DNA of 64,000 nucleotides from a bacterium. Lineage in GTDB: Bacteria > 4484-113 > JAGGVC01. This document shows positions 1 through 64,000 of the stretch, in pieces. The stretch spans positions 1 to 64,000 of the forward strand of contig JABRWB010000063.1 in NCBI GenBank assembly GCA_039961635.1, written 5' to 3'. The notes beneath the pieces are model-generated. The model made no database searches. It worked only from the letters and a program-made list of their open reading frames with translations, and was not told where the DNA came from. Every line of letters begins with the position of its first letter. The first letter of the stretch is position 1. The translations under genes were made by a program, and so were the position numbers.

Positions 1-90
1 AAGCTGCTCCGCTGGAACTCCCCGGCAGAGGCCATTTACGAGGAACTGCTACACTTCCCTAACCCCGAAAGTGTTGCACTTCATTTTTGA
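1..90 (+). CDS. C-terminal fragment of an IS30-like transposase (cut by window edge)
   Basis: Frame 1 is open from the first base to a TGA at 88-90 and gives 29 residues containing WNSPAEAIYEELL and ending SVALHF. IS30-family transposases typically end with a K/NxPAExxxE segment and a terminal VALxx just inside the right inverted repeat, which matches both sequence and position. The stop codon lies 11 bases before the stop codon of the convergent der gene. Only the last 29 residues are visible, so whether the transposase is intact cannot be judged. Confidence 0.6.
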   Translation, partial: KLLRWNSPAEAIYEELLHFPNPESVALHF

Positions 91-97
91 ATCCGGG
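72..97. mobile_element. Putative right end (terminal repeat) of the IS30-like element
   Basis: The end of the transposase frame overlaps GTTGCACTTCATTTTTGAAT, the arrangement seen at IS30-family right ends, where the last codons lie within the inverted repeat. The opposite end and any target duplication lie outside the window, so the boundary is approximate. Confidence 0.4.
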
Positions 98-101
98 CGC
101 C

Positions 102-1736
102 TTATCTGCGCATGGCGCGCTTCTTTTTTTCCTGGAAAATCAGTTTGATAAAAGTCCCGCGCAGGCCAAAATGCTCGCGAATGGCGTTCTCCAGAAATCC
201 GCGGTAGCTGAAATGAACGCTCTTCTTCAAATTCACCCAGAATTTGAATGTCGGAGGGCAAATGGCGACCTGCCGCACATCGTAAATTCGGAGCGGATTG
301 TTCTTCATCACCGGCGCGGGATGGAGTGTGATTTCCTCTGTCAGCACTTCCAGCAGAGTGGCATTGTCCACTTTCCGGTGATACTCGTCCCAGGCCGAAA
401 CAATCGCGTTCATCAACTCGTCGAGTCCGAAGCGTTTCAAGGCGGACATAAATACGATTTCAGCCCATGTAATCTTTTTCAAATGCGTGTTGACGTATTT
501 CATATACTCCGCCCGGACTTCGGGATGATCTTCGGCGAGATCCCATTTGTTCACCGCAACCACGACGGCCTTTCCTTCTTCGCCTATTTTCTTGGCCACC
601 AACTTGTCCATCTCGTAGATGCCTTCGACCGCGTCGATGACAAGCACAGTCACATCCACCTGCGGGAGCTTCTTTTCCGTGCGGACCATGGAATAAAAAT
701 CCACCGATTCCTTTATGCGGGAGTGCTTTTTAAGTCCCGCGGTATCGAGCAGCGAAAACCGCCTGCCGTTCCATTCGAGTTCGACTTCGATAGGATCGCG
801 CGTCGTACCGGGAAGGTCGCTCACTATAATCCTATTCTCGTCAATGAGCGCGTTGGCAATGCTGGACTTGCCCACATTCTGGCGCCCCAGAAACGCGACG
901 CGGATCGTTTCCTTCGACCAGTCCCGGCCGTCGAAGAAACCATCGTCGCCAGCCCCGTCCTCGTCGTTTTCGGAATCCTCCTCGTCTTCGCCGGAATCGT
1001 CCGATTCGGGCGGTTCGACTTCTTCAAGATCCAACAGGCTGAATTTCGACTTTTCCGCTTTCATATGCTCGAAAATGCTCACATCGCCGTCGAGCGCGAC
1101 ATCGGAAGATTCTTCTTCGTCCTGCGCCTCTTCCTTCGATTCGAGCGGCCCGCCCTGCCCCGCCAGTTCTTTTCGAAGCTTGCGCTCGGCCCTCGAAAGC
1201 TTCTCTTTCGCGGGCGGCTCATAGCCCAGCTTGTCGTTGATCAAATCCAGCAGCATGTGGAAATACCGCCCGCTTATCGCGCTGACTGCAACCATGTCCT
1301 CGAATCCGAGAGAGTAAACCTCGGCCGAGTCCGCCTCGTCCTTTTTCGAGTCGACCTTGTTGGCGACCGCGATTACCGGCTTTCCGGCTTTCCAGATTTC
1401 ATGTCGCACCATTTCGTCCGCGGCGGTAATTCCAAGCTTCGCGTCCACCACGAACAGCACCAGGTCGGCCTCTCGCAGCGCTGCAAGCGCGTTTTCGCTG
1501 ACGATTTCATGGAGCGGGTCAGCGCTTTCGCGCGCGATTCCCCCGCAGTCCACGACGCGGAAGCGGTTGCCTTCCCACTCGCTTTCGCCGTAGATGCGGT
1601 CGCGGGTCACGCCCTCCATCTCGTCCACTATCGCAACCCTTCCGCCTACAAGCCTGTTGAAAATGGTTGACTTGCCGACGTTCGGCCGCCCGATAATCGC
1701 GACTAAGGGGAGTTCGGATGTCTTTTTGCCTGCCAC
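102..1736 (-). CDS. der: Ribosome biogenesis GTPase Der (EngA) with a long acidic linker
   Basis: Double-G-domain GTPase that acts in 50S subunit maturation. From the chosen GTG the protein is 544 residues. The first Walker A, GRPNVGKS, is at about 16-23 and the second, GRQNVGKS, at about 284-291, followed by a C-terminal KH-like domain. The inter-domain linker (about 170-274) is unusually long and rich in Asp and Glu, so the protein exceeds the usual 430-500 residues. GTG at 1736 was chosen because it lies just before the conserved N terminus (SELPLVAIIGRPNVGKS) and 7 nt after a perfect TATAAT. The frame stays open further upstream, but that part runs into the divergent gene and is not Der-like. 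No ribosome binding site precedes the GTG. Confidence 0.95.
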   Translation of the reverse strand: MAGKKTSELPLVAIIGRPNVGKSTIFNRLVGGRVAIVDEMEGVTRDRIYGESEWEGNRFRVVDCGGIARESADPLHEIVSENALAALREADLVLFVVDAKLGITAADEMVRHEIWKAGKPVIAVANKVDSKKDEADSAEVYSLGFEDMVAVSAISGRYFHMLLDLINDKLGYEPPAKEKLSRAERKLRKELAGQGGPLESKEEAQDEEESSDVALDGDVSIFEHMKAEKSKFSLLDLEEVEPPESDDSGEDEEDSENDEDGAGDDGFFDGRDWSKETIRVAFLGRQNVGKSSIANALIDENRIIVSDLPGTTRDPIEVELEWNGRRFSLLDTAGLKKHSRIKESVDFYSMVRTEKKLPQVDVTVLVIDAVEGIYEMDKLVAKKIGEEGKAVVVAVNKWDLAEDHPEVRAEYMKYVNTHLKKITWAEIVFMSALKRFGLDELMNAIVSAWDEYHRKVDNATLLEVLTEEITLHPAPVMKNNPLRIYDVRQVAICPPTFKFWVNLKKSVHFSYRGFLENAIREHFGLRGTFIKLIFQEKKKRAMRR

Positions 1737-1743
1737 CGGGGCG

Positions 1744-1749
1744 ATTATA
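1744..1749 (-). promoter_or_regulatory. -10 box of der, predicted leaderless
   Basis: TATAAT on the minus strand, 7 nt from the GTG of der. Transcription would begin at about the start codon. No convincing -35 box was found at 16-18 nt. Confidence 0.65.
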
Positions 1750-1811
1750 CAATGGGGCTTGTCAGCGCGGTCACAAGCGGCGATGGATGCGGCCTGGTAT
1801 AGGCGCCTTCG

Positions 1812-1817
1812 TATAAT
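1812..1817 (+). promoter_or_regulatory. -10 box of the metalloprotease lipoprotein, predicted leaderless
   Basis: TATAAT 10 nt before the ATG at 1828, with no Shine-Dalgarno sequence between. It is arranged back to back with the der promoter. Confidence 0.6.
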
Positions 1818-1827
1818 TAAATTGCCT

Positions 1828-3906
1828 ATGAAACTAATTTCATTGTATTTGGTCGTTGCGATTTTGGTCGTCACGGCATCTGCACTGGCCGGTTGCAGGG
1901 GCAATCCCCCGCGGGGCGATTATGCAAATCCCGTGCTTGACGCGGCGCTTTTGGATTTGCGCGCGATGGATGCCCCTGCAGGGGCAGATCCCGTAATATT
2001 CGCCCGGCTCAAGGCTGCGCTGGAGATCGCGCTGCTCGAAAACACGATGGCGGGGTTCAAGCAATCAAGCGGCGTTCCGGCAGGACAATCCGGCAAGGTG
2101 ATGAACCTTGCTTACAATGAATCTACTGGCATGCTGACCTGGACATACCGCAACAATGGGGATTACGACGTTTCCGGCGAAGTCGGAGTATCCGACATCA
2201 CGCCGATTGCGTTGTCTTACCTTGCAATCACAAATGACGGCCTGGGGGACGACGCCAAAGAGGCCTGGATCGACGGCGACGGAAGCGGCGAAGTAGCCGT
2301 GTCCGACATCACGGCGATAGCAATCAACTTCCTTTCGCAAGTGTCCGCTTACAAAGTTATAACCGCGGAAAGCGATGCGGGGCCTTTCGCAGAAATCGCG
2401 CGAGTCCCATTTTCATCCGTAACCAAGACTTTTCCGCCCCGGTTCTCGGTCGCACTTCCCGAAGGGATACAGCGATTTATTTGGGTTGCCCCGGTCGATT
2501 CGAACGATGTTCAAGGCCAGCTTAGCAATCCGCTCGATTTCGCGTTTCCGGAAATTGAATCAATCTCACCCGCGGGAGGTGTGGAGGAAGAGCAGGTTAC
2601 GTTTACAGCCGTGGTTTCCGGAGAGCCTCCCTTCACTTACGAGTGGGATTTCGGAGGCGGCGCAACACCGAACACATCCTTCGAGGAATCTCCGACGGTC
2701 GCACTCTCCGCGAAAGGGAATTATGTCGGCAGCCTGACCGTCACGAATTCCGCGGGCAGCGACACGCAGTCCTTCGCGATTTCGATTGCGGGGCGCAAAT
2801 TTCCCGTTTCCGGCACCGTCCTTCATTTGGGAACCGGACTGGAGGGCGCGACGCTAACGCTCGACAGCTCGCAATCCGTTCAATCCGCGGCGGACGGAAC
2901 TTATTCTTTTTCCGAAGTCGAAAACGGCGACCACGCCATCGTCGCCACTCTTGAGGGCTACACATTTCAGCCGGCTACGGCGCTGATAACGGTTTCCGGC
3001 GCTCCGCTTACAGGAATCGATTTCACGGCCACATCAGATTACTTCGATGTTTCCGGAACGGTGGCATCCGATGCAGGCTCGCCATTCCCCGATGTGAATC
3101 TCACATTGACCGGCGGCGCGGTTCCGTTCCAGACGACATCGCTGCAGGACGGCACATTTGCGTTTTCAAATATCCCCAACGGCATATACACGTTGACCGC
3201 CGAAAAAATCGACATTACATTCGACCCGGCAAGCCTGGAAGTAACTGGTTCGGGAGAGCCGGTCGGCGGGCTGGATTTCGTCGGCCACTTTGCCTGCGAT
3301 TTGCAGCATTATCCTTATTGGTCAAACGGACTCGTCGTGCATCCTCAAATCGGCACGAATATAGACATTTTCGTGCAGTCGGGAGAAGGGGTGCCGGGCT
3401 GGACGCCGGAACTCGAAACCGCGGCGCGCGCCGGGGTTGTCAAGTGGAACTATATCGGCAACCTGTGGGGATTGTTCAATGTGCGGTTCACCGACGACCT
3501 GCAAAAGGCCGAAATATTGCTTTCGTGGGTTTCGTCGCTCGGGGGCGACACCGCGGGACTCGCAACTTGGAGCGGCTCCGGCGGCCAGATCGAGCTGCCG
3601 ATGACTATAGACCTGGCGGTGTACGTGCAAGGCAATCCGGTTGACGCCGCCCTCGAAGAAATGGTCGCGGCGCATGAATGCGGCCACACGCTTGGGATAT
3701 GGGATCACTCATCCTATATGGAAGACGTAATGTATCCATACGCGATGACGGGAAATCCTTCCCGGCGCGACAACTGGACGATGTTTACATGCTGGCACGA
3801 TCCGCCGCAATATACAACCGGCGGCAGAGGCCCGTCGGCCGCGGGCAAGGAGCGGGTGACCTTCAGCATAGCGTGCGGATTGGATGATATTCACAACAAC
3901 AACTAA
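1828..3906 (+). CDS. Secreted lipoprotein metalloprotease (metzincin-like) with dockerin-like, PKD and carboxypeptidase-regulatory-like domains
   Basis: 692-residue lipoprotein; the signal peptide ends in a lipobox, ALAGC, with Cys23. Residues 111-170 hold two 12-residue calcium-type loops, DYDVSGEVGVSD (112-123) and DGDGSGEVAVSD (149-160), each followed by an ITxIA helix, as in type I dockerins. A PKD-like domain lies at about 243-330 (YEWDFGGG). Two beta-sandwich repeats of the carboxypeptidase-regulatory type follow at about 340-495. The C-terminal domain has HECGHTLGIWDH (616-627), fitting HExxHxxGxxD/H, and a possible Met-turn VMYP at about 634-637. This suggests a zinc endopeptidase of the metzincin type tethered at the cell surface. 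The ATG at 1828 was chosen because it starts the signal peptide and follows a TATAAT by 10 nt. The substrate is unknown. Confidence 0.8.
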   Translation: MKLISLYLVVAILVVTASALAGCRGNPPRGDYANPVLDAALLDLRAMDAPAGADPVIFARLKAALEIALLENTMAGFKQSSGVPAGQSGKVMNLAYNESTGMLTWTYRNNGDYDVSGEVGVSDITPIALSYLAITNDGLGDDAKEAWIDGDGSGEVAVSDITAIAINFLSQVSAYKVITAESDAGPFAEIARVPFSSVTKTFPPRFSVALPEGIQRFIWVAPVDSNDVQGQLSNPLDFAFPEIESISPAGGVEEEQVTFTAVVSGEPPFTYEWDFGGGATPNTSFEESPTVALSAKGNYVGSLTVTNSAGSDTQSFAISIAGRKFPVSGTVLHLGTGLEGATLTLDSSQSVQSAADGTYSFSEVENGDHAIVATLEGYTFQPATALITVSGAPLTGIDFTATSDYFDVSGTVASDAGSPFPDVNLTLTGGAVPFQTTSLQDGTFAFSNIPNGIYTLTAEKIDITFDPASLEVTGSGEPVGGLDFVGHFACDLQHYPYWSNGLVVHPQIGTNIDIFVQSGEGVPGWTPELETAARAGVVKWNYIGNLWGLFNVRFTDDLQKAEILLSWVSSLGGDTAGLATWSGSGGQIELPMTIDLAVYVQGNPVDAALEEMVAAHECGHTLGIWDHSSYMEDVMYPYAMTGNPSRRDNWTMFTCWHDPPQYTTGGRGPSAAGKERVTFSIACGLDDIHNNN

Positions 3907-3910
3907 GGCG

Positions 3911-3926
3911 GCAAACGCAAGTTTGC
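3911..3926. other. Small hairpin between convergent genes
   Basis: GCAAAC-gcaa-GTTTGC, a 6-bp perfect stem between the stops of the metalloprotease and thiG. There is no T-tract on either side, so it may only be a transcript-end stabiliser. Confidence 0.3.
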
Positions 3927-3941
3927 ATGCGATGCAACCAA

Positions 3942-4733
3942 CTACTCCGTAACGCGCCCTTCCGTAGGCGACGATGCCGTCGCATATTCCTTTTTCGGAA
4001 TTCTGCCGGCAAGATAGCCCAGCCTGCCCGCTTCGCAAGCCAATCTGAATCCTTCCGCCATTCTGACCGGATCTTCGGCTTTCGCGATTGCGGTGTTGAC
4101 TAGAACCGCGTCCGCGCCGATTTCAAACGCCTGTGCTGCGTCGCTCGGCACTCCAAGCCCAGCGTCCACGACTACCGGCACGTTGATCGCGGGATCTTCG
4201 AGGATGAACTTGAGCCGGGTGAAATCCACGAAGCCCTGGCCGCTGCCTATAGGTGAAGCCAGCGGCATAACCGTGTCCGCGCCCGCCTCGACAAGCCTTC
4301 GCGCCGCAATGTGGTCGTCCGTCGTGTATGGCAGCACGACGAAGCCTTCCTTTTTCAGGATTTTCGTCGCCTCAATGGTCGCGCCGACATCGGGGAGCAG
4401 CGTTTTTTCGTCGCCGATGACTTCGAGTTTTATCCAATTGGTGATGCCCAAGCCGCGCGCGAGCCGCGCAACGCGCAGCGCGTCCTCCATCGTGTAGCAG
4501 CCCGCGGTGTTGGGTAAAAGCTGTATCCTAGACAAGTCGAGGTAGTCGATAATGTTCTTGTCCTTGCGATCAGGGGAAATGTCGATGCGGCGGATCGCCA
4601 CCGTCACGATTTCGGTTCCGGATGCTTCAATCGCGTCCCGCATTATTTCCGGAGAGTCGTACTTGCCCGTGCCCAGCATCAACCGGGACGAGAACTGCCG
4701 CCCGCCGATAACAAGTGGCCTGTCTTCCCGCAT
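3942..4733 (-). CDS. thiG: Thiazole synthase ThiG
   Basis: Forms the thiazole phosphate moiety of thiamine from 1-deoxyxylulose 5-phosphate, dehydroglycine and ThiS thiocarboxylate. Family landmarks are LVIGGRQFSSRLMLGTGKY at the N terminus, the Schiff-base lysine region (WIKLEVIGD), LPNTAG, ASPIGSGQG and the C-terminal ATASSPTEG. The ATG at 4733 has GAGG upstream and gives 263 residues, the usual size. An alternative in-frame ATG at 4754 lies 12 nt after a TATAGA preceded by TGG (extended -10), so the gene may instead start there. No other thiamine gene (thiS, thiF, thiC) is in the window. Confidence 0.95.
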   Translation of the reverse strand: MREDRPLVIGGRQFSSRLMLGTGKYDSPEIMRDAIEASGTEIVTVAIRRIDISPDRKDKNIIDYLDLSRIQLLPNTAGCYTMEDALRVARLARGLGITNWIKLEVIGDEKTLLPDVGATIEATKILKKEGFVVLPYTTDDHIAARRLVEAGADTVMPLASPIGSGQGFVDFTRLKFILEDPAINVPVVVDAGLGVPSDAAQAFEIGADAVLVNTAIAKAEDPVRMAEGFRLACEAGRLGYLAGRIPKKEYATASSPTEGRVTE

Positions 4734-4834
4734 AGATTTCCTCGCTTGCGCCATGCCGGCGATGTTTCTATACCAGGCAAGCCTGCAATCTTGGCCGATT
4801 TGGGCCAAACGATATCAATTTCCCAACCTGCGAA

Positions 4835-5872
4835 TCAAGCCAGTCGCTCGCCCAGCCTTTGCAAAACCTGCCCGATTGCATCCTCAAGATTCCCCTCCAC
4901 TTTAAAGCCAGCGGCCGCGGGATGCCCGCCGCCGCCGAAACTCACCGCGAACGAGGCGAGGTCGAAACCGTTCTTGCTTCGCATGCTTACCTTTATGCCG
5001 GTACCGTTTTCCTTGAAGAAGATGGACAACGGATATTCGCCGATCGTCCTGATCAGGTCAACCATGCCTTCGGTATCCGACTGGGAAGTGCCGGTCTCCT
5101 TGAGCATTTGCTGGGTCTGCCAGGCGTAAAGCGCTCCCAGCTCGGGCACCGCAGTCAGAGTGGAGAGTATCCGACCGAAGAGCTGCATCTGGTTGACGGT
5201 TCGCGTGTAATAAACATCTTCAATCACTTTGGATGGATTCGCGCCAAGCTCAACAAGCTCGCCCGCCACTTCCAGCGCGCGGCGGTTCGTGTTGCTGAAA
5301 CTGAACCGTCCCGTATCGGTGATCAACGCAACATAAAGGTTAACAGCGATTTCCTTTGAATATTTGCATCCAAGCGCTTTCACGATGTCGTGGACCAGCA
5401 CGCCCGCCGCGGCGCAATCCGGACATACCAGATTTACATCGCCGTAAAAAGTATTGCTGATATGGTGATCGATGTTTACGATTCGGCAAGCTCCGCCGCC
5501 GCCGGGTTTCACGCCGAGAGCAATCAATTTGCTCGCATACTGCTCGCCTAGCCTGCCAAAATCTCCGTTGTCGAGTATCGCAATCGTATCCGGAAGCTCA
5601 TCAGGCAGCGTATCCGGGTGTTCAAGTTCGGAAACGCCAGGCAGCTTCGAGTACATCCGCTGCAAGGGATCGCGCGAAAACGCGCGTGCGTGTTTGTCAA
5701 GCGAGCGCAATGCATGAAGCAAACCCAGCGTGGAACCGTACGCATCGCCGTCCGGTTCTTCATGTGTCAAAACCCAGACGCTATTCGCCCTCAACAACTC
5801 GGCCGCGACTTCCGCGACTTTGGACGGGTAATCTTTATCAGTTGTTTTGTTCATCTTTCCTTGGGTATCCAA
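4835..5872 (-). CDS. nrnA: DHH-family phosphoesterase, NrnA-like (oligoribonuclease / pAp phosphatase)
   Basis: Up to 345 residues. The N-terminal DHH domain carries HEEPDGDAYGS and the NIDHHISN motif with conserved Asp and His metal ligands. The C-terminal DHHA1 domain has SFGGGGHPAAAGF. NrnA enzymes degrade short oligoribonucleotides and often dephosphorylate 3'-phosphoadenosine 5'-phosphate. The gene overlaps the end of rbfA (by 35 bp from this ATG, or 17 bp from the second ATG at 5854), so translation is probably coupled. A nrnA-type gene after rbfA is a common bacterial order. The truB gene that often follows is absent here. Confidence 0.9.
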   Translation of the reverse strand: MDTQGKMNKTTDKDYPSKVAEVAAELLRANSVWVLTHEEPDGDAYGSTLGLLHALRSLDKHARAFSRDPLQRMYSKLPGVSELEHPDTLPDELPDTIAILDNGDFGRLGEQYASKLIALGVKPGGGGACRIVNIDHHISNTFYGDVNLVCPDCAAAGVLVHDIVKALGCKYSKEIAVNLYVALITDTGRFSFSNTNRRALEVAGELVELGANPSKVIEDVYYTRTVNQMQLFGRILSTLTAVPELGALYAWQTQQMLKETGTSQSDTEGMVDLIRTIGEYPLSIFFKENGTGIKVSMRSKNGFDLASFAVSFGGGGHPAAAGFKVEGNLEDAIGQVLQRLGERLA

Positions 5873-6206
5873 GTTCGCTTAGAAGTTTGTCAATCCGCAT
5901 TCCGTGCTCAATCGAGTTGTCAAGAATAAATCTCAGCTCCGGCACTTTGCGGATATCGTGAAGCCCCGCAAGCTCGGTGCGAAAGTACCCGCTTGCAGCC
6001 TTGAGAACGGCCATGGCCTGTTTCTTGGCTTCATCGTCTCCGATTATCGAGACGTATACTTTCGCGTACTCCAAATCCTTTGAAACCTCGACGCCAAGCA
6101 CGGTAACATCTTTAATCCGCGGGTCGCGTGCCTTTTCAAGCACGAGCACCCCAAGGTCGCGTTTGAATTGCTCCTCAAGCCGCGTAATTCGAAGCGATTT
6201 TTCCAT
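5838..6206 (-). CDS. rbfA: Ribosome-binding factor A
   Basis: 122 residues with the RbfA KH-like fold: an N-terminal RITRLEEQFKRDLGVLV helix, DPRIKDVTVLGVEVSKDLEYAKVYVS, and a C-terminal helix with PELRFILDNSIEHGMRID. It acts in late 30S maturation at the 5' helix of 16S rRNA. The gene begins immediately after the infB stop (6208) and overlaps nrnA at its other end, inside the rimP-nusA-infB operon. Confidence 0.95.
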   Translation of the reverse strand: MEKSLRITRLEEQFKRDLGVLVLEKARDPRIKDVTVLGVEVSKDLEYAKVYVSIIGDDEAKKQAMAVLKAASGYFRTELAGLHDIRKVPELRFILDNSIEHGMRIDKLLSELGYPRKDEQNN

Positions 6207-6207
6207 T

Positions 6208-8733
6208 CTAAAACCTCGGCACTTCCTTCACGTCGTAAAGGTGAAGGATGTCCCCCGGCTCCACATCGGAAGTCCCCTCGATTACGAACCCGCACTCGTA
6301 GCCGCTTGCGACCTCTCGCACGTCGTCTTTGAATCGCCTAAGTGAGCGAAGCGAACCTTCGAACAAAACGTCCGTTCCGCGGCGCAGCCTGAACTTCTTG
6401 CCGCGTTCGGCCTTGCCGTCAAGTACGTATCCTCCGCAGATGACGTTGTCTTTTGTCGTGCGGAATATCTCGCGAATCTCCACCTTGCCGAATTCAAATT
6501 CCTCGAAAATCGGCTCAAGCAGGCCAAGCATCGCCTTTTGAATGTCCTCGGACATCTGGTAGATGATGTCGTACATCCTGACGTCCACTTTTTCCTGCTC
6601 GACGAGCCGCTTCGCACCTGACGTGAGCGTAGTCCTGAAGCCGAGCACGATCGCCTCCGATGCGGATGCGAGCATTATGTCGTTTTCGTTTATCTGGCCC
6701 ACTCCATGCGACAGGACATGCACCTTCGTGCCTTCAACATTTATGCGGCCAAGCTCCGACAAAATCGCTTCTTCGCTTCCGCCGACATCGCATTTCAGCA
6801 CGACATTGAGATCCTTGACTTCGCCTTTTTCAAGGCGGGAGTAAAAATCCTCCAAACTCGCCTTGATCATGGGAGTGCGCTGCAGCTCCAAACGCTCGCG
6901 ATCCTTGCGCGTTTCGATTATCTCTCCGGCCTGGCGCTTGTTGATGAAAGCGAAAATTTTGTCGCCGTTCGACGGCAGGAAATCGAGCCCGATTAGCCTG
7001 ACAGGGCGGGAAGGGAGCGCCTCGTCGACCGATTTCGCCCACTCGTCCTCCATGCGTTTGATCCGCCCGCCGGACGTGCCGCATACAAGGTACTGCCCAC
7101 GCCGGAAAGTACCCTGCATCACCAGGACCGTGGCGATTACGCCTTGGCCGGTGGTAATCTGGGATTCGATTACTACCCCATACGCTGGAGCCTTGGGATC
7201 CGCTTTTAGATCAAGAAGCTCCGCTTGGAGCAAAATCATGTCCAAAAGCTCTTCAATGTTTTCACCGGTGAGCGCGGAAATCTTGACGAAAATCGTGTCG
7301 CCGCCCCATTCTTCGGGCACCAATCCAAGCTCTGCGACCTGCGACATCGTTCGCTCGGCGTTGGCGGACGGAAGATCGTTTTTGTTAAGGGCGACGATAA
7401 TCGGGACATTGGCGGCCTTGGCATGTTCGACAGCTTCCTTGGTTTGCGGCTTGACGCCGTCGTCGCAAGCCACCACCAACACCACGACATCCGTCACTTG
7501 AGAACCGCGCGCGCGCATTTGAGTGAACGCGGCATGGCCGGGCGTATCCAGGAATGTGATTTGCTTGTTCTTATAAACGATTTGATAAGCGCCGATGTGC
7601 TGCGTTATTCCGCCGCTTTCCTGCGCGACGACGTTAGTGTGCCTGATGCGATCGAGCAGTTTCGTCTTTCCATGGTCGACGTGGCCCATCACCGTAACAA
7701 CCGGCGGGCGCGGGACCAGATTGCCCGCGGAAACGCGGTCGAACATTTCAAGAACATCTTCCGGAGCTTCTTCGTGCTTCACTTCATAAGGTATTCCGAA
7801 ATGGTCGGCGACCAGCTGAACCTCGTCTTCGCTTACGACGTGGTTGATGTTGGCAAGAACGTTCAAGTCCTTCAACAGGAAGCTGATAATGTCGCCGACC
7901 TTTACTCCGGTTTTCATACTGATGTCCCGCACCGACATATCACCTGTGATTTTCAGCGTCGGAATCGTTTTCGCCGCGGCGGGAAGGTGCTGCTGAAGCC
8001 CGCCTTTGATTTTGAAAACCCGCTTTCGGCTTCTGACGGGCTCCGCCTCATCCGGCAGCTTGACGATCTCCTTGATTTTCTTTTTTACCGGAACCGGCGC
8101 CTTGGGCGGCGGGCCTGCCACGACCGCGCCGCGCTTTTTCTTTAGAGCCTTGGATTCCTCTTCCGCCTTTTCCTTTTCATCGGCTTGAACGGCCGGCTTT
8201 TCGGCCGCGGGTTTTTTGGCTGCGGGTGTAACAGGCTGGGGCTGCTTCAACTTCGGCTTCTTCTCCGGAGCAGCTTCAGGGGCTTCCGCGGGCGCAACCG
8301 GCAGAGCGGGAGCGGCTTCCGCCGCTTCGGCTGCTTTTTTCGCCAGTTTTTTGACTTCCAAATCTTCCTTTTTAAAAAAGGTTTTGGGAGCGGCCCTTCT
8401 TTGCGGCGCGGCTTTTTCTTTGGGAAGTGCGCCAAGATCCTGAACGCCGGCGTCAGCCCTCACTCTCGCCGGACCGATTCTCCGGGTTTTCGGCGCTTGC
8501 TCGGCGGACGGGACTTTGGCTGCCTCTTGGATTTCGGCGCGCTCAGGCAATCCGCCTCCCTGAACCCTGGCGAGCAGCTTCTCGTAAGTGGCCTGGTCAA
8601 TTACAGCCAACAGGCCGCGGTTGTCCTTGTCCTCCCATCCGATTTCCTCCAGCAGCTTTTTTACGCGGGAAACGGTGAAGCCCGGGCCAAGCTTCTTGGG
8701 CAAGGACGCTATCTTGTATGTATCAGCCGCCAT
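6208..8733 (-). CDS. infB: Translation initiation factor IF-2
   Basis: 841 residues. The N-terminal third is a low-complexity Ala/Pro/Lys/Glu region following a short IF-2N-like segment (SLPKKLGPGFTVSRVKKLLE). A conserved IF2 N-terminal domain precedes the G domain with GHVDHGKT at about 350, DTPGHAAF and NKNDL. Domains II-IV follow and the protein ends in HLYDVKEVPRF. It delivers initiator fMet-tRNA to the 30S subunit. The gene lies between ylxR and rbfA in the conserved operon. Confidence 0.97.
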   Translation of the reverse strand: MAADTYKIASLPKKLGPGFTVSRVKKLLEEIGWEDKDNRGLLAVIDQATYEKLLARVQGGGLPERAEIQEAAKVPSAEQAPKTRRIGPARVRADAGVQDLGALPKEKAAPQRRAAPKTFFKKEDLEVKKLAKKAAEAAEAAPALPVAPAEAPEAAPEKKPKLKQPQPVTPAAKKPAAEKPAVQADEKEKAEEESKALKKKRGAVVAGPPPKAPVPVKKKIKEIVKLPDEAEPVRSRKRVFKIKGGLQQHLPAAAKTIPTLKITGDMSVRDISMKTGVKVGDIISFLLKDLNVLANINHVVSEDEVQLVADHFGIPYEVKHEEAPEDVLEMFDRVSAGNLVPRPPVVTVMGHVDHGKTKLLDRIRHTNVVAQESGGITQHIGAYQIVYKNKQITFLDTPGHAAFTQMRARGSQVTDVVVLVVACDDGVKPQTKEAVEHAKAANVPIIVALNKNDLPSANAERTMSQVAELGLVPEEWGGDTIFVKISALTGENIEELLDMILLQAELLDLKADPKAPAYGVVIESQITTGQGVIATVLVMQGTFRRGQYLVCGTSGGRIKRMEDEWAKSVDEALPSRPVRLIGLDFLPSNGDKIFAFINKRQAGEIIETRKDRERLELQRTPMIKASLEDFYSRLEKGEVKDLNVVLKCDVGGSEEAILSELGRINVEGTKVHVLSHGVGQINENDIMLASASEAIVLGFRTTLTSGAKRLVEQEKVDVRMYDIIYQMSEDIQKAMLGLLEPIFEEFEFGKVEIREIFRTTKDNVICGGYVLDGKAERGKKFRLRRGTDVLFEGSLRSLRRFKDDVREVASGYECGFVIEGTSDVEPGDILHLYDVKEVPRF

Positions 8734-8756
8734 AAACCTCCAGTAGGTGGAAACTT

Positions 8757-9107
8757 TTAGTCACAGGCATTCAGCCGCCTTTTGACCGCAACCAAAAACC
8801 GTCTTTTAAGGATGAACCATTCTGTTTCGTCCAAATGAATGTGAACGCGGTCGTGCTTGCTTCGTTTGAAATCCACTCGCCCGCGCCCGACAAGCAAATC
8901 GAAACATCCTTCTCTCGGGCAAAGGTAGATGCTCCGACCGAAGGACTGTCGCGCAGCACTCAACAGAACAATCTTGCCATTTCTCAGATTAAATCTTAGC
9001 AAGTAATTCTGTGGATGGCGTTCCCCGCATCCAAGACAAGTGCGGATCGGCTCACGACGATCGACTGAAGGAATCGGAATACTCAAGCTATTCGTCAGCC
9101 CCCTCAT
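8757..9107 (-). CDS. ylxR: YlxR family protein (DUF448)
   Basis: 116 residues with the YlxR signature: RTCLGCGERHPQNYLLRF near residue 20, then SFGRSIYLCPREGCFDL. YlxR proteins are small RNA-binding-fold proteins encoded between nusA and infB; in Bacillus subtilis YlxR has been described as a nucleoid-associated or RNase P-binding regulator. The start codon lies inside the end of nusA (20-bp overlap), indicating translational coupling. Confidence 0.9.
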   Translation of the reverse strand: MRGLTNSLSIPIPSVDRREPIRTCLGCGERHPQNYLLRFNLRNGKIVLLSAARQSFGRSIYLCPREGCFDLLVGRGRVDFKRSKHDRVHIHLDETEWFILKRRFLVAVKRRLNACD

Positions 9108-10206
9108 AGCCTTGCGCTTCCCCCGCTCCCTCTTCCGCGGCGGAATCCGTGCCTTCCACTTCCTCGATTTCTTTCACGCTTTTTACATCGAGGTAGTACT
9201 TTGTGAGCTTGGATGCAAGCCTTACATTACGCCAGCCCTTGCCGATCGCAAGGCTAATCTGGTCATTCGGAACGATCACGATCGCCCTCTTTTCATCTTC
9301 GAATATCTCCACGCTGGCGACCTTCGCAGGCGAAAGCGCTTCGGCAATATATTCGAAGGGATCTTCGCAGTACGGAATAAGGTCTATTTTTTCGTCGTGA
9401 AGCTCGTGGCTTATTGCGAGGATTCGGATTCCCTTGCTGCCAATGCAGGTTCCAACCGCGTCGAGTTCGGGCATCAAGCTTTTAACGGCGACCTTTGCTC
9501 GATAACCGGGTTCGCGCGCAATTCCAACGATTTCAATCGCACCTTCGCGGACTTCCGGAATTTCGTTTTCCATAAGCTTCCTGATTAGGTCGGGATGGCT
9601 ACGGGAAAGCACCAGCATCGGAGTCTTACGAGAGGTGCGCACATCAATCAGCAACGCCTTGATTCGCTGTCCGGCGTGGTAACGCTCGGTGGGTATCTGC
9701 TCCCGATAAGGAAGAATGGCCTCCACATCGCCTTCCACGTCAACGAAAACGTCCTGCCGGTCCACATAACGGACGCTGCCATTGATAATTTCAAACATTC
9801 GGTGCTTAAATTGATTCAGGACGCGATCCTTCCTGGCATCCTTGATTGCGGTAACGATTTTCTGCCGTGCGTAGTGAATAGCCAGAAGTCCTAGATTGTC
9901 CAGCGATACCTCGGACAAAATGATATCGCCTTCCTCTGCATCCTCGCTGATCGCGCGCGCTTCTTCCAGTGACATCTGGTAAACCGGATCCTCGACCTTG
10001 GCGACAACCGTTTTCCTTAGGTAGGCTTCTATTTCGTTCTTCTCGCCCAATTCGACGTCTACAACAAGGTTTTCCACCGGACCGTTGCTTTTGTAGTAGG
10101 CTGTGCGGATCGCTTCGCGAAGCGATTCGAAAATCACTTCGCGGCCAACACCTTGGGAAGACTCTATCTCCTGTAAGGCCGAAACGATTTCGGCATTAAG
10201 TTTCAT
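9088..10206 (-). CDS. nusA: Transcription termination/antitermination factor NusA
   Basis: 372 residues: N-terminal RNA-polymerase-binding domain (1-125), an S1 domain at about 135-200, then two KH domains with IGSKGIRI and IGKGWRNVRLASKLT. The C terminus is a short acidic tail (EEGAGEAQGYEGADE) without the acidic repeats of the proteobacterial protein. NusA modulates pausing, termination and antitermination. The ATG overlaps the rimP stop by 4 bp (ATGA). Confidence 0.97.
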   Translation of the reverse strand: MKLNAEIVSALQEIESSQGVGREVIFESLREAIRTAYYKSNGPVENLVVDVELGEKNEIEAYLRKTVVAKVEDPVYQMSLEEARAISEDAEEGDIILSEVSLDNLGLLAIHYARQKIVTAIKDARKDRVLNQFKHRMFEIINGSVRYVDRQDVFVDVEGDVEAILPYREQIPTERYHAGQRIKALLIDVRTSRKTPMLVLSRSHPDLIRKLMENEIPEVREGAIEIVGIAREPGYRAKVAVKSLMPELDAVGTCIGSKGIRILAISHELHDEKIDLIPYCEDPFEYIAEALSPAKVASVEIFEDEKRAIVIVPNDQISLAIGKGWRNVRLASKLTKYYLDVKSVKEIEEVEGTDSAAEEGAGEAQGYEGADE

Positions 10207-10685
10207 ACATCGGCCACCAGCCTTACTTCGATTACATCCGATCTCGCAATTCCAATCGCGGAAATTCCTGTCCCGCCGTCAAACGCCAGGTTGATGCGCT
10301 CCGCATCGAATGAATCGAGCTTGCCCACGACGGTTTTCTTTTTTCCGTTGTCCTTGAAGCTGACTCGAATGTTGGAGCCCGTGAATCTGGAAAGATCCTT
10401 GTCACGCTTCAAAACACGATCCAATCCGGGACTTGACACTTCCAATTTGGAATTGTCGTCGAACACTCCGAGCGAAGCAAGAAACATCTTCAGCGGCAAA
10501 GACACGGACACGCAATCGTCAATAGTTATTTTCGTGGTGTCAAGCTTGTCCAAAAAAACGCGGTATGACCTCCCTCGCGGGCTAACCGAGCTGACCTGGA
10601 AGTCCACAAGGTCAAATCCATACCTTGATACGAACTTCCCGATCTCATCTTCCAGTTTAGGCAAAGACAGGTACAACCAAACCAC
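10203..10685 (-). CDS. rimP: Ribosome maturation factor RimP
   Basis: 160 residues with the RimP landmarks GFDLVDFQVSS, LEVSSPGLDRVLKRDKD and a C-terminal SH3-like domain. It is required for 30S assembly. The called start is a GTG. A TTG at 10676, four codons on, has the better-placed AAAGGTGG and is a credible alternative. First gene of the operon; the promoter lies about 90 nt upstream and the leader contains a hairpin. Confidence 0.92.
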   Translation of the reverse strand: MVWLYLSLPKLEDEIGKFVSRYGFDLVDFQVSSVSPRGRSYRVFLDKLDTTKITIDDCVSVSLPLKMFLASLGVFDDNSKLEVSSPGLDRVLKRDKDLSRFTGSNIRVSFKDNGKKKTVVGKLDSFDAERINLAFDGGTGISAIGIARSDVIEVRLVADV

Positions 10686-10707
10686 CTTTACTCAACAAAG
10701 CAGAAAA

Positions 10708-10721
10708 GCCACAAACGTGGC
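10708..10721 (-). promoter_or_regulatory. Hairpin in the rimP-nusA operon leader
   Basis: On the minus strand the leader contains GCCAC-gttt-GTGGC, flanked by AAAG and TTTTC that can extend the stem around a bulge, then a pyrimidine-rich run ending about 23 nt before the rimP GTG. It has the shape of a weak terminator or attenuator. Regulation by it is inference. Confidence 0.35.
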
Positions 10722-10773
10722 CTTTCTTTGGACCATGCGGCCCATTAAAAACACGCTTGTTTAGGTCGGAAAA

Positions 10774-10779
10774 ATTATA
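10774..10779 (-). promoter_or_regulatory. -10 box of the rimP-nusA-infB operon
   Basis: TATAAT preceded by CGC. TTGTGA lies 17 bp upstream on the same strand as a plausible -35. The transcript would have a leader of about 80-90 nt. Confidence 0.6.
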
Positions 10780-10785
10780 GCGTAT

Positions 10786-11062
10786 TCGCGCGGCTTTCAC
10801 AAGACAAAAACGCAACATAACTGCGATTGGACTTTCGGACATCGCGGACTCACGAACAGCACAAACAACAGCTCAAGCTGCCACCGCGGTTTCCCGGGTC
10901 AAAACACGCAAAACCCTTAACCAATTTGTAACAAGTTGTTAAAAGCTGATTTGCAATGGGCTAGTTTGCACTGCTAAGGGTAGAAATAAATGAGGATTGA
11001 AACAAGTAAGCGCTTTCTGCGTCTTACTGGATGTTACTCCTTGTAATCTGGGGGTTACCGCC
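10786..11062. other. Intergenic region between rimP and the YbjN-like gene
   Basis: About 280 bp without a credible gene. It holds the upstream part of the rimP promoter and, at 10930-10940, the perfect palindrome AACAAGTTGTT next to TTGTAACAA, which could be an operator for the rightward gene. I could not place a confident promoter for that gene. Confidence 0.3.
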
Positions 11063-11650
11063 ATGACGGAGGAAAGAAAAGCTGGACTTCTCTCGAAGGA
11101 AAGGGACGAGCGCATCCACCGGATGATCGAATCCTTCTTCGAAGAGAAGAAATGGCGCTACGAAATGCTCGAGAATTGCGTTTGGCGAACCTCTCTCGGA
11201 ACAAATCTGAAGCGCTTCGATATTCTTGTGTATAAGGCCAGCGATAATGTTCTTTTCATTAACCTGCTTTTCCTGAAATTGCCCGAGAGGTGTCCTTCGG
11301 TCGTTTTCAGGGAGCTGCTGGAAGCGAACAACAGAAACTTGCAGGCCTTTTTTTCGGTGGATCCCGAGGACGATTTTGTTTATGTGCTAGCCTCGGTTTT
11401 CATCGACGGTCTCACTTACGAGCAGTTCAACTTTGCGCTGGACGATGTTTGCGTCGTAGCCGACCGCGAGTTTCCGCGGATAGTAAAGCTGTTGTACGAG
11501 CTTGGTGATTCCGGACCGAAGCCCGGCGGCGGTGAAGGCGGAGGACTGCTTGACGAGGACATCGCGGAAATCCTGATCGAAGAGGGCGGCGGCGCGCTTG
11601 CAGTTCCTCGCAAGCTTTCCAACTTCAGAAACGACGCGGGCTTCGCTTGA
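11063..11650 (+). CDS. YbjN-like domain protein (type III chaperone-like fold)
   Basis: 195 residues. An N-terminal helix (ERIHRMIESFFEEKKWRYEML) is followed by beta strands and LLEANNRNLQAFFSVDPEDDFVYVLASVFIDGLTYEQFNFALDDVC in sequence, a pattern of helix plus four-stranded sheet plus helix typical of YbjN/secretion-chaperone-like domains. A Gly-rich linker and a short acidic tail end the protein. There is no signal peptide, so it is cytoplasmic. The start is the ATG after GGGGG; the open frame extends 22 codons upstream without a better signal. Function unknown: YbjN-like proteins are linked to stress responses or to chaperoning. Confidence 0.6.
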   Translation: MTEERKAGLLSKERDERIHRMIESFFEEKKWRYEMLENCVWRTSLGTNLKRFDILVYKASDNVLFINLLFLKLPERCPSVVFRELLEANNRNLQAFFSVDPEDDFVYVLASVFIDGLTYEQFNFALDDVCVVADREFPRIVKLLYELGDSGPKPGGGEGGGLLDEDIAEILIEEGGGALAVPRKLSNFRNDAGFA

Positions 11651-11692
11651 GCAATACCGAAACCGAGAAAATCAACTTGTAGTGTTCGCAGT

Positions 11693-12136
11693 TTAAGCTT
11701 GTTCCGGTTCGGTAACCGATGCCGACGAGTCGCTGCCGGCACCGGCGGTGTCCGCAGCAGGAGCCTCGGCGCCGGCGTCAACCGGCCGGTCCAACGTCTC
11801 CGGAGCTATTGCAGCCGCTTCAACCGGACCGGGCTTCGCCGCTTCGACGAGTTGCTCGGTTTTTTCCACGCGAGCGCGACGGAACAATTGAACAAGGCGC
11901 GAAATCTTTCGGGAGGCGGTGTTCTTGTGGATAACGCCTCTAGATGCTGTCGAAAGCAGCGTGCTTTGCGCGCTGCGCAGGGCTGACTTCGCATCGTCGT
12001 CGCTTACTTCCGCATTTACAATAGCGGCGCGCGCGCTTTTGAGGACGTTTTTCATCCTCGTTTTGTAGTGCTGATTCCTCAACCGGTTGCGCCGGTTGAT
12101 TTCAATATGCTTTTTTGCCGATTTTGTGTTTGCCAC
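11693..12136 (-). CDS. rpsT: 30S ribosomal protein S20 with a long C-terminal extension
   Basis: 147 residues. The first 90 are a standard S20 (NTKSAKKHIEINRRNRLRN at the start, then THR/Arg-rich helices and GVIHKNTASRKISRL). The last 55 or so are an Ala, Pro, Glu and Asp-rich tail not found in typical 85-90-residue S20. GTG start with AGGAG 7 nt upstream. Its own promoter is the best sigma-70 match in the window (TTGACA-16-TATAAT). Confidence 0.95.
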   Translation of the reverse strand: MANTKSAKKHIEINRRNRLRNQHYKTRMKNVLKSARAAIVNAEVSDDDAKSALRSAQSTLLSTASRGVIHKNTASRKISRLVQLFRRARVEKTEQLVEAAKPGPVEAAAIAPETLDRPVDAGAEAPAADTAGAGSDSSASVTEPEQA

Positions 12137-12195
12137 TCGGTGCTCCTGAAAAAACCCGCGTCCGAAGGAACGAGTCCGGCGGAAGCGGAAGAGGG

Positions 12196-12223
12196 ATTAT
12201 AGTCCACTGGCGCTTTTTGTCAA
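12196..12223 (-). promoter_or_regulatory. Consensus sigma-70-type promoter of rpsT
   Basis: Minus strand: TTGACA (12223-12218), 16-bp spacer, TATAAT (12201-12196). Both hexamers are perfect. The leader to the GTG is about 55-60 nt. Confidence 0.85.
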
Positions 12224-12292
12224 TCTCGCCGGCTTCGGGCGCTTGAAACACCCCTGCCGACTGGCTGCAAGCGCGCTCTCCAAGCGCTTTAA

Positions 12293-12333
12293 CAAGGCAA
12301 TGTAGACTAAATAATCACTAAGGAATTACCTTG
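12293..12333. promoter_or_regulatory. Imperfect inverted repeat upstream of the carboxylase operon
   Basis: CAAGGCAATG and AATTACCTTG form an 8/10 inverted repeat around an AT-rich centre, about 70 bp before mce. The right arm overlaps a TTGTCA. It may be an operator; no regulator is encoded next to it. Confidence 0.25.
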
Positions 12334-12401
12334 TCACGCGTGTGTCCTGTCTGTGCTACCATTTATGCCCGCCGGGATTTTGGGCGGCGGAAGAGGCCTA
12401 A

Positions 12402-12800
12402 TTGCTTACAATCGACCATATCGGCATTGCTGTGACCGATTTGGATGCCGCGCTGGAACGCTGGCTCGCGTTGCTCGGTTTGAACGCGGATCAAGTGGAG
12501 CGGCACGACGTTGCTCACGCGAGGATGACTATGGCTGTTTTGCCGGCGGGCGGCGCAAAGATTGAGCTGATGGCTCCCTGGGACGCTGAAAGCGTAATTT
12601 ACAATTTCATCGAAAAGCGCGGGCCGGGAATCCATCATATCTGCTTTGCAACGTCGGACATCGGAACAGCTTGGACCAAAGTTAAGGCCTCGGGACTCAA
12701 GGTTTTGGACGAAGAGCCCCGCGAGTCGCTTGGAGAACTCATCGCGTTTTTGCATCCAAAATCAATGGAAGGCGTTCTAATCGAATTCAAGGAGAGCTAG
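12402..12800 (+). CDS. mce: Methylmalonyl-CoA epimerase
   Basis: 132 residues of the vicinal-oxygen-chelate fold. Metal-ligand regions are TIDHIGIAV at the N terminus, the central GGAKIELMAP, GPGIHHICFA, and the C-terminal GVLIEF. The enzyme interconverts the (2R) and (2S) epimers of methylmalonyl-CoA, linking propionyl-CoA carboxylase to methylmalonyl-CoA mutase. The start is TTG with AAGAGG 7 nt before. It abuts pccB directly (stop at 12800, next ATG at 12801), so it heads the carboxylase operon. Confidence 0.93.
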   Translation: MLTIDHIGIAVTDLDAALERWLALLGLNADQVERHDVAHARMTMAVLPAGGAKIELMAPWDAESVIYNFIEKRGPGIHHICFATSDIGTAWTKVKASGLKVLDEEPRESLGELIAFLHPKSMEGVLIEFKES

Positions 12801-14342
12801 ATGGCCAAAAAGCTCACTACCGAAAGCAGAATCAAGGATCTCGAAATCCGGCGGCAAAAGGCGCTTCACATATCTACCGCCGAAGCGATCGAAAAACAGC
12901 ACGCCAAGGGAAAGCTGACTGCTCGCGAACGTCTTGACATTCTGCTCGATGAAAACACATTTCAGGAATTCGATCTTTTCACACAAAGCCCTTCAGCCAA
13001 GATTCCGGGCGACGGAGTAATCACCGGTTTCGGAGCAATCAACGGCAGGCGAGTGTGCGTGTTTGCGCAGGACTTCACAGTAATGGGAGGCTCCTTGGGC
13101 GAGCGCCACGCCGCCAAAATCTGCAAGGTGCTTGATTTCGGAACCAAAGTCGGCTGTCCGATTATCGGGCTCAACGACAGCGGCGGAGCGAGAATCCAAG
13201 AGGGAGTTCTTTCACTCGGCGGCTACGCGGACATCTTCCTTCGCAACACTATGGCGTCGGGAGTGGTTCCACAAATTGCGGCGATAATGGGGCCTTGCGC
13301 CGGCGGCGCCGTTTACAGCCCTGCCCTGATGGACTTTGTGTTCATGGTTCGCGATACAAGTTTCATGTTTCTGACCGGCCCGGACGTAATCAAGGCGGTA
13401 TTGAATGAGGAAGTCACGTTCGAGGAGCTCGGCGGCGCGCTGACTCACAATCAAACAAGCGGAAACGCCCATTTCGCGGCGAAGAACGAGATGGATTGCC
13501 TCAATCAAATTCGCAAGCTTATCACTTATATTCCCGCGAACAATATGGAGAATCCGCCCAGGATTGCGGTTGAAGACCAGGTAAATCGTAAAGAAGACGA
13601 TCTGGCGACCATCATTCCCGACGATCCTAACCGCCCGTACGACATGAAGCGGCTCATCAACTTGATTGTCGACCGAGGATCGTTTTTCGAAGTCGCCGCG
13701 CTGTACTCGCCAAACCTGATTATCGGCTTTGCAAGGCTGAACGGGATGACGGTAGGAGTCGTCGCGAACCAGCCGAAGGAGCTTGCGGGTTGCTTGGACA
13801 TAAACTCGAGCGTGAAGGGCGCGCGTTTCGTGAGATTCTGCGACGCATTTAATATACCCATTGTAACTTTCGAGGACGTACCAGGATTTTTGCCCGGAAC
13901 GCATCAGGAATGGAACGGCGTCATTCGTCACGGCGCAAAGTTGTTGTACGCATACTGCGAAGCCACGGTTCCAAAGCTTTTGGTGATTACACGCAAGAGC
14001 TACGGAGGAGCGTACTGCGTTATGTCGTCCAAACATATTCGCAGCGATTACAACCTTGCTTGGCCGACCGCGGAAATCGCGGTGATGGGTGCGCAGGGCG
14101 CGGTCAATATCATTTATCGCAAGGAGCTTCAGACGTCGAAGAACGTCGAAAAAACTCGCCAAGAGCTGATCGACAAGTACACCGAGGAATTGATGAATCC
14201 GTATCTCGCGGCGGAACGCGGATTCATCGACGAAGTGATCGACCCGCGTGAAACGCGGCCCAAACTAATCGCGGCGCTGGAAATGCTTCAAGGCAAAGTG
14301 GATCTCCGCCCCAAGCGCAAGCATGGCAACATCCCGCTTTAA
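12801..14342 (+). CDS. pccB: Acyl-CoA carboxylase carboxyltransferase subunit (propionyl-CoA carboxylase beta type)
   Basis: 513 residues with the full crotonase-type carboxyltransferase pair: N-half [26 protein letters not shown] and [14 protein letters not shown], and C-half [20 protein letters not shown] and [14 protein letters not shown]. It transfers CO2 from carboxybiotin to propionyl-CoA or a related acyl-CoA. Strong ribosome binding site AAGGAG. The neighbouring epimerase favours propionyl-CoA/methylmalonyl-CoA as substrate. The decarboxylase direction, as in methylmalonyl-CoA decarboxylase, cannot be excluded because the alpha subunits are homologous; no membrane subunit is present. 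Confidence 0.93.
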
Positions 14343-14346
14343 CCTT

Positions 14347-15024
14347 ATGAAGAACGAAGCGATTTTGACCAAGGACGACTTTGCGTTGCTTTCGGGCAGC
14401 AGGCTCGGTGCAAACACGGTTTACCAGCGCCTACTCGTCCTTAGAGCGGCGATCAACGCCAAGCTCAAGAAAAAGGAAGTCGAATTTTCAGCGGTCGTTG
14501 CGTTCCCCTCCATTTCCCAGAACAAAGATGTAAGACGCGCCGGCTGGCTCGGATATCTTCCTCCCGCAGACAGACTCATTGATGCAAACACCAATCCGCT
14601 CGTTTTCCAGCCAAGCGTGAGCGTGCTACTAATGGGCGAGGGAAACTGGCGCGGCGAGGAGCCGGGATTGCAGGTTGTACTTGAATTCGGAGACGACCGC
14701 AAATGCCACCCTGCGCGCAACCAATTCAGGAAATTCATCAACGCCTCCGATTTCCTCTCCTTGAGGTTCTTGGGCCACGATATGGCGCTAAGGCTCAGGG
14801 GATTTGCGGATACAACTACTGTTCTTGATTCAGCGTCCGCGCTTGATTCCTTTAGAAACGGAGGCGCGCGGCGATACGATGTGGAAAGGCATTATATTGT
14901 GCTCGGCAGATTTTACTCAATCGACGAAGCGGCAAGCCTTGGAGCGCATGCCGTCGAAGAGATTTCCGAGCGAATCCGCCGTTTGATGATGCTTTTAATT
15001 AATTTTGGCTCAAGTTTGGTTTAG
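14347..15024 (+). CDS. Unknown protein inside the carboxylase operon
   Basis: 225 residues from the ATG at 14347; an ATG at 14323 inside pccB is also possible and would add 8. I do not recognise a family. There is no signal peptide or membrane segment. The predicted fold is mixed alpha/beta, with a charged helix (LKKKEVEFSAVVAFPSI), RNQFRKFINASDFLSLRF and a C-terminal helix EEISERIRRLMMLLINF. Spacing is tight on both sides (4 bp after pccB, 2 bp before accC), so it is co-translated with the carboxylase subunits. A role in assembly, regulation or substrate choice of that complex is inference from position only. It is too long for the known small epsilon subunits. Confidence 0.75.
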   Translation: MKNEAILTKDDFALLSGSRLGANTVYQRLLVLRAAINAKLKKKEVEFSAVVAFPSISQNKDVRRAGWLGYLPPADRLIDANTNPLVFQPSVSVLLMGEGNWRGEEPGLQVVLEFGDDRKCHPARNQFRKFINASDFLSLRFLGHDMALRLRGFADTTTVLDSASALDSFRNGGARRYDVERHYIVLGRFYSIDEAASLGAHAVEEISERIRRLMMLLINFGSSLV

Positions 15025-15026
15025 CG

Positions 15027-16565
15027 ATGTCTAACAAGAAAATCAAGAGGATTTTAATCGCCAACCGCGGCGAGATAGCGCTGCGCGTGATCCGGACGTG
15101 CCGGGAGATGGGCATCGAAAGCGTGAGCATTTACAGCTCCGCCGACCGGAACGCGCTGCATATAGTGCATTCGAACCATTCGGTGCACATCCCGGGACGC
15201 CTTCCCGCGGAAACCTATTTGAACATAAACCGGATTGTCGGTATCGCCAAGGATACGGGCTGCGACGCCGTGCATCCCGGCTACGGATTCCTCGCTGAAA
15301 ACGCGGAATTCGCAAAGGCCTGCGCGGCGGCGGGAATCAAGTTCATCGGCCCTTCTCCGGACGCGATCGAAAAAATGGGCAACAAAATTGTGGCAAAGGA
15401 AATTATGTCCATCCGTGAGATACCTGTAATTCCAGGTTCAGCCGGAGCAATATCCGATCCCGCCGGTGCGATGGACATCGCCAAATTAATCGGCTTCCCC
15501 CTGATTCTGAAGGCCGCGGCGGGCGGCGGCGGGCGAGGAATGCGCGTGGTGCGCAATTTCGAAGAGTTCGACCGCGCTTTCCGCGCCTGCCAGAGCGAAG
15601 CAATGGGCGCATTCGGCTCGGACGAAGTATTTATCGAAAAGCTGATCGAGAATCCGAAGCACATCGAGTTTCAGGTAATGGGGGACGAGCATGGAAACGT
15701 AATCCACTTCGGAGAACGCGACTGCAGCGTGCAGCGCCGCCATCAGAAGCTGATAGAAGAAGCGCCGAGTCCGGCGCTTACTCCGAAGCTTCGCGAAGAA
15801 ATGGGCAGAGTGGCCTGCGAAGCCGCCAGGGCGGCAAACTACAGCAACGCGGGAACCGTGGAGTTCCTTCTTGACGGTACCGGCAAGTTTTACTTCATGG
15901 AGATGAACACGCGGCTGCAAGTCGAACACCCCGTAACGGAGGAAATCACCGGTACTGACTTGGTGCGAGAGCAAATCCTGGTTGCATCCGGCGAAAAGCT
16001 GACCTACAGGCAGGACGATATCGAAATCCGGGGGCACAGTTTCGAAGCACGGATCAACGCTGAAGACCCTTATCGCCAGTTTCTCCCCGCGATGGGCAAA
16101 ATCAGGCGATATATTCCACCGCTCGGCCGCGGTGTGCGGCTGGACGCGGGAACGTACGAGGGCTACACGATTCCCATGGAGTACGACTCCATGGTGGCAA
16201 AGCTCATTGCCACAGGCTCAAGCAGGGCGCACGCGATTGAACGGATGAAGAGGGCGCTCGGTGAATTCATTATCACGGGCATCAAAACCACGATCCCGTT
16301 CCACCAGTTTGTATTCAGCCACCCCGAATTCGTGGAAGGAAGGCACAACACGGCATTCGTGGAGAAGCATTTTGCAGGAGATGGAATTTCCGGAGGGCTC
16401 CCCTCGAATTCGGACGATTCACTGAAAAAAGACGCAGCCATAGCCGCGGCATTGGACTTTTACCTGGCAAGGCAAAGAGTGGAAGTGGTGCAAGGTAAAG
16501 ATTCAGGAACCGACTACTGGGAACTGGCAAGCAGACTTAAATTTTCCGATTACCGAGGAGTCTAG
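15027..16565 (+). CDS. accC: Biotin carboxylase subunit of acyl-CoA carboxylase
   Basis: 512 residues, an ATP-grasp enzyme that carboxylates biotin with bicarbonate and ATP. Landmarks are ILIANRGEIALRVIRTCRE, HPGYGFLAENAEFAKAC, the Gly-rich AAAGGGGRGMRVV, FIEKLIENPKHIEFQV, ERDCSVQRRHQKLIEEAPS and EMNTRLQVEHPVTE. The C-terminal domain has EARINAEDP. About 50 extra residues follow the usual end. It is encoded separately from the biotin carrier, which starts 3 bp downstream. Confidence 0.95.
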   Translation: MSNKKIKRILIANRGEIALRVIRTCREMGIESVSIYSSADRNALHIVHSNHSVHIPGRLPAETYLNINRIVGIAKDTGCDAVHPGYGFLAENAEFAKACAAAGIKFIGPSPDAIEKMGNKIVAKEIMSIREIPVIPGSAGAISDPAGAMDIAKLIGFPLILKAAAGGGGRGMRVVRNFEEFDRAFRACQSEAMGAFGSDEVFIEKLIENPKHIEFQVMGDEHGNVIHFGERDCSVQRRHQKLIEEAPSPALTPKLREEMGRVACEAARAANYSNAGTVEFLLDGTGKFYFMEMNTRLQVEHPVTEEITGTDLVREQILVASGEKLTYRQDDIEIRGHSFEARINAEDPYRQFLPAMGKIRRYIPPLGRGVRLDAGTYEGYTIPMEYDSMVAKLIATGSSRAHAIERMKRALGEFIITGIKTTIPFHQFVFSHPEFVEGRHNTAFVEKHFAGDGISGGLPSNSDDSLKKDAAIAAALDFYLARQRVEVVQGKDSGTDYWELASRLKFSDYRGV

Positions 16566-16568
16566 ATT

Positions 16569-17096
16569 ATGAAGATTGTCAGCAAAATAGGCGACGCCGC
16601 GTTCAACTTGGAGCTTGAGCCGGTTCCCGGAACGGAAAGCGCATTTCTGGTGGCGCACGAAGGGAAGGCGCACAAGATCGAAATAATCGAGCTTAAATTA
16701 GATAGCGTCACTATGGCGATAGACAACCGCGTTTGCTTTTTCGAAGTTTATCGCGAGAAAGGCGAAATCAAGGAAATCGCGGGCGCGGCAAGGATCTTCC
16801 CTGTTACCGTAAAAACTCCGCAGCAGGATGAACTCGAAAGAGTGCTTGCATCTTACGCGTCGTCCGAAGCCCACTGCATCAAAAACACGATCAACTCGCC
16901 GATGCCCGGCAAGATTCTGGAAATTTTGATTGAGCCCGGGCAAAAGGTCGAGATGGGCCAAGTCGTGGCAATCCTGGAAGCGATGAAAATGGAAAACGAA
17001 ATTTCTTCGAACATCGAGGGAACCGTACGGGCAATCAAGGTTAGTAAGGGAGAAAGCGTGGCCATCGATCAGGTGCTTTTCGAATTCGACGTTTAG
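16569..17096 (+). CDS. Biotin carboxyl carrier protein
   Basis: 175 residues. The C-terminal biotinyl domain (about 105-175) contains INSPMPGKILEILIEPGQKV and the EAMKMEN biotin-attachment motif with the target lysine. The N-terminal 100 residues form a beta-rich region resembling the barrel-like linker domain seen in propionyl-CoA carboxylase alpha chains, here on a separate small protein with the carrier. Last gene of the carboxylase operon. Confidence 0.92.
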   Translation: MKIVSKIGDAAFNLELEPVPGTESAFLVAHEGKAHKIEIIELKLDSVTMAIDNRVCFFEVYREKGEIKEIAGAARIFPVTVKTPQQDELERVLASYASSEAHCIKNTINSPMPGKILEILIEPGQKVEMGQVVAILEAMKMENEISSNIEGTVRAIKVSKGESVAIDQVLFEFDV

Positions 17097-17150
17097 CCCT
17101 CCTTGATATCGCCTTCAATCATCAATCGCATCAGCATTGAAAATGAAATT

Positions 17151-17159
17151 TGGTATAAT
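17151..17159 (+). promoter_or_regulatory. Extended -10 promoter of the mini-lipoprotein
   Basis: TGGTATAAT, a perfect -10 with the TGn extension, 49 nt before the ATG at 17209. Confidence 0.6.
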
Positions 17160-17208
17160 GAACCCGTCTCCGGCACGTATGCCGGAATCGGTTTTGAGGA
17201 GAAATGGA

Positions 17209-17340
17209 ATGAGACTTGTTTGGGCGCTCGCTTTCATCATTTGCGTTTTCTTTTCGGTCGGCTTTGCTGGCTGCGCCGATTCAATCTCGGATACCCGTCC
17301 CCAGCCTGCCCATGATTCCGGCGACATAGGCGTGAACTAG
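17209..17340 (+). CDS. 43-residue predicted lipoprotein
   Basis: Signal peptide MRLVWALAFIICVFFSVGFAGC with a lipobox ending at Cys22, then a 21-residue polar tail rich in Asp and Pro. GAGGAG lies 7 nt before the ATG and an extended -10 lies further upstream, so the gene has both transcription and translation signals. The mature peptide is too short for a fold. It could be a small membrane-anchored peptide or a lipoprotein remnant. Confidence 0.6.
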   Translation: MRLVWALAFIICVFFSVGFAGCADSISDTRPQPAHDSGDIGVN

Positions 17341-17387
17341 CGGGCTGGAATCCCCAACTTTTCCATGTCACGTTCCGCTAAGCGCAC

Positions 17388-17419
17388 AAGGCGGCGCGTC
17401 CGGATTTTGGCCGCCTTTA
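17388..17419 (+). terminator. Rho-independent terminator after the carboxylase operon and mini-lipoprotein
   Basis: AAGGCGGC (17388-17395) pairs with GCCGCCTT (17410-17417), an 8-bp stem with a 14-nt loop followed by a short T-rich end (TTTAT). Confidence 0.6.
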
Positions 17420-17704
17420 TACGCGCGAGCCGCGCAATCAAATCAGCGTGCTACAATTTTCACAAACTGACGGGCGTGCCTTGTGAAGATTGCGCAATCT
17501 ACTTTTTATGACTGCCTGGTCAGGCGGCCATAACCGGAATTCCGGAAATGAAATGCCGTTTATATAGTATTTAAGCGCCTTCCGCCCGCAGGCTTAATTG
17601 CGCTTCACCAGTGTCAATCTGGAAGCATTAGCTCGATTGCCCCAAAACGATTCGAAGACTTAAAGCCTTTCGATAAATTATTCCTCCAAAACTCATTTGA
17701 AATG
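17420..17704. other. Intergenic region upstream of the cytochrome gene
   Basis: About 285 bp between a terminator and a promoter. No credible gene was seen. It contains the perfect 12-bp palindrome GATTGCGCAATC (17486-17497), a possible protein-binding site. Confidence 0.3.
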
Positions 17705-17733
17705 TTGACACAGCCATATTTAGTGAATAACAT
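17705..17733 (+). promoter_or_regulatory. Sigma-70-type promoter of the multihaem cytochrome gene
   Basis: TTGACA (17705-17710), 17-bp spacer, TAACAT (17728-17733). The leader is about 44 nt and carries GGAGG before the ATG at 17784. Confidence 0.75.
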
Positions 17734-17783
17734 TACAAGTATCTCAAAGGCGGGCGTTAGACCTGCCAGACGAGGAGGCTAAG

Positions 17784-19916
17784 ATGAAGCTAAGGTTTTT
17801 GGTTTTAATCTTGGTTTTGGTTCTTGCGGAGGCGCTTTTCGGCTGCCGCGGTTCCATTTCCGGGCAGAGGGCGTACCCGCCTTTTGGCAATGACGATATC
17901 GTCGTCCCCCCCCCGCCGGTAACGGACACGACTCCGCCTGTTATTAGCCCAGCCGGAATAGTCCCCAGCGTTACCGATCCAGTGACGGGCCAGTCCGTCA
18001 CTTTCAGCGTGACCGCGACGGACGACAGCGGCGGGGCACTCGTTTATGCGTGGGACGACGGTGGCGCCGGAGGAACATTCACCGGTTCCGGCTCAAGCGT
18101 GAGCTGGACAATAGATACCGCCGGAACATACACGATAACCGTCACGGTCACCGACGCGGCCGGTAACGTTTCAACAGCCACTTTCGACATAACCGTGGAA
18201 GAAGGAACGCCACCCCCGCCGCCGCCCGAAAACCAGGATCCCGTTTTCGAGTCGGATATGACCAAAGATGTATCCGCGCCGGTCGCCACCCAGCGCATCA
18301 GATTCATATCGGAACCTGCCACCGATCCGGACGGAGACACTATTGTCTACACCTGGTCGGCCAGCGGAGCGGGAACGTTTACCGACGAGGCGGAAGGCGA
18401 AGAAGGTCTTGAAGCCTATTGGGCCGCTGATGCCCCCGGCAATTATACGGTCACTTTGACCGCCGACGACGGCAAAGGCGGAACCGCAACGCAGGAAGTG
18501 ACTTTCGACGTTGCCGAGCTTCCCACCGAATTCACGGTTGTCGGATATGAAACCTGCGGTCTCTGCCACACCAGCCTTGTGACGGAATGGCAAACGACAG
18601 CTCATTCGATGGCGTTTGAAACCAACATCAATCCGAATCCGCACGGCTTTCGCAATGAAGCCTGTTACAACTGTCATGCCGCCGGCCAGTTTCCCGCAGG
18701 CGACGGCGGATTCATCGACCAGGAGCTTACCCCGCAGTTCGCCAACATTCAATGCGAGTCCTGCCACGGCCCAGGAAATCCTCCGGGCATGGGCGCCGGA
18801 CACAAACCCATTCCCTGGGATCCCGGTATGGGCTACCAGCGTGACGCGGAAGGCAATTACGTGATGGACGGCGAAACATACCTGTACGATGAAGCGTACG
18901 ATGGCTCGCAAGGATACGGCTGCGGCCTTTGCCACGAAGGTGCCCGCCACGGCGCATTCGAAGAGTGGGCCAAGTCCGTCCATGCAACGTTTGCACTTAC
19001 AGAAGACGATGGCGGCACTCCAGTAGTCGGCCCAGCGGGAGAGGCAAATTGCGTTAGTTGCCACAACGGCGAATGGTATGTGAGAATCCAAATCGACGGT
19101 GAGGATCCCCCTGCGGAAGACTTCCTCCCCGAAGATGCAAACGAAAGCTGGCATATCACTTGCGCCACTTGTCACGATCCCCACAATAATCAATATGAAG
19201 CTCAGCTTCGCGTTGATTCAGAAGCGGATATTACGCTTCCGTTTGACGACACGGTAGTCAACGGCGGAAGGGGAAACATCTGCTTGACATGCCACAACGG
19301 ACGCCGCACACGCGCAAACATGGAGGCCACAATAACGGCGACAGGCTCGTCTGCAAGAGGAATCCACGGCAACGCGCAGGGCGCAATGCTTTATGGCATT
19401 TCCGGATTCCAATTTGACGGATACACTTACGAAACCGAGCATCCGCATCAGACTTGGAACGACAACTCGTGCGTGACCTGCCACATGTTCCGGGAGCCTT
19501 ATCAGGATTCCGCGAATCCGGCGAAATGGGGCCACGAATTCGAGCCCAGAATGGAAACCTGCCTCGAGTGCCATGTCGGTGATGAAGCCAGTATGGAAAC
19601 GTACCTTGACGATTTCCAGGCGGAAATCCAAGCGCTGGTCACCCAGTTCGAAACCAAATGGCCCGCCGCTTGGAAGACCGTCGATCCTGATACCGGCGCT
19701 GTCAGCATCACAAACAGAGACACCGACCCGCCGACCGGTGTCGGTCCTCCCAGGGACGATCCCGATTACGGCAACATTTACAGGCAGTGCTGGTGGAACT
19801 ACTACTACGTAACGCACGACCTCTCGATGGGAGCGCACAATCCCGCTTACGCAAGGGATCTTATGGAAAGCTCGCTTGAACAGCTTGCTATCCTGAATGC
19901 GATGCCTGCACCGTAG
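17784..19916 (+). CDS. Nine-haem c-type cytochrome lipoprotein with PKD-like domains
   Basis: 710 residues. Lipobox LFGC with Cys21. A proline-rich linker leads to a PKD/bacterial-Ig-like domain (about 55-140, ending DAAGNVSTATFDITVEEG), then a second beta-sandwich (about 150-250). Residues 255-600 carry nine CxxCH motifs: CGLCH, CYNCH, CESCH, CGLCH, CVSCH, CATCH, CLTCH, CVTCH and CLECH. Many extra His residues could be distal ligands. The arrangement suggests an electron-transfer protein on the outer face of a membrane, possibly of the cytochrome c554/nitrite-reductase-like superfamily. The substrate is unknown. It has its own promoter and a strong terminator, so it is monocistronic. Confidence 0.88.
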   Translation: MKLRFLVLILVLVLAEALFGCRGSISGQRAYPPFGNDDIVVPPPPVTDTTPPVISPAGIVPSVTDPVTGQSVTFSVTATDDSGGALVYAWDDGGAGGTFTGSGSSVSWTIDTAGTYTITVTVTDAAGNVSTATFDITVEEGTPPPPPPENQDPVFESDMTKDVSAPVATQRIRFISEPATDPDGDTIVYTWSASGAGTFTDEAEGEEGLEAYWAADAPGNYTVTLTADDGKGGTATQEVTFDVAELPTEFTVVGYETCGLCHTSLVTEWQTTAHSMAFETNINPNPHGFRNEACYNCHAAGQFPAGDGGFIDQELTPQFANIQCESCHGPGNPPGMGAGHKPIPWDPGMGYQRDAEGNYVMDGETYLYDEAYDGSQGYGCGLCHEGARHGAFEEWAKSVHATFALTEDDGGTPVVGPAGEANCVSCHNGEWYVRIQIDGEDPPAEDFLPEDANESWHITCATCHDPHNNQYEAQLRVDSEADITLPFDDTVVNGGRGNICLTCHNGRRTRANMEATITATGSSARGIHGNAQGAMLYGISGFQFDGYTYETEHPHQTWNDNSCVTCHMFREPYQDSANPAKWGHEFEPRMETCLECHVGDEASMETYLDDFQAEIQALVTQFETKWPAAWKTVDPDTGAVSITNRDTDPPTGVGPPRDDPDYGNIYRQCWWNYYYVTHDLSMGAHNPAYARDLMESSLEQLAILNAMPAP

Positions 19917-19953
19917 TACGGGATAAATCCGAGTCATTTGCTATCGCAAAAAG

Positions 19954-19979
19954 GCCGCGGGAAACCGCGGCTTTTTTTT
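19954..19979 (+). terminator. Strong Rho-independent terminator of the cytochrome gene
   Basis: GCCGCGG (19954-19960), GAAA tetraloop, CCGCGGC (19965-19971), then eight T. Confidence 0.9.
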
Positions 19980-20018
19980 ATTGCTCGAATCCAAACGCGC
20001 ATTGCCGCGTTTGCGTTG

Positions 20019-20024
20019 TAAAAT
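20019..20024 (+). promoter_or_regulatory. -10 box of dinG, predicted leaderless
   Basis: TAAAAT exactly 6 nt before the ATG at 20031, placing the expected transcription start on the start codon. No Shine-Dalgarno sequence precedes it. Confidence 0.5.
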
Positions 20025-20030
20025 CTTGCG

Positions 20031-22703
20031 ATGGCGGAGCCAATTTCAATCCGCATTGCTTCCGGCCCCACCGAGCGGTTTCTCGCACTCGGCGCGGGCG
20101 GCTGGATGGAAACGGACGAACGCTTTTGCCGATACAGGCTCGAATGGAAGGCAAAGGGGGCAAGAAAGCACTCCGGAACCGAAGAAATTCTCGAACTTGC
20201 GCCGATTTGCGCTCTCCGGTTTCCGGAATGGCCCGGAATTGAAAGCGCAAGACCGGAGGAAGTGCTTGAAAAGCTGGCGAAAAAAGCGATTCCGAGGAAC
20301 CGCGCGGACGCGCTTGCGTTTCTGTTCAAGGAAATTTGGAACTGGCTGCTCGAAACGGACGGCGATTTGCATAAGTGGGCAATAGGAATTACAGAGCGGC
20401 ACGGAATCGACAGCCTGGCTCTCTTGAGTTTGGCGGGACAGCACAGATTCGACGCATTATCCGGTATAGTTCCGAAAGGATACGTCCCGCTTCCACCGAA
20501 GAGGCGGGAAAACGATGTTGAACGATTTCCGGCGGACGTCAAGCCCGACGCCATAATTTCCACGGCGTTCAAGCGCGCGGACAGGCTTGAGCGCGCGATG
20601 AACGATTTTGAGTATCGCGAAGAACAGGCGGAATTGGCGCGCCATGTATGGAAATCTCTATCGTGCAATTCCCACCTGATAATCGAGGCGGGGACCGGCA
20701 TCGGCAAATCGCTTGCTTATTTGATTCCCGCGGTCCTTTACGCGGACTGCAACCGTACCGGTGTGGTCGTCAGTACGAACACGATCAACCTGCAGGAACA
20801 GCTTCTGGAAAAGGACATACAAGTCGCTCGCAAGGCGCTGCCGGAAATTCCGTTTTCGGTGGCGTTGCTCAAAGGACGCAGTCATTACTTCTGCAGACTG
20901 CGCGCGCGCGAAGCGCTGTTCGGCCGCGGCGACCCCGCCGCGCGCGTCGCGGAAATCGCGGCCTTCGGCGGGCCGGACGCATGGGAATACGTGGTGCGCC
21001 TCGGATTCTGGCAAGCCGCGACGGAAGATGGCGATATGGATCGCGTCGGGGCGCCTCCCGGACTGCCGCGCGACATGCAAGCACGTATTCAGTCTCTTGT
21101 CGATTGCGGAACGCGGAGCTGCCTTCGCAACAAATGCCAGTACCGTGAAGGATGCTGGTTTTACGCCGCGCGCGACCGTGCGGAGAAGTGCCACATCCTG
21201 GTGATGAACCACGCCCTGCTATTCCGGCTGCTGTCGGCGGAATCATCCGATACCGACACGGTATTATCCAAATACAGCAGGTTCGTGCTGGACGAGGCGC
21301 ACAATATAGAAGACGCGTTGACCGACCAGTACACGGGAGAGGTTTCCGGGCTGGCGATGATGGAGCTTTCAAACCGGATTCTGCGGTTTATGGACGATCC
21401 TCTGCTGAATGCCGCGCTCGGACAATCCTGGGGATTCGACAAACTGCACGACGCGAAGGAAGAAGTGCGATCGGCGCTTTCGAAATGGATGGATGCAAAG
21501 CGCGAGATTGACGGATGGGCGGCAAAGGTTCTCGCGCGCGCTAACGCAGTGGACATTTCTCTTTCGACACCTGATCCTGCGGACGCGAAACACGCCGCGG
21601 AGCTGAACATGATCCTCCAAAAAACCGCTGCATCCTTCGCGCGCGTCCGTGACGCTTTCGAGCGGTTGAGGTCTCCCGTAATGAGCGACGAGTCGGATGC
21701 GCGCGTGGAGGACGACGCGTTTCAGTCCGAAGCGATGCTGGTCATGTCCGAGGTTATGGATATGGAAAACGTTCTCGGCGGATTGACCGCGCCCGGCGGG
21801 GAAACAATCCGCTGGGCAAAGATGCAGCTAACGCGCGAGGGCGTCGGCTTCCGGTGCTACGTCTGCCCGCTCGAAGTTGGCGGAATATTCCGCGAATTCG
21901 TTGAAAGCCGCTCCAGCGTGATTTTGACCAGCGCGACGCTGACGGTCGCGCGCGGTTTCGATTTCATGAAATCCAGGCTTGGGCTCGATTCGCTGCCCGA
22001 GGAAATGCTGCCTTGCGTGAGGCTTGAAACGCCGTTCGATATCGCCGAGCAGGCGCGCCTCTGCATCCCCACGGACTTGATCGAACCCGATTTCGGCAAT
22101 ATGCAGCCATACATAGAACGAACCGCGGCGATAGTCTGCGAAATCGCGCAGGGCATGCGCGGCGGAACGCTGGTATTGTTCAACAGCAACGCCGATATGA
22201 CGCGCGTTTATGAAATCGCCGCGGGGCAAATGGGCAACGGACTCAAGGTTCTTTGCCAGGGAGTGGACGGCTCCCGTACTGAAATCGGCAACAGACTGAA
22301 GAAAAACGACGGTGTGGTTTTGTTTGGCACCAAGAGCTTCTGGGAAGGATTCGACATCCCCGGCGAAGCGTTGCGATGCGTGGTGCTGACCCGTTTGCCG
22401 TTTGCGAATTTCAAGGAGCCGGTGCGGGCCGCGCGCGCGGCGGCGATCCGCGAACGCGGCGGAAGCGAATTCATGGAGTACGCCGTGCCGCAGGCCGCAA
22501 TGCGATTGGCGCAGGGATTCGGCAGACTCATCCGCACGAAGACCGACCGCGGCTGCATATTCGTACTGGACACGCGCATTGTGAAAAAGCGTTACGGACA
22601 ATATTTTTTGAAGAGCCTGCCCGATCATATCGCGCTTACCGGCAAAGCCGAAGAAGTCGTGCCAGCCGCGGTCGAATGGTACTGGGAGGGAGCGCGTGGC
22701 TGA
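20031..22703 (+). CDS. dinG: DinG/XPD-type iron-sulfur DNA helicase
   Basis: 890 residues, a superfamily 2 ATP-dependent 5'-3' helicase. Walker A EAGTGIGKS is at 219-227 and the DEAH box (LDEAHNIEDAL) at about 420. Four cysteines at 359, 364, 369 and 375, between motifs Ia and II, match the 4Fe-4S site. Motif VI is QGFGRLIRTKTDRG near the C terminus. Residues 1-190 precede the helicase core and do not look like the exonuclease domain found in some Gram-positive DinG proteins; their role is unknown. The downstream panE-like gene overlaps by 8 bp. Confidence 0.9.
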   Translation: MAEPISIRIASGPTERFLALGAGGWMETDERFCRYRLEWKAKGARKHSGTEEILELAPICALRFPEWPGIESARPEEVLEKLAKKAIPRNRADALAFLFKEIWNWLLETDGDLHKWAIGITERHGIDSLALLSLAGQHRFDALSGIVPKGYVPLPPKRRENDVERFPADVKPDAIISTAFKRADRLERAMNDFEYREEQAELARHVWKSLSCNSHLIIEAGTGIGKSLAYLIPAVLYADCNRTGVVVSTNTINLQEQLLEKDIQVARKALPEIPFSVALLKGRSHYFCRLRAREALFGRGDPAARVAEIAAFGGPDAWEYVVRLGFWQAATEDGDMDRVGAPPGLPRDMQARIQSLVDCGTRSCLRNKCQYREGCWFYAARDRAEKCHILVMNHALLFRLLSAESSDTDTVLSKYSRFVLDEAHNIEDALTDQYTGEVSGLAMMELSNRILRFMDDPLLNAALGQSWGFDKLHDAKEEVRSALSKWMDAKREIDGWAAKVLARANAVDISLSTPDPADAKHAAELNMILQKTAASFARVRDAFERLRSPVMSDESDARVEDDAFQSEAMLVMSEVMDMENVLGGLTAPGGETIRWAKMQLTREGVGFRCYVCPLEVGGIFREFVESRSSVILTSATLTVARGFDFMKSRLGLDSLPEEMLPCVRLETPFDIAEQARLCIPTDLIEPDFGNMQPYIERTAAIVCEIAQGMRGGTLVLFNSNADMTRVYEIAAGQMGNGLKVLCQGVDGSRTEIGNRLKKNDGVVLFGTKSFWEGFDIPGEALRCVVLTRLPFANFKEPVRAARAAAIRERGGSEFMEYAVPQAAMRLAQGFGRLIRTKTDRGCIFVLDTRIVKKRYGQYFLKSLPDHIALTGKAEEVVPAAVEWYWEGARG

Positions 22704-23676
22704 ACGCACCGTGCTGTTGATCGGCGCCGGCCCGGTTGGAAGGCTTGTCGCGTTGGACTTCGCCGCGCGGGCTAATCCCGAAATCAGGATTTGCTGGCTG
22801 ATTCGCGACCGGAAACCAAGAAACGAGCTCGCGACAAATGGATTGAGAGCTGTCGCCGCCGGAGATTCAAACTATGGTGAGCGACTCATCCGTCCCGCCG
22901 ACGTCGGAATCGAGATAGATTCTCCCGAAACTGCGTGGAGCAAAGACCCTGGAATTGAACCGGATGCGGTTATTACGTGCGTCAAGGCATTCGCACTTGG
23001 TGAGCTTGCGAGCCGCGTTTCCAGTCGCTGGCCCAGCGCGCCCCTGTTGGCGATTTCCAACGGACTGATAGAAACCGACAGGCATTGTCTTGGAGTGCTT
23101 TACGGCGGCGGGAGAATACAGGATGGTGTTTTAATTTACACGCCATCCCCGAAGCTGAATATCGGCGTTCCGTACCCAATGATTGCGCATCATTCGATTT
23201 TGGACATTTGGCGCGATTTGTTTGGCAAAGCCGGAGTCATTGATATTCACCTGTCTGAATCCAACCACCGGGCGATGCTTGAAAAAGTTCTCGTAAATTC
23301 AGTTATCAATCCGCTCACCGCCCTCTTCGCCTCGCCAAACGAAATTATATTGACCGAAAAGCTGTCAAATCTCGTTTCTGGTTTGGTTGCCGAAATCTGC
23401 GCGACATTTAATGCAAGCTATGAAGGCTACGATTTCAAACCGGAAATCGAGGTTTCAAGAGTGCGCGAAATCGCGTCGACCACCGCTCTTAATTTCAGCT
23501 CTATGCTGGAAGACGTCCGCTCCGGAAGGCGGACTGAAATCGCTTGGCTGAACGGAAAAATAGCGGAGCTCGCGGACGCGGCCGGAATTCCCGCTCCGAT
23601 AAACAAGCTTGTGTGCGACCTCGTGCCGATGGCCGCATACGCTGCGGCGGCTCAAGCTCACTCCATCGGCGTCTGA
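22696..23676 (+). CDS. panE: Ketopantoate reductase-like protein (PanE/ApbA family)
   Basis: 326 residues with an N-terminal Rossmann motif, LLIGAGPVGRL, and the family pattern of a central ITCVKAF, a catalytic-region lysine (MLEKVLVNSVINPLTALF) and a C-terminal helical domain with RRTEIAWLNGKIAE. The enzyme reduces 2-dehydropantoate to pantoate with NADPH in coenzyme A biosynthesis. GTG start with GGGAGG upstream, overlapping the end of dinG. Paralogues acting on other 2-oxo acids exist in this family, so the substrate is probable rather than certain. Confidence 0.85.
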   Translation: MAERTVLLIGAGPVGRLVALDFAARANPEIRICWLIRDRKPRNELATNGLRAVAAGDSNYGERLIRPADVGIEIDSPETAWSKDPGIEPDAVITCVKAFALGELASRVSSRWPSAPLLAISNGLIETDRHCLGVLYGGGRIQDGVLIYTPSPKLNIGVPYPMIAHHSILDIWRDLFGKAGVIDIHLSESNHRAMLEKVLVNSVINPLTALFASPNEIILTEKLSNLVSGLVAEICATFNASYEGYDFKPEIEVSRVREIASTTALNFSSMLEDVRSGRRTEIAWLNGKIAELADAAGIPAPINKLVCDLVPMAAYAAAAQAHSIGV

Positions 23677-23682
23677 CGGGGC

Positions 23683-25632
23683 CTATCCTTCCTCTTCGAA
23701 AACTATCGCCGGATGCGATTCCGTTTCCACGGTAACCGAAAGGGAAAGCGCTTCAAACGAGAATGTTGCATCGTCACTGCTGGACAATTGGCCGTCCGCA
23801 CCGTAGAATTCGCTGTGAATATTGTAATCGTAATAAGCCTTAAGCGACAGAAGGTAAAATCCCGCTCCGCAGGACACGAGGTTATCCTCCGTCAAATGCA
23901 GTGTGAATTTTCCGCTTTGCGACTCGACCCTCTCGTTTACGAACATGTCGCTTGTGTTTTTGTTTATCACCCAGCGAATCGGCGAAAGAGTTTTGACATC
24001 CACGCTCTCACCGTATGGCGTCGAACTTGTCATCGGCCCCGACACATCCAGCGAAATTTCCAAATCCAACGGCAACGCTCCCGATATTCTTGCGTCTACG
24101 CAGTGACCGAGCGTTTCGTCAACGGTGTCCGATTTGATTTCCAGACCCGGCGCCGAAATCGAGCCGCTGCACATGAATCCATCAGGGATCGCGAAGCTGT
24201 TGGGATGGAACGCGGATAGTTGGTAGGTTGCTTCGTCCGCGCTTTCAATTTTTATCGGATTGCTCTTGAAAATCCTTCCGCCAGCCTCGACCTGCACGAA
24301 TAACTCGTCCCCCGGGAGGGGAGCGACTTCAATCGTCTCGATTTCGCCTTTGATGATGTTCCCGCCCATTATCGTGGTTTCCTTTCCATCCCGCCGCGCA
24401 ACAAGAAGGCAGGGGCCGCTGTATTTGATTTCGTGCTTCCAGGCGCGGTCGGCGGACACCTCGTGCTTAATCTGCCCTGTAATCAAGTAGGTCCCTTGCT
24501 TCCCCATTTCCTCTTCGCTTTTAATGTTTATGAAAATTGTCGGGAAGAATTGCTCTATCGCTTCGGCGCCGCCGCGCACCGCGATTGGGATAAGCACGCT
24601 TGCATACGCATCCGCAAATTCCGGAACGACATGCCACTCCGGCCTTTCCTCGTAGCCGATCGCGCCGTTGTCGTCGGTTACCGCATGTGTTTCCATCACA
24701 AGCTTTACCATCGGCACTGCGCCGATTCCGGCGAAATCCTTTTCGTACCACTGGTTTTCCTTGTTCCACCGGAAGTCGCTGAATTGGGGTCTGTCATAAA
24801 ACGGCTCGCCGTTCCGCGGCATAATGGTCGGCGCACCCTGGCTGTAAATGGTTTCGTCGGAGTAAAAATTGGAGTTGGTAAAATACGCGATGTTGTGGAT
24901 TAGATTTTCAATCTTAAGTCCGCTGATTTGAACCAGGGATTCCACCGAGCCGTTGCGCGCGTGATTGCGAACAATCGCGTCGTCTACGGAGTTTTCCATC
25001 GGGTCATAAAAGCCGTGCGCGTCGTTTCGAACGTGGCAGGGCTGGGTCATATCGGCGATGCAGTGCATCGTTTCGCCGAGGCAACGGAATGCCTTGGCTG
25101 TGTTTTCCTCGCGTTCCTCTTCGGGCCCCTCGAAAGCGAGCGCGTAATATTCCAGCCCTTTATCCCATGAAAACAGGTTGTCCGGATGGTGAAGCGCCCA
25201 GGTCAGGGCGTCTATTTGCGGATTGACGATGTACCTGTCGGGCACGCCGTCGGTAAGATAGATTTCGGGATTGGCTTTCGGATCGTAGAAATGGCAAAGA
25301 GCCATCCAAATCTCAGGCTCGTCCGCGGAGTAACCTGCGCTCGCAAGCCAATCCTCGAAGCTCTTTCTGGATTTGCCGGTTCCGGTAGTCCAAGACAAGT
25401 AGCCGGGGTTTGAAGTCAGCACTTCCGGCCCTTCCCATTGCCCGCCTGTATCCACTAGCGATGTGGCCCCGTTAGAATTTACATAATGCGCTCCCTGCCC
25501 GTATATTTCAACCCACAAACTGAACGCCTGGCGGTTGATTTCGGGATGTGCAAGGACATTGCCCCATGCGAGCGCTTTTATGGGAGATGACAAAAGCACC
25601 AAAAACGCAAGAAGAATGCTAATCGAACGCAT
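23683..25632 (-). CDS. Secreted zinc-dependent phospholipase C / S1-P1 nuclease-like protein
   Basis: 649 residues with a signal peptide ending ALA before Trp23. Zinc phospholipase C enzymes use the free N-terminal Trp of the mature chain as a metal ligand, and the mature protein begins WGNVLAHPEIN here. Further ligand candidates follow family spacing: HFYDP, ALHHPDN and GETMHCIADMTQPCHVRND. The catalytic-type domain occupies roughly the first 350 residues; about 300 C-terminal residues form beta-sandwich-like regions. The substrate could be a phospholipid or nucleic acid. The second ATG (25632) was chosen because GGAGG precedes it and the signal peptide starts there. It converges on panE. 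Confidence 0.75.
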   Translation of the reverse strand: MRSISILLAFLVLLSSPIKALAWGNVLAHPEINRQAFSLWVEIYGQGAHYVNSNGATSLVDTGGQWEGPEVLTSNPGYLSWTTGTGKSRKSFEDWLASAGYSADEPEIWMALCHFYDPKANPEIYLTDGVPDRYIVNPQIDALTWALHHPDNLFSWDKGLEYYALAFEGPEEEREENTAKAFRCLGETMHCIADMTQPCHVRNDAHGFYDPMENSVDDAIVRNHARNGSVESLVQISGLKIENLIHNIAYFTNSNFYSDETIYSQGAPTIMPRNGEPFYDRPQFSDFRWNKENQWYEKDFAGIGAVPMVKLVMETHAVTDDNGAIGYEERPEWHVVPEFADAYASVLIPIAVRGGAEAIEQFFPTIFINIKSEEEMGKQGTYLITGQIKHEVSADRAWKHEIKYSGPCLLVARRDGKETTIMGGNIIKGEIETIEVAPLPGDELFVQVEAGGRIFKSNPIKIESADEATYQLSAFHPNSFAIPDGFMCSGSISAPGLEIKSDTVDETLGHCVDARISGALPLDLEISLDVSGPMTSSTPYGESVDVKTLSPIRWVINKNTSDMFVNERVESQSGKFTLHLTEDNLVSCGAGFYLLSLKAYYDYNIHSEFYGADGQLSSSDDATFSFEALSLSVTVETESHPAIVFEEEG

Positions 25633-25739
25633 CCAGGAAACCTCCACCTGAAGCATAAAGGCCGATTTTAGCCCTGGCTGCCGTGCGATCGTATGGCAAA
25701 CGAGGCTTGTTTAAGACGTATCAATCGGCAAAAAGCCGG

Positions 25740-27362
25740 TTATACGAACAGCGGCGCGAAATCAAATTTATCGCCGTCGAAAAGACCCTTGTCGGAAAGC
25801 TTCAGCGAAGGAATCACAAGGAGCGCCATAAACGAAAGCGTCATGAACGGCGAAGCTAGCCTCAAACCCAGCGACTTCGCCTTCTTTTCAAGATTGTCGT
25901 ATTCGCGCGCGACAGTTCCTCCGTCCGCATTCGTCATCAATCCCGCGACCGGCAGGGACAATATATCCACGGATGATTCGGTTACGACCGTCATTCCGCC
26001 CTGATAGCGGATAACTTCATTCACCGCGCGTGCGAGCGATACATCGTCGGCTCCGACGGCGATGATGTTGTGCGAATCGTGAGCGACGCTCGACGCCATC
26101 GCGCCCTTTTTCAGTCCGAATCCCCGGACAAACGCAACTGCCGGAGGAGCGTCGTTGTACCTGTTTACAACCGTCAGCTTCAATATGTCGCGCGAAGTAT
26201 CTGGAACCGCAAATCCAGCTTCCGCCTTAACTTGTTCAACCGCCCTGCCCGTCACTATCTGGCCGTCAACAGCCTCGATTATCTGAATACTGGCGCCGCC
26301 CGCCCTGACCTGGAAATTTTCCGGGATTTTTTTCGTGCACTTAAAACGGTTGACCGCGTCACATGACATAGTTGGCGCATTCGTATTTCCGTCCACCGCA
26401 ACAAGCTCGCCTGCGATATATGTTTCGCGGACTTTCAACTTACTCAAATCGTCCACGATCACAAAATCCGCGCTGTCACCGATGCGAAGCCGGCCGACGG
26501 GCAGACCGTAATGTTCGATTGGATTGATGCACGCGCACTTCAACACCTTTCTCCAGTTAATTCCTGCCCCGACGGCGCGCATTACAAGTTCGTTTATATG
26601 CCCTTTGATTAACTCATTCGGATGTTTGTCGTCACTTCCGAACATCACGCTGTCCGGATGGCTGTCGACAAGCGGAAGCAATTCGTCGAAATTGCGCGCG
26701 GCGGAACCTTCGCGGATTATTATTTTCATGCCGAGCTCGATTTTTTCCTTCGCTTCTTCGATTTCGAAACACTCGTGATCGGTCGAAATTCCTGCAGAAA
26801 TATACTTTTTCAGCGCATCGCCGCGCAATCCCGGCGCGTGGCCGTCAATCGGCTTTCCCAGTTTTTTCGCTGCGGCGATTTTGGCGAGGCAATCCGGATC
26901 GCCGCTGATCACGCCCGGAAAATTCATCATTTCGGAAAGATAAAGTATGTCGTCCTGCTGCAGAAGCCTCTGCACGTCAGGCACTCCAAGCTTCGCGCCG
27001 GAAGTCTCGAATGCGGTTGCGGGCACGCAGCTTGGCGCGCCGAAGAAAAACTTGAAAGGGACGTTTTTGCCGTTCTCAATCATGAATCGCACGCCGGTGT
27101 CCCCCAGCACGTTCGCGATTTCATGAGGATCGCTGACGCTCGCGACCGTGCCGTGACGCACGGCCTGGCGCGCGAATTCGCTAGGCACAAGCATCGAGCT
27201 TTCGACGTGCACGTGGGCATCTATGAAGCCGGGGATGACAAAACGCTCGTAATCGCGTTTCGGCTCATCGCGGATGTTGATTATCCGCCCGTCCTTGAAC
27301 TCGATCGTTCCGGGAAAATAAGTCCCGTCCGCGACCTTGACGATGTTCCCCGATACCTTCAT
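25740..27362 (-). CDS. ade: Adenine deaminase
   Basis: 540 residues of the amidohydrolase superfamily, converting adenine to hypoxanthine and ammonia. Metal-binding motifs include IDAHVHVESSM, DPHEIANVLG, IDGHAPGL, STDHECFEIEEA and FGSDDKHPNEL. The C-terminal half has NRYNDAPP and VAHDSHNIIAVG, both typical of Ade. AGGAG precedes the ATG and a TATAAT lies 34 nt upstream. Its neighbour is a purine nucleoside phosphorylase, so the pair serves purine salvage. Confidence 0.95.
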   Translation of the reverse strand: MKVSGNIVKVADGTYFPGTIEFKDGRIINIRDEPKRDYERFVIPGFIDAHVHVESSMLVPSEFARQAVRHGTVASVSDPHEIANVLGDTGVRFMIENGKNVPFKFFFGAPSCVPATAFETSGAKLGVPDVQRLLQQDDILYLSEMMNFPGVISGDPDCLAKIAAAKKLGKPIDGHAPGLRGDALKKYISAGISTDHECFEIEEAKEKIELGMKIIIREGSAARNFDELLPLVDSHPDSVMFGSDDKHPNELIKGHINELVMRAVGAGINWRKVLKCACINPIEHYGLPVGRLRIGDSADFVIVDDLSKLKVRETYIAGELVAVDGNTNAPTMSCDAVNRFKCTKKIPENFQVRAGGASIQIIEAVDGQIVTGRAVEQVKAEAGFAVPDTSRDILKLTVVNRYNDAPPAVAFVRGFGLKKGAMASSVAHDSHNIIAVGADDVSLARAVNEVIRYQGGMTVVTESSVDILSLPVAGLMTNADGGTVAREYDNLEKKAKSLGLRLASPFMTLSFMALLVIPSLKLSDKGLFDGDKFDFAPLFV

Positions 27363-27396
27363 TGCGGCTCCTGCGGACGATTGCTTCCGCGGTTCA

Positions 27397-27402
27397 ATTA
27401 TA
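27397..27402 (-). promoter_or_regulatory. -10 box of ade
   Basis: TATAAT preceded by GCGC on the minus strand, 34 nt before the ATG. The same CGCTATAAT string occurs before rimP, metK and the 105-residue gene upstream of carA. Confidence 0.6.
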
Positions 27403-27446
27403 GCGCGCCGGGCAATCAGCTGAAACCGGACGAATCATGGCCGGAA

Positions 27447-28283
27447 CTAAGTTTCAGCCAGTATGCAAGCGAGAATATCCTTCAGCTTTGGAAGCGCGCC
27501 GCGCGCAATTGACAGCACTTCTTTGTGCGACAGGTGCTGGCCTTCGACGCCGAAAGTCAAATTCGTAATCACGGATATCGCGACGTTGCGCATTCCAAGC
27601 GAGCGCGCCACAATCGCTTCCGGAACCGTGCTCATCCCAACGGCAGCGCCGCCGATAACATGGAAAAAATAAAGTTCGGCGTCCGTTTCGTAACTTGGCC
27701 CATGCACCGCGATGTAAGTGCCGCGATGCACTCTAAGCCCGCCGCGAAGAGCACCTCTGAACGCGGCTTCGGATAACCTTTCATCGAACGGCCTGTTCAT
27801 GGGCACAAACTTTGCAGACGGTGGTTCGGTCATTATCCCGCGAAGCGGCGAATCGCCCATCATATTTACATAATCATCCACAACCAGTAAATCGCCTACC
27901 TGCAAATCGCGCTTTATCCCTCCCGCCGCGTTGAATTGCACGAGCACTTCCGCTCCAAGCGCACGTGCAACCCGCACCGGATACGCCACCTCGTGCATCC
28001 GTAGGCCTTCGTAATAATGAAACCGGCCCGCGAATACCGACACCTGCCTGCCGGAAAACTCCCCCATTACGAGAACACCCGGATGGCCTTCCACGGTTGT
28101 CGAGGCGAAATGTGGAATAACCTGGTAAGGAATTTCAACGGCATTCTTAATTTCAGCCGTAAAATCGCCTGTGCCGGTTCCCAAAATCACCGCCGCCGAC
28201 GGCTCGATTGTGCTGTACTCGCGGATGCTTGCGACGCTTTCCTCGACGCGGCGGTCCAACTCGGCTTGGCTTACGATATCCAT
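27447..28283 (-). CDS. punA: Purine nucleoside phosphorylase (trimeric class)
   Basis: 278 residues. Landmarks of the trimeric PNP/MTAP family are AVILGTGTGDF, the phosphate-binding GRFHYYEG, FNAAGGIKRDLQVGDLLVV, HGPSYETDAE and the substrate-region GMSTVPEAIVAR. It cleaves purine ribonucleosides to base and ribose 1-phosphate. The ATG at 28283 has AGGAGAG upstream; an in-frame start 30 bp further up lacks one. Next to ade, so inosine, guanosine and adenine salvage are grouped. Confidence 0.93.
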   Translation of the reverse strand: MDIVSQAELDRRVEESVASIREYSTIEPSAAVILGTGTGDFTAEIKNAVEIPYQVIPHFASTTVEGHPGVLVMGEFSGRQVSVFAGRFHYYEGLRMHEVAYPVRVARALGAEVLVQFNAAGGIKRDLQVGDLLVVDDYVNMMGDSPLRGIMTEPPSAKFVPMNRPFDERLSEAAFRGALRGGLRVHRGTYIAVHGPSYETDAELYFFHVIGGAAVGMSTVPEAIVARSLGMRNVAISVITNLTFGVEGQHLSHKEVLSIARGALPKLKDILACILAET

Positions 28284-28364
28284 TTTTCTCTCCTGAACAG
28301 CCGGTGCGGGCATATTCGCGGCGACATCGGGAATACCTGCAGGGCCGCAAATGGCCCGATGTTC

Positions 28365-29588
28365 CTAAAGGCGTGACCGAATCAACTCCACTCTGTCCAA
28401 CCGCTCCCAGGACAAATCCAGATCCTTCCTGCCGAAATGACCGTAGGTGCTCACCTGGCCGTAAATCGGCCTGCGCAAATCGAGGTTGGCAATAATCGCG
28501 GCCGGCCTGAAATCGAAAATTTCAGGGTCGTTCAGGATTGCTTGAATTTTCTCCCTGCCGACCTTTGCGCTGCCGAAATCCTCGAACGAAAGCGACAGCG
28601 GATATGCACGGCCTATGGCGTAGGCGACCTGAATCTCCAGCCGGTCAGCAACGCCCGCTGCGACCAGATTTTTCGCCGCGTAACGTGCGTAGTAGCAGCC
28701 GCTTCGATCCACCTTGGTGGGATCCTTGCCGCTGAACGCACCGCCCCCGTGGCGAGCGTAACCGCCATACGTATCCGCGATTATCTTTCGCCCCGTCAGC
28801 CCGGTGTCCGCGTACGGCCCGCCCTTTTCAAATCGCCCGCTTGGATTCACCAGCAACTTTACCGCACACCAGCCGCCCGCGGGCAACACGGAATCGGGCA
28901 CCACTTTGGGCAACACCAGCCCCCGAACGATTTCCTCGACTTCGGACGCGCCGATGCCCGGATCGTGCTGCGCGCTCACAAGAATGGTATGGACCACAGG
29001 CGGCCCGCCGTCATCTGGATATTCGATGGTAACCTGCGTTTTCCCATCTGGCCTCAGCCCAGCGGCTTCGCGTTTTCTGCGCACTTCCGACAACCTCTCG
29101 GCCAGCCTGTGCGCAAGGTAGACTGGAAGCGGCATCAGCACTGACCGATGTTCTTCCCCTAGAGCGTCCGTGTCCCTGCAGGCGTATCCGAACATCAAAC
29201 CCTGGTCGCCGGCGCCGATCTGGTCGTAGACGTCTTCCGATCCAGAACGCGCCTCCTGGGGCTTGTAAACCGCTTCCGAGATGTCGGACGATTGCGCGTG
29301 AATTGACACCGCGACTCCGCAGGAACGCCCGTCTATACCGACTTCACTTGAATCGTATCCTACATCCAACAGCACGTCCCGGACGAGCTGGTTAATTTCG
29401 CAATAACCGTTCGTAGTAATCTCGCCGCCCACGATGACCATGCCGGTCGTGCAGAACGTTTCAACCGCGACGCGCGAGTTCTCGTCCTGGCGGATCAAAT
29501 CGTCCAAGACGCCGTCGCTGATCCTGTCGCACAGTTTGTCAGGATGACCTTCCGTCACGGATTCGGATGTGAAAAGCCGGTACTTCAT
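28365..29588 (-). CDS. metK: S-adenosylmethionine synthetase
   Basis: 407 residues. Starts with YRLFTSESVTEGHPDKLCD, contains GAGDQGLMFGYAC, GGGAFSGKDPTKVDRS and YAIGRAYPLSL, all family signatures. Makes SAM from methionine and ATP. GGAGG precedes the ATG and a TATAAT lies 24 nt upstream, so the leader is too short for a SAM riboswitch. It lies 38 bp after rpe and may be both co-transcribed with it and separately promoted. Confidence 0.97.
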   Translation of the reverse strand: MKYRLFTSESVTEGHPDKLCDRISDGVLDDLIRQDENSRVAVETFCTTGMVIVGGEITTNGYCEINQLVRDVLLDVGYDSSEVGIDGRSCGVAVSIHAQSSDISEAVYKPQEARSGSEDVYDQIGAGDQGLMFGYACRDTDALGEEHRSVLMPLPVYLAHRLAERLSEVRRKREAAGLRPDGKTQVTIEYPDDGGPPVVHTILVSAQHDPGIGASEVEEIVRGLVLPKVVPDSVLPAGGWCAVKLLVNPSGRFEKGGPYADTGLTGRKIIADTYGGYARHGGGAFSGKDPTKVDRSGCYYARYAAKNLVAAGVADRLEIQVAYAIGRAYPLSLSFEDFGSAKVGREKIQAILNDPEIFDFRPAAIIANLDLRRPIYGQVSTYGHFGRKDLDLSWERLDRVELIRSRL

Positions 29589-29612
29589 CTAACCTCCAAG
29601 GAAAGCGCGGGG

Positions 29613-29618
29613 ATTATA
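29613..29618 (-). promoter_or_regulatory. -10 box of metK
   Basis: TATAAT preceded by GCGC in the 38-bp gap between rpe and metK, 24 nt before the ATG. Confidence 0.6.
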
Positions 29619-29626
29619 GCGCGACG

Positions 29627-30280
29627 CTAATGCTTTAAAAGCGAGTGAATATCATCAACGAATCGGCGCCTGTCATCGGCCTCGAAAAACGCTTTGCCTG
29701 CGACAATCCAGTCGGCTCCCGCGTTTGCCAGAAGCTCCGCGTTCGACGCGCTTACCCCGCCGTCCACTTCGATCGCGTAATCCAGAGCATGCGATTCGCG
29801 GAATTGAGCAAGCCAGGATATTTTGGGCAGGCAAGCATCGATGAACGACTGGCCTGCGAATCCCGGGCTGACAGTCATCACAAGAACGAAATCGCATTCT
29901 TGGAGCAGATATTCGGCCGATTGCGGCGGAGTTTGCGGATTGAGCGTAATACCTGCAAGAACGCCGGCATTTCTGATTCTGTCCAAGAGCCGGTTCGCGT
30001 GTATCTCCGCTTCAATGTGAAAGCTGATCATCGAAACGCCCGCGGCGCCCAGCCGATCCACGAAGTCCGACGGATTGGTAACCATCAGGTGCACGTCGAA
30101 CGGCAGCTTTGTGTGGCGGCGCGCGTCCGTAATCACTTGGGGGCCGAAGGTAAGATTTGGCACGAAATGCCCGTCCATCACGTCCCAATGAATGAAATCA
30201 GCGCCCGCGGCTTCGCATTCCGCGATTGCACTTTTGATATCGGAGGTATCCGCCGCAAGAAGTGATGGAGCGATTTTCAT
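29627..30280 (-). CDS. rpe: Ribulose-phosphate 3-epimerase
   Basis: 217 residues, a TIM barrel of the pentose phosphate pathway interconverting ribulose 5-phosphate and xylulose 5-phosphate. Landmarks are IAPSLLAAD, HWDVMDGHFVPNLTFGP, DVHLMVTNP, VSPGFAGQSF and EVDGGVSASN. It lies 21 bp after the PASTA gene, at the end of the fmt-rsmB-PASTA-rpe series. Confidence 0.96.
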   Translation of the reverse strand: MKIAPSLLAADTSDIKSAIAECEAAGADFIHWDVMDGHFVPNLTFGPQVITDARRHTKLPFDVHLMVTNPSDFVDRLGAAGVSMISFHIEAEIHANRLLDRIRNAGVLAGITLNPQTPPQSAEYLLQECDFVLVMTVSPGFAGQSFIDACLPKISWLAQFRESHALDYAIEVDGGVSASNAELLANAGADWIVAGKAFFEADDRRRFVDDIHSLLKH

Positions 30281-30301
30281 GGCTCGTCCTTTCCGCCTTG
30301 G

Positions 30302-31300
30302 CTAAGGCAAAAGCGGGATGTCGTCTTCACGTACAAGTTGCCCGTCAAAATACGTCTTGATGAACGCCTGACCTTCAACCTTAACCTGCGTCTCGATGAT
30401 TTCGCCGATTCTGTGAACTTGGTTATATACTTCGTTCTCGCCAAGCCTGTCGGAAACGACTATTTTTACCTGCTGCTTCTCCCTGCCGACGGGTACCACG
30501 CATCGCACGTTTAAAATTCTTACGAGGGCGCGAGCCGTTTCGTTGTCTATGGCGACCTCCAAAGTAACCTTTGTTCCGAGCGGCACTTCCATGCCGGCTG
30601 GCGGGTCTTGGCTGACGACCTGTCCGAACGCGGTACCCGGGTGCGGCCGGTACTTAACTTTTGAAAGAAGCAAGTTCTTGGCGACAAGCACGCCTTCGGC
30701 GTTGGTCAACGCGTTGCCCGTCAAATCCGGCATAGGCGTAAGCACGTTCGCCTTTTTTACACTGATTTTCAGGTCCACTTTCGTCGCAAAGGGCATTTTC
30801 TTTCCTGCTTCCGGATTCTGGGAGACGACCTGCCCTTCCGGGATCGTCGCGTTCAAGATTTTTTCGATCCTTCCAAGTCCCAGGTTCGTTTCCCTCAATC
30901 TGGCTTGCGCGTCAGCAAGCGACATACCGATTAAATTTGGCACGGAATATGCATTCGGCCCCTTGGACAAAAAAACCGTTACCGTATGGCCCTCTTTTAC
31001 AAGTCTATTTGCGACGGGATCCTGACTTACGATGAGACCGATCGCAACATCTTCGCTGAATAAGTCGTCGCCGCGGCGCAGCCTCAACCCGCGTTCATCG
31101 CAGCGCTTTTGGGCTTCCTCGATGGTAAGCGACGCTACATCGGGAACCAAAGCATTTTTGGGCGCAGGACCAAACAAGCCGCCGGATGCGATAACGTAAA
31201 CAATCCCCACTACCAATGCGCAGAGCACCAGGATCGCGAGCGCGCCGATGCACCCTTCGCGATCGGAACTGGCTTTGGTTTTTTTGCGCATCCTAGCCAT
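30302..31300 (-). CDS. Membrane-anchored PASTA-domain protein without a kinase domain
   Basis: 332 residues: a short basic cytoplasmic end, one membrane helix (about 18-40), then three PASTA repeats (about 50-115, 116-183 and 187-253), recognisable by VPDVASLTIEEAQKR, VPNLIGMSLADAQARL and PDLTGNALTNAEGVL. A unique 80-residue C-terminal region follows. PASTA repeats bind peptidoglycan or muropeptides, usually in PrkC/Stk1 kinases or penicillin-binding proteins. No kinase or transpeptidase sequence is present here. The gene occupies the place between rsmB and rpe where Firmicutes carry a PASTA kinase. Confidence 0.88.
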   Translation of the reverse strand: MARMRKKTKASSDREGCIGALAILVLCALVVGIVYVIASGGLFGPAPKNALVPDVASLTIEEAQKRCDERGLRLRRGDDLFSEDVAIGLIVSQDPVANRLVKEGHTVTVFLSKGPNAYSVPNLIGMSLADAQARLRETNLGLGRIEKILNATIPEGQVVSQNPEAGKKMPFATKVDLKISVKKANVLTPMPDLTGNALTNAEGVLVAKNLLLSKVKYRPHPGTAFGQVVSQDPPAGMEVPLGTKVTLEVAIDNETARALVRILNVRCVVPVGREKQQVKIVVSDRLGENEVYNQVHRIGEIIETQVKVEGQAFIKTYFDGQLVREDDIPLLP

Positions 31301-31337
31301 CTTCGATGGAGGTTTTCAAGAAGACTGAAGCCCGATT

Positions 31338-32666
31338 TTACTCCAATCGCCTTATTTTTTCAACGAAAAAGCCGATGTGCCGTCCGCAGGGCGGGAACAA
31401 AACCCGATCAACACTTGTAAAACGCCCAACCGGCGTCTCAAGCGCTGTTTCGGTTACATCCTCGTCTTCCTCCTTGAAAACCGAACATGTCGCGTAAACG
31501 AGGCTGCCTCCCGGTGCAAGCAACCGGAGAAGATTTTCCAGCATCTTGCGCTGGCGATCCGCAAATGCATCAAGCAAGCCGAGATCGATCGTGTATCGTT
31601 TCTCCGGCATGTGATGGATAAGGCCGCTGCCCGTGCACGGCGCGTCCAACAGAATCGCATCGAATTTTTCGCCGACGAATTCGTTCGAAACCGCTTCATT
31701 GTCCGAAAGATCCAATATTCGATAATCCGGCTCGGGTACCCCCAACCTTTTGAAATTGGCGATGCACTTGTCGCGCTGCGATTTCGATACATCCGCCAAT
31801 ACCAGCTCGCCCCATCCGGCCATCAACGCGAGAAGATGATGCGCCTTCGTCCCCACTCCGCTTGCGGCATCCAGCACCTTGTCTCCGGGAAGGGGATCAA
31901 GCAAAAACGACGCGTACTGGCTCGGAAGCGCTTGAACCACAATCCTCCCTTCGGCGTTCGCCTTTCTGAGTGAGGGCGAGAGCGAATCGGCTTCCCAATA
32001 ATCTTTGCCCTCATACGTGCGCTTTTTCGCACCGATAGAAGCCGGAAATTCTTCATTCGGTTCGATAAACGGATTGACTCGAAGCTGGCTTTGAAATCTG
32101 TCCGCCGTGGCCCGCGCCGCGGCGATTGCCCACTCCCTCCCGCGCGTTTCCCCCAGATGAACGAGCAATGCCGGTTGAATCGAATAATGTGCGGCAAAAT
32201 CAGCCAAAGGCGCGTCATCGCGCGGAGGCGCCGACGATACGGCAGACGCGAGCTTCCTGCAAACCGCGTTCGCAAGCGCGCCGTATTTCCCTCCCTTGTA
32301 TCCCTTTGCGATATCCACTACTGCGCTCACCAAGCCCGCGGGCTCGTCCGCTCGCCTAATCAAAAGCTCGTATGCGGCCGCCCGAAGCAGGTTCCTCAAT
32401 TGCGATGGCGCTTCAAGCTTTCCTCGTCTTGAAGCACCGTTTAACGCGGCATCAAGCCGGTAGCGCCAGCGCAATACACCGTGAACAACGTCAAATGCGC
32501 GTGCGGCTTGACCGCCGGTAAGTTCCGCCGCGGCAATTTCGTTACCGATAATCTCCGAAGAACTTGCACTGGGAATTTTATTTTCAATGCCATCACAAAT
32601 CCGAACAAGCGCGCGCGAAGCACATTCCAACGGATGAATTTCGGGTTTGGAACCGGCCTCGCTCAT
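31338..32666 (-). CDS. rsmB: 16S rRNA m5C967 methyltransferase RsmB
   Basis: 442 residues from the ATG that overlaps the fmt stop as ATGA. The N-terminal NusB-like domain (about 10-150) is followed by a Rossmann methyltransferase domain with VLDAASGVGTKAHHLLAL, LDAPCTGSG and YATCSVFKEED; the two cysteines are the catalytic pair of Nol1/Nop2/Sun enzymes. The Gly-rich SAM motif usually reads DACAAPGGKT, so the DAASGVGTK form here is a divergent variant. Coupled to fmt as in many bacteria. Confidence 0.92.
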   Translation of the reverse strand: MSEAGSKPEIHPLECASRALVRICDGIENKIPSASSSEIIGNEIAAAELTGGQAARAFDVVHGVLRWRYRLDAALNGASRRGKLEAPSQLRNLLRAAAYELLIRRADEPAGLVSAVVDIAKGYKGGKYGALANAVCRKLASAVSSAPPRDDAPLADFAAHYSIQPALLVHLGETRGREWAIAAARATADRFQSQLRVNPFIEPNEEFPASIGAKKRTYEGKDYWEADSLSPSLRKANAEGRIVVQALPSQYASFLLDPLPGDKVLDAASGVGTKAHHLLALMAGWGELVLADVSKSQRDKCIANFKRLGVPEPDYRILDLSDNEAVSNEFVGEKFDAILLDAPCTGSGLIHHMPEKRYTIDLGLLDAFADRQRKMLENLLRLLAPGGSLVYATCSVFKEEDEDVTETALETPVGRFTSVDRVLFPPCGRHIGFFVEKIRRLE

Positions 32667-33754
32667 ATATTTTCCCGAATCCAAGCTGGCTGATTCGACA
32701 CGAATGGCGGGCGGGCATCCAGTATTTCCATCGGAGTTTCGAACTTTTCACCCGGTTTCGGCGCGAATCCGTTCACGAATGCCTCAACCGGCATTTTCGG
32801 CCTGCTTTCCGGCTGCACGGCATCGAACGTGACGGAACCATCTCCGCATGCGACGTCCATCAATCCGGAGCGGCGATGCACAGCCAAAATTTCCCCCGGC
32901 TCGCCCTTTTGCTCCTCGGCGAAATCCACTGGAATCCCAAATTTGATTTGACGGCCGCGAAAGAAGGTCGCTATGCCAAGGTCGGGCGAAAACGCGCGCG
33001 CGAAATCGCGCAATTCACGGGGCTTCATTCTCCAATCAACAAACGAATCGCTTTTGCGAATCAATCTGCAATACGTCGCATCAGCGTGATTCTGCGGCTT
33101 GGGCGTTATTTCGCCTGCGGCAAGCCCCAAAATAGTATCCCGAAGCAGCATTGGTATTTCCTCAGCAAATTTCGCGCAGAGCGTCGCGAAGTCGCTGTCC
33201 TGCTCGATAGCGATATTCTTACGCAGCAGAACGTCCCCGTCGTCCATCCGCGGAGTCATAAGAAATGTGCAAGCTTGAGTCTCTTTCATTCCAAGAATCA
33301 GTGCCGTACGTACGGGGCTTGGCCCACGCAGCAGCGGAAGCTCCGACGCGTGAACGCACACCGCTTTAGGCGCAATATTTAGCACGAGATTTGTCAATAG
33401 CTGCCCGAAACTGATGACAACCAGAAAATCAGGCTCAAGCATTCGCAAAATTTTTCTTAGCGGCTTGTTTCCACGCACTTTATCCGGAGCGCAAAGCAGC
33501 AGTTTTTCCTCTGAACGCGCAACCTCTTCATGCAGTTCGTCGCAGTCAACATTCGTCGGTACAACTCGATGCGCATATTCCTGTCTGATAAGCCGCTCTA
33601 TCGCAGTGCAGCAAAGTTCCATTTTGCGTCCCGCGGGTTTTGCGGGTTGCGTCACTACGGCGGCGACATCGAAGGCAGGCTCGTCCAGGAGCATTTTAAG
33701 CGCGGGAATTCCCGTTGCGCCGGAGCCGAAAAAGACGATTTTTTGACCTCCCAC
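32663..33754 (-). CDS. fmt: Methionyl-tRNA formyltransferase
   Basis: 363 residues. Starts IVFFGSGATGIPAL; the formyl-tetrahydrofolate site is represented by HASELPLLRGPSPV, followed by MDDGDVLL. The C-terminal OB-like domain starts near 225 (KSDSFVDW). It is longer than the common 310-320 residues, with an insertion near 78-105 (SEEKLLLCAPDKVRGNKPL). The GTG start lies 6 nt after an extended -10 (TGATAGAAT) with no ribosome binding site, so it is predicted to be leaderless. Confidence 0.92.
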   Translation of the reverse strand: MGGQKIVFFGSGATGIPALKMLLDEPAFDVAAVVTQPAKPAGRKMELCCTAIERLIRQEYAHRVVPTNVDCDELHEEVARSEEKLLLCAPDKVRGNKPLRKILRMLEPDFLVVISFGQLLTNLVLNIAPKAVCVHASELPLLRGPSPVRTALILGMKETQACTFLMTPRMDDGDVLLRKNIAIEQDSDFATLCAKFAEEIPMLLRDTILGLAAGEITPKPQNHADATYCRLIRKSDSFVDWRMKPRELRDFARAFSPDLGIATFFRGRQIKFGIPVDFAEEQKGEPGEILAVHRRSGLMDVACGDGSVTFDAVQPESRPKMPVEAFVNGFAPKPGEKFETPMEILDARPPFVSNQPAWIRENI

Positions 33755-33760
33755 GACCTA

Positions 33761-33769
33761 ATTCTATCA
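33761..33769 (-). promoter_or_regulatory. Extended -10 promoter of fmt, predicted leaderless
   Basis: TGATAGAAT on the minus strand, ending 6 nt before the GTG of fmt. Confidence 0.6.
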
Positions 33770-33825
33770 CCGGGGAATGAAATTTTTCCGCATTAAAGCG
33801 CTATTCGGCTCGCAACTAACGGTCG

Positions 33826-34377
33826 TTATTTTAATCCTAAATCCGCGCTTTCGGTTGCGTCTGCGTTATTCGGCTCGGCGGAATCCTCCACTTCCGAAGC
33901 GGTTTCTGTCTCCACAGTGCCGGCCGCGCCCTTCAGCAGCACCCCTGCTCCCAAATCGCCAATCGTCAACTTGACATCGTCCTTTCGCGAAAAATACTCC
34001 ACCAGCTTTTCGGATGCCGCGCTGATCGCGTACCACAGCACACGGGCGGCGACGGAAAGGTCTTTCACCGCCGCCTCCACGTCAAATTTCATCTCGTCCC
34101 GGTTTGTACCCACCTTTTCGAATATCGGGTCAGCTACTTTGGATGGAACCGCCGCCAGAAAGCTCTGCATTATAAGTAGCGCAAAAATGAGGTCGTCAAG
34201 CAGACCGATTCCGGTGAAGAAATCAGGAACCAAATCGAGCGGGGTAAAGAAATAAGAAATCCCCGCGGCGGCGGCCACTTTCAAAAAGGTTCCGACCTCG
34301 GGGCTTCCCATAGCATACGCGAAGCTTACCACCAGCTTGGGCACAAGAACGACGTACTTGACCGCTTTCTCCAACAT
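33826..34377 (-). CDS. DUF1232 (YkvA-like) membrane protein
   Basis: 183 residues. The DUF1232 core is at about 30-70: ISYFFTPLDLVPDFFTGIG followed by a hydrophobic LLDDLIFALLIMQSFL. The C-terminal 90 residues are charged and end in an acidic, Asn/Ser-rich tail. The function of DUF1232 is not established. GGAGG before the ATG and an extended -10 21 nt upstream make it its own unit between purH and fmt. Confidence 0.8.
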   Translation of the reverse strand: MLEKAVKYVVLVPKLVVSFAYAMGSPEVGTFLKVAAAAGISYFFTPLDLVPDFFTGIGLLDDLIFALLIMQSFLAAVPSKVADPIFEKVGTNRDEMKFDVEAAVKDLSVAARVLWYAISAASEKLVEYFSRKDDVKLTIGDLGAGVLLKGAAGTVETETASEVEDSAEPNNADATESADLGLK

Positions 34378-34398
34378 TCGACGATTCCTCCGCCTGTG

Positions 34399-34407
34399 AT
34401 TCTAGCA
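34399..34407 (-). promoter_or_regulatory. Extended -10 promoter of the DUF1232 gene
   Basis: TGCTAGAAT on the minus strand, 21 nt before the ATG, with GGAGG between. Confidence 0.55.
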
Positions 34408-34430
34408 TGCCTTAATCCGCGCGAGTTTTG

Positions 34431-36011
34431 CTAATGCCAGAAATGACGATACGGAGTGTGCGCGAACCTGACCCCCAGCTCCTGCGCACGCTCAATTACC
34501 TTTCTGTCGTTTTTGCTCCCGCCAGGGGCCACGACTATGCCCACGCCGGCCATCGCCGCGAACTCGATCGAATCGTGAAACGGAAAGAACGCGTCCGAAA
34601 CAAGAACCGCGCCGCGAGCTTTTTCAGCCGCTTTGCGCAGGCATTGCGAAACCGCGCCGACTCTGTCGGTCTGGCCCGCGCCGAACGCAATCATTACGCC
34701 GTCCTTGACAAGAAGCACGGCGTTGCTTCGCAGGAAACGGATAATCTTCAGCCCAAAGTTTATGTCTTCTACAAGGCCGTCCGGTATGTTCTCCCCGCTT
34801 TGCAGGATCAAATCCGAGGCCTGGGCGACCATCCTATCGTTTTCCTGCAGCAGGTAGCCGAAATCGGTCTCGTAAGTAAGCGTTTGGCTGTCCGGCAAAA
34901 CGCGCGGTCTGCCTCTGCCCGGCCTGTCAGGAAACGCCGCGCGGTCAACTTCCAGAACCCGGACATTTGGTTTTTTGGCCAGCAGCCTAAGAGCCTCCGG
35001 CGTATATTCCGGCGCCAACACGACTTCCAAATAAGTATTTATCAACTCCATCGCGACGCTGTCGTCCACCGTGAAGTTCAATCCGACAACCCCGCCGAAC
35101 GCGCTTTGCGGATCCGCCTCCCTCGCCTTTACGTAAGCATCCAGGCCGTTTTCCGCCCAGGCTATCCCGCATGGCGTCTGGTGCTTGACAATGCAGGCGA
35201 CCCTGCGGCCCTCATAGGGAAAGCTCGCGATCTTGAACGCGGCGGAAGCATCCCGGATGTTGTTGAATGAAAGCTCTTTGCCTTGGTGCGTTAAAAATGA
35301 AACCGGCGGATTAAGCAAATCCTCGTAAAGCGCGGCCTCCTGGTGCGGATTCTCGCCATAGCGCAGGTGCGACTTGCGTTCGAGGACGTAAAACTTCCGG
35401 CGCGCGAACTGCCGCTGCCTGGGTAATTTGTTGAACAGGAAATTCTGTATTCTCGCATCGTACTCGCAGGTAAGCGCAAACGCTTTTTGCGCAAGTATCA
35501 CGCGGAACTCCTCGGATACTTCGAGATTCTCCTTTTTCAAATGTTCAAGCAAACGCGGGTAATCGCGCGGATCCACGACCACCGCGACATGCGCCAAATT
35601 CTTGGCCGCGGCTCTGATCATCGCCGGTCCGCCGATGTCTATCCATTCCACCGCGTCGGATATCGGGAAATCCGGGCGCTTCACTTTGCGCTCGAATGGA
35701 TACAGCGTGCAAACCACAAGATCGATCGGCGGCATTCCGAGTGACTCAAGATCGGCCATGTCCTGCGGATTGTCCCGGCGGGCCAGAATCCCCGCGTGCA
35801 CCGCCGGATGCAGCGTTTTCACGCGACCACCCAGGATGTTCGAGAATCCCGTAATCGTTTCGAGCTTCTTAACCTTGATCTTTTCGTCTTCCAGCGCCTT
35901 GGCGGTGCCGCCGCTCGCGATTATTTCAATCCCCATCTCGGAAAGCCCTTTGACGAACGCGAGCATACTGCGCTTGTGAAAAACGGATACCAGGCAATGA
36001 CTAACCTTCAT
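34431..36011 (-). CDS. purH: Bifunctional AICAR formyltransferase / IMP cyclohydrolase
   Basis: 526 residues catalysing the last two steps of de novo IMP synthesis. The N-terminal IMP cyclohydrolase domain (about 1-200) has SGGTAKAL, GGRVKTLHPAVHAGIL and IDIGGPAMIRAAAKN. The formyltransferase domain has LRYGENPHQ, VKHQTPCGIA, FGAGQTDRV and SDAFFPFHDSIE with the catalytic Lys-His region. The internal ATG at 36011 was chosen for its GGGAG and the family N terminus. Confidence 0.97.
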   Translation of the reverse strand: MKVSHCLVSVFHKRSMLAFVKGLSEMGIEIIASGGTAKALEDEKIKVKKLETITGFSNILGGRVKTLHPAVHAGILARRDNPQDMADLESLGMPPIDLVVCTLYPFERKVKRPDFPISDAVEWIDIGGPAMIRAAAKNLAHVAVVVDPRDYPRLLEHLKKENLEVSEEFRVILAQKAFALTCEYDARIQNFLFNKLPRQRQFARRKFYVLERKSHLRYGENPHQEAALYEDLLNPPVSFLTHQGKELSFNNIRDASAAFKIASFPYEGRRVACIVKHQTPCGIAWAENGLDAYVKAREADPQSAFGGVVGLNFTVDDSVAMELINTYLEVVLAPEYTPEALRLLAKKPNVRVLEVDRAAFPDRPGRGRPRVLPDSQTLTYETDFGYLLQENDRMVAQASDLILQSGENIPDGLVEDINFGLKIIRFLRSNAVLLVKDGVMIAFGAGQTDRVGAVSQCLRKAAEKARGAVLVSDAFFPFHDSIEFAAMAGVGIVVAPGGSKNDRKVIERAQELGVRFAHTPYRHFWH

Positions 36012-36077
36012 CGCGCACTCCCCCGGTCGCAAGGTTGCGGCCGGCAGCAAACCGCACCCCGGTATTTTTGAAATCGC

Positions 36078-36326
36078 TCATACCCAAAACTCCCCGGCAA
36101 GATTCAGCTCCTCTACCAGCCGCTCCTCGATCTTTTCGCGCGCGGCGCGGTAAATCGCGCGCCTCACGCCGGGATCCAACGCGGCGTAAACTTCCACATC
36201 CTTCCTGCAGAACGGGCATCCCAAATGCGTGTTGCCGTCCAGCGCCCGAAGCTCGACCGAAAACGACTTCCGGCAGTTGCCGCAGGTCATCCTGATCCTG
36301 GAAGGAAGAAAAAGCCTGCCCCTCAT
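36078..36326 (-). CDS. Small zinc-ribbon protein
   Basis: 82 residues. Two CxxC knuckles, CGNC (15-18) and CPFC (37-40), make a rubredoxin-like zinc ribbon; the C-terminal half is a basic and acidic amphipathic helix (RAIYRAAREKIEERLVEELNL). The ATG overlaps the stop of the upstream cysteine-rich gene as ATGA, so the two are translationally coupled and probably work together. Function unknown. Confidence 0.75.
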   Translation of the reverse strand: MRGRLFLPSRIRMTCGNCRKSFSVELRALDGNTHLGCPFCRKDVEVYAALDPGVRRAIYRAAREKIEERLVEELNLAGEFWV

Positions 36327-37459
36327 TCCCCGTCCTCCATCAGCCGGATGCTCCTGCGCACGTCTTCGCCGAGTTCCTGCGCAAGCGGGGCGAAATGAAC
36401 CTTCAGCCTGTATTTAAGCTGGCTTATGCTTTCGTACTCGACCACCGCGTGTTCGAGAATCGCCAGCAGCGGAGGACGCGGGAATCCGCTTCTCAAAAGC
36501 AGCACGGGCTGCTTTCCCATCCCGTACGCCATCCCGATTAGCATCAGCGCGGAGCCGGACCACTCTTCGAGATTGTAAACAACGTAATCGCTTTCCTGCT
36601 GGTTTTCGCACGCCTGGCACATGAACTCAACGTCGGAAAACGGCTCCTTGAACCGGTAAGCAAACAGCCCCAGCTCTTTCAGCGCCGGTCTGATCGCCGA
36701 GCTGTAAAGCTCGTTGTTACGCGCGTTTTCCGGCAGCACGCATGTGACCTTCCCTTTGATGTATTCGGGAAACTTGCGGCAATAGCCTTCCTCAAACCTA
36801 AAGCAGCGCACAAAATCGCTTGGCCTGTAATCGTCGCGCTCCTTCAGCGTCCTCCGCCGGAGTTCGGTTTTGATATCGCCCGCGATGGATTTGGCCACAT
36901 CCTCGGTCAAAGCGATGCTCACATCCGCGCGGCTTCGCTCCGCGATCATTTCCGAAGCCACACTCGGCACTTCGCTGTAAAGCGGGCACTTCGCACAGGT
37001 GTCGAAATTGTAGAGCCGGATGTTCAGCTCCTTGCAGGCCATCGAAACGACCAGCTGTCCCTCGCCGCGGTAACTTCGCACTTCTGTTCCAAGCGACAGG
37101 AACCGGCAGCGCGGAATGCTTATGGTTTTGGGAACCGAACAGTTGAAACAGGTAAGCGGATCGACCTCGCTCACGTATGGATCGGTCGAGATCGCGCAGT
37201 GCGTGGCGCCGAAGGACGTGCGGCGGAACGGGCACGGAGGACAGTCGAGAAAAGTTTCCACGCCGCGTTGCTTGGTTCCCGCGGAGGGAACCGGTTTCTG
37301 CGCCGTTTCACCGGAACCGTACTTCTCCGGCGCGTCGCCAGTGCTTCCGGGCGATTCCATCGCGCCGGAGCTGCGAGCCGCGTCGGCTATTCCGTTTTCC
37401 GGAGCGTTCCTTTCCTCCACACGGACCACCCCTGGACCAGCTTCATACCCCGGATGCAT
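36323..37459 (-). CDS. Cysteine-rich protein with a C-terminal nucleoside deoxyribosyltransferase/TIR-like domain
   Basis: 378 residues. Residues 1-70 look disordered. Residues 73-158 hold Cys pairs CPPC (73-76), CFNC (104-107) and CAKC (155-158), plus single Cys at 88, 118 and 142, enough for two or more metal sites. After a helical linker, residues 238-325 follow the pattern of nucleoside 2-deoxyribosyltransferase-like folds: CVLPENARNNELYSSAIRP, ALKELGLFAYR, CQACENQQESDYVVYNLEEWS and LMLIGMAYGMGKQPVLLLR. Such domains bind nucleotides or act as NAD/nucleotide hydrolases. The exact start is uncertain; the first ATG sits very close to promoter-like sequence. Function unknown. Confidence 0.7.
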   Translation of the reverse strand: MHPGYEAGPGVVRVEERNAPENGIADAARSSGAMESPGSTGDAPEKYGSGETAQKPVPSAGTKQRGVETFLDCPPCPFRRTSFGATHCAISTDPYVSEVDPLTCFNCSVPKTISIPRCRFLSLGTEVRSYRGEGQLVVSMACKELNIRLYNFDTCAKCPLYSEVPSVASEMIAERSRADVSIALTEDVAKSIAGDIKTELRRRTLKERDDYRPSDFVRCFRFEEGYCRKFPEYIKGKVTCVLPENARNNELYSSAIRPALKELGLFAYRFKEPFSDVEFMCQACENQQESDYVVYNLEEWSGSALMLIGMAYGMGKQPVLLLRSGFPRPPLLAILEHAVVEYESISQLKYRLKVHFAPLAQELGEDVRRSIRLMEDGE

Positions 37460-37698
37460 TGTACGCTATTACATACGCAAATGCAATATATTTACCCCCT
37501 CTTTTGAAAACATGTTCCGGACGCCTTGCTGGAACTTGGATGTCCGGTTGCCCACAATGCAAGCAAAAACCCAATTCAGTCTAAGTGTTTCACCGCTTCA
37601 AGCCCGCTAATTATCTCTCCAAATCGCACTTCTAAAGCAATGGTAAATGAGAATGATTAGCCATCTTACTGCAATTTCGCGGCGCACGGCCCGCCCGA
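37460..37698. other. AT-rich divergent intergenic region
   Basis: About 240 bp between two divergent genes, with clearly lower G+C than its surroundings. On the minus strand TTGCAT-17-TACAAT overlaps the called ATG of the cysteine-rich gene, so either its start is downstream or a nearby TGTAAT is used. No gene was seen. Confidence 0.35.
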
Positions 37699-37707
37699 TG
37701 ATAAAAT
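37699..37707 (+). promoter_or_regulatory. Extended -10 promoter, predicted leaderless
   Basis: TGATAAAAT, 6 nt before the GTG at 37714, with no Shine-Dalgarno sequence. Confidence 0.55.
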
Positions 37708-37713
37708 CGCGCC

Positions 37714-38922
37714 GTGCCAGAGATCCACGGCATACCGGCGCAAGTTCCGCCTGCCGCGGGAGCATCCGCGCCCGAACTTTCCGCAGGTTCGACTTACCGT
37801 GCGGTAGTGACCGGCGAATTGGGAGGCAAAACCGAAGTCCTTATCGCCAACCGCTATTACCTCGCGCAAACTTCGCTGCGGTTCGAGCCTGGCGCCGTTC
37901 TCACGCTGTTGTTGTCGGAAGCGCGCCCCGACCTGTACGTGTTCCGCGTGCTCGGCCAATCGGACGCATCGGCCTCCTTAAGCCTTGCATTCTCCGATGC
38001 GGATGCGGCGCTGGCGAGGCTTGGAATCGCGCCGGACACGGACACGCTCGCCGCGGCCCGCGCCCTTTTGGCAGCCGGTGCTCCGCTGACCTCGGATTCC
38101 GTCGCGCTTTTCGCCAGGCTCGCGCAGGCGTCCGGCCCAGCCAAAATCCCGATGCTGGCGACGATTTACGCCGCGCTTGTTTCGGAAGGCGCGTCGCCCG
38201 ACCTCGCGCTGATGGGCCAGGTCGCGTCCTACCTTGCGGGAGGTGCGGCGCTCGGATCGCTTCTCGCCCGGTTGGAACGCGCGCAGCGCCGCATGGGTCT
38301 CCGAAGCGCGGATTTCTTCAAGGCGCTTTTCATCGAGGAAGATTTCCGGGACGCGGACGGCATCCGGCTGCTGGCGGACTTGCTTCACACACCCGTCGAA
38401 GCCTCGATCGCCCGCTCGCTGAAAAGCGAAGCGCCCTCGGCCGCGGCGACCGGCTCGCATGCGATTTCCGCCGCGGCGGACATTCCGGCGGAGTTTTCCG
38501 AAGGGGACGAGATTGAATTGCTCGCGGTCACCGTCGCCGCGCAGCTCGAAGCGCTTGCGGTTGTCAATTCCGTATCCGAAGATTCGATATTGCTGGAGCT
38601 TCCCGTTCGAATCGGAGGAAACAGCGTCTCTCTGCTGCTCGATTACCGCCGCGAGCCGCCGGACGGATACGACGAGCGCTACACCGCACTTTTGGGATTG
38701 GACGCTCCCTCGCTCGGACGCATCGAGGCGATAGTCCGCAAGCGCGGCGCGCGGATGGAAGTCGAAATCATGGCGTCGGATGAAAACACGCTCGCGCTTT
38801 TGTCCGATATCGCAAACGAAACCTGCGCCGCGAAGTCGCTGGCCTCCGCAACCGGCTCGGCATCCGTCGATATCGAATTCTCGCGGCTCGCACGGCCCGC
38901 GATCATCGAGGAGGGCGAATGA
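37714..38922 (+). CDS. FliK/YlqG-like protein paired with an FlhB-domain protein
   Basis: 402 residues, Ala/Ser/Leu-rich, no signal peptide. The C-terminal region (about 255-390) has GDEIELLAVTVAAQLEALAV and ELPVRIGGNSVSLLLDYRR, resembling flagellar hook-length control protein C-terminal domains and their YlqG-like relatives. The helical middle (110-250) may be a spacer. Its stop overlaps the ATG of the FlhB-like gene by 4 bp, the same gene pair as ylqG-ylqH in Bacillus. No flagellar structural genes are in the window. The family assignment leans on the neighbour. Confidence 0.55.
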   Translation: MPEIHGIPAQVPPAAGASAPELSAGSTYRAVVTGELGGKTEVLIANRYYLAQTSLRFEPGAVLTLLLSEARPDLYVFRVLGQSDASASLSLAFSDADAALARLGIAPDTDTLAAARALLAAGAPLTSDSVALFARLAQASGPAKIPMLATIYAALVSEGASPDLALMGQVASYLAGGAALGSLLARLERAQRRMGLRSADFFKALFIEEDFRDADGIRLLADLLHTPVEASIARSLKSEAPSAAATGSHAISAAADIPAEFSEGDEIELLAVTVAAQLEALAVVNSVSEDSILLELPVRIGGNSVSLLLDYRREPPDGYDERYTALLGLDAPSLGRIEAIVRKRGARMEVEIMASDENTLALLSDIANETCAAKSLASATGSASVDIEFSRLARPAIIEEGE

Positions 38923-39221
38923 CCGGCGCCGACGAAAGAAGACGAATCCTAGACCGGCTGGCCGTGGCGCTCAAGTACGAGCCGGAGCGGGGGGACTCCG
39001 CGCCCAAAGTGGTCGCATCGGGACGCGGCTACACGGCGGAGCGCATCATCGAAATCGCAAAGGCCAGCGGCGTGAAAATCCACGAGGACCCGAATCTCGT
39101 GCGGCTGCTCGCATCGGTCGAAATCGAGCGGGAAATTCCCGTCGCTTTGTTCGCGGCCGTGGCCGAAATCCTGGCGCTCGTGTACCGGGCCGACGAGGAG
39201 AAGCGAAGGATGGCGGGCTGA
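38919..39221 (+). CDS. Stand-alone FlhB C-terminal-domain protein (YlqH/FhlB-like)
   Basis: 100 residues matching the cytoplasmic FlhB/YscU domain downstream of its autocleavage site: AVALKYEPERGDSAPKVVASG, then GVKIHEDPNLVRLLASVEIEREIPVALF. The NPTH autocleavage sequence and the membrane part are missing, as in YlqH/FhlB proteins. FlhB C-terminal domains switch export specificity by interacting with FliK, which fits the preceding FliK-like gene. Confidence 0.85.
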   Translation: MTGADERRRILDRLAVALKYEPERGDSAPKVVASGRGYTAERIIEIAKASGVKIHEDPNLVRLLASVEIEREIPVALFAAVAEILALVYRADEEKRRMAG

Positions 39222-39223
39222 AA

Positions 39224-40852
39224 CTAAACCTCCGTCTTCCCTGCTCCCGGGCCGACTTCCACCATCAGCCGCACGCCTTCCTCGTTCGTAAGAAAATAAA
39301 CGCCGATGGGGAGCAGCACCTCGTCGCCGACGGCCACCGTTCCGTGCGATTCGTTCCGTGCGTCCGTAAGCTCCCCCCCCGTGGTCACGAATTTGGCCCA
39401 GCCCGCCTCGAGCGCGTGCGTCACCGTTTTGGCCTTGCCCGATTCGAGCGATACATCGCCCGCCCATTCCTCGAACGATTTCGGCTTGCCGGTGTACTCA
39501 ACCTTGATTTTGTATCGGCCTTCGGAAAGCGTCGCGGGGACGCCCCCGATCGTGGAAGTGATGTAGCGCGACGTATCCGCCGCCGGGTAATAGTAAACCT
39601 GGATCAGATTGCCGGGCACTTCCTTGCCTCCGACCGTCGCGATGACGGTGATGGACGTGCTCTGGAAGTCCGCCCGCAGCGTCTGGTGTTTGCCCTCCGC
39701 GACCGCGACGCCGCTAATCCATACGGACGGCTTGTCCTGGCTGTTCGTGTATTCGACGCGCAGGTCGTAATTCGCGGGTTCGAGGGCTATCGTCCACTCC
39801 CCGCTGGATTTGACGATGGAATTGGCGGATTCGCCCTGGTTGTACACGTAAACGTAAAAGTCGTGGCCAGGAATCTGCCCCCCCCCAGTGGTGAACGCGT
39901 TGACCTTGATCGTGCCCACCGGCAGCGATATGTTGACCCGGTTTACCTTGCCCGCCTCGACCGCGACGCCTTTCTCCCAGTGCTCGTATTCGCCCTCCCC
40001 CTCCCCCACCGATACTTTCACGTCGTAAGTGCCGGGATCTATCGGGAACTCGTCGCCCGGCTCGCCCTGCGCGATCGGAGATGATGTGTCGCCCGATTCG
40101 TGCACAGCGACCTTCGCGCCCGGCAACGCCTTGCCGCCCTGAAGGATCACCACAAGCGACCCGCCGCTGAAGTTGGCCTCCAGCGTCGCGGTTTTGCCTT
40201 CCTCCACCTTTACGTCCCGGCGCCATAGCGGCTCGCTGTTTTTGCCCGTGCCGAGCACGAGGCGCACGTCGTAGGTTCCTTCAAGCACCTTCACCGGCTT
40301 GTCCGCTTTGCCGGACGCAAGCACGCTTGTCTCGTCGCCGGGCGGAAACACCGCGACCTCGACGTCCTTCGCGGTGTACGCGGTGCCCGCCCCGCCCAGG
40401 TCAACCGCGATGTATCCGAAATCGAACTTGATTTCCTCGCGCAAAAGCTTGCCGTCCTCCACCGTGAGGCCGGTTTTCCATTTCTTGCGCTCGACGCCGA
40501 ACTTGTCCTTGTAGACCGCGAGCACGTCGTAGTCGCCCGCCTTGAGCGTCTCCGCGATTCCGTCCTCCGGCTCGGCGACGGGATGCTCGTGGTCGTCCGG
40601 CGCGCATACGTACAGCTCGCTCGAATCCCCCACGCGGTCCTCGCCCGCGTAAACGCGGATTTCAAGCTGCCCCGCGCCCTCCACGTCGAACTTGCCCGGC
40701 TCGCCCGGACCGGACGGCGGCGGTATGAAATTGCCGGCCGCATCCATCCCCGCGCCGCCGCCAGCCGGACGCTTGCGGGGGATCGTCGCAATCACGGCCA
40801 CGACGATCACAACCAGCACAACCGCGACAATCGCTACAGTCCGCTTATCCAT
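39224..40852 (-). CDS. Membrane-anchored protein of repeated beta-sandwich domains
   Basis: 542 residues. One N-terminal membrane helix (about 6-26) and a Gly/Pro linker are followed by five or six divergent repeats of about 85-90 residues, each with a GxYDV(R/K)V strand and a G-K-x-(W)-x5-V-x-x-GK motif, for example GTYDVRLVLGTGKNSEPLW and GTYDVKVSVGEG. This resembles carboxypeptidase-regulatory or Ig-like repeats. No enzymatic motif was seen. The ATG with AGGAAG upstream was chosen over a GTG 9 bp earlier. It follows the DUF3187 gene, so both may be envelope proteins of one unit. Confidence 0.75.
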   Translation of the reverse strand: MDKRTVAIVAVVLVVIVVAVIATIPRKRPAGGGAGMDAAGNFIPPPSGPGEPGKFDVEGAGQLEIRVYAGEDRVGDSSELYVCAPDDHEHPVAEPEDGIAETLKAGDYDVLAVYKDKFGVERKKWKTGLTVEDGKLLREEIKFDFGYIAVDLGGAGTAYTAKDVEVAVFPPGDETSVLASGKADKPVKVLEGTYDVRLVLGTGKNSEPLWRRDVKVEEGKTATLEANFSGGSLVVILQGGKALPGAKVAVHESGDTSSPIAQGEPGDEFPIDPGTYDVKVSVGEGEGEYEHWEKGVAVEAGKVNRVNISLPVGTIKVNAFTTGGGQIPGHDFYVYVYNQGESANSIVKSSGEWTIALEPANYDLRVEYTNSQDKPSVWISGVAVAEGKHQTLRADFQSTSITVIATVGGKEVPGNLIQVYYYPAADTSRYITSTIGGVPATLSEGRYKIKVEYTGKPKSFEEWAGDVSLESGKAKTVTHALEAGWAKFVTTGGELTDARNESHGTVAVGDEVLLPIGVYFLTNEEGVRLMVEVGPGAGKTEV

Positions 40853-40914
40853 AGAGGCCACTTCCTATGCGCAAAGCATAATCAGTTTACCCAAACCGCG
40901 CCCGGCGCGCCCGA

Positions 40915-42012
40915 TCAGAAATGATAGGTGAACTGCGAGAAAATGGCGAAATCAGGCGCGGTGTCAACCGCGATGTCTTCGCTGAATCCGCCTTCCCAGA
41001 TCACATTGCGCCACAGGTAGCGTTTGAAGCCGAGCGCCATTTCCAGCGTGTCCTGGTCCACGTCGTTGATGCCGTACTTGTACGGATTCGTCTGGTGATG
41101 GAACTGGATCAGCCACGAGTGCTTGCGGTTCGCCTGGTATTCGCCGGCTAGCGACCATTTCCAGATGTCGTTGCCTTCGAGGTCCAAATCGTTGCCGCCG
41201 GTGAACACGTATCCTGTCTGGCCGTACAGGATCATCCGCCCGAACGTCTTCTGCGCCAGCAGGTCGAATCCCGCGTCGAATCCGCCGCTACCGAGAATGT
41301 CTCCCGGCTCGCCCGTCGGAATCTTTATTGCCGCGCGCGCGGAAATCGCGGGCCACCCGCCGCCTTCCGGCCGGATGAAGTATTTCCCGGAAAACGAAAC
41401 ATCGCCGAATCCGAAGCTGTCGCTTTCGCCTAGCACCCGGAATTCGTTGCCGTTCGCCACGACGAACGTGTACTCGTTCTCGTTGTAGAGAGGCCTGTCG
41501 CCCGTGGGCAGGCCGAAAAATCCGTGCCAGCTTTCGATCCACCCGTCGAAAATCCCGCGCGACGAAAAATGCACGGGTACGAACACGCCAAGCTCGACGC
41601 GCTCGCTCATCCCGCGCCGGTACGAAATCGTCTGCCGGTAACTCTCCAGGTCGATGTCGAACAGCGCGTCGCCTTCCTGGTACTTGACGAAGTTGTTGGC
41701 GATGTCCAGCCGGTACGCCAGAAGCGCCCTGCCCTCCGGCAGCGTGTAGGCGCTCTCGGCCGGCATCTGCAGCACGGTAAGCGCAAGCGGATGCTGCGAA
41801 ATCCAGTCGAACGGTCCCTTGGGAAGCCAGCGCCAGGGCGCGCCCTCCGGCGCAAGCCCGACCTTCGGAAGCTCTTCGGAAGGCGGTTCCTCGCCCGGCT
41901 CGAACTCGGTGACGGCCACGTCAACCTTGACGCCGTCGCCCCCGTCGTCGTCGGCCAGGCACGGAACGCACGATATCGCAAGCAAAACAAGCACCAGCGC
42001 GGCAATCTTCAA
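40915..42012 (-). CDS. DUF3187-type outer-membrane beta-barrel protein
   Basis: 365 residues with a signal peptide (cleavage near SCVPCLA). After a linker, the sequence alternates short amphipathic strands, including SYRRGMSERVELGVFVPV and SDSFGFGDVSFSGKYF, and ends FTYHF, an aromatic C terminus typical of outer-membrane barrels. The NPLALTVLQMPAES-like start of the barrel (HPLALTVLQMP) fits DUF3187 proteins of unknown function. An extended -10 lies 37 nt upstream. Confidence 0.8.
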   Translation of the reverse strand: MKIAALVLVLLAISCVPCLADDDGGDGVKVDVAVTEFEPGEEPPSEELPKVGLAPEGAPWRWLPKGPFDWISQHPLALTVLQMPAESAYTLPEGRALLAYRLDIANNFVKYQEGDALFDIDLESYRQTISYRRGMSERVELGVFVPVHFSSRGIFDGWIESWHGFFGLPTGDRPLYNENEYTFVVANGNEFRVLGESDSFGFGDVSFSGKYFIRPEGGGWPAISARAAIKIPTGEPGDILGSGGFDAGFDLLAQKTFGRMILYGQTGYVFTGGNDLDLEGNDIWKWSLAGEYQANRKHSWLIQFHHQTNPYKYGINDVDQDTLEMALGFKRYLWRNVIWEGGFSEDIAVDTAPDFAIFSQFTYHF

Positions 42013-42049
42013 CGCAAAACCTCTTTACGGAACCGGATAAAGACCGCCC

Positions 42050-42058
42050 ATTCTATCA
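42050..42058 (-). promoter_or_regulatory. Extended -10 promoter of the DUF3187 gene
   Basis: TGATAGAAT on the minus strand, 37 nt before the ATG. Confidence 0.5.
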
Positions 42059-42973
42059 CGGGCGCCGCGCCCAGGCGAACGCCAGGTACGCGCACAGCGG
42101 CGCCGCGAACAGCACCAGCGCGAGTATCCGCCGCACTTGCAGCACCGTGTCGGCGCCGACCAGCCGCTTTCCCAAAAGCACTCCGCCCACGGGCTCCCAG
42201 TATTCAGACGCGGCCTCGTCGCCCGCGGTCACGACGGATTTGTCCAAATAACGCCCGCCCCGGTCGAATTTGAGCAGCGTGCCCCGCGAGCCGAGCACCG
42301 CGATCGCGCAGTCCGCTCCCTTCGCTATCGCGAGCGGGACTTCACCGCCCGTCAGCTTGCCCCGCAAATCCTTTATTAGATCTGGTCGCTGACCTTTTTT
42401 GAGCGGCTCCTTGAACGTCACCTGCGCCGGATTGAGTTCCACTTGCGGCGCGTACAGGTTCAGCGCCTTGCCCGGTACGTCTATCTCGGCGATCCAGCCG
42501 TCGTCCAGTTTCAGGATGCGCCGCGCCAGCACGCCGACAAGCGCGGGATCGTCCGCCGCCTTGCCCTGCATCACCGCCGCCCGGTCGGGGCGCAGGCTTT
42601 CCAGGCTTGCCGCCATCGTCATCGGCGGCACGCCCAGCTGCGGCGCGTCCTCGCGGTAAACCGGTTCGTCCAGCTGCGAAAGGTAGTTCATCCGCGTCCA
42701 GGTGTAATTGGGAGCGGACTTCCCCGCGCCGCCGCCAGTCCGCGATTGAGACGCCGAAAATTCCAGAACGATCGGCGGGTACGGCCATGCCGCGCTGTAC
42801 TTGTACGGGAACGCGGACAGGTCGGGCATCCTCGGCGTGCGCCCGTACAGCTCGCCCGCGTCCGACGGCGCGCCGTGGAACCAGAACAGCGCGATTCCGG
42901 CCGCGTCCAGCAGGAACACGGCGCAGAAAAACACACCAGCGAAAACTCCGAATGGCGAATGCCCGCGTTTCAA
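42056..42973 (-). CDS. Unknown membrane protein with N- and C-terminal membrane helices
   Basis: 305 residues from a TTG. A helix near the N terminus (GVFAGVFFCAVFLLDAAGIALFWF) and one at the C terminus (ILALVLFAAPLCAYLAFAW) flank an extracytoplasmic region of about 230 residues with no recognised motif. The frame stays open another 162 bp upstream, but that part lies in the multi-hairpin repeat and does not look like protein. The TTG at 42973, 8 nt after TATCAT, is the best start I can find, with low certainty. Function unknown. Confidence 0.55.
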   Translation of the reverse strand: MKRGHSPFGVFAGVFFCAVFLLDAAGIALFWFHGAPSDAGELYGRTPRMPDLSAFPYKYSAAWPYPPIVLEFSASQSRTGGGAGKSAPNYTWTRMNYLSQLDEPVYREDAPQLGVPPMTMAASLESLRPDRAAVMQGKAADDPALVGVLARRILKLDDGWIAEIDVPGKALNLYAPQVELNPAQVTFKEPLKKGQRPDLIKDLRGKLTGGEVPLAIAKGADCAIAVLGSRGTLLKFDRGGRYLDKSVVTAGDEAASEYWEPVGGVLLGKRLVGADTVLQVRRILALVLFAAPLCAYLAFAWARRP

Positions 42974-43022
42974 ACTGGAACATGATAGCGCAGTTGCAGC
43001 GATGCACTGCGCGCGCCTTTTA

Positions 43023-43136
43023 TTGGGAGTGCACCGGCTTGCCGGTGCAATTTCGGATTGCGGAGATTCAACACCGACCTTTTCTCCGGCGATTAGTCGC
43101 CGGACAAAAAGCACCGATGAATCGGCGCACTCCAAA
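43023..43136. repeat. Multi-hairpin repeat element A
   Basis: Outer arms TTGGGAGTGC (43023-43032) and GCACTCCAAA (43127-43136) are inverted. Inside are a 9-bp stem TGCACCGGC-tt-GCCGGTGCA (43030-43049), an 8-bp stem TCCGGCGA-ttag-TCGCCGGA (43085-43104) and a stem around CCGATGAATCGG (43114-43125). The whole unit could fold into a branched structure. A related element with the same outer arms lies at 53307-53450. Confidence 0.7.
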
Positions 43137-43163
43137 TATGCCCAGACGACGCTTGCCGAGATT

Positions 43164-43183
43164 CCCGGCTCTGGAGAGCCGGG
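43164..43183. repeat. Additional perfect hairpin next to element A
   Basis: CCCGGCTC-tgga-GAGCCGGG, an 8-bp stem with a 4-nt loop, 28 bp beyond element A. No T-tract follows, so it is probably not a terminator. Confidence 0.6.
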
Positions 43184-43184
43184 C

Positions 43185-43420
43185 TATATCAGCCACCGCA
43201 ACCCGACTTACTCCGAGAACACGATTGCGCTTCCGAGCGATAGGGGCGCGCTGGTAATAAGCGGATTGAGACATGGCCCCGGCGGGCAAGCGAAGCGCCG
43301 CCCGTTGGGGGGTCGAAGATGTACGAAGGGACACGGCCAAAGACGCAGATCGCGGGAAGGGACGATCTTTCGCCGGTCTGGAGACTGACGGCATATTCCT
43401 GAAGGAAACAGCCGGCCGCG
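43185..43420. other. Intergenic remainder downstream of the SNF2 gene
   Basis: About 235 bp with no supported gene. Several short frames are open on both strands, but none has a ribosome binding site or a recognisable product. It separates the SNF2 stop from repeat element A. Confidence 0.3.
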
Positions 43421-45748
43421 CTACCCGCCCGCGGCCTGAAGCGGCGGAACCCTGCGTCCCAGCAGCTCCATAAGAAACTCGCGGCTGCGGCGGGCGCCCG
43501 AGCCCGCGGTACCGTCGCCGACCTCGCTGAAAACGTCCTCGAACAGCTCGCGGCGTTTCTTCAATATTTTCACCAGGTTTTCCTCGATCGTGTTGCGGCA
43601 TACGAAATGCCACGCGTTCACGCTCGATTTCTGGCCTATTCTGTGCGCGCGGGCGACGCGCTGGTCGACAATCGCCGGATTGAACGGCAGGTCGAAATTG
43701 ACGACTATCGTCGCCGCCTGCAGGTTAAGTCCCGCGCTTCCCGCATCCGTGGACAAAAATATCTGCGCCTCCCCCCGCGCGAATTCCTGGATTATCTTCG
43801 CCCTGTCTCTGGGGCCGACGCCCCCGTGCAGGTAGCGAAACGTGACGCCCCATTTTTCGAGCTCGCGGGCCAGTATGTCCGCCATCCGCGTCCACTGGGT
43901 GAAAATAATCGCGCGGCGCCCCATCCCTTTCACCTGCTCTGATACGAGCACCGAAAGCTCCCGCAGCTTGGCGCTTTCCCTATGCTCCGGAAAAAGCATC
44001 TCCGGCGTGTCGCACACCTCGCGCAGCCGCTGCACCGTCGTCAGCATCGAATCGTATGCGACGCGATCCCACTCCTCGACCGAAAGGAACGCCGCGGCGC
44101 GTTCCTCAACGTCGCGGTAAATCTTGGCCTGGACATCGTCCATCTCCAGCCACCAGTAGCTTTCCACAAGCTCCGGCAGCTCCGGCAGCGTCTCCTCGCG
44201 CGTGCGCCGCAGGCTGACGCCGCTTATTCGCCGCGACGCCTCGCGCAGATTCCGGTAGCCCTGGATTCCGCCGAATTTGTCGGGCACGATGTAGCGTTCG
44301 CGCACAGCGATCGGGTTTTGCCCCAGCACCTCCGGATCTACGAAAAGCAGCACGTCGAAAAGCTCCATCAGCTCGTTTTCAAGAGGCGTGCCCGTGAGGA
44401 CGAAGCGGTATTTCGCGGGCATCGAAACCACGGCCTTGTGGGTCTTGCTCTGCCAGTTCTTTATCCGCTGCGCCTCGTCGAGGATTATCGCGTCTGGGGC
44501 GAGCGACAAGAGCCCCCTGTGGTCGCGGAAAGACAGCTCGTAATTGACGATGAAGATTTCCGGGTAGCGGCCGACCGGCGCGCCTTGGCCGCGGCGTCTG
44601 CGCGCGTCGGCCATCGCGTAAATCTCGTCGCGGCGCTCCCTGTTACCCTCGATCACGACCGGAGAAAGCGGCGTAAACCTTTCGATTTCCATCTTCCATT
44701 GGTGCTTGATGGACGCGGGGCAGATAATGAGCGCGCGCGAAAGCCCTTCTTTTTTGGCCAGGACGCGCAGCGCGGCCAGCGCCTGCAAGCTTTTGCCGAG
44801 GCCCATGTCGTCGGCCAGCATCGCCCTGCCCGTATGCACGAGGTGGCGGACTCCGGTACGCTGGTAGGGATAGAGCATCGCCGAAACCGCTTCGTTAAGT
44901 TCCGCGTCGGAAACCGGAGTCGTAAGCATGGAGGGGGAGTGCGCACTTGAATGCATCACCGGATCAAACAGCTCTACCGGGGGGGAGGGAGCACGCCCGC
45001 CCGAAACCAGAATCGCCCGCAGCGCGCAGTCCCACGCGCCGCGCTGGATATGCACCGCGCAACCCTTGCTCGCCAGAACGCGCGCGGCCTCGGGCAACTG
45101 CCCCGGATTGGCCAGCAGCCAGCGCGCGGCTGGCAGCCCGTTGCGCTCGATGTAATCCCATTTTTCCAGATACTGCGCCAGCAAATCCGCGAACAGCTTT
45201 TTGAGCGTTTTCGGATGAAATCCAACTTCCACCTGATACTTGAAAAATTTGCTAGGAAGAAATGCGACAGTGCCCGACGCCATCGCCGCAAACGGCGCGC
45301 CGAAGCTCTTGTCGAACTCGATCAGCGCATCCGCTTCCTTCAGCCGCTCGCTGAATTCCCAAATCCGATCGGGCCGGAGGAGCACGCCGCCCTCGCCCGT
45401 GAACGCGGAAATCACGGCTGCTATGCGCGGCGTGGTGCGCGTGGACTTTTTCCTGGCGGCCATTTTGGTATTGCCGGCTGTTGAAATTCCGAAAAACACG
45501 ACGGTGTGGACTTCGAGATAAGTGTTGTATCGCTCCACGGCCGCGGGATCGACCGAAATCGCGGGGCTCATCCCCTTCAGCTCGGACAGCAAATCCGGGA
45601 AGCGGATCGGGTCGTTCAGCGCCCGCCAGCGGTTGAAGTGTTTTCGGATGACGGATTGCGCGTGGCGCGGAAGCGCCTTCAGGTTGCCGGTGACGACAAT
45701 CGATGTGCCGTACTTTCCTCCGACGGTGATTCGCGGCCAGTGGCTCAC
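43421..45748 (-). CDS. SNF2/SWI2-family ATP-dependent DNA translocase
   Basis: 775 residues. An N-terminal region of about 290 residues is specific to this bacterial subgroup. The two RecA-like lobes follow: Walker A LADDMGLGKS at about 311-320, LDEAQRIKN at about 424, LTGTPLENELMELFDVL, FTQWTRM, STDAGSAGLNLQAATIVVNFDLPFNP and QRVARAHRIGQ at about 700. Such enzymes remodel protein-DNA complexes, for example RapA-type recycling of RNA polymerase or helicase roles in defence. No methylase or nuclease partner is adjacent. GTG start 6 nt after an extended -10 box. Confidence 0.9.
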   Translation of the reverse strand: MSHWPRITVGGKYGTSIVVTGNLKALPRHAQSVIRKHFNRWRALNDPIRFPDLLSELKGMSPAISVDPAAVERYNTYLEVHTVVFFGISTAGNTKMAARKKSTRTTPRIAAVISAFTGEGGVLLRPDRIWEFSERLKEADALIEFDKSFGAPFAAMASGTVAFLPSKFFKYQVEVGFHPKTLKKLFADLLAQYLEKWDYIERNGLPAARWLLANPGQLPEAARVLASKGCAVHIQRGAWDCALRAILVSGGRAPSPPVELFDPVMHSSAHSPSMLTTPVSDAELNEAVSAMLYPYQRTGVRHLVHTGRAMLADDMGLGKSLQALAALRVLAKKEGLSRALIICPASIKHQWKMEIERFTPLSPVVIEGNRERRDEIYAMADARRRRGQGAPVGRYPEIFIVNYELSFRDHRGLLSLAPDAIILDEAQRIKNWQSKTHKAVVSMPAKYRFVLTGTPLENELMELFDVLLFVDPEVLGQNPIAVRERYIVPDKFGGIQGYRNLREASRRISGVSLRRTREETLPELPELVESYWWLEMDDVQAKIYRDVEERAAAFLSVEEWDRVAYDSMLTTVQRLREVCDTPEMLFPEHRESAKLRELSVLVSEQVKGMGRRAIIFTQWTRMADILARELEKWGVTFRYLHGGVGPRDRAKIIQEFARGEAQIFLSTDAGSAGLNLQAATIVVNFDLPFNPAIVDQRVARAHRIGQKSSVNAWHFVCRNTIEENLVKILKKRRELFEDVFSEVGDGTAGSGARRSREFLMELLGRRVPPLQAAGG

Positions 45749-45754
45749 GGCCGG

Positions 45755-45763
45755 AGTATAACA
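45755..45763 (-). promoter_or_regulatory. Extended -10 promoter of the SNF2 gene, predicted leaderless
   Basis: TGTTATACT on the minus strand, 6 nt before the GTG at 45748. Confidence 0.5.
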
Positions 45764-45845
45764 GCTGCGCGCGGTGCTATTGGCGCGGCCGCGGGGCGCA
45801 TTCGCTTCGGTTTCGCCTGCCGGAATTGAACATTTCGGGCCGGGG

Positions 45846-45851
45846 TATAAT
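45846..45851 (+). promoter_or_regulatory. -10 box of the 345-residue lipoprotein, predicted leaderless
   Basis: TATAAT 10 nt before the ATG at 45862; no ribosome binding site. Confidence 0.6.
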
Positions 45852-45861
45852 CAAAGCCTGT

Positions 45862-46899
45862 ATGGGGAGATTCGTTGTTCCGGCGATTTGCGCGGCCATT
45901 TTGGCCGCCGGCTTCGCGTGCTCCGGCGGGATTATCAGACCGTTTTTCGAAAACGAAACCGACGCGGCGGTTTTCCAGATCGAGCAATTCAACATTCCCG
46001 TTTTGCCCAAGGACGCGGGGGTGTACCAGTTTTGGCTGGCCGCGGGCGAGACGCGCATTCCTCTGTACCAGTTCGTCGTCGCGGGAACGACGCTTTGGCC
46101 GCCGGAATACCTTGATTTGGAAGATCCCGCCAATCCGCCTCCGGGAATGACGAACCTCGGTACGCTGACGCGCACCGAATCCACAATCGATCTTCCCGAA
46201 GGCGTGGTCAAATCGGCGATAGACACCGTATTTCTTACGCTTGAACCCAAGGCGGAAGACGACGGCGAAATGGGGCAGGTGCTTTTGGCCGGGCGCGTAA
46301 ATATCCGCGGCCGCTCGAATTTGACGCTCGACACCCAGAATGCTTACGGCGGTCTGCCGGATGTTTTCTCCGGCTCCGGAACCGCGATGCTGGCCGCGCC
46401 GACATACGTTCCGACCGGCGAGCCGGATGAGGTAATCCCGTTTTTCCGGGGGTTCTGGTTTGTCAAGACGCCGGAGGAAGGCGGCGCGCCGATTCCGGGG
46501 CTGGTTCTGCCCGACCTGACGCCGTTCGAAAGCTGGACTTACCAAGGATGGGCGTACAAGGCGAATCCAGAGGACGAAACGCAATCCATTTTGCTCGACC
46601 TCGGCCGGTTCGACAATCCCGCGGCGCCGGATCTTGACGGCGCGGGCAGCTCCGCGGGCGAAGGAACGCCATACGCGGCGCCTGGAAGCGATTTTATTAA
46701 TTTCCTTCCCGAAGTGGACTTCCGCGAGGCAGGCTGGCAGTTTTACATCACCGTGGAGCCGGAGCCGGACAACGACGAATCCGGATTCGCATGGCAAATT
46801 CTTGAAGCTACGGTTCCTGCCAACGCGACGGCGGAAACGCTGATTACAATGGACAAGTTCACGGGGAATCAGCCGTTCGGAATCGCTCGAATCCTCTAG
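45862..46899 (+). CDS. Predicted lipoprotein of unknown function
   Basis: 345 residues. Signal peptide MGRFVVPAICAAILAAGFAC with a lipobox (GFAC). The mature part is beta-rich in two halves. The second contains IPGLVLPDLTPFESWTYQGW and LLDLGRFDNPAAPDLDG, a pattern seen in anti-sigma-factor-like or surface beta domains (W-x-Y-x-GW with a following GRF). No catalytic motif. The stop codon shares CTAG with the carA stop on the other strand. Confidence 0.7.
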   Translation: MGRFVVPAICAAILAAGFACSGGIIRPFFENETDAAVFQIEQFNIPVLPKDAGVYQFWLAAGETRIPLYQFVVAGTTLWPPEYLDLEDPANPPPGMTNLGTLTRTESTIDLPEGVVKSAIDTVFLTLEPKAEDDGEMGQVLLAGRVNIRGRSNLTLDTQNAYGGLPDVFSGSGTAMLAAPTYVPTGEPDEVIPFFRGFWFVKTPEEGGAPIPGLVLPDLTPFESWTYQGWAYKANPEDETQSILLDLGRFDNPAAPDLDGAGSSAGEGTPYAAPGSDFINFLPEVDFREAGWQFYITVEPEPDNDESGFAWQILEATVPANATAETLITMDKFTGNQPFGIARIL

Positions 46900-47993
46900 C
46901 GCGATTTCGCCTGTTCCATCAGCCGGACGAACTCGTCGAACAGGTAAAGATTGTCGCGCGGCCCGGGGCAGCCTTCGGGATGGTATTGCACCGAAAACAG
47001 CGGCAGCGAGCGGTGCTTGAATCCTTCCACCGAATCGTCGTTTACGTTCAGTTTCGTGAGAATCAAGTCGTGGCCTTCCGGCGGACGCGCGGTCGCGTAG
47101 CCGTGGTTCTGGCTCGTGATGTGCACCCTGCCCGTCTCCAAGTCCTTGACCGGATGGTTCGCGCCGCGATGCCCGAATTTCAGTTTGTACGTATCAACGC
47201 CGAAGGAAAGGCCGATTAGCTGGTGGCCCAGGCATATTCCGAACAGCGGATATTTGCCGGACAATTCCAGAATCGTATCTTTCAGATAATGCAGACACGC
47301 CTTCGGATCGCCGGGGCCGTTGGACAGAAACACTCCGTCGGGCGAAAACTTTTCGATTTCTGATGCCGGCGTATCCGCAGGAAATACGCGGGACGCGATG
47401 CCCCTGTCGCGCATCGCGCGCAGGATTCCGCGCTTTATCCCGCAGTCGAACGCGGCGACTTTGAACCGAGGCTCCTCGGGCGCTTCCCAATCGTACGGGG
47501 CATCCGGTGTCACTTCGCCGACCAGATCCTGCACGGATAAGTCGGGCCAATCCCTCGCCGATTTAACCGCCTCGGCCTCCGAAAGCTCGGATGTGATGAT
47601 GCAGTTCATCGCGCCCGCGTCGCGCAGCCGCTTGGTGATTTCGCGCGTATCCACGCCTTCTATCCCGCGCTTGCCTTCTTCCGAGAGCCGGTCGGACAAC
47701 TTCTTGATTGCGCGGAAATTGTCGATGCCGCCGTGCATCGTCGAGACGACGACGCCGTTTGCCCAAATCCGCCCGCTCTGGTCGTCCTCCGCCGTCCAGC
47801 CGTAGCAGCCTATTAGCGGGAACGTGAACGTGATTATTTCGCCGTGGTAGGACGGGTCGGTGAGTATCTCCTGATAGCCCGTCATGGAAGTGTTGAATAC
47901 AAGCTCTCCGCCGATGGTTCCGGGAGAACCTATCAGGCGCCCGCGAAAAACATGCCCGTCTGCAAGGGCTAGGATGGCGGAATTGCTTGACAC
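46896..47993 (-). CDS. carA: Carbamoyl-phosphate synthase small subunit
   Basis: 365 residues. The N-terminal domain has LVFNTSMTGYQEILTDPSY; the class I glutamine amidotransferase domain has FLSNGPGDP, the nucleophile-bearing FGICLGHQ and HPEGCPGP. It supplies ammonia to the large subunit for pyrimidine and arginine synthesis. carB is not in the window, so the subunits are encoded apart or beyond it. GTG start with GGAG. The gene follows a 105-residue gene by 4 bp. Confidence 0.96.
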   Translation of the reverse strand: MSSNSAILALADGHVFRGRLIGSPGTIGGELVFNTSMTGYQEILTDPSYHGEIITFTFPLIGCYGWTAEDDQSGRIWANGVVVSTMHGGIDNFRAIKKLSDRLSEEGKRGIEGVDTREITKRLRDAGAMNCIITSELSEAEAVKSARDWPDLSVQDLVGEVTPDAPYDWEAPEEPRFKVAAFDCGIKRGILRAMRDRGIASRVFPADTPASEIEKFSPDGVFLSNGPGDPKACLHYLKDTILELSGKYPLFGICLGHQLIGLSFGVDTYKLKFGHRGANHPVKDLETGRVHITSQNHGYATARPPEGHDLILTKLNVNDDSVEGFKHRSLPLFSVQYHPEGCPGPRDNLYLFDEFVRLMEQAKSR

Positions 47994-47997
47994 TGCG

Positions 47998-48315
47998 TTA
48001 CTCCGGGCGCTCCGGCTTGGAGGGAACTTCCCGAGGCGCGGAATGAAGCTTGCTTACCGGCTCCAGGCTGTTTGCGGGAATGTGCAGCGGCAATCCAACA
48101 AGCTTCCTCAACGAGGATATCCTCTTTTCGATGCGCTCGCTGGTTTTGGCCAATGGATTGACCGGGTAAAGGTAGCTGAACGCTTTAAGCGCATAACGTT
48201 TTCGCGATAGAGATGCGGATTCGGCTCGCTCCTCGGGAGAGAACCCGTTGGAAAAAACGGGATAGTCGAACCGCGTAATTTTGCGCAGATTATCCGAACC
48301 TGGCTGCTGCTTCAT
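47998..48315 (-). CDS. Small basic protein of unknown function upstream of carA
   Basis: 105 residues, Lys/Arg/Ser-rich, no signal peptide. The N terminus reads KITRFDYPVFSNGFSPEER and the middle RIEKRISSLRKLVGLPLHIP. I do not recognise a family. The ATG at 48315 has GGTGAG upstream and TATAAT 28 nt upstream; an earlier in-frame ATG lies within the -10 box and is excluded. It sits 4 bp before carA and is probably co-transcribed. Confidence 0.6.
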   Translation of the reverse strand: MKQQPGSDNLRKITRFDYPVFSNGFSPEERAESASLSRKRYALKAFSYLYPVNPLAKTSERIEKRISSLRKLVGLPLHIPANSLEPVSKLHSAPREVPSKPERPE

Positions 48316-48343
48316 AAGTTGCTCACCGGCGATGAGATGGCGC

Positions 48344-48349
48344 ATTATA
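48344..48349 (-). promoter_or_regulatory. Promoter of the small-protein gene and carA
   Basis: TATAAT preceded by GCGC; TTGCCG lies 17 bp upstream as a possible -35. Leader of about 28 nt. Confidence 0.6.
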
Positions 48350-48388
48350 GCGCGTCGCCGCGTTCGCGGCAATAGTCCCGCCGCGTTT

Positions 48389-49114
48389 TCAGGATTCCGT
48401 CACGAACAGCCTGCGGATATCCTTCACCCGCGACTCATCATCCGACACGATTTCAATGACAAGCGTCCCAAACCGAAGCGTGCTTCCGGGAATGGATTTC
48501 CTTGCCGCGACCGTTGCGTAGACCATCTGCGCGTGCTCGGCCGAATCGCACAGCAGGTAATTCACGACCACGCGCTTTGTCACCCCGGGCAGAAATACCT
48601 GGTTCAGCGCCTGGACGATGCCGGGGCCGACCTTCTCCTCCAGCAGCTTCAATTCTTTCGAATCCGAATAGTGCTCGCCCGTCAGCATCCATTCGCCGGG
48701 CAGCTGTGGCGGGATGATCTTTGCCTGCTCGAGCTTCGAGACGTCCGGCAGAGCAAGAATCACGCGGCGCGCGAGGCCGGCTTCGGGAGTTATCACCTCG
48801 TAGATGCCGGAGCTGCTTTTGACAAGCGTAGCCCTCTGGTCGGTCAGCCGGACGGCCTCCATCAAAGCGTCCACATCCGAAGGTTTGCACTTGAGGAAGT
48901 TGAGCTGGTACTGGAACTCGCCTGCCCGGTAGACGTTGTAGAAGCCCGCAGTGATGCCCGTGCCGAATTTGTCGGAGAGCGCAGTCAACTCCTCGGCGGT
49001 GAGCGTGTATTCGGATACGACGGTCACCGGCTCGGTGAACCCGGCTCGGTGCAGCACTATCACGATCACCCCGATCGCGAAGACAATCAGCAAATACAAA
49101 CGCCTGCGTTTCAT
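48389..49114 (-). CDS. Exported or membrane-anchored protein of unknown function
   Basis: 241 residues. N-terminal membrane helix (YLLIVFAIGVIVIVLHRAG) after MKRRR, then two similar halves: each has an L-x-E/D-x-V-G-I/T-G-x-x-x-x-x-x-N-V-F/Y segment (FGTGITAGFYNVYRAG and VGPGIVQALNQVFLPG) followed by strands ending in a V-x-Y-x-LxC-like stretch (LNFLKCKPSDVDALM and VVVNYLLCDSAEHAQM). This suggests an internal duplication. Function unknown. GGAGG precedes the ATG. It may follow the large lipoprotein gene upstream in one unit (gap 37 bp). Confidence 0.65.
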   Translation of the reverse strand: MKRRRLYLLIVFAIGVIVIVLHRAGFTEPVTVVSEYTLTAEELTALSDKFGTGITAGFYNVYRAGEFQYQLNFLKCKPSDVDALMEAVRLTDQRATLVKSSSGIYEVITPEAGLARRVILALPDVSKLEQAKIIPPQLPGEWMLTGEHYSDSKELKLLEEKVGPGIVQALNQVFLPGVTKRVVVNYLLCDSAEHAQMVYATVAARKSIPGSTLRFGTLVIEIVSDDESRVKDIRRLFVTES

Positions 49115-49151
49115 CAGCCCCGACCTCCGTGCGAAGCGAGCGCCGCCCCGC

Positions 49152-51854
49152 CTAGTCCGTTATTGTACACAACGGGTCGCCCACGACGACTTCCACCCAG
49201 GAGACGTAACGCATGCTTCGATACAGCGCTTCAACCGAGGTGTCCCCCTGCAAATATCTGACAAAAGCGACGCTTTCATCGCCCACCGCGTCCGAAAGAG
49301 GCTCCCAGACGTTGCCGATTCCGCAAGTGCCGCCCATCCGGATGAAATCGGCAATGAGCGATTGACCGTTTCTGCCGCCTTCGGTGAAACTCCAGCCGTT
49401 GAAACTTTCGTACGTAATGAACATCGCGCCGGGGCGGTAAGCGAAATCCACGCCGGTCAAAATCCACTCGACTCCGGGATCGTTTGCTGCATGGACGCCA
49501 TGCGAGCACAGGCCGATCAAATTCTGGCTTATTGTGTCGTCGTCAATGAAAGTGCGATTGACGAACGCGGGTGTGTCGTCTTCGAAAAGGTTTGCGCCGA
49601 AATTATTAAGAACCGTCGTTGCGCTTGGCCGCCCGTCGGCCGTTGGAGAATGCATCATGTCGTAATTCTTGTCGGACTGGTCATCAAGCACAATCCAGCC
49701 GTCGGTATTTCCCGGAGCCGCCTTCGAGCGATCCACTATCAACTTTGCTTCGTCTATCGTATATGCGTCGAGCCGGGAAACAAGGTATGCGAGCGTCAAA
49801 TCTTCGTATGTGTACGCGAACGGTAGAAATGCGGCCGTTGGAACGAGTTCCGCGCGGAACGGATTAATATTGCGACCAGCGATGTTGTAATCGGCGTCGA
49901 AAATACAGCAAAGCTCGGCATCCACGCTTGCCTCGTCGTAATCGTTGTAGCTGCTTCCGCTGGCGCGCTTGATTTTAAGCGGAACGCCTTTGCAAAGCAC
50001 AATAAATTTGATTTCATCCTTCAGACCGGTATCGGTCAGGTGCGCTTCTATTTCGGGGCGTATCGTGGAATCGTAGTAACCGCGCCGTACTATCTCCAGA
50101 TTCGATTCGTCGGGATCGTCCCACGCCACTCCGTACAAATTCCCCGGGTCTATTCCGCGGCCCGTCGTGATATCCGCGTAATATTCCGCAAGTTCCTGGC
50201 TGCCCGGAAACACCGTACTGTAAACGACCAAAACATCCTCGCGCCCCGCAACAACCGTGACGTCATGCGTGACCGGCGCGCTTACCGCGCCGTCGTTGTC
50301 CACCACCGTAAGCGTAACCGTGAAAAGCCCGGCATTCGTCCAGGTGTGGTCGGCCTGCGGAACCGTCGTCACGTCGGGAGCAGTCGCGTCGCCCCAATCC
50401 CAGTGGTATTCCACCACCGTTCCGTCGGAGTCAGTCGAGCCGCTCGCGTCGAACCGCGGCGCGGAAGGAACGAGATTACGCATCGTTTGATCCGGGCCTG
50501 TCAGAACCGCGACGGGCGCGACCGCGGTGTACGCCTGCACCGGGGAGGGAACCGCGCTGGGGATTTGTTCCGCGCTGCGCGTGGTTATCACAAAGTAGTA
50601 ATCAGTTAGCGGAGTTAATCCAGCGAAAGTGTGAGATGTTTCCGTCGGTGCCAGCGTCGCGTCCAGCGTGTAGTCTGCAAGGTCGCTTCCGCCTGTTGTG
50701 CTTTTCCAGCATAGGATTTCGGCCGCGACGGGATCGGTCAATGCATCCCATTCAATCGTCACGTTTTCGCGATCCACGAAAGTAGCGCGCTGGTTGGCCG
50801 GTGCCGCGGGAACCGGCGGCCGGAAGCTGTACGGCCTGTTTCCCCATGTTTCCTGCCCCGCTTCCACGCTTTCGGGGCCGAGCGGGACGACGCGCACTTC
50901 GTAATCGCCGTACGCTCCCAAATCGAGATAAAGCGAATGCCTCACCACCTGGTCGGCGGCCGGCGGCGCGGCCAGACCGACGGACGCAGCGAGCGTGTAT
51001 TCGAACGGCTGCGCCGACTCGGCCTTGTATCCCAGATACACGTTGTATCCGGTCAGCGTCGAAAGGTAGTTGATCGCGATTGGAGTGATGTCGGAAACGC
51101 CCACTTCGCCGTTTTGGTCTCCGTCGGCCACCGCGAGCACGGTTCCCGACGTCGCGCCGTAAAACAGCGCAATCGGCGTGATATCGGCGACGCCCACCTC
51201 GCCGTTCTGGTCGTAGTCGCCCGTATTGCGCTGGTTCCATTGAACCAAAAGCCTTGGCGGTAGGTCGGCAAAAGAAACGGAAAGAAGCCCCGGTTTGTTG
51301 GCGACGCCCGAAGGCGGATGAGGCCCGGCCTGGCTTGGGGAACGCGCGGGGCCGGGTGCGACGACGAACCTGGCGAGCACTTCACCGCGCTCGATCTGAA
51401 CCGGCGCAAGTCCGGCGAACGCCGCGCCCGCGGCAATCCTTCCGGGCAGCGATGCTTCGACCAAAGTCACCTGCGCGTCGGCAAGCGCGCCCGCAAATTC
51501 CGCGGAAACGCCGTGCCAGCCCGATTTATCGAAATGCAGCTCGGAGATTAACTCCGCAAGCTGCTGAGCACGTTCGGAGGATACGGTTACAACGGTGTTG
51601 CCGGATTCGGTTTCGGCGTACGCAGTCACGGCGGGGCCGCTTGCATAGCGCAGCGACAGTCCGCCGCCGAGTTCAATCGTGTCCCAGGCTCTGTCCGCAA
51701 GCGCGGGATAGGCAGGTGCCTTGACGCCGAATTCGCCGCCCGAGGGCGAGTTGGTGCGAACCGCGCCGCCGGTGCAGGACGCGGCGGCGAATGCGATCGA
51801 GAAAACGAGAACGAAGCGGACGGCCGTCCGGGAAAAGGTGAAACCGAAATTCAT
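49152..51854 (-). CDS. Large lipoprotein: cohesin-like, dockerin-like, FN3, PKD and TIGR03790-type (caspase-like) domains
   Basis: 900 residues. Lipobox AAASC with Cys27. An N-terminal beta domain (about 50-185) is followed at about 208-262 by a duplicated dockerin-like module (GDYDQNGEVGVADITPIA and DGDQNGEVGVSDITPIA). Then come a fibronectin III-like domain (about 340-415), a PKD domain (about 420-510, YHWDWGDAT) and a C-terminal 380-residue domain beginning VLVVYSTVFPGSQELAEYY, which resembles the TIGR03790 family. Two motifs in it recall clan CD cysteine peptidases: CSHG with His785 and GGTCG with Cys844. Proteolytic activity is inference. A TATAAT lies 43 nt upstream and GGAGG precedes the ATG. 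Confidence 0.78.
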   Translation of the reverse strand: MNFGFTFSRTAVRFVLVFSIAFAAASCTGGAVRTNSPSGGEFGVKAPAYPALADRAWDTIELGGGLSLRYASGPAVTAYAETESGNTVVTVSSERAQQLAELISELHFDKSGWHGVSAEFAGALADAQVTLVEASLPGRIAAGAAFAGLAPVQIERGEVLARFVVAPGPARSPSQAGPHPPSGVANKPGLLSVSFADLPPRLLVQWNQRNTGDYDQNGEVGVADITPIALFYGATSGTVLAVADGDQNGEVGVSDITPIAINYLSTLTGYNVYLGYKAESAQPFEYTLAASVGLAAPPAADQVVRHSLYLDLGAYGDYEVRVVPLGPESVEAGQETWGNRPYSFRPPVPAAPANQRATFVDRENVTIEWDALTDPVAAEILCWKSTTGGSDLADYTLDATLAPTETSHTFAGLTPLTDYYFVITTRSAEQIPSAVPSPVQAYTAVAPVAVLTGPDQTMRNLVPSAPRFDASGSTDSDGTVVEYHWDWGDATAPDVTTVPQADHTWTNAGLFTVTLTVVDNDGAVSAPVTHDVTVVAGREDVLVVYSTVFPGSQELAEYYADITTGRGIDPGNLYGVAWDDPDESNLEIVRRGYYDSTIRPEIEAHLTDTGLKDEIKFIVLCKGVPLKIKRASGSSYNDYDEASVDAELCCIFDADYNIAGRNINPFRAELVPTAAFLPFAYTYEDLTLAYLVSRLDAYTIDEAKLIVDRSKAAPGNTDGWIVLDDQSDKNYDMMHSPTADGRPSATTVLNNFGANLFEDDTPAFVNRTFIDDDTISQNLIGLCSHGVHAANDPGVEWILTGVDFAYRPGAMFITYESFNGWSFTEGGRNGQSLIADFIRMGGTCGIGNVWEPLSDAVGDESVAFVRYLQGDTSVEALYRSMRYVSWVEVVVGDPLCTITD

Positions 51855-51897
51855 AATCCATCCTCCCGCGGCGGGGCGCGCGCCCGCCGCATTCCGG

Positions 51898-51903
51898 ATT
51901 ATA
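51898..51903 (-). promoter_or_regulatory. -10 box of the large lipoprotein gene
   Basis: TATAAT on the minus strand, 43 nt before the ATG at 51854, divergent from the BON-gene promoter 44 bp away. Confidence 0.55.
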
Positions 51904-51947
51904 CTTTATTCATCGCAAAAAATGGCAATGCAAAGCCCTGCCAAGGG

Positions 51948-51953
51948 TATAAT
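51948..51953 (+). promoter_or_regulatory. -10 box of the BON lipoprotein gene
   Basis: TATAAT, 22 nt before the ATG at 51976, with GGAGGT between. Confidence 0.55.
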
Positions 51954-51975
51954 TCCGCGTCGCCGGAGGTGGCGT

Positions 51976-52344
51976 ATGAGGATATTGGCCGGATTGCTTT
52001 TTTTCGTTTTCATAATTTCGGTGGCGTCGTGCGACCAGCTGAAGAACGCGGTGATGGGCGACGACGGCACGAAAAACGACCTCGCAAAGGCGGTGCAGGC
52101 AAAACTTGACTCGGACGAGCTGCTTGCCGCCGCGGGAGTTGTCGCTAGCGCCGACCCGAAAACCGGCGAGGTGACGCTGCGGGGCGAGGTTTCGCTTCCC
52201 GAGCTGATTCAAAAAGCGGAAGAACTTGCCAAATCGGTTCCGGGCGTCAAGTCGGTCGTGAACCGGGTCATCATGCAGGAGCAGGACAGCGGGATGCTGC
52301 AGGAACCGGTAAACACGCCTGCCGGACAGGCGCTGGGATTCTAG
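51976..52344 (+). CDS. BON-domain lipoprotein
   Basis: 122 residues. Signal peptide MRILAGLLFFVFIISVASC with the lipobox Cys at 19. Residues 35-100 form a BON domain: LAKAVQAKLDSDELL, then GEVTLRGEVSLPELIQKAEELAKSVPGVKSV, with the conserved central GEV and a V(P)GVKxVxN end. BON domains bind membranes or lipids in OsmY/DolP-like proteins. It is monocistronic, with a short leader and a good ribosome binding site. Confidence 0.85.
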   Translation: MRILAGLLFFVFIISVASCDQLKNAVMGDDGTKNDLAKAVQAKLDSDELLAAAGVVASADPKTGEVTLRGEVSLPELIQKAEELAKSVPGVKSVVNRVIMQEQDSGMLQEPVNTPAGQALGF

Positions 52345-52402
52345 CCGCGCAACCGCGTGCGGCGCGCGCGAAGGTAAAGAGATTATCAACCGGCGACCGG
52401 CG

Positions 52403-53248
52403 CTATTTCGAGCAACAACTGGAGCACTCGCCGTCCGCGGGCGGCGGAACCTCGAATGCGGGCGGATTCGGATCCGTTTCGACTGCCGACGCGGAATACG
52501 TTCCATCGCCGATAGTGACCGTCCATATCTGGCCGGGAACCGTCGCGAGACCGTAAAACGCGCCTAGCTCGTCGGGAATCGGCACCTTCACCCAGACGTG
52601 GCCGGCGAACTCCGGCGGCGCGCATTCCGGATAGCTGCCGGGAGGCATGAACGCGATGTGGTAAACGCCGTTTATCCCCATAAGCGCCCATCCGCCGACG
52701 CCGACCTGGACTTCGCCGGAGCCGAGGTAGCGGCTGCCGTCGAGCAGCGTGGACGTCCACGAAAACGACGAGACCGCGTTGGGGTCAACCGGTCTGTCCG
52801 CGAGCACTTCGAAGTCGTCGGACTTGATAAGCCAGGACTCGTTCTCCGCCGTCTGCTTTATATACAGCGTTCCGACGCCCGGCCGGAAAACCGTGAACCA
52901 CTTTTCGCCGGGCGGGAAGGTTGGAGTTTCTTCGCTTTTGCGGATCGGCGTCGGGACGAAGTACATTTCCAAATGAAAATTCAACGAATATCCAACCACG
53001 TTGCCCGGATGCGAATGGGACACGACTTCCTGCAAAAAAACTGTTTCCATCTGAAAGGCAAGTTTGTCGCCGATGAATCTCGTTAAATTCCAAATCGGCC
53101 CCGGCTTCGGCGCGGGCGGCGTCCCCTCGACGTGCGCCGAATACAATTCCTCCCCCTGCGCGGCGGCGGGAGTTGCCGCGAGCGGGAAAGCCGCGGCGGC
53201 GGCAATGCACAGCGCCGTCAATGACGCAAACACCGAAATCCGTTTCAT
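52403..53248 (-). CDS. Secreted protein of unknown function with a Cys-rich C terminus
   Basis: 281 residues. Signal peptide MKRISVFASLTALCIAAAAAF with cleavage near AAAQG. The mature protein is beta-rich (VGVGGWALMGINGVYHIAF) and ends in ECSSCCSK, which could be a metal site or disulfide cluster. No family recognised. The ATG at 53248 was chosen because it begins the signal peptide, has GGAGG upstream and lies 43 nt after an extended -10; the frame upstream passes through repeat element B and is not coding. Confidence 0.65.
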   Translation of the reverse strand: MKRISVFASLTALCIAAAAAFPLAATPAAAQGEELYSAHVEGTPPAPKPGPIWNLTRFIGDKLAFQMETVFLQEVVSHSHPGNVVGYSLNFHLEMYFVPTPIRKSEETPTFPPGEKWFTVFRPGVGTLYIKQTAENESWLIKSDDFEVLADRPVDPNAVSSFSWTSTLLDGSRYLGSGEVQVGVGGWALMGINGVYHIAFMPPGSYPECAPPEFAGHVWVKVPIPDELGAFYGLATVPGQIWTVTIGDGTYSASAVETDPNPPAFEVPPPADGECSSCCSK

Positions 53249-53291
53249 TCGATCCTCCGTGTTCAAGCCCTGCCCCAATGAAACCGGGGGA

Positions 53292-53300
53292 ATTGTAGCA
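53292..53300 (-). promoter_or_regulatory. Extended -10 promoter of the secreted-protein gene
   Basis: TGCTACAAT on the minus strand, 43 nt before the ATG at 53248 and just downstream of repeat element B. Confidence 0.5.
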
Positions 53301-53306
53301 TTTCCC

Positions 53307-53450
53307 TGGGAGTGCGGCATTTTATTGCCGCCTTCTACCGGCAAATTCAATTGCCGGAAAAACGACATCTCATTGCGATTGCCGCGGCGCGAAAACCATC
53401 CCCGGCGATGAATCACCGGATTAAAAGCGGAATTGAAATCCCGCACTCCG
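53307..53450. repeat. Multi-hairpin repeat element B
   Basis: Outer arms GGAGTGCGG (53309-53317) and CCGCACTCC (53441-53449) pair over 9 bp. Internal hairpins are GCGGCA-ttttat-TGCCGC (53314-53331), CCGGCAA-attcaa-TTGCCGG (53338-53357) and a stem around CCGGCGATGAATCACCGG (53402-53419). The outer arms and the CGATGAATC core are shared with element A at 43023-43136, but the stem sequences differ. Confidence 0.7.
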
Positions 53451-53482
53451 AAAAAAAACGGGCCGGGGACTAGCCCGGCCCG
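53451..53482 (-). terminator. Rho-independent terminator of the monohaem lipoprotein gene
   Basis: CGGGCCGGG and CCCGGCCCG form a 9-bp stem with a 6-nt loop (53459-53482). On the minus strand the stem is followed by eight T. It abuts repeat element B. Confidence 0.9.
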
Positions 53483-53509
53483 AGGAAATACAAGGTTTAT
53501 CGCGGAATT

Positions 53510-55561
53510 TTACGGTCCCGGCGGCGGAGGTGTAGATGAGTCGTACCAAGCTCCGGTTCGCACCCAATGGACCGGCAGAAACTTGAATGGACTGATCGGC
53601 AGACTATCGTGCGTTGGGAACGGCTGGCGTTCCACAATGACATTGGACAAAATGCTGTCCGGATGTCCGGGTCTAACCCTGTAGTAGCCTGGATTTGTCT
53701 GGCTTTCAACCCATACCAAGCTATCGTAGATGGCCTGGGGATCTCCGGTCAAATTCAATCCACCCGGAGGACTTCCGCCTTGATGGCAACTTGTGCAATT
53801 CAAAGACGGCATCGCCAAAACGGTAGGAATTGTTGGCACATCCGCCGCGTCATTGAAATGCTTGCGATTGCCGCCATCAACGGTATATGTCACCGAAATC
53901 GTATCCTTGACGTTGCCGCCGATTTTTGCCGTGCACGTGATTTCATATGCTTGAAGTTCGCTCGCTACGTAAGAAATCGAACTTGTGGTTGCTCCGTCAA
54001 TTTGATCGAACGCCCAGCCGTAATCGGGATCGTCATCGCTCCACTCAAAAACGACAGGACCCGCTCCGGTCAGATTGCCACTGGCGTCAATCGTTACGAC
54101 CTCACCCATATCACCGCTGAAATCCGCGGTTATGTTCGAAAACTGAAAATCATCGCCGCCGGAGCCGGGGTCGTCAACGACTACGCCGTTCGCGGTGTTC
54201 TGGTTGGTCGTGTAGTTGGGCGGAACCGCGCTGTCGCGTGCGAGCACCAGGAACGTGTAATCCGTGCTCCAGTTGAGGCCGGTGACGCGCTTGGTGAACG
54301 GGCCGGCGCCCGCGTCGTTGTAAACCGCGGCGGGGGCGCCCGGATTGGCGGGGTTGAAGACGCCCGTCAGTCCGTAATACAGAACGTAACTCACCGGCGG
54401 CGAATTCGGCTCCGGATCGTTCGCGATGTCGGTAGCCGAGCCGAAAGTCACGTCAAGCGCCTGGGTATCGGGGACCTGTGCAACCGAAATGACGCCGACA
54501 TCACTGTCCCAAGATGGCGGGGTGAGGTCGCTTGGAGGCGGCGGTGTGCCGCCGGTCGGCTGCTTGCTTACGCCGAACTGACCGAGCGCGGCGCCGTCAT
54601 GCGGCACTGCGCGGAGTCGAAGCTGGTCGTTGTCGGGATTAAAACCGGTTATCCCTCCGGTGAACGACGCCGGAAGAACTGTCGAAAAGTACGGCCATGG
54701 GTCGAAAACCGTGACATCGCCGTACGCAAGATTAAGCTCCGCGGGCGCGCCGGCAACGGTGTCCGGCAGGAATGTGGTGCCGCCGTTCGTGGAATACTGG
54801 AGCAGGTAACCCGCAAGAACGGCCTGGTAGTTGAGCGCAATCGGAGTGATGTCGGACACGCCTATTTCGCCGCTCGAATCCCCATCAATCGGAGCCAGCG
54901 GATCGTCCGGCGAAGTGTACGATTCGTTGAAATTGATGGCAATGGGAGTGATGTCGGGGATACTGACCTCACCATCCAACGTATAGTCGCCGATGTTGCG
55001 CGCGTGAAAGTCCACCGTCAGGTCTCCCGATTCCTCCCAGTTGCAAGTCGTCAGAATGACGCGGTTTGCAGTTCCCGTCGGCGGCAATGAAGCGGTCCTT
55101 GTCGAGTCCGCGCCGGGCGAAAAAACGAGCGAAATGGCGTAAGCCTGCCCGTGTATGCCGAATGACTCATCGGCATTGGTAAAAATCACGCCGGCGTCAA
55201 CCCCGTATTTGTTGGGAACCGCGATGAAAACGTTTTCCGTTCCGGCGAAGGATGCACCGGGCGCGCTGTCGCGGAGGTGCCACGCGGATGCATCGTACTT
55301 GACGCGGGCGAAAACGCCGCGTATGTCCAAACCGGTGGCGACGACGTTCACGCGCACATCGCCGGAATCCAGAGTTTCGGTTTCAAGCGAAGTGCCCGAA
55401 ACCTTGCCGTAGGGAACCGTCCAGCCGGACGGGGTGTCGAGAACGAACGAAGGCGTACGCGACTCCGGGCCGCCGCCGCCCGTCCCGCACGCGAAGAGCG
55501 CCAGAACTGCAGCCGCAAGCACGAGCGACGCCGCATTTGAGAATTTATGATTCCTAATCAC
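53510..55561 (-). CDS. Lipoprotein with cohesin-like, dockerin-like and C-terminal monohaem cytochrome domains
   Basis: 683 residues. GTG start with GGAGGAG; lipobox LFAC with Cys25. A cohesin-like beta domain (about 55-165) contains VRVNVVATGLDIRGVFARV. The dockerin-like pair at about 188-250 reads GDYTLDGEVSIPDITPIA and DGDSSGEIGVSDITPIA. FN3- or Ig-like domains follow. The C-terminal 110 residues hold one haem motif, LNCTSCHQGG (about 586-595), then a cytochrome-like RPGHPDSILSNVI segment typical of small c-type domains attached to secreted proteins. It suggests a surface redox protein. Own promoter (TATAAT 37 nt upstream) and strong terminator. Confidence 0.8.
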   Translation of the reverse strand: MIRNHKFSNAASLVLAAAVLALFACGTGGGGPESRTPSFVLDTPSGWTVPYGKVSGTSLETETLDSGDVRVNVVATGLDIRGVFARVKYDASAWHLRDSAPGASFAGTENVFIAVPNKYGVDAGVIFTNADESFGIHGQAYAISLVFSPGADSTRTASLPPTGTANRVILTTCNWEESGDLTVDFHARNIGDYTLDGEVSIPDITPIAINFNESYTSPDDPLAPIDGDSSGEIGVSDITPIALNYQAVLAGYLLQYSTNGGTTFLPDTVAGAPAELNLAYGDVTVFDPWPYFSTVLPASFTGGITGFNPDNDQLRLRAVPHDGAALGQFGVSKQPTGGTPPPPSDLTPPSWDSDVGVISVAQVPDTQALDVTFGSATDIANDPEPNSPPVSYVLYYGLTGVFNPANPGAPAAVYNDAGAGPFTKRVTGLNWSTDYTFLVLARDSAVPPNYTTNQNTANGVVVDDPGSGGDDFQFSNITADFSGDMGEVVTIDASGNLTGAGPVVFEWSDDDPDYGWAFDQIDGATTSSISYVASELQAYEITCTAKIGGNVKDTISVTYTVDGGNRKHFNDAADVPTIPTVLAMPSLNCTSCHQGGSPPGGLNLTGDPQAIYDSLVWVESQTNPGYYRVRPGHPDSILSNVIVERQPFPTHDSLPISPFKFLPVHWVRTGAWYDSSTPPPPGP

Positions 55562-55598
55562 TAAATCTCCTCCCTTGAGGGAAAATGTAAGACGGAAT

Positions 55599-55604
55599 AT
55601 TATA
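55599..55604 (-). promoter_or_regulatory. -10 box of the monohaem lipoprotein gene
   Basis: TATAAT on the minus strand, 37 nt before the GTG at 55561, with GGAGGAG between. Confidence 0.55.
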
Positions 55605-55718
55605 CCTTATCCCGTTGCGAATTGCATGTCTTTGCGGCCGGCAAACGGAGCACGCGCTGGTCAAGGCCGGGCCGGGCGGGACGATAATCATTTTGGTTTG
55701 AAAAACACGGCAGGCGGT

Positions 55719-56762
55719 ATGGGCGAGGCGTCGGTTCGCAGTGCAATCGAAGGAAAAAGCGTGCTCGTCACGGGCGGAACGGGCAGCATCGGGCGCGAAA
55801 TCGTGCGCCGGGTGCTTGAATACGGCCCGAAAGTTGTGCGCGTCTTCAGCCGCAACGAGTTCAACCAGTTCAAAATGGCCGAGGAATTCGGCTCACACAA
55901 GAACGTGCGATACCTGCTCGGCGACGTGCGCGACTACGACCGCGTGATGCGGGCTTGCGAGGGAGTGGACGCCATTTTCCATGCGGCGGCGCTCAAGCAC
56001 GTCCCGACCTGCGAATACAACCCGTTCGAGGCCGTGAAAACGAACGTCGTCGGGACGCAGAACCTGATCGAGGCAGCGATACTGCACAACGTCGAGCGGC
56101 TCGTCGCGATCAGCACGGACAAAGCCGTCAGCCCCACGAACACGATGGGGGCGACGAAGCTTTTGGCGGAGCGGCTGGTGCTTGCAGCGAACCAGTACAA
56201 AGGCCAAAGGCGCAGCGCGTTTTCGGTGGTGCGGTTCGGCAATGTCCTTGCAAGCAGGGGAAGCGTGATTCCGTTTTTCATCCGGCAAATACGCTCCGGC
56301 GGGCCTGTGACGCTGACGCATCCCAAAATGCGCCGGTTCTTTATGAGCATTCCCGATGCGGTGAACCTCGTATTGACTTCCGCCGCGGAAACAAAAGGCA
56401 ATGAAATATTCATCCTGAAAATGCCGGTCGTGATTATCGAGGATTTGATAGCCGTTTTGATCGACGTTTTCGCACCGAAGTTCGGACGCAAGGTTTCGTC
56501 CATAAAAGTCGAAACAATCGGGATACGCGCCGGCGAGCGCATCCAAGAAGAGCTGATGACCGCGGAGGAAGTGGCCGCGGCAAGTGAATCCGACAAGTTT
56601 TACGTCATCCCCGCGCAGTTCACGCCGCCGGTGCAGAACGGCGGGCCGGAACGCCTGGGTTATTCGACGCTATCGCAGGGCGCGCTGTCGCGCGACGAAA
56701 TACGCGCGATGATCGAAGAAAAGGACTTAATCGAGCAATTCCTGCAGCTGATCGAGGATTGA
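55719..56762 (+). CDS. CapD/FlaA1-type nucleotide-sugar 4,6-dehydratase
   Basis: 347 residues of the short-chain dehydrogenase fold. NAD motif VLVTGGTGSIGREIVRRVL, then HAAALKHVPTCEYNPFEAV and the STDKAVSPTNTMGATK segment, which carries the TDKA/SxxxMGxTK catalytic region of PseB- and CapD-like UDP-GlcNAc dehydratases. It makes a 4-keto-6-deoxy sugar nucleotide for polysaccharide or glycan synthesis. The ATG at 55719 begins the conserved fold; the open frame upstream is not family-like. No glycan cluster is adjacent. Confidence 0.88.
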   Translation: MGEASVRSAIEGKSVLVTGGTGSIGREIVRRVLEYGPKVVRVFSRNEFNQFKMAEEFGSHKNVRYLLGDVRDYDRVMRACEGVDAIFHAAALKHVPTCEYNPFEAVKTNVVGTQNLIEAAILHNVERLVAISTDKAVSPTNTMGATKLLAERLVLAANQYKGQRRSAFSVVRFGNVLASRGSVIPFFIRQIRSGGPVTLTHPKMRRFFMSIPDAVNLVLTSAAETKGNEIFILKMPVVIIEDLIAVLIDVFAPKFGRKVSSIKVETIGIRAGERIQEELMTAEEVAAASESDKFYVIPAQFTPPVQNGGPERLGYSTLSQGALSRDEIRAMIEEKDLIEQFLQLIED

Positions 56763-56765
56763 CGG

Positions 56766-57383
56766 TCACCTGCCGGACGTTGCGGATTTCCCGGATGAAC
56801 CGGCTTCGGATTCATCATCTTCCGCCGACTTGACCAGATTGTCCTTTGGATCGCTTATCGTCTCGAAATAGCTCTTGACAAGCTCGCGATATTCCGGAGG
56901 GATGTTTTCGTTTTCCATCGCCTGCTCTGCCGCGTTGCCGTAAGCCGCCACGATGTCGTAGTACTCCGAAAGACTGTCAGCTTTGCTCGGAAGCGAAATC
57001 ATTTCCTGCGCCAGAGTCTCGCCGCCCGAGCCCACCTTGCCGCGCACGCGCGTATTGTACGCGTCGCTCGGAATCTGCTCGGGATCGTAGGAGGGTACAA
57101 AGTCAATCGCGGTGCGCTCGTTTCCCTTGTCGGCGACATCCCGCCGGCTGCGCTCGCCCGCGTTCGTGCCGGGAGTTGGATTTGCGCGTGTCAGCGTCGA
57201 GCCTATTCCCCAGTCGCTCATCGCGTTGCCGCCCTGGGTGCGACCCTGGCCGCGGCTTCGCATACCCTGCAGAAGCGCGTCAAGCTCCTTGGAAAGACCG
57301 GCGAGCAATTCCGCGTCGGACACGCTTGAGCCGTCCATTCCCTGCCCCATCGCGTCGCTCAACTGGCCCAGCCCCTGGGCCAT
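56766..57383 (-). CDS. Downstream half of a split coiled-coil membrane protein
   Basis: 205 residues, Gly/Ser/Gln-rich at the start (MAQGLGQLSDAMGQG), then a charged region with RTAIDFVPSYDPEQIPSDAYNTRVRG and a final helical part (YYDIVAAYGNAAEQAMENENIPPEYRELVKSYFETI in sequence). Its ATG lies 9 nt after, and in the same frame as, the TGA that ends the upstream gene, and GAAGGGGCGG precedes it. It could be reinitiated or read through as the C-terminal domain of the upstream protein. The pattern matches large secretory-side proteins of CARDB/DUF4175-like loci, but I cannot assign it. Confidence 0.65.
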   Translation of the reverse strand: MAQGLGQLSDAMGQGMDGSSVSDAELLAGLSKELDALLQGMRSRGQGRTQGGNAMSDWGIGSTLTRANPTPGTNAGERSRRDVADKGNERTAIDFVPSYDPEQIPSDAYNTRVRGKVGSGGETLAQEMISLPSKADSLSEYYDIVAAYGNAAEQAMENENIPPEYRELVKSYFETISDPKDNLVKSAEDDESEAGSSGKSATSGR

Positions 57384-57392
57384 TCCGCCCCT

Positions 57393-58772
57393 TCAACCTC
57401 CGCTGTCGCATTGGTTCTTGTCGGCTTCGCCGAGCATCTTCAGGATTTCCTCGGCCTGCCGGCCGGCTTGCTCTTTTAGCTGCTGAGAGGCGCCGCCTTG
57501 TTGGGTTTTCGAGTCGGCGGACTTCACGCTTTCCTTCAATTCGGCGATTTTGGATAGCGATATCGAGCCGTCGGATTCGAACTGGCTTTTCATTTCGGAC
57601 AGCGCGGCTTGCATCGCCTCGCCTTCCTTGCCCTGCCCCGCCTTCTGGAGCGACTGGCAGTATTCGCCAAGCTTCTGCTCCAGCTTTTCGAGTAATTGGC
57701 TCATCGCCTCGCGAAGTTCTTTTTCCTTTTGCAGGTTTTCTTCGAGCTTTTTCAGCGCGCGCTCAAGCGCTTCCCTGTCGAACGATTCGGGCAGATTTTT
57801 CGCTTCGGCAAGCGTTTGCTTCAGGCTTTCAAACATCTTTTCGAACTGGGCAAGCTCGGCATCCGACATTTTTCCGGCTTCGAGTGCGGCCTTGAGCGAT
57901 TCGAGTTCTTCGCCCAATTCACTCTTTTCACCGCTCTTCATCGCTTCGGCCAGACGGCTGTTTGCCCCGTGCTCAAGGAGCTTTTTGCCGAGGCTGGACA
58001 AAAACTCGCTTTCCGCGCGGAAATTATCCGTTTCCTTGGCGGCCTGAAGCTCGTCCTTTAGCGAGTTTAGATTTTCCAGCGCCTTGCCCTTCTCGATCTT
58101 GCCGAATTCGAATTTCTTTCCGAGTTTTTCTAGCTCCGCGGACAGCTCGCGTTCCTTGGACAGCTCGACCTTTCGCGCCTGCTTTTCAAGTTCGCGGGCG
58201 AGGCGCACCAGGCGCTTGCCCGCCTCTTGCACCTGCTTGCGCTCGGCTTCCTTGGCCGGATTTTCCAACCATCCCAAATAGGGCACGAATAAAACCATAA
58301 TCGTCAGCGCGGCCGACGCGCCGGAGAGCCGCCAGGATTTGGGGAACTTCCACGGATATACGCGAGACGGAACCGCGCGCGCGCTTTTTTCCTCCGCGTC
58401 CGCGACGAGCGACGCGACCATCGGATCTGACGCTGCTTCCTTTTCCAGCAATATGGCGCTTGTGAGCCTGTCCTTGAGGTCAAGCGCGCGGTCCGCGTCC
58501 TGTGTGCACTCCGTCAGCCGGACGCGGCGCAAAAGCCCGCGGTATGCAAACCATCCCGCCGCAAGCGCGGCGCCGAGTATTGACGCTATCAAAACGGAAT
58601 CGAACGGCCATACGCGCAGCTTGGCGATGAAAATTCCCAAAAGCACCGGCACGAAGCCGAGTCCGGCCGCTTCGCCCGCCGCGACAAGGAGGATGTGCAG
58701 CTTCTTCTTCCGCATAAGGCCAAGCGCCGTTTTTCTGAGCACGCTTGCACGGGTTTTTTTGTTGAGCGCCAT
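57393..58772 (-). CDS. Two-helix membrane protein with a long coiled coil (upstream half)
   Basis: 459 residues. Two adjacent membrane helices (about 25-75), a third near 145-165, then about 250 residues of heptad-rich coiled coil with many Lys/Glu and Leu, such as LEKLGKKFEFGKIEKGKALENL and LKKLEENLQKEKELREAMSQLLEKLEQ in sequence. This matches the DUF4175-like membrane and coiled-coil type. It stops at TGA 57393-57395 and the next three codons lead in frame to the ATG of the following gene. The ATG at 58772 lies 6 nt after TATAAT without a ribosome binding site. Confidence 0.75.
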   Translation of the reverse strand: MALNKKTRASVLRKTALGLMRKKKLHILLVAAGEAAGLGFVPVLLGIFIAKLRVWPFDSVLIASILGAALAAGWFAYRGLLRRVRLTECTQDADRALDLKDRLTSAILLEKEAASDPMVASLVADAEEKSARAVPSRVYPWKFPKSWRLSGASAALTIMVLFVPYLGWLENPAKEAERKQVQEAGKRLVRLARELEKQARKVELSKERELSAELEKLGKKFEFGKIEKGKALENLNSLKDELQAAKETDNFRAESEFLSSLGKKLLEHGANSRLAEAMKSGEKSELGEELESLKAALEAGKMSDAELAQFEKMFESLKQTLAEAKNLPESFDREALERALKKLEENLQKEKELREAMSQLLEKLEQKLGEYCQSLQKAGQGKEGEAMQAALSEMKSQFESDGSISLSKIAELKESVKSADSKTQQGGASQQLKEQAGRQAEEILKMLGEADKNQCDSGG

Positions 58773-58778
58773 CGCTTG

Positions 58779-58784
58779 ATTATA
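58779..58784 (-). promoter_or_regulatory. -10 box of the coiled-coil gene, predicted leaderless
   Basis: TATAAT on the minus strand, 6 nt before the ATG at 58772; no Shine-Dalgarno sequence. Confidence 0.65.
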
Positions 58785-58967
58785 CCTGTCCAAAAGGCGG
58801 AATAGCGCGCATACCGCGCTCCGCGCGTTTGATGGACTCATCAATGCGGCGAAAAGTTCGATTCCGTTCAAGCGATGCGCTATAGGACATTCCGCGCGGG
58901 CATGTGATATTAAACTTGGCCGGCCCGTCGCGTTGAATATGGCGGGAACCCGCAACAAGGAGAGAAA

Positions 58968-60056
58968 ATGCCGCAACCCAAAATTACGGAAGAACAGGTG
59001 CTCGCCGCTCTGGCGAAAGTGATTGATCCCGATTTGCACCGGGATATCGTTTCGCTCGGATTCATCGAAAACCTGCAAATATCGGGCAACAACGACGTCT
59101 CGCTTACCATCGTGCTCACAACCCCCGCCTGTCCGATGAAAGACCGGATGAAAAACGAAGCTATGGAACACCTGCGCGCGATTCCGGGAATCGGCAGGAT
59201 CGAAATCACGATGGACGCGAAAGTCGTCAAGCGCGACGCGAAAATAACGCCGCAAAACCTTTTGCCGCAGGTGGGGAACAGCCTCGCCATCGCTTCAGGC
59301 AAAGGTGGAGTGGGCAAAAGCACCGTCGCGGCGAATATGGCCGTGGCTCTGGCGAAGGACGGCGCAACGGTCGGCCTGCTCGACGCGGATATCTACGGTC
59401 CGAGCATCCCGATAATGATGGGAGTGCAAGGCCACAGGCCGCGGATATCGAGCGAGAAGAAAATCCTGCCGATCGAAGTTTTCGGCGTCAAGCTGATGAG
59501 CATCGGATTCCTTATCGATCCCGACCAAGCTGTTATCTGGCGCGGGCCTATGGTCGGCGCCGCGGTCAAGCAATTTCTGTCGGACGTCGAATGGGGCGAG
59601 CTTGACTATCTTGTAATCGACCTGCCTCCCGGAACCGGCGACGCGCAGCTCACGCTGGTCCAAAATCTCGAAGTGACCGGCGCGGTGATCGTTACCACAC
59701 CTCAGAAAGTCGCTCACAGCGTCGCGGCGAAGGGCATTTCGCTGTTTCGAAAGATGAACGTACCGGTGCTGGGAATCATCGAAAATATGTCGTACTACGT
59801 CTGCCCCGACTGCGGCAAGGAAGACGACATTTTCGGGCGCGGAGGAGGGCGCGAGATCGCGGAATACCACGATGTTCCGTTTCTCGGCGAGATTCCGATA
59901 AACGGCACGTTGCGCAAGGCGTCGGACGAAGGGCTGCCGGAAGTCGCGCGCGATCCCGATAGCGCGATAAGCAGCAGCTTTTTTGAAGTATCGCGCAATC
60001 TCGCGGCGAACGTGTCGAAGCACCTTTTCGAATCGGGCGGCGCGGCCGCTCGATAA
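58968..60056 (+). CDS. mrp: Mrp/NBP35-type iron-sulfur carrier ATPase
   Basis: 362 residues. The N-terminal DUF59/MIP18-like domain (about 5-90) is followed by a deviant Walker A, SGKGGVGKS, at about 108-116, and by LPPGTGDAQLT. The CxxC pair VCPDCGKED near 285 bridges the Fe-S cluster between subunits. It carries Fe-S clusters to apo-proteins. GGAG-type ribosome binding site (AAGGAGAG) and a TATTAA preceded by TGA about 54 nt upstream. Confidence 0.94.
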   Translation: MPQPKITEEQVLAALAKVIDPDLHRDIVSLGFIENLQISGNNDVSLTIVLTTPACPMKDRMKNEAMEHLRAIPGIGRIEITMDAKVVKRDAKITPQNLLPQVGNSLAIASGKGGVGKSTVAANMAVALAKDGATVGLLDADIYGPSIPIMMGVQGHRPRISSEKKILPIEVFGVKLMSIGFLIDPDQAVIWRGPMVGAAVKQFLSDVEWGELDYLVIDLPPGTGDAQLTLVQNLEVTGAVIVTTPQKVAHSVAAKGISLFRKMNVPVLGIIENMSYYVCPDCGKEDDIFGRGGGREIAEYHDVPFLGEIPINGTLRKASDEGLPEVARDPDSAISSSFFEVSRNLAANVSKHLFESGGAAAR

Positions 60057-60127
60057 ACCGCGCGGAGTCAAGGCGGCTCGCGGAGTTTTTCCGTTATGGC
60101 ATTTGCATTGCCACGCCGGCGGCGGGC

Positions 60128-60136
60128 TGATAAACT
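60128..60136 (+). promoter_or_regulatory. Extended -10 promoter of the aminopeptidase gene
   Basis: TGATAAACT, 33 nt before the ATG at 60170. Confidence 0.4.
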
Positions 60137-60169
60137 GCGCCGGTTTTATGTCAATTTCCGGAGTACTTG

Positions 60170-61273
60170 ATGTCCGACTTGCGAGTTGAACGGCTGGCCG
60201 ACCTGTTGATCAACTACAGCCTGAAAGTGAAAAAAAACGACCTGGTTGTCATTGCCGGATCGGTGATTGCGGAGCCGCTGATTAAGGAAGCAATGAAAGC
60301 GGTTATGGCGCGCGGCGCGCATCCGACGACGCGCCTGGCATTCGAATGGCAGGATGAATTGTTCTTCCAGATGGCGGCCGACCACCAGCTTTCATTCACC
60401 AATCCGTTTGTGCTGCACCAAATGGAAAAGATGGACAAGTTTCTGGGCGTATGGGCGGGAGAAAACTCGAAAAAGCTCACGACCGTCGATCCGGCGAAAA
60501 TCGCGAAAGTTAGCCAAGCGCGCCGCCCGATAAGCGACATTTTCAGCGAACGCGACGCGTCCGGGTCGCTGCAATGGGTCGGCACGATTTACCCCGCGGC
60601 GGGCGAGGCGCAGGATGCCGAGATGGGAACCGAGGAATGGGCGGACTTCTGTTATTCCGCCTGCCTGTGCGACAAGCCCAATCCGGCAAAGCGCTGGAAA
60701 GAAGTGCGCGACCACCAGAAAGAAATGGTCAAATTCCTCGAAAAGGCGAAGATATTCAGAATCCAGGCCGAGGGAACGGACTTGACGCTCGACTGCACCG
60801 GCCGCAGGTGGATCAACTGCTGCGGCGAAAAGAACATGCCCGACGGCGAAGTTTTCACCGCGCCGATCGAAACCGCGACGACCGGCAAAATCCGCTACAC
60901 CGTTCCGACGGTATACGGCGGGCGCGAGGTGAACGACATCGAGCTTACTTTCAAAGCCGGCAAAGTCGTCAAGAACAAAGCCGCGAAAGGCGGGGAGATA
61001 CTTTCCGCGATGATCGAGCAGGACGCGGGCGCGAAAATCCTTGGCGAGTTCGCGATCGGGACGAACTTCGGAATCAAGAACTACACCAAGAACATCCTGT
61101 TCGACGAGAAGATCGGCGGAACGGTGCATTTGGCGCTCGGCCGCTGCTACAAGGAGTGCGGCGGCACGAACGAAAGCGCGCTGCACTGGGACATGATCTG
61201 CGATTTAAGGCAGGGCGGAACGCTGACCGCGGACGGAAAGAAAATTCTCGTTGACGGGAAGATCCTGATTTAG
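60170..61273 (+). CDS. M29-family aminopeptidase
   Basis: 367 residues, like the thermophilic aminopeptidases AmpS/AmpT. Metal-ligand regions of the family are present in order: NMPDGEVFTAP (Glu), LGEFAIGTN (Glu), GTVHLALGRCY (His, Tyr) and SALHWDMICDL (His, Asp). It cleaves N-terminal residues from peptides with two divalent metal ions. The ATG with GGAG upstream was chosen over a TTG one codon earlier. Confidence 0.92.
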   Translation: MSDLRVERLADLLINYSLKVKKNDLVVIAGSVIAEPLIKEAMKAVMARGAHPTTRLAFEWQDELFFQMAADHQLSFTNPFVLHQMEKMDKFLGVWAGENSKKLTTVDPAKIAKVSQARRPISDIFSERDASGSLQWVGTIYPAAGEAQDAEMGTEEWADFCYSACLCDKPNPAKRWKEVRDHQKEMVKFLEKAKIFRIQAEGTDLTLDCTGRRWINCCGEKNMPDGEVFTAPIETATTGKIRYTVPTVYGGREVNDIELTFKAGKVVKNKAAKGGEILSAMIEQDAGAKILGEFAIGTNFGIKNYTKNILFDEKIGGTVHLALGRCYKECGGTNESALHWDMICDLRQGGTLTADGKKILVDGKILI

Positions 61274-61307
61274 CCGCGATCGCCTTACGCCGACAACGGA
61301 ACCGATG

Positions 61308-61982
61308 CTATCCGGCCGCGGCGGCGGCTGGCTTCATCTGCTCAATATTCTCCGCGGCCTTGTTGACGTACGCGAAACCGAACGCGAGATTCAAAAGCGA
61401 TGCGACGTGCATCTCCTCCGTCACGCTTCCAGTCGCGTCCGCGGGGAAGAACACGCGATAATCGCGGTAATACGCGTCGCGCGCGGTGGACTCGCAGCAC
61501 ATGTTCGTCATTATTCCGGTGACTACAATATCGGTTACGCCCAGGCAACGCAGCACCGTTTCGAGGTCCGTGTTGTAAAACGCCGAATAGCGATGCTTGG
61601 CGACAACCTTTTCGCCCGGCAGCGGCGCTATCCGCTCGTGCACTTCGCTTTCCGGCGTGCCCTCCCAACATTTGCCGGGCCACCACCAGTCCATTATCCC
61701 CAAGTCGGAGCCGTCCGGATTGTGGACGTGGCGCGTGTAAATGACCGGGCGCGAAGCGGCGCGGAACGCTCCAATCAACGCGGCGATGTTTTCAAGCACC
61801 GCCAGCCCGCCGCATGTAAAGGTCGGGGATGCGGGATCGAGAAAAAACTTCTGCATGTCGATTACGAGCAACGCAGCCGTGTCCCGCCGCAACTTCATTT
61901 CATGCGTGTTGAACGGCGCGATCTGCGCAAGCCAGCGGTCGGTCGCCCCGGGAAGCGATTCGGAAGTCACGTACGGATTCAT
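61308..61982 (-). CDS. Isochorismatase-like cysteine hydrolase
   Basis: 224 residues of the isochorismatase/nicotinamidase fold. Catalytic triad candidates are Asp42 (LLVIDMQ), Lys129 (KVVAKHRYSAF) and Cys162 (TNMCCESTARDAYY). The WWWPGKCWEGTP segment before the Lys suits amidohydrolases of small amides. Substrate unknown. The ATG at 61982 has GAGGAA upstream; further upstream the frame runs into a large hairpin. Confidence 0.88.
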   Translation of the reverse strand: MNPYVTSESLPGATDRWLAQIAPFNTHEMKLRRDTAALLVIDMQKFFLDPASPTFTCGGLAVLENIAALIGAFRAASRPVIYTRHVHNPDGSDLGIMDWWWPGKCWEGTPESEVHERIAPLPGEKVVAKHRYSAFYNTDLETVLRCLGVTDIVVTGIMTNMCCESTARDAYYRDYRVFFPADATGSVTEEMHVASLLNLAFGFAYVNKAAENIEQMKPAAAAAG

Positions 61983-62010
61983 GCGATTTGGTTCCTCGTC
62001 CGCAATATGC

Positions 62011-62051
62011 GGCAAGTCCGCCCCTTCGTTTAATTAAGGAGCGGACTTGCC
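62011..62051. terminator. Large hairpin between the FlgT-like and isochorismatase-like genes
   Basis: GGCAAGTCCGC (62011-62021) and GCGGACTTGCC (62041-62051) pair perfectly over 11 bp, with CCTT and AAGG continuing the stem inside. The T-run is poor, so it may be a Rho-dependent end, an RNA-stabilising hairpin or a regulatory leader of the next gene. Confidence 0.5.
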
Positions 62052-62067
62052 GAAAATTTATGCTAAC

Positions 62068-63219
62068 TCAACTTACGGACAGATCAAGGCTCGAATCGGT
62101 GAAACCCTTCACCCGGAATGTCTGGCCGGAACTGGTTTTTCCGTCAATCAATCCAGCCACGTTTATCGCCTTGAACTTGTGCATCAAATCGAAGGTCAGC
62201 ACGCCGCCGTTGAACTGCTCGCCCGTTATCTTGACGAAGCCGTCCGTGCTCTGAAGCAGAGCCGTAATCGCGGCCAAGGTGGAAAAGCTCGCGTTGTTTA
62301 CGGTCACGCGGTAACGGTAGCCGTCAACGGAAGCCGCTCCCCAGAACTTCGGAACCTCGACGTTAACGTCCTTTCCGATGACCTGCCCGGCCATCACCAT
62401 CGCGTTGTTTGCGGACATCGTCTCGCTGTTCGCGGGCTTGCCCGTCACTTGGTAATTCTTTGCGAAGATGACGCGTGCGGTATTGGCGTTGACGACCTTG
62501 AGCTGGACTACCGCGTCGTAGGTGCCCATAAAGCCGGGAAGGTTGTATTCGCGGCTCATATCGGTATTAAGCTGCGCCTGCGCGCTTCCAACGATAAATG
62601 TGTCCGCGCCGAACTGATTGGCCAACGCGACGGCGGCGCCGAGGTCGCCCTTCAACGCCTGATCAACCGCACCCTTTGCGGCGACCGCATCCATTTGCTG
62701 GCGATCAACGATAATGAAGTTCTTGATTAGCTGAGCCATTAGCTCCGTTTCAAGAGTCGCGGCGGAAAAAGGCGTACCGGACGTTTTCTCGTCGATGAAG
62801 AGCATAACTTTGTGATCGTCGAGGATGTCCAAATCGGACAAGTTTTCCAAGATGATATCGAGGAACACGTCCGCTTCGATATTGATGTGGTATTCCTGGC
62901 CGCGCACGCCTTCCGAAATTATCTTCAGGTTGCCCAGGAATCCCTGACTGCGCGAAAGGAACTGCTCGTTCAAATTGCCCATCGCGTCGATTTCGCTCTG
63001 GGTTTTGACGTAAACGCCCGCACCAGCCTCGACGGCCTTTCGCTTGGCGTCTTCCATCGCCAAGTTGCGCGCAAGGCTCGTGTTGCCGCCTTCAATGAAA
63101 CTCACGCCCTCCACGCTGACATGCTTGACGCGGATTTGGTCGGCCTGCGCGAACACCATTCCCGCGGCGACAATCAACGCGAATAGCGCGAACGATATTG
63201 CCTTAGTTGATTTGAACAT
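62068..63219 (-). CDS. Exported LPP20/FlgT-like protein
   Basis: 383 residues. Signal peptide ending MVFAQA. Residues 28-125 (VSVEGVSFIEGGNTSLARN, then AMEDAKRKAVEAGAGVYV) match the LPP20/FlgT N-terminal domain, which starts with an Ala/Arg-rich DAxRxAVExGAG helix; the C-terminal half has two further alpha/beta units. FlgT-type proteins act in flagellar or envelope assembly; no flagellar genes neighbour it. It follows a similar partial gene, suggesting a pair. Confidence 0.8.
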   Translation of the reverse strand: MFKSTKAISFALFALIVAAGMVFAQADQIRVKHVSVEGVSFIEGGNTSLARNLAMEDAKRKAVEAGAGVYVKTQSEIDAMGNLNEQFLSRSQGFLGNLKIISEGVRGQEYHINIEADVFLDIILENLSDLDILDDHKVMLFIDEKTSGTPFSAATLETELMAQLIKNFIIVDRQQMDAVAAKGAVDQALKGDLGAAVALANQFGADTFIVGSAQAQLNTDMSREYNLPGFMGTYDAVVQLKVVNANTARVIFAKNYQVTGKPANSETMSANNAMVMAGQVIGKDVNVEVPKFWGAASVDGYRYRVTVNNASFSTLAAITALLQSTDGFVKITGEQFNGGVLTFDLMHKFKAINVAGLIDGKTSSGQTFRVKGFTDSSLDLSVS

Positions 63220-63254
63220 GGCTTCCCCCGCCGAAAGTTATCGGCCGTGAATGA

Positions 63255-63283
63255 AAAGGAGGGGCGCCGGCGCGCCCCTCCTT
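63255..63283 (-). terminator. Rho-independent terminator of the partial LPP20-like gene
   Basis: AAGGAGGGGCGC and GCGCCCCTCCTT form a perfect 12-bp stem with a 4-nt loop (63256-63283); on the minus strand the stem ends in TTTT. It lies between the two LPP20-like genes. Confidence 0.8.
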
Positions 63284-63293
63284 GATTTGGAGA

Positions 63294-64000
63294 CTAGTAA
63301 ATGAACACAACCTTGAGGCGGGACAGGAAATCGTACTGCCTCGTCGCGTCGATGATCCGCTGCGCGTCGGCAGCGCTGATCACGATGTCAGCGTCGAAAC
63401 TGCCGGACTTCTGAATTCCCTTTACAATAAGAGGATTTGTACCGGCGCGGGCGTTGGCCTTCGCCTGATCCATCGTGCGCGCATACGCGACAATGCCGTA
63501 GTCAATCACGGTTTCAGAGTCGCACTTGATGAAGCCGTACACGTTCTTGCCCGCGGGGTCGAGAACGTTCGGACTCATCGCCGGAAACACGTTAAGCCCG
63601 GAGCCGTCCACGATAAGTCCCGTGTATGGGCCGGCGGTAGTAACCGCGGGCGGCGGCTCTACCGGCGTTCCGGCGGGGACGAATGGCTTCACCATCGTGT
63701 CGCTGGTCGTGATCTGGGCGCTGAAGGACGCGCTCGTATAGATGCTAGTGGCCGCGAGCGGCTCCTGCTTGCTGGCAACGTACGGCAGAACCGCGGCCGC
63801 GTAGCTCGTTCCCTGGCCGTAAAGCTTGGCAATAGCCTTTACTTTGACTTCGTATTGGCCGGGGTCGCTTGCTCCGTTGTCCTTGTAATCCTCGTAAGTG
63901 ATACCGTCAATGAAGCCCTCGCTGTGGCTCACGAAATACTCGTGAAGCTCGGCGTCTTCAATCACGCTCTCGCTGACTACGTTGATGCCTTTGACCTTTT
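63294..64000 (-). CDS. LPP20-like protein (N terminus beyond the window)
   Basis: The last 235 residues are visible and the frame is open to the right edge, without a start. The segment INVVSESVIEDAELHEYFVSHSEGFIDG, read across the edge, continues an LPP20-type domain (VxSExVIED...VxxxSEGFI). The C-terminal part has a Pro-rich linker and ends KSGSFDADIVISAADAQRI plus a final strand. An internal GTG is the first possible start in the window but is clearly mid-domain. Function unknown; likely exported, like its neighbour. Confidence 0.7.
   Translation of the reverse strand, partial: KVKGINVVSESVIEDAELHEYFVSHSEGFIDGITYEDYKDNGASDPGQYEVKVKAIAKLYGQGTSYAAAVLPYVASKQEPLAATSIYTSASFSAQITTSDTMVKPFVPAGTPVEPPPAVTTAGPYTGLIVDGSGLNVFPAMSPNVLDPAGKNVYGFIKCDSETVIDYGIVAYARTMDQAKANARAGTNPLIVKGIQKSGSFDADIVISAADAQRIIDATRQYDFLSRLKVVFIY

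Follow-up and report, generated by a model that had tools for sequence, protein, structure and literature searches.

Dockerins are familiar as plugs at the ends of enzymes, and in the XDoc dyads of scaffoldins (e.g. 4u3s) an X module precedes the dockerin. Non-cellulosomal cohesin and dockerin proteins are said to have been described in other prokaryotes by Peer et al. 2009. In ANME archaea many such dockerins and cohesins are found with no evident cellulose degradation, and attachment of proteins to the cell surface has been proposed for them; some of these dockerin proteins carry up to five cohesins (PMC9012536). A cellulosome-like complex of the Cloacimonadota, an uncultured phylum, comprises dockerin-bearing peptidases and a 3,755-aa scaffoldin with tandem cohesins (PMC8542988).

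In this work we analysed three lipoproteins in a window of 64,000 nucleotides, the whole stretch of DNA under study, and describe a module shared between them that very probably is a dockerin fold nested within an fn3-like domain. The module resembles type I dockerins (Pfam PF00404; C. thermocellum Xyn10B dockerin 1ohz/2ccl and GH9 dockerin 4fl4) in its two 12-residue calcium loops with their helices, its near-twofold internal symmetry, its sequence and its fold. Type I dockerins are terminal on secreted enzymes, whereas the nested module lies inside fn3 near the N-terminus of lipoproteins, and its window copies, unlike classical type I dockerins, fall below Pfam detection. XDoc dyads likewise combine a dockerin with a beta-sandwich module, but here the dockerin interrupts the sandwich. 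In contrast to the ANME set, the nested module is uniform across about 70 lipoproteins, and neither the tandem cohesins of the ANME proteins nor a scaffoldin like that of the Cloacimonadota was seen in the genome studied here. We found no report of a dockerin nested within another domain in the open-access literature. Three features set the module apart from the known cohesin and dockerin sets: it is nested in fn3, it sits near the N-terminus of lipoproteins, and it recurs uniformly in some 70 proteins of a genome in which no tandem-cohesin scaffoldin was seen. Both Pfam and NCBIfam miss the window copies, so that proteins which would make up a major family at the surface of this bacterial lineage are listed as unknown. 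The family offers a clean system for studying what cohesin-dockerin pairs are for when cellulose is not degraded, and it provides a natural template for setting a calcium-dependent plug into a beta-sandwich.

The three window proteins are P0003 (692 aa, 1828-3906, + strand), P0001 (900 aa, 49152-51854, - strand) and P0002 (683 aa, 53510-55561, - strand). As the original prediction had proposed, each contains two 12-residue loops of the form D-x-[DNT]-x-[NDS]-G-E-[VI]-x-x-x-D, followed by a D-I-T-[PA]-I-A helix and preceded by RN-x-GDY. In P0003 the module occupies 2158-2337 (+ strand), and the span of 2158-2331 first assigned to it contains both calcium loops, DYDVSGEVGVSD at 2161-2196 and DGDGSGEVAVSD at 2272-2307 (both + strand; sequence and column counts). 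The module profile matches P0003 at 2146-2406 with an E-value of 3e-41, although this profile was partly built from the P0003 module itself. The P0001 module lies at 51066-51221 (- strand; sequence and profile match) and that of P0002 at 54818-54991 (- strand).

The dockerin-like calcium-loop geometry suggested for the module is supported by profile matches to solved dockerins, by the predicted fold and by relatives that pass the Pfam Dockerin_1 cut-off. A profile with 23 rows (A2) searched against solved structures has its best dockerin match in 4fl4_A (E 3e-4), and six further dockerin-bearing chains follow at E below 0.1; these matches also include one EF-hand protein. The predicted structure of the P0002 module superposes on dockerin 2y3n_B over 60 of 60 residues (VIA-align Z 8.3, rmsd 2.0 Å). 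In the P0003 model the module has a pLDDT of 95-98, a bridge residue at position 7 of each loop and, as in dockerins, no entering helix ahead of loop 1; Foldseek alone returned nothing below 1e-3 for this model. Pfam Dockerin_1 matches 3 of 27 intact homologues (best E 2e-4) and, up to an E of 1, none of the window's three proteins, and the module is unnamed by Pfam and NCBIfam in all three. Nested modules of relatives do exceed the Dockerin_1 cut-off, for example at G007:C11:171197-171349 within the module match G007:C11:171137-171424. We infer calcium binding from the loop ligands, which are conserved in 65-73 of 74 copies per position (loop 1/loop 2: D1 73/72, D/N3 71/68, N/D/S5 70/72, D12 73/73).

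As to the nesting, the predicted structures place the module within an fn3-like domain, in its B-C loop, since fn3 matches run across both sides of the module, and the two form one composite domain. The host domain of P0003 spans 2068-2556 (+ strand; AlphaFold model pLDDT 88.9), and single fn3 domains align with model residues 58-220, reaching from one side of the module to the other, with VIA-align Z up to 9.5. For P0002 the host domain spans 54551-55093 (- strand) and fn3 matches cover model residues 125-305, again on both sides, at Z 7.7, which is weaker on its own, as a Z under 8 may reflect a common arrangement. In both models strands immediately flank the module (in P0003, strand 79-83, the module, then strand 151-157); with moderate pTM values (0.60 and 0.69), the placement of the domains relative to one another is uncertain. 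Most paralogues share the motif V-x-D-L-x(~10)-L-x-W-x-[YE]-x-N before the module and [GSA]Y-x-[VI]...G-[PE]-[FWY]...P after it, which we read as the putative A-B and C strands of fn3. A profile of 27 domains from which the module was excised matches the chitinase A1 fn3 (1k85) over almost its whole length and across the junction (E 8e-4), and also matches titin fn3. The Pfam fn3 signal on the module-excised sequences is weak, with 1 of 27 matching at E 0.01. The original prediction took the module to be internal and free-standing; in the predicted structures it is inserted in the fn3 domain.

The profile search and genome count proposed at the outset yielded 74 copies in the module's own 2.78-Mb genome with a profile built from the three window modules, 70 of them at E below 1e-8, and this number rules out chance or low complexity as the origin of the module. 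The copies fall in 72 reading frames, two of which (L066, L068) have another copy far down the chain; some frames are cut at contig ends, so the gene number is about 70. Together the module-bearing frames amount to 57,366 codons, about 6% of the genome. All 10 genomes of the class contain the module, in 8-117 copies each. Assembly contamination is ruled out by the spread of the copies over dozens of contigs and ten genomes. A scan of 84,980 species found the module in this lineage and in three Kazan (CPR) genomes, and, Kazan genomes aside, a profile search found it in none of 182 genomes of other groups. Among Kazan relatives, 4 of 30 genomes have one or two copies each. Kazan lipoproteins with a single nested module (L095:3794-6244, L101:3740-4720, L106:3704-4543) are patchily distributed among relatives, a pattern that may reflect transfer from this lineage, possibly a host.

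The module is tied to a lipoprotein setting. A signal peptide with a lipobox cysteine was recognised by rule in 67 of the 72 proteins and by eye in 3 more, while the other 2 are cut short by the end of a contig. Each of the 70 proteins whose 5' end is complete thus has a cysteine after a hydrophobic stretch. In nearly all of them, at most one folded domain stands between the lipid anchor and the module. What follows is diverse: PKD domains were found by Pfam in 29 of 56 module proteins scanned, and other cargo includes Ig, BNR, arylsulfotransferase, subtilase, PQQ-propeller and cytochrome domains. In the window, P0003 has a short helical segment after the signal peptide and lipobox, then fn3 with the nested dockerin, PKD, two CarboxypepD_reg domains and a matrixin-like peptidase. 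P0001 has a cohesin, fn3 with the nested dockerin, a further fn3, PKD and a TIGR03790 domain, and P0002 a cohesin, fn3 with the nested dockerin, a region without named domains and one C-terminal CxxCH.

A cohesin-like domain ahead of the module had been anticipated for two of the three proteins, and it is present in P0001 (51327-51632, - strand; E 2e-22 with the A6 cohesin profile, which includes the P0001 cohesin) and P0002 (55112-55405, - strand). The P0002 domain matches 4u3s, 2jh2, 2xdh and 2vo8 on model residues 18/21-118 at VIA-align Z 7.6-7.9. In P0003 the short helical segment takes the cohesin's place. Across the genome, 19-20 of some 72 proteins, P0001 and P0002 included, carry a cohesin that follows the lipid anchor and precedes the fn3-dockerin unit; in about 50 of the 72 this place is taken by a short segment of variable sequence plus a helix. 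Searched against PDB cohesins, the cohesin profile matches 1g1k at E 1e-3; Pfam Cohesin is found upstream of the module in several paralogues, and two members of the set pass its cut-off. Chains without the module provide two strong cohesin matches (C21:5482 and C5:68377, the latter adjoining an M6-like peptidase gene), and three weak matches lie elsewhere. Cohesins were found in all nine class genomes searched, with 5-31 per genome.

No reading frame of the own genome has two A6 matches, no tandem cohesins were noticed in relatives among the matches listed, and L032 possibly has a second, weak cohesin. Glycoside hydrolases are likewise missing from the 25 Pfam families listed for the 56 module proteins, with 12 rarer families outside this listing. 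With no tandem-cohesin scaffoldin seen and no glycoside hydrolase cargo among the families listed, a classical cellulosome is ruled out, in agreement with the original prediction.

The role we favour, tentatively, is a calcium-dependent lateral assembly of surface lipoproteins in trans. In some 70 lipoproteins the composite fn3-dockerin domain would follow the lipid anchor directly or with one cohesin in between, and the nested dockerin would present its two near-identical helices to the cohesin of another lipoprotein. That partner could be one of the roughly 20 chains with both cohesin and dockerin or one of the 2-5 cohesin chains without a nested module, and the cargo (PKD and Ig arrays, peptidases, arylsulfotransferase-like and haem domains) would be kept clustered near the membrane. 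We infer that the module binds cohesins from its preserved twofold symmetry and conserved helix faces, and the coexistence of cohesin-plus-dockerin chains with dockerin-only chains points to lateral assembly; the partner identity and the location of the lipoproteins on the outer surface are presumed. Both helices are near-identical in all copies (VSDITPIALNY), loop positions 10-11 included, which fits one shared kind of partner. By alignment, the equivalent residues in the Xyn10B dockerin are S45/T46, which were mutated in 2ccl. The C. thermocellum recognition pair is Ser-Thr, whereas here it is hydrophobic then small (V/I then S/A/G), which counts against this reading. Cohesins are also fewer than modules (22 versus 75 in the own genome, 11 versus 65 in G004), and this shortfall counts against lateral assembly as well. 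The explanation as a whole, a dockerin nested in fn3 together with lateral lipoprotein assembly, we regard as about evenly poised. More speculative is the idea that lipoproteins linked laterally through nested dockerins and single cohesins make up much of the cell surface throughout the lineage, as a scaffoldin-free lattice with a general envelope role and not one in polysaccharide breakdown.

Alternatively, the conserved face of the helices could lie against the fn3 host, and a purely structural role, in which the dockerin fold is a calcium-stapled reinforcement of fn3 that gives the lipoprotein a rigid foot and binds no cohesin, is a doubtful but serious alternative. It would suit the constant position next to the anchor in front of widely different cargo, the ranking of the ligand residues among the most conserved and the variable length of the linker between the two loops among copies. 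Metal binding would not by itself call for the conservation of the outward-type positions in both helices (loop 10-11, T14, P15 and L18, assigned as outward-facing by analogy), and the presence of cohesins in every class genome searched also speaks against it.

Intramolecular assembly, which the original prediction had raised, does not survive as a general role, since most module chains have no cohesin at all. As a clasp in which the cohesin binds the dockerin of its own chain and so fixes the geometry of the stalk, it draws on the cohesin directly before the fn3-dockerin unit in the 19-20 proteins that have one, two of them in the window; the same direct abutment on fn3 makes the reach in cis doubtful, and we consider this reading quite unlikely. 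That the N-terminal composite domain is a sorting or export tag read by the lipoprotein transport machinery and not by a cohesin is very improbable, for although the domain nearly always comes first or second after the anchor, the second copies of L066 and L068 lie deep in the chain and folded domains are unusual as sorting signals.

Some further observations were made on the proteins of the window and the genome. In P0003 a matrixin-like HExxHxxGxxD peptidase motif is found at 3673-3705 (+ strand), and among the module proteins fetched P0003 is alone in having HExxHxxG. The C-terminal part of P0001, at 49197-50237 (- strand), is a TIGR03790 family domain of unknown function (E 2e-31). The single CxxCH haem-type motif of P0002 lies near its C-terminus at 53783-53797 (- strand); such motifs occur in six module proteins of the genome, two of which carry 7 and 9. 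A subfamily of the module (L109, L110, L119, L120, L071) has an inter-loop linker that is some 25-30 residues longer and contains a conserved WPxGDP-like stretch.

Apart from the nested module, the own genome has some 9 separate Pfam dockerins, which in several M6-like and subtilisin-like peptidases sit at the C-terminus or close to it; they make a second, more ordinary dockerin set beside the nested one and are a likeness to the dockerin-bearing peptidases of the Cloacimonadota. The loci concerned (L001-L008, L079, L080) also include lipoproteins that have a single cohesin but lack the nested module, and the separate dockerins and module-free cohesin lipoproteins could possibly form a small peptidase-docking system in the same genome.
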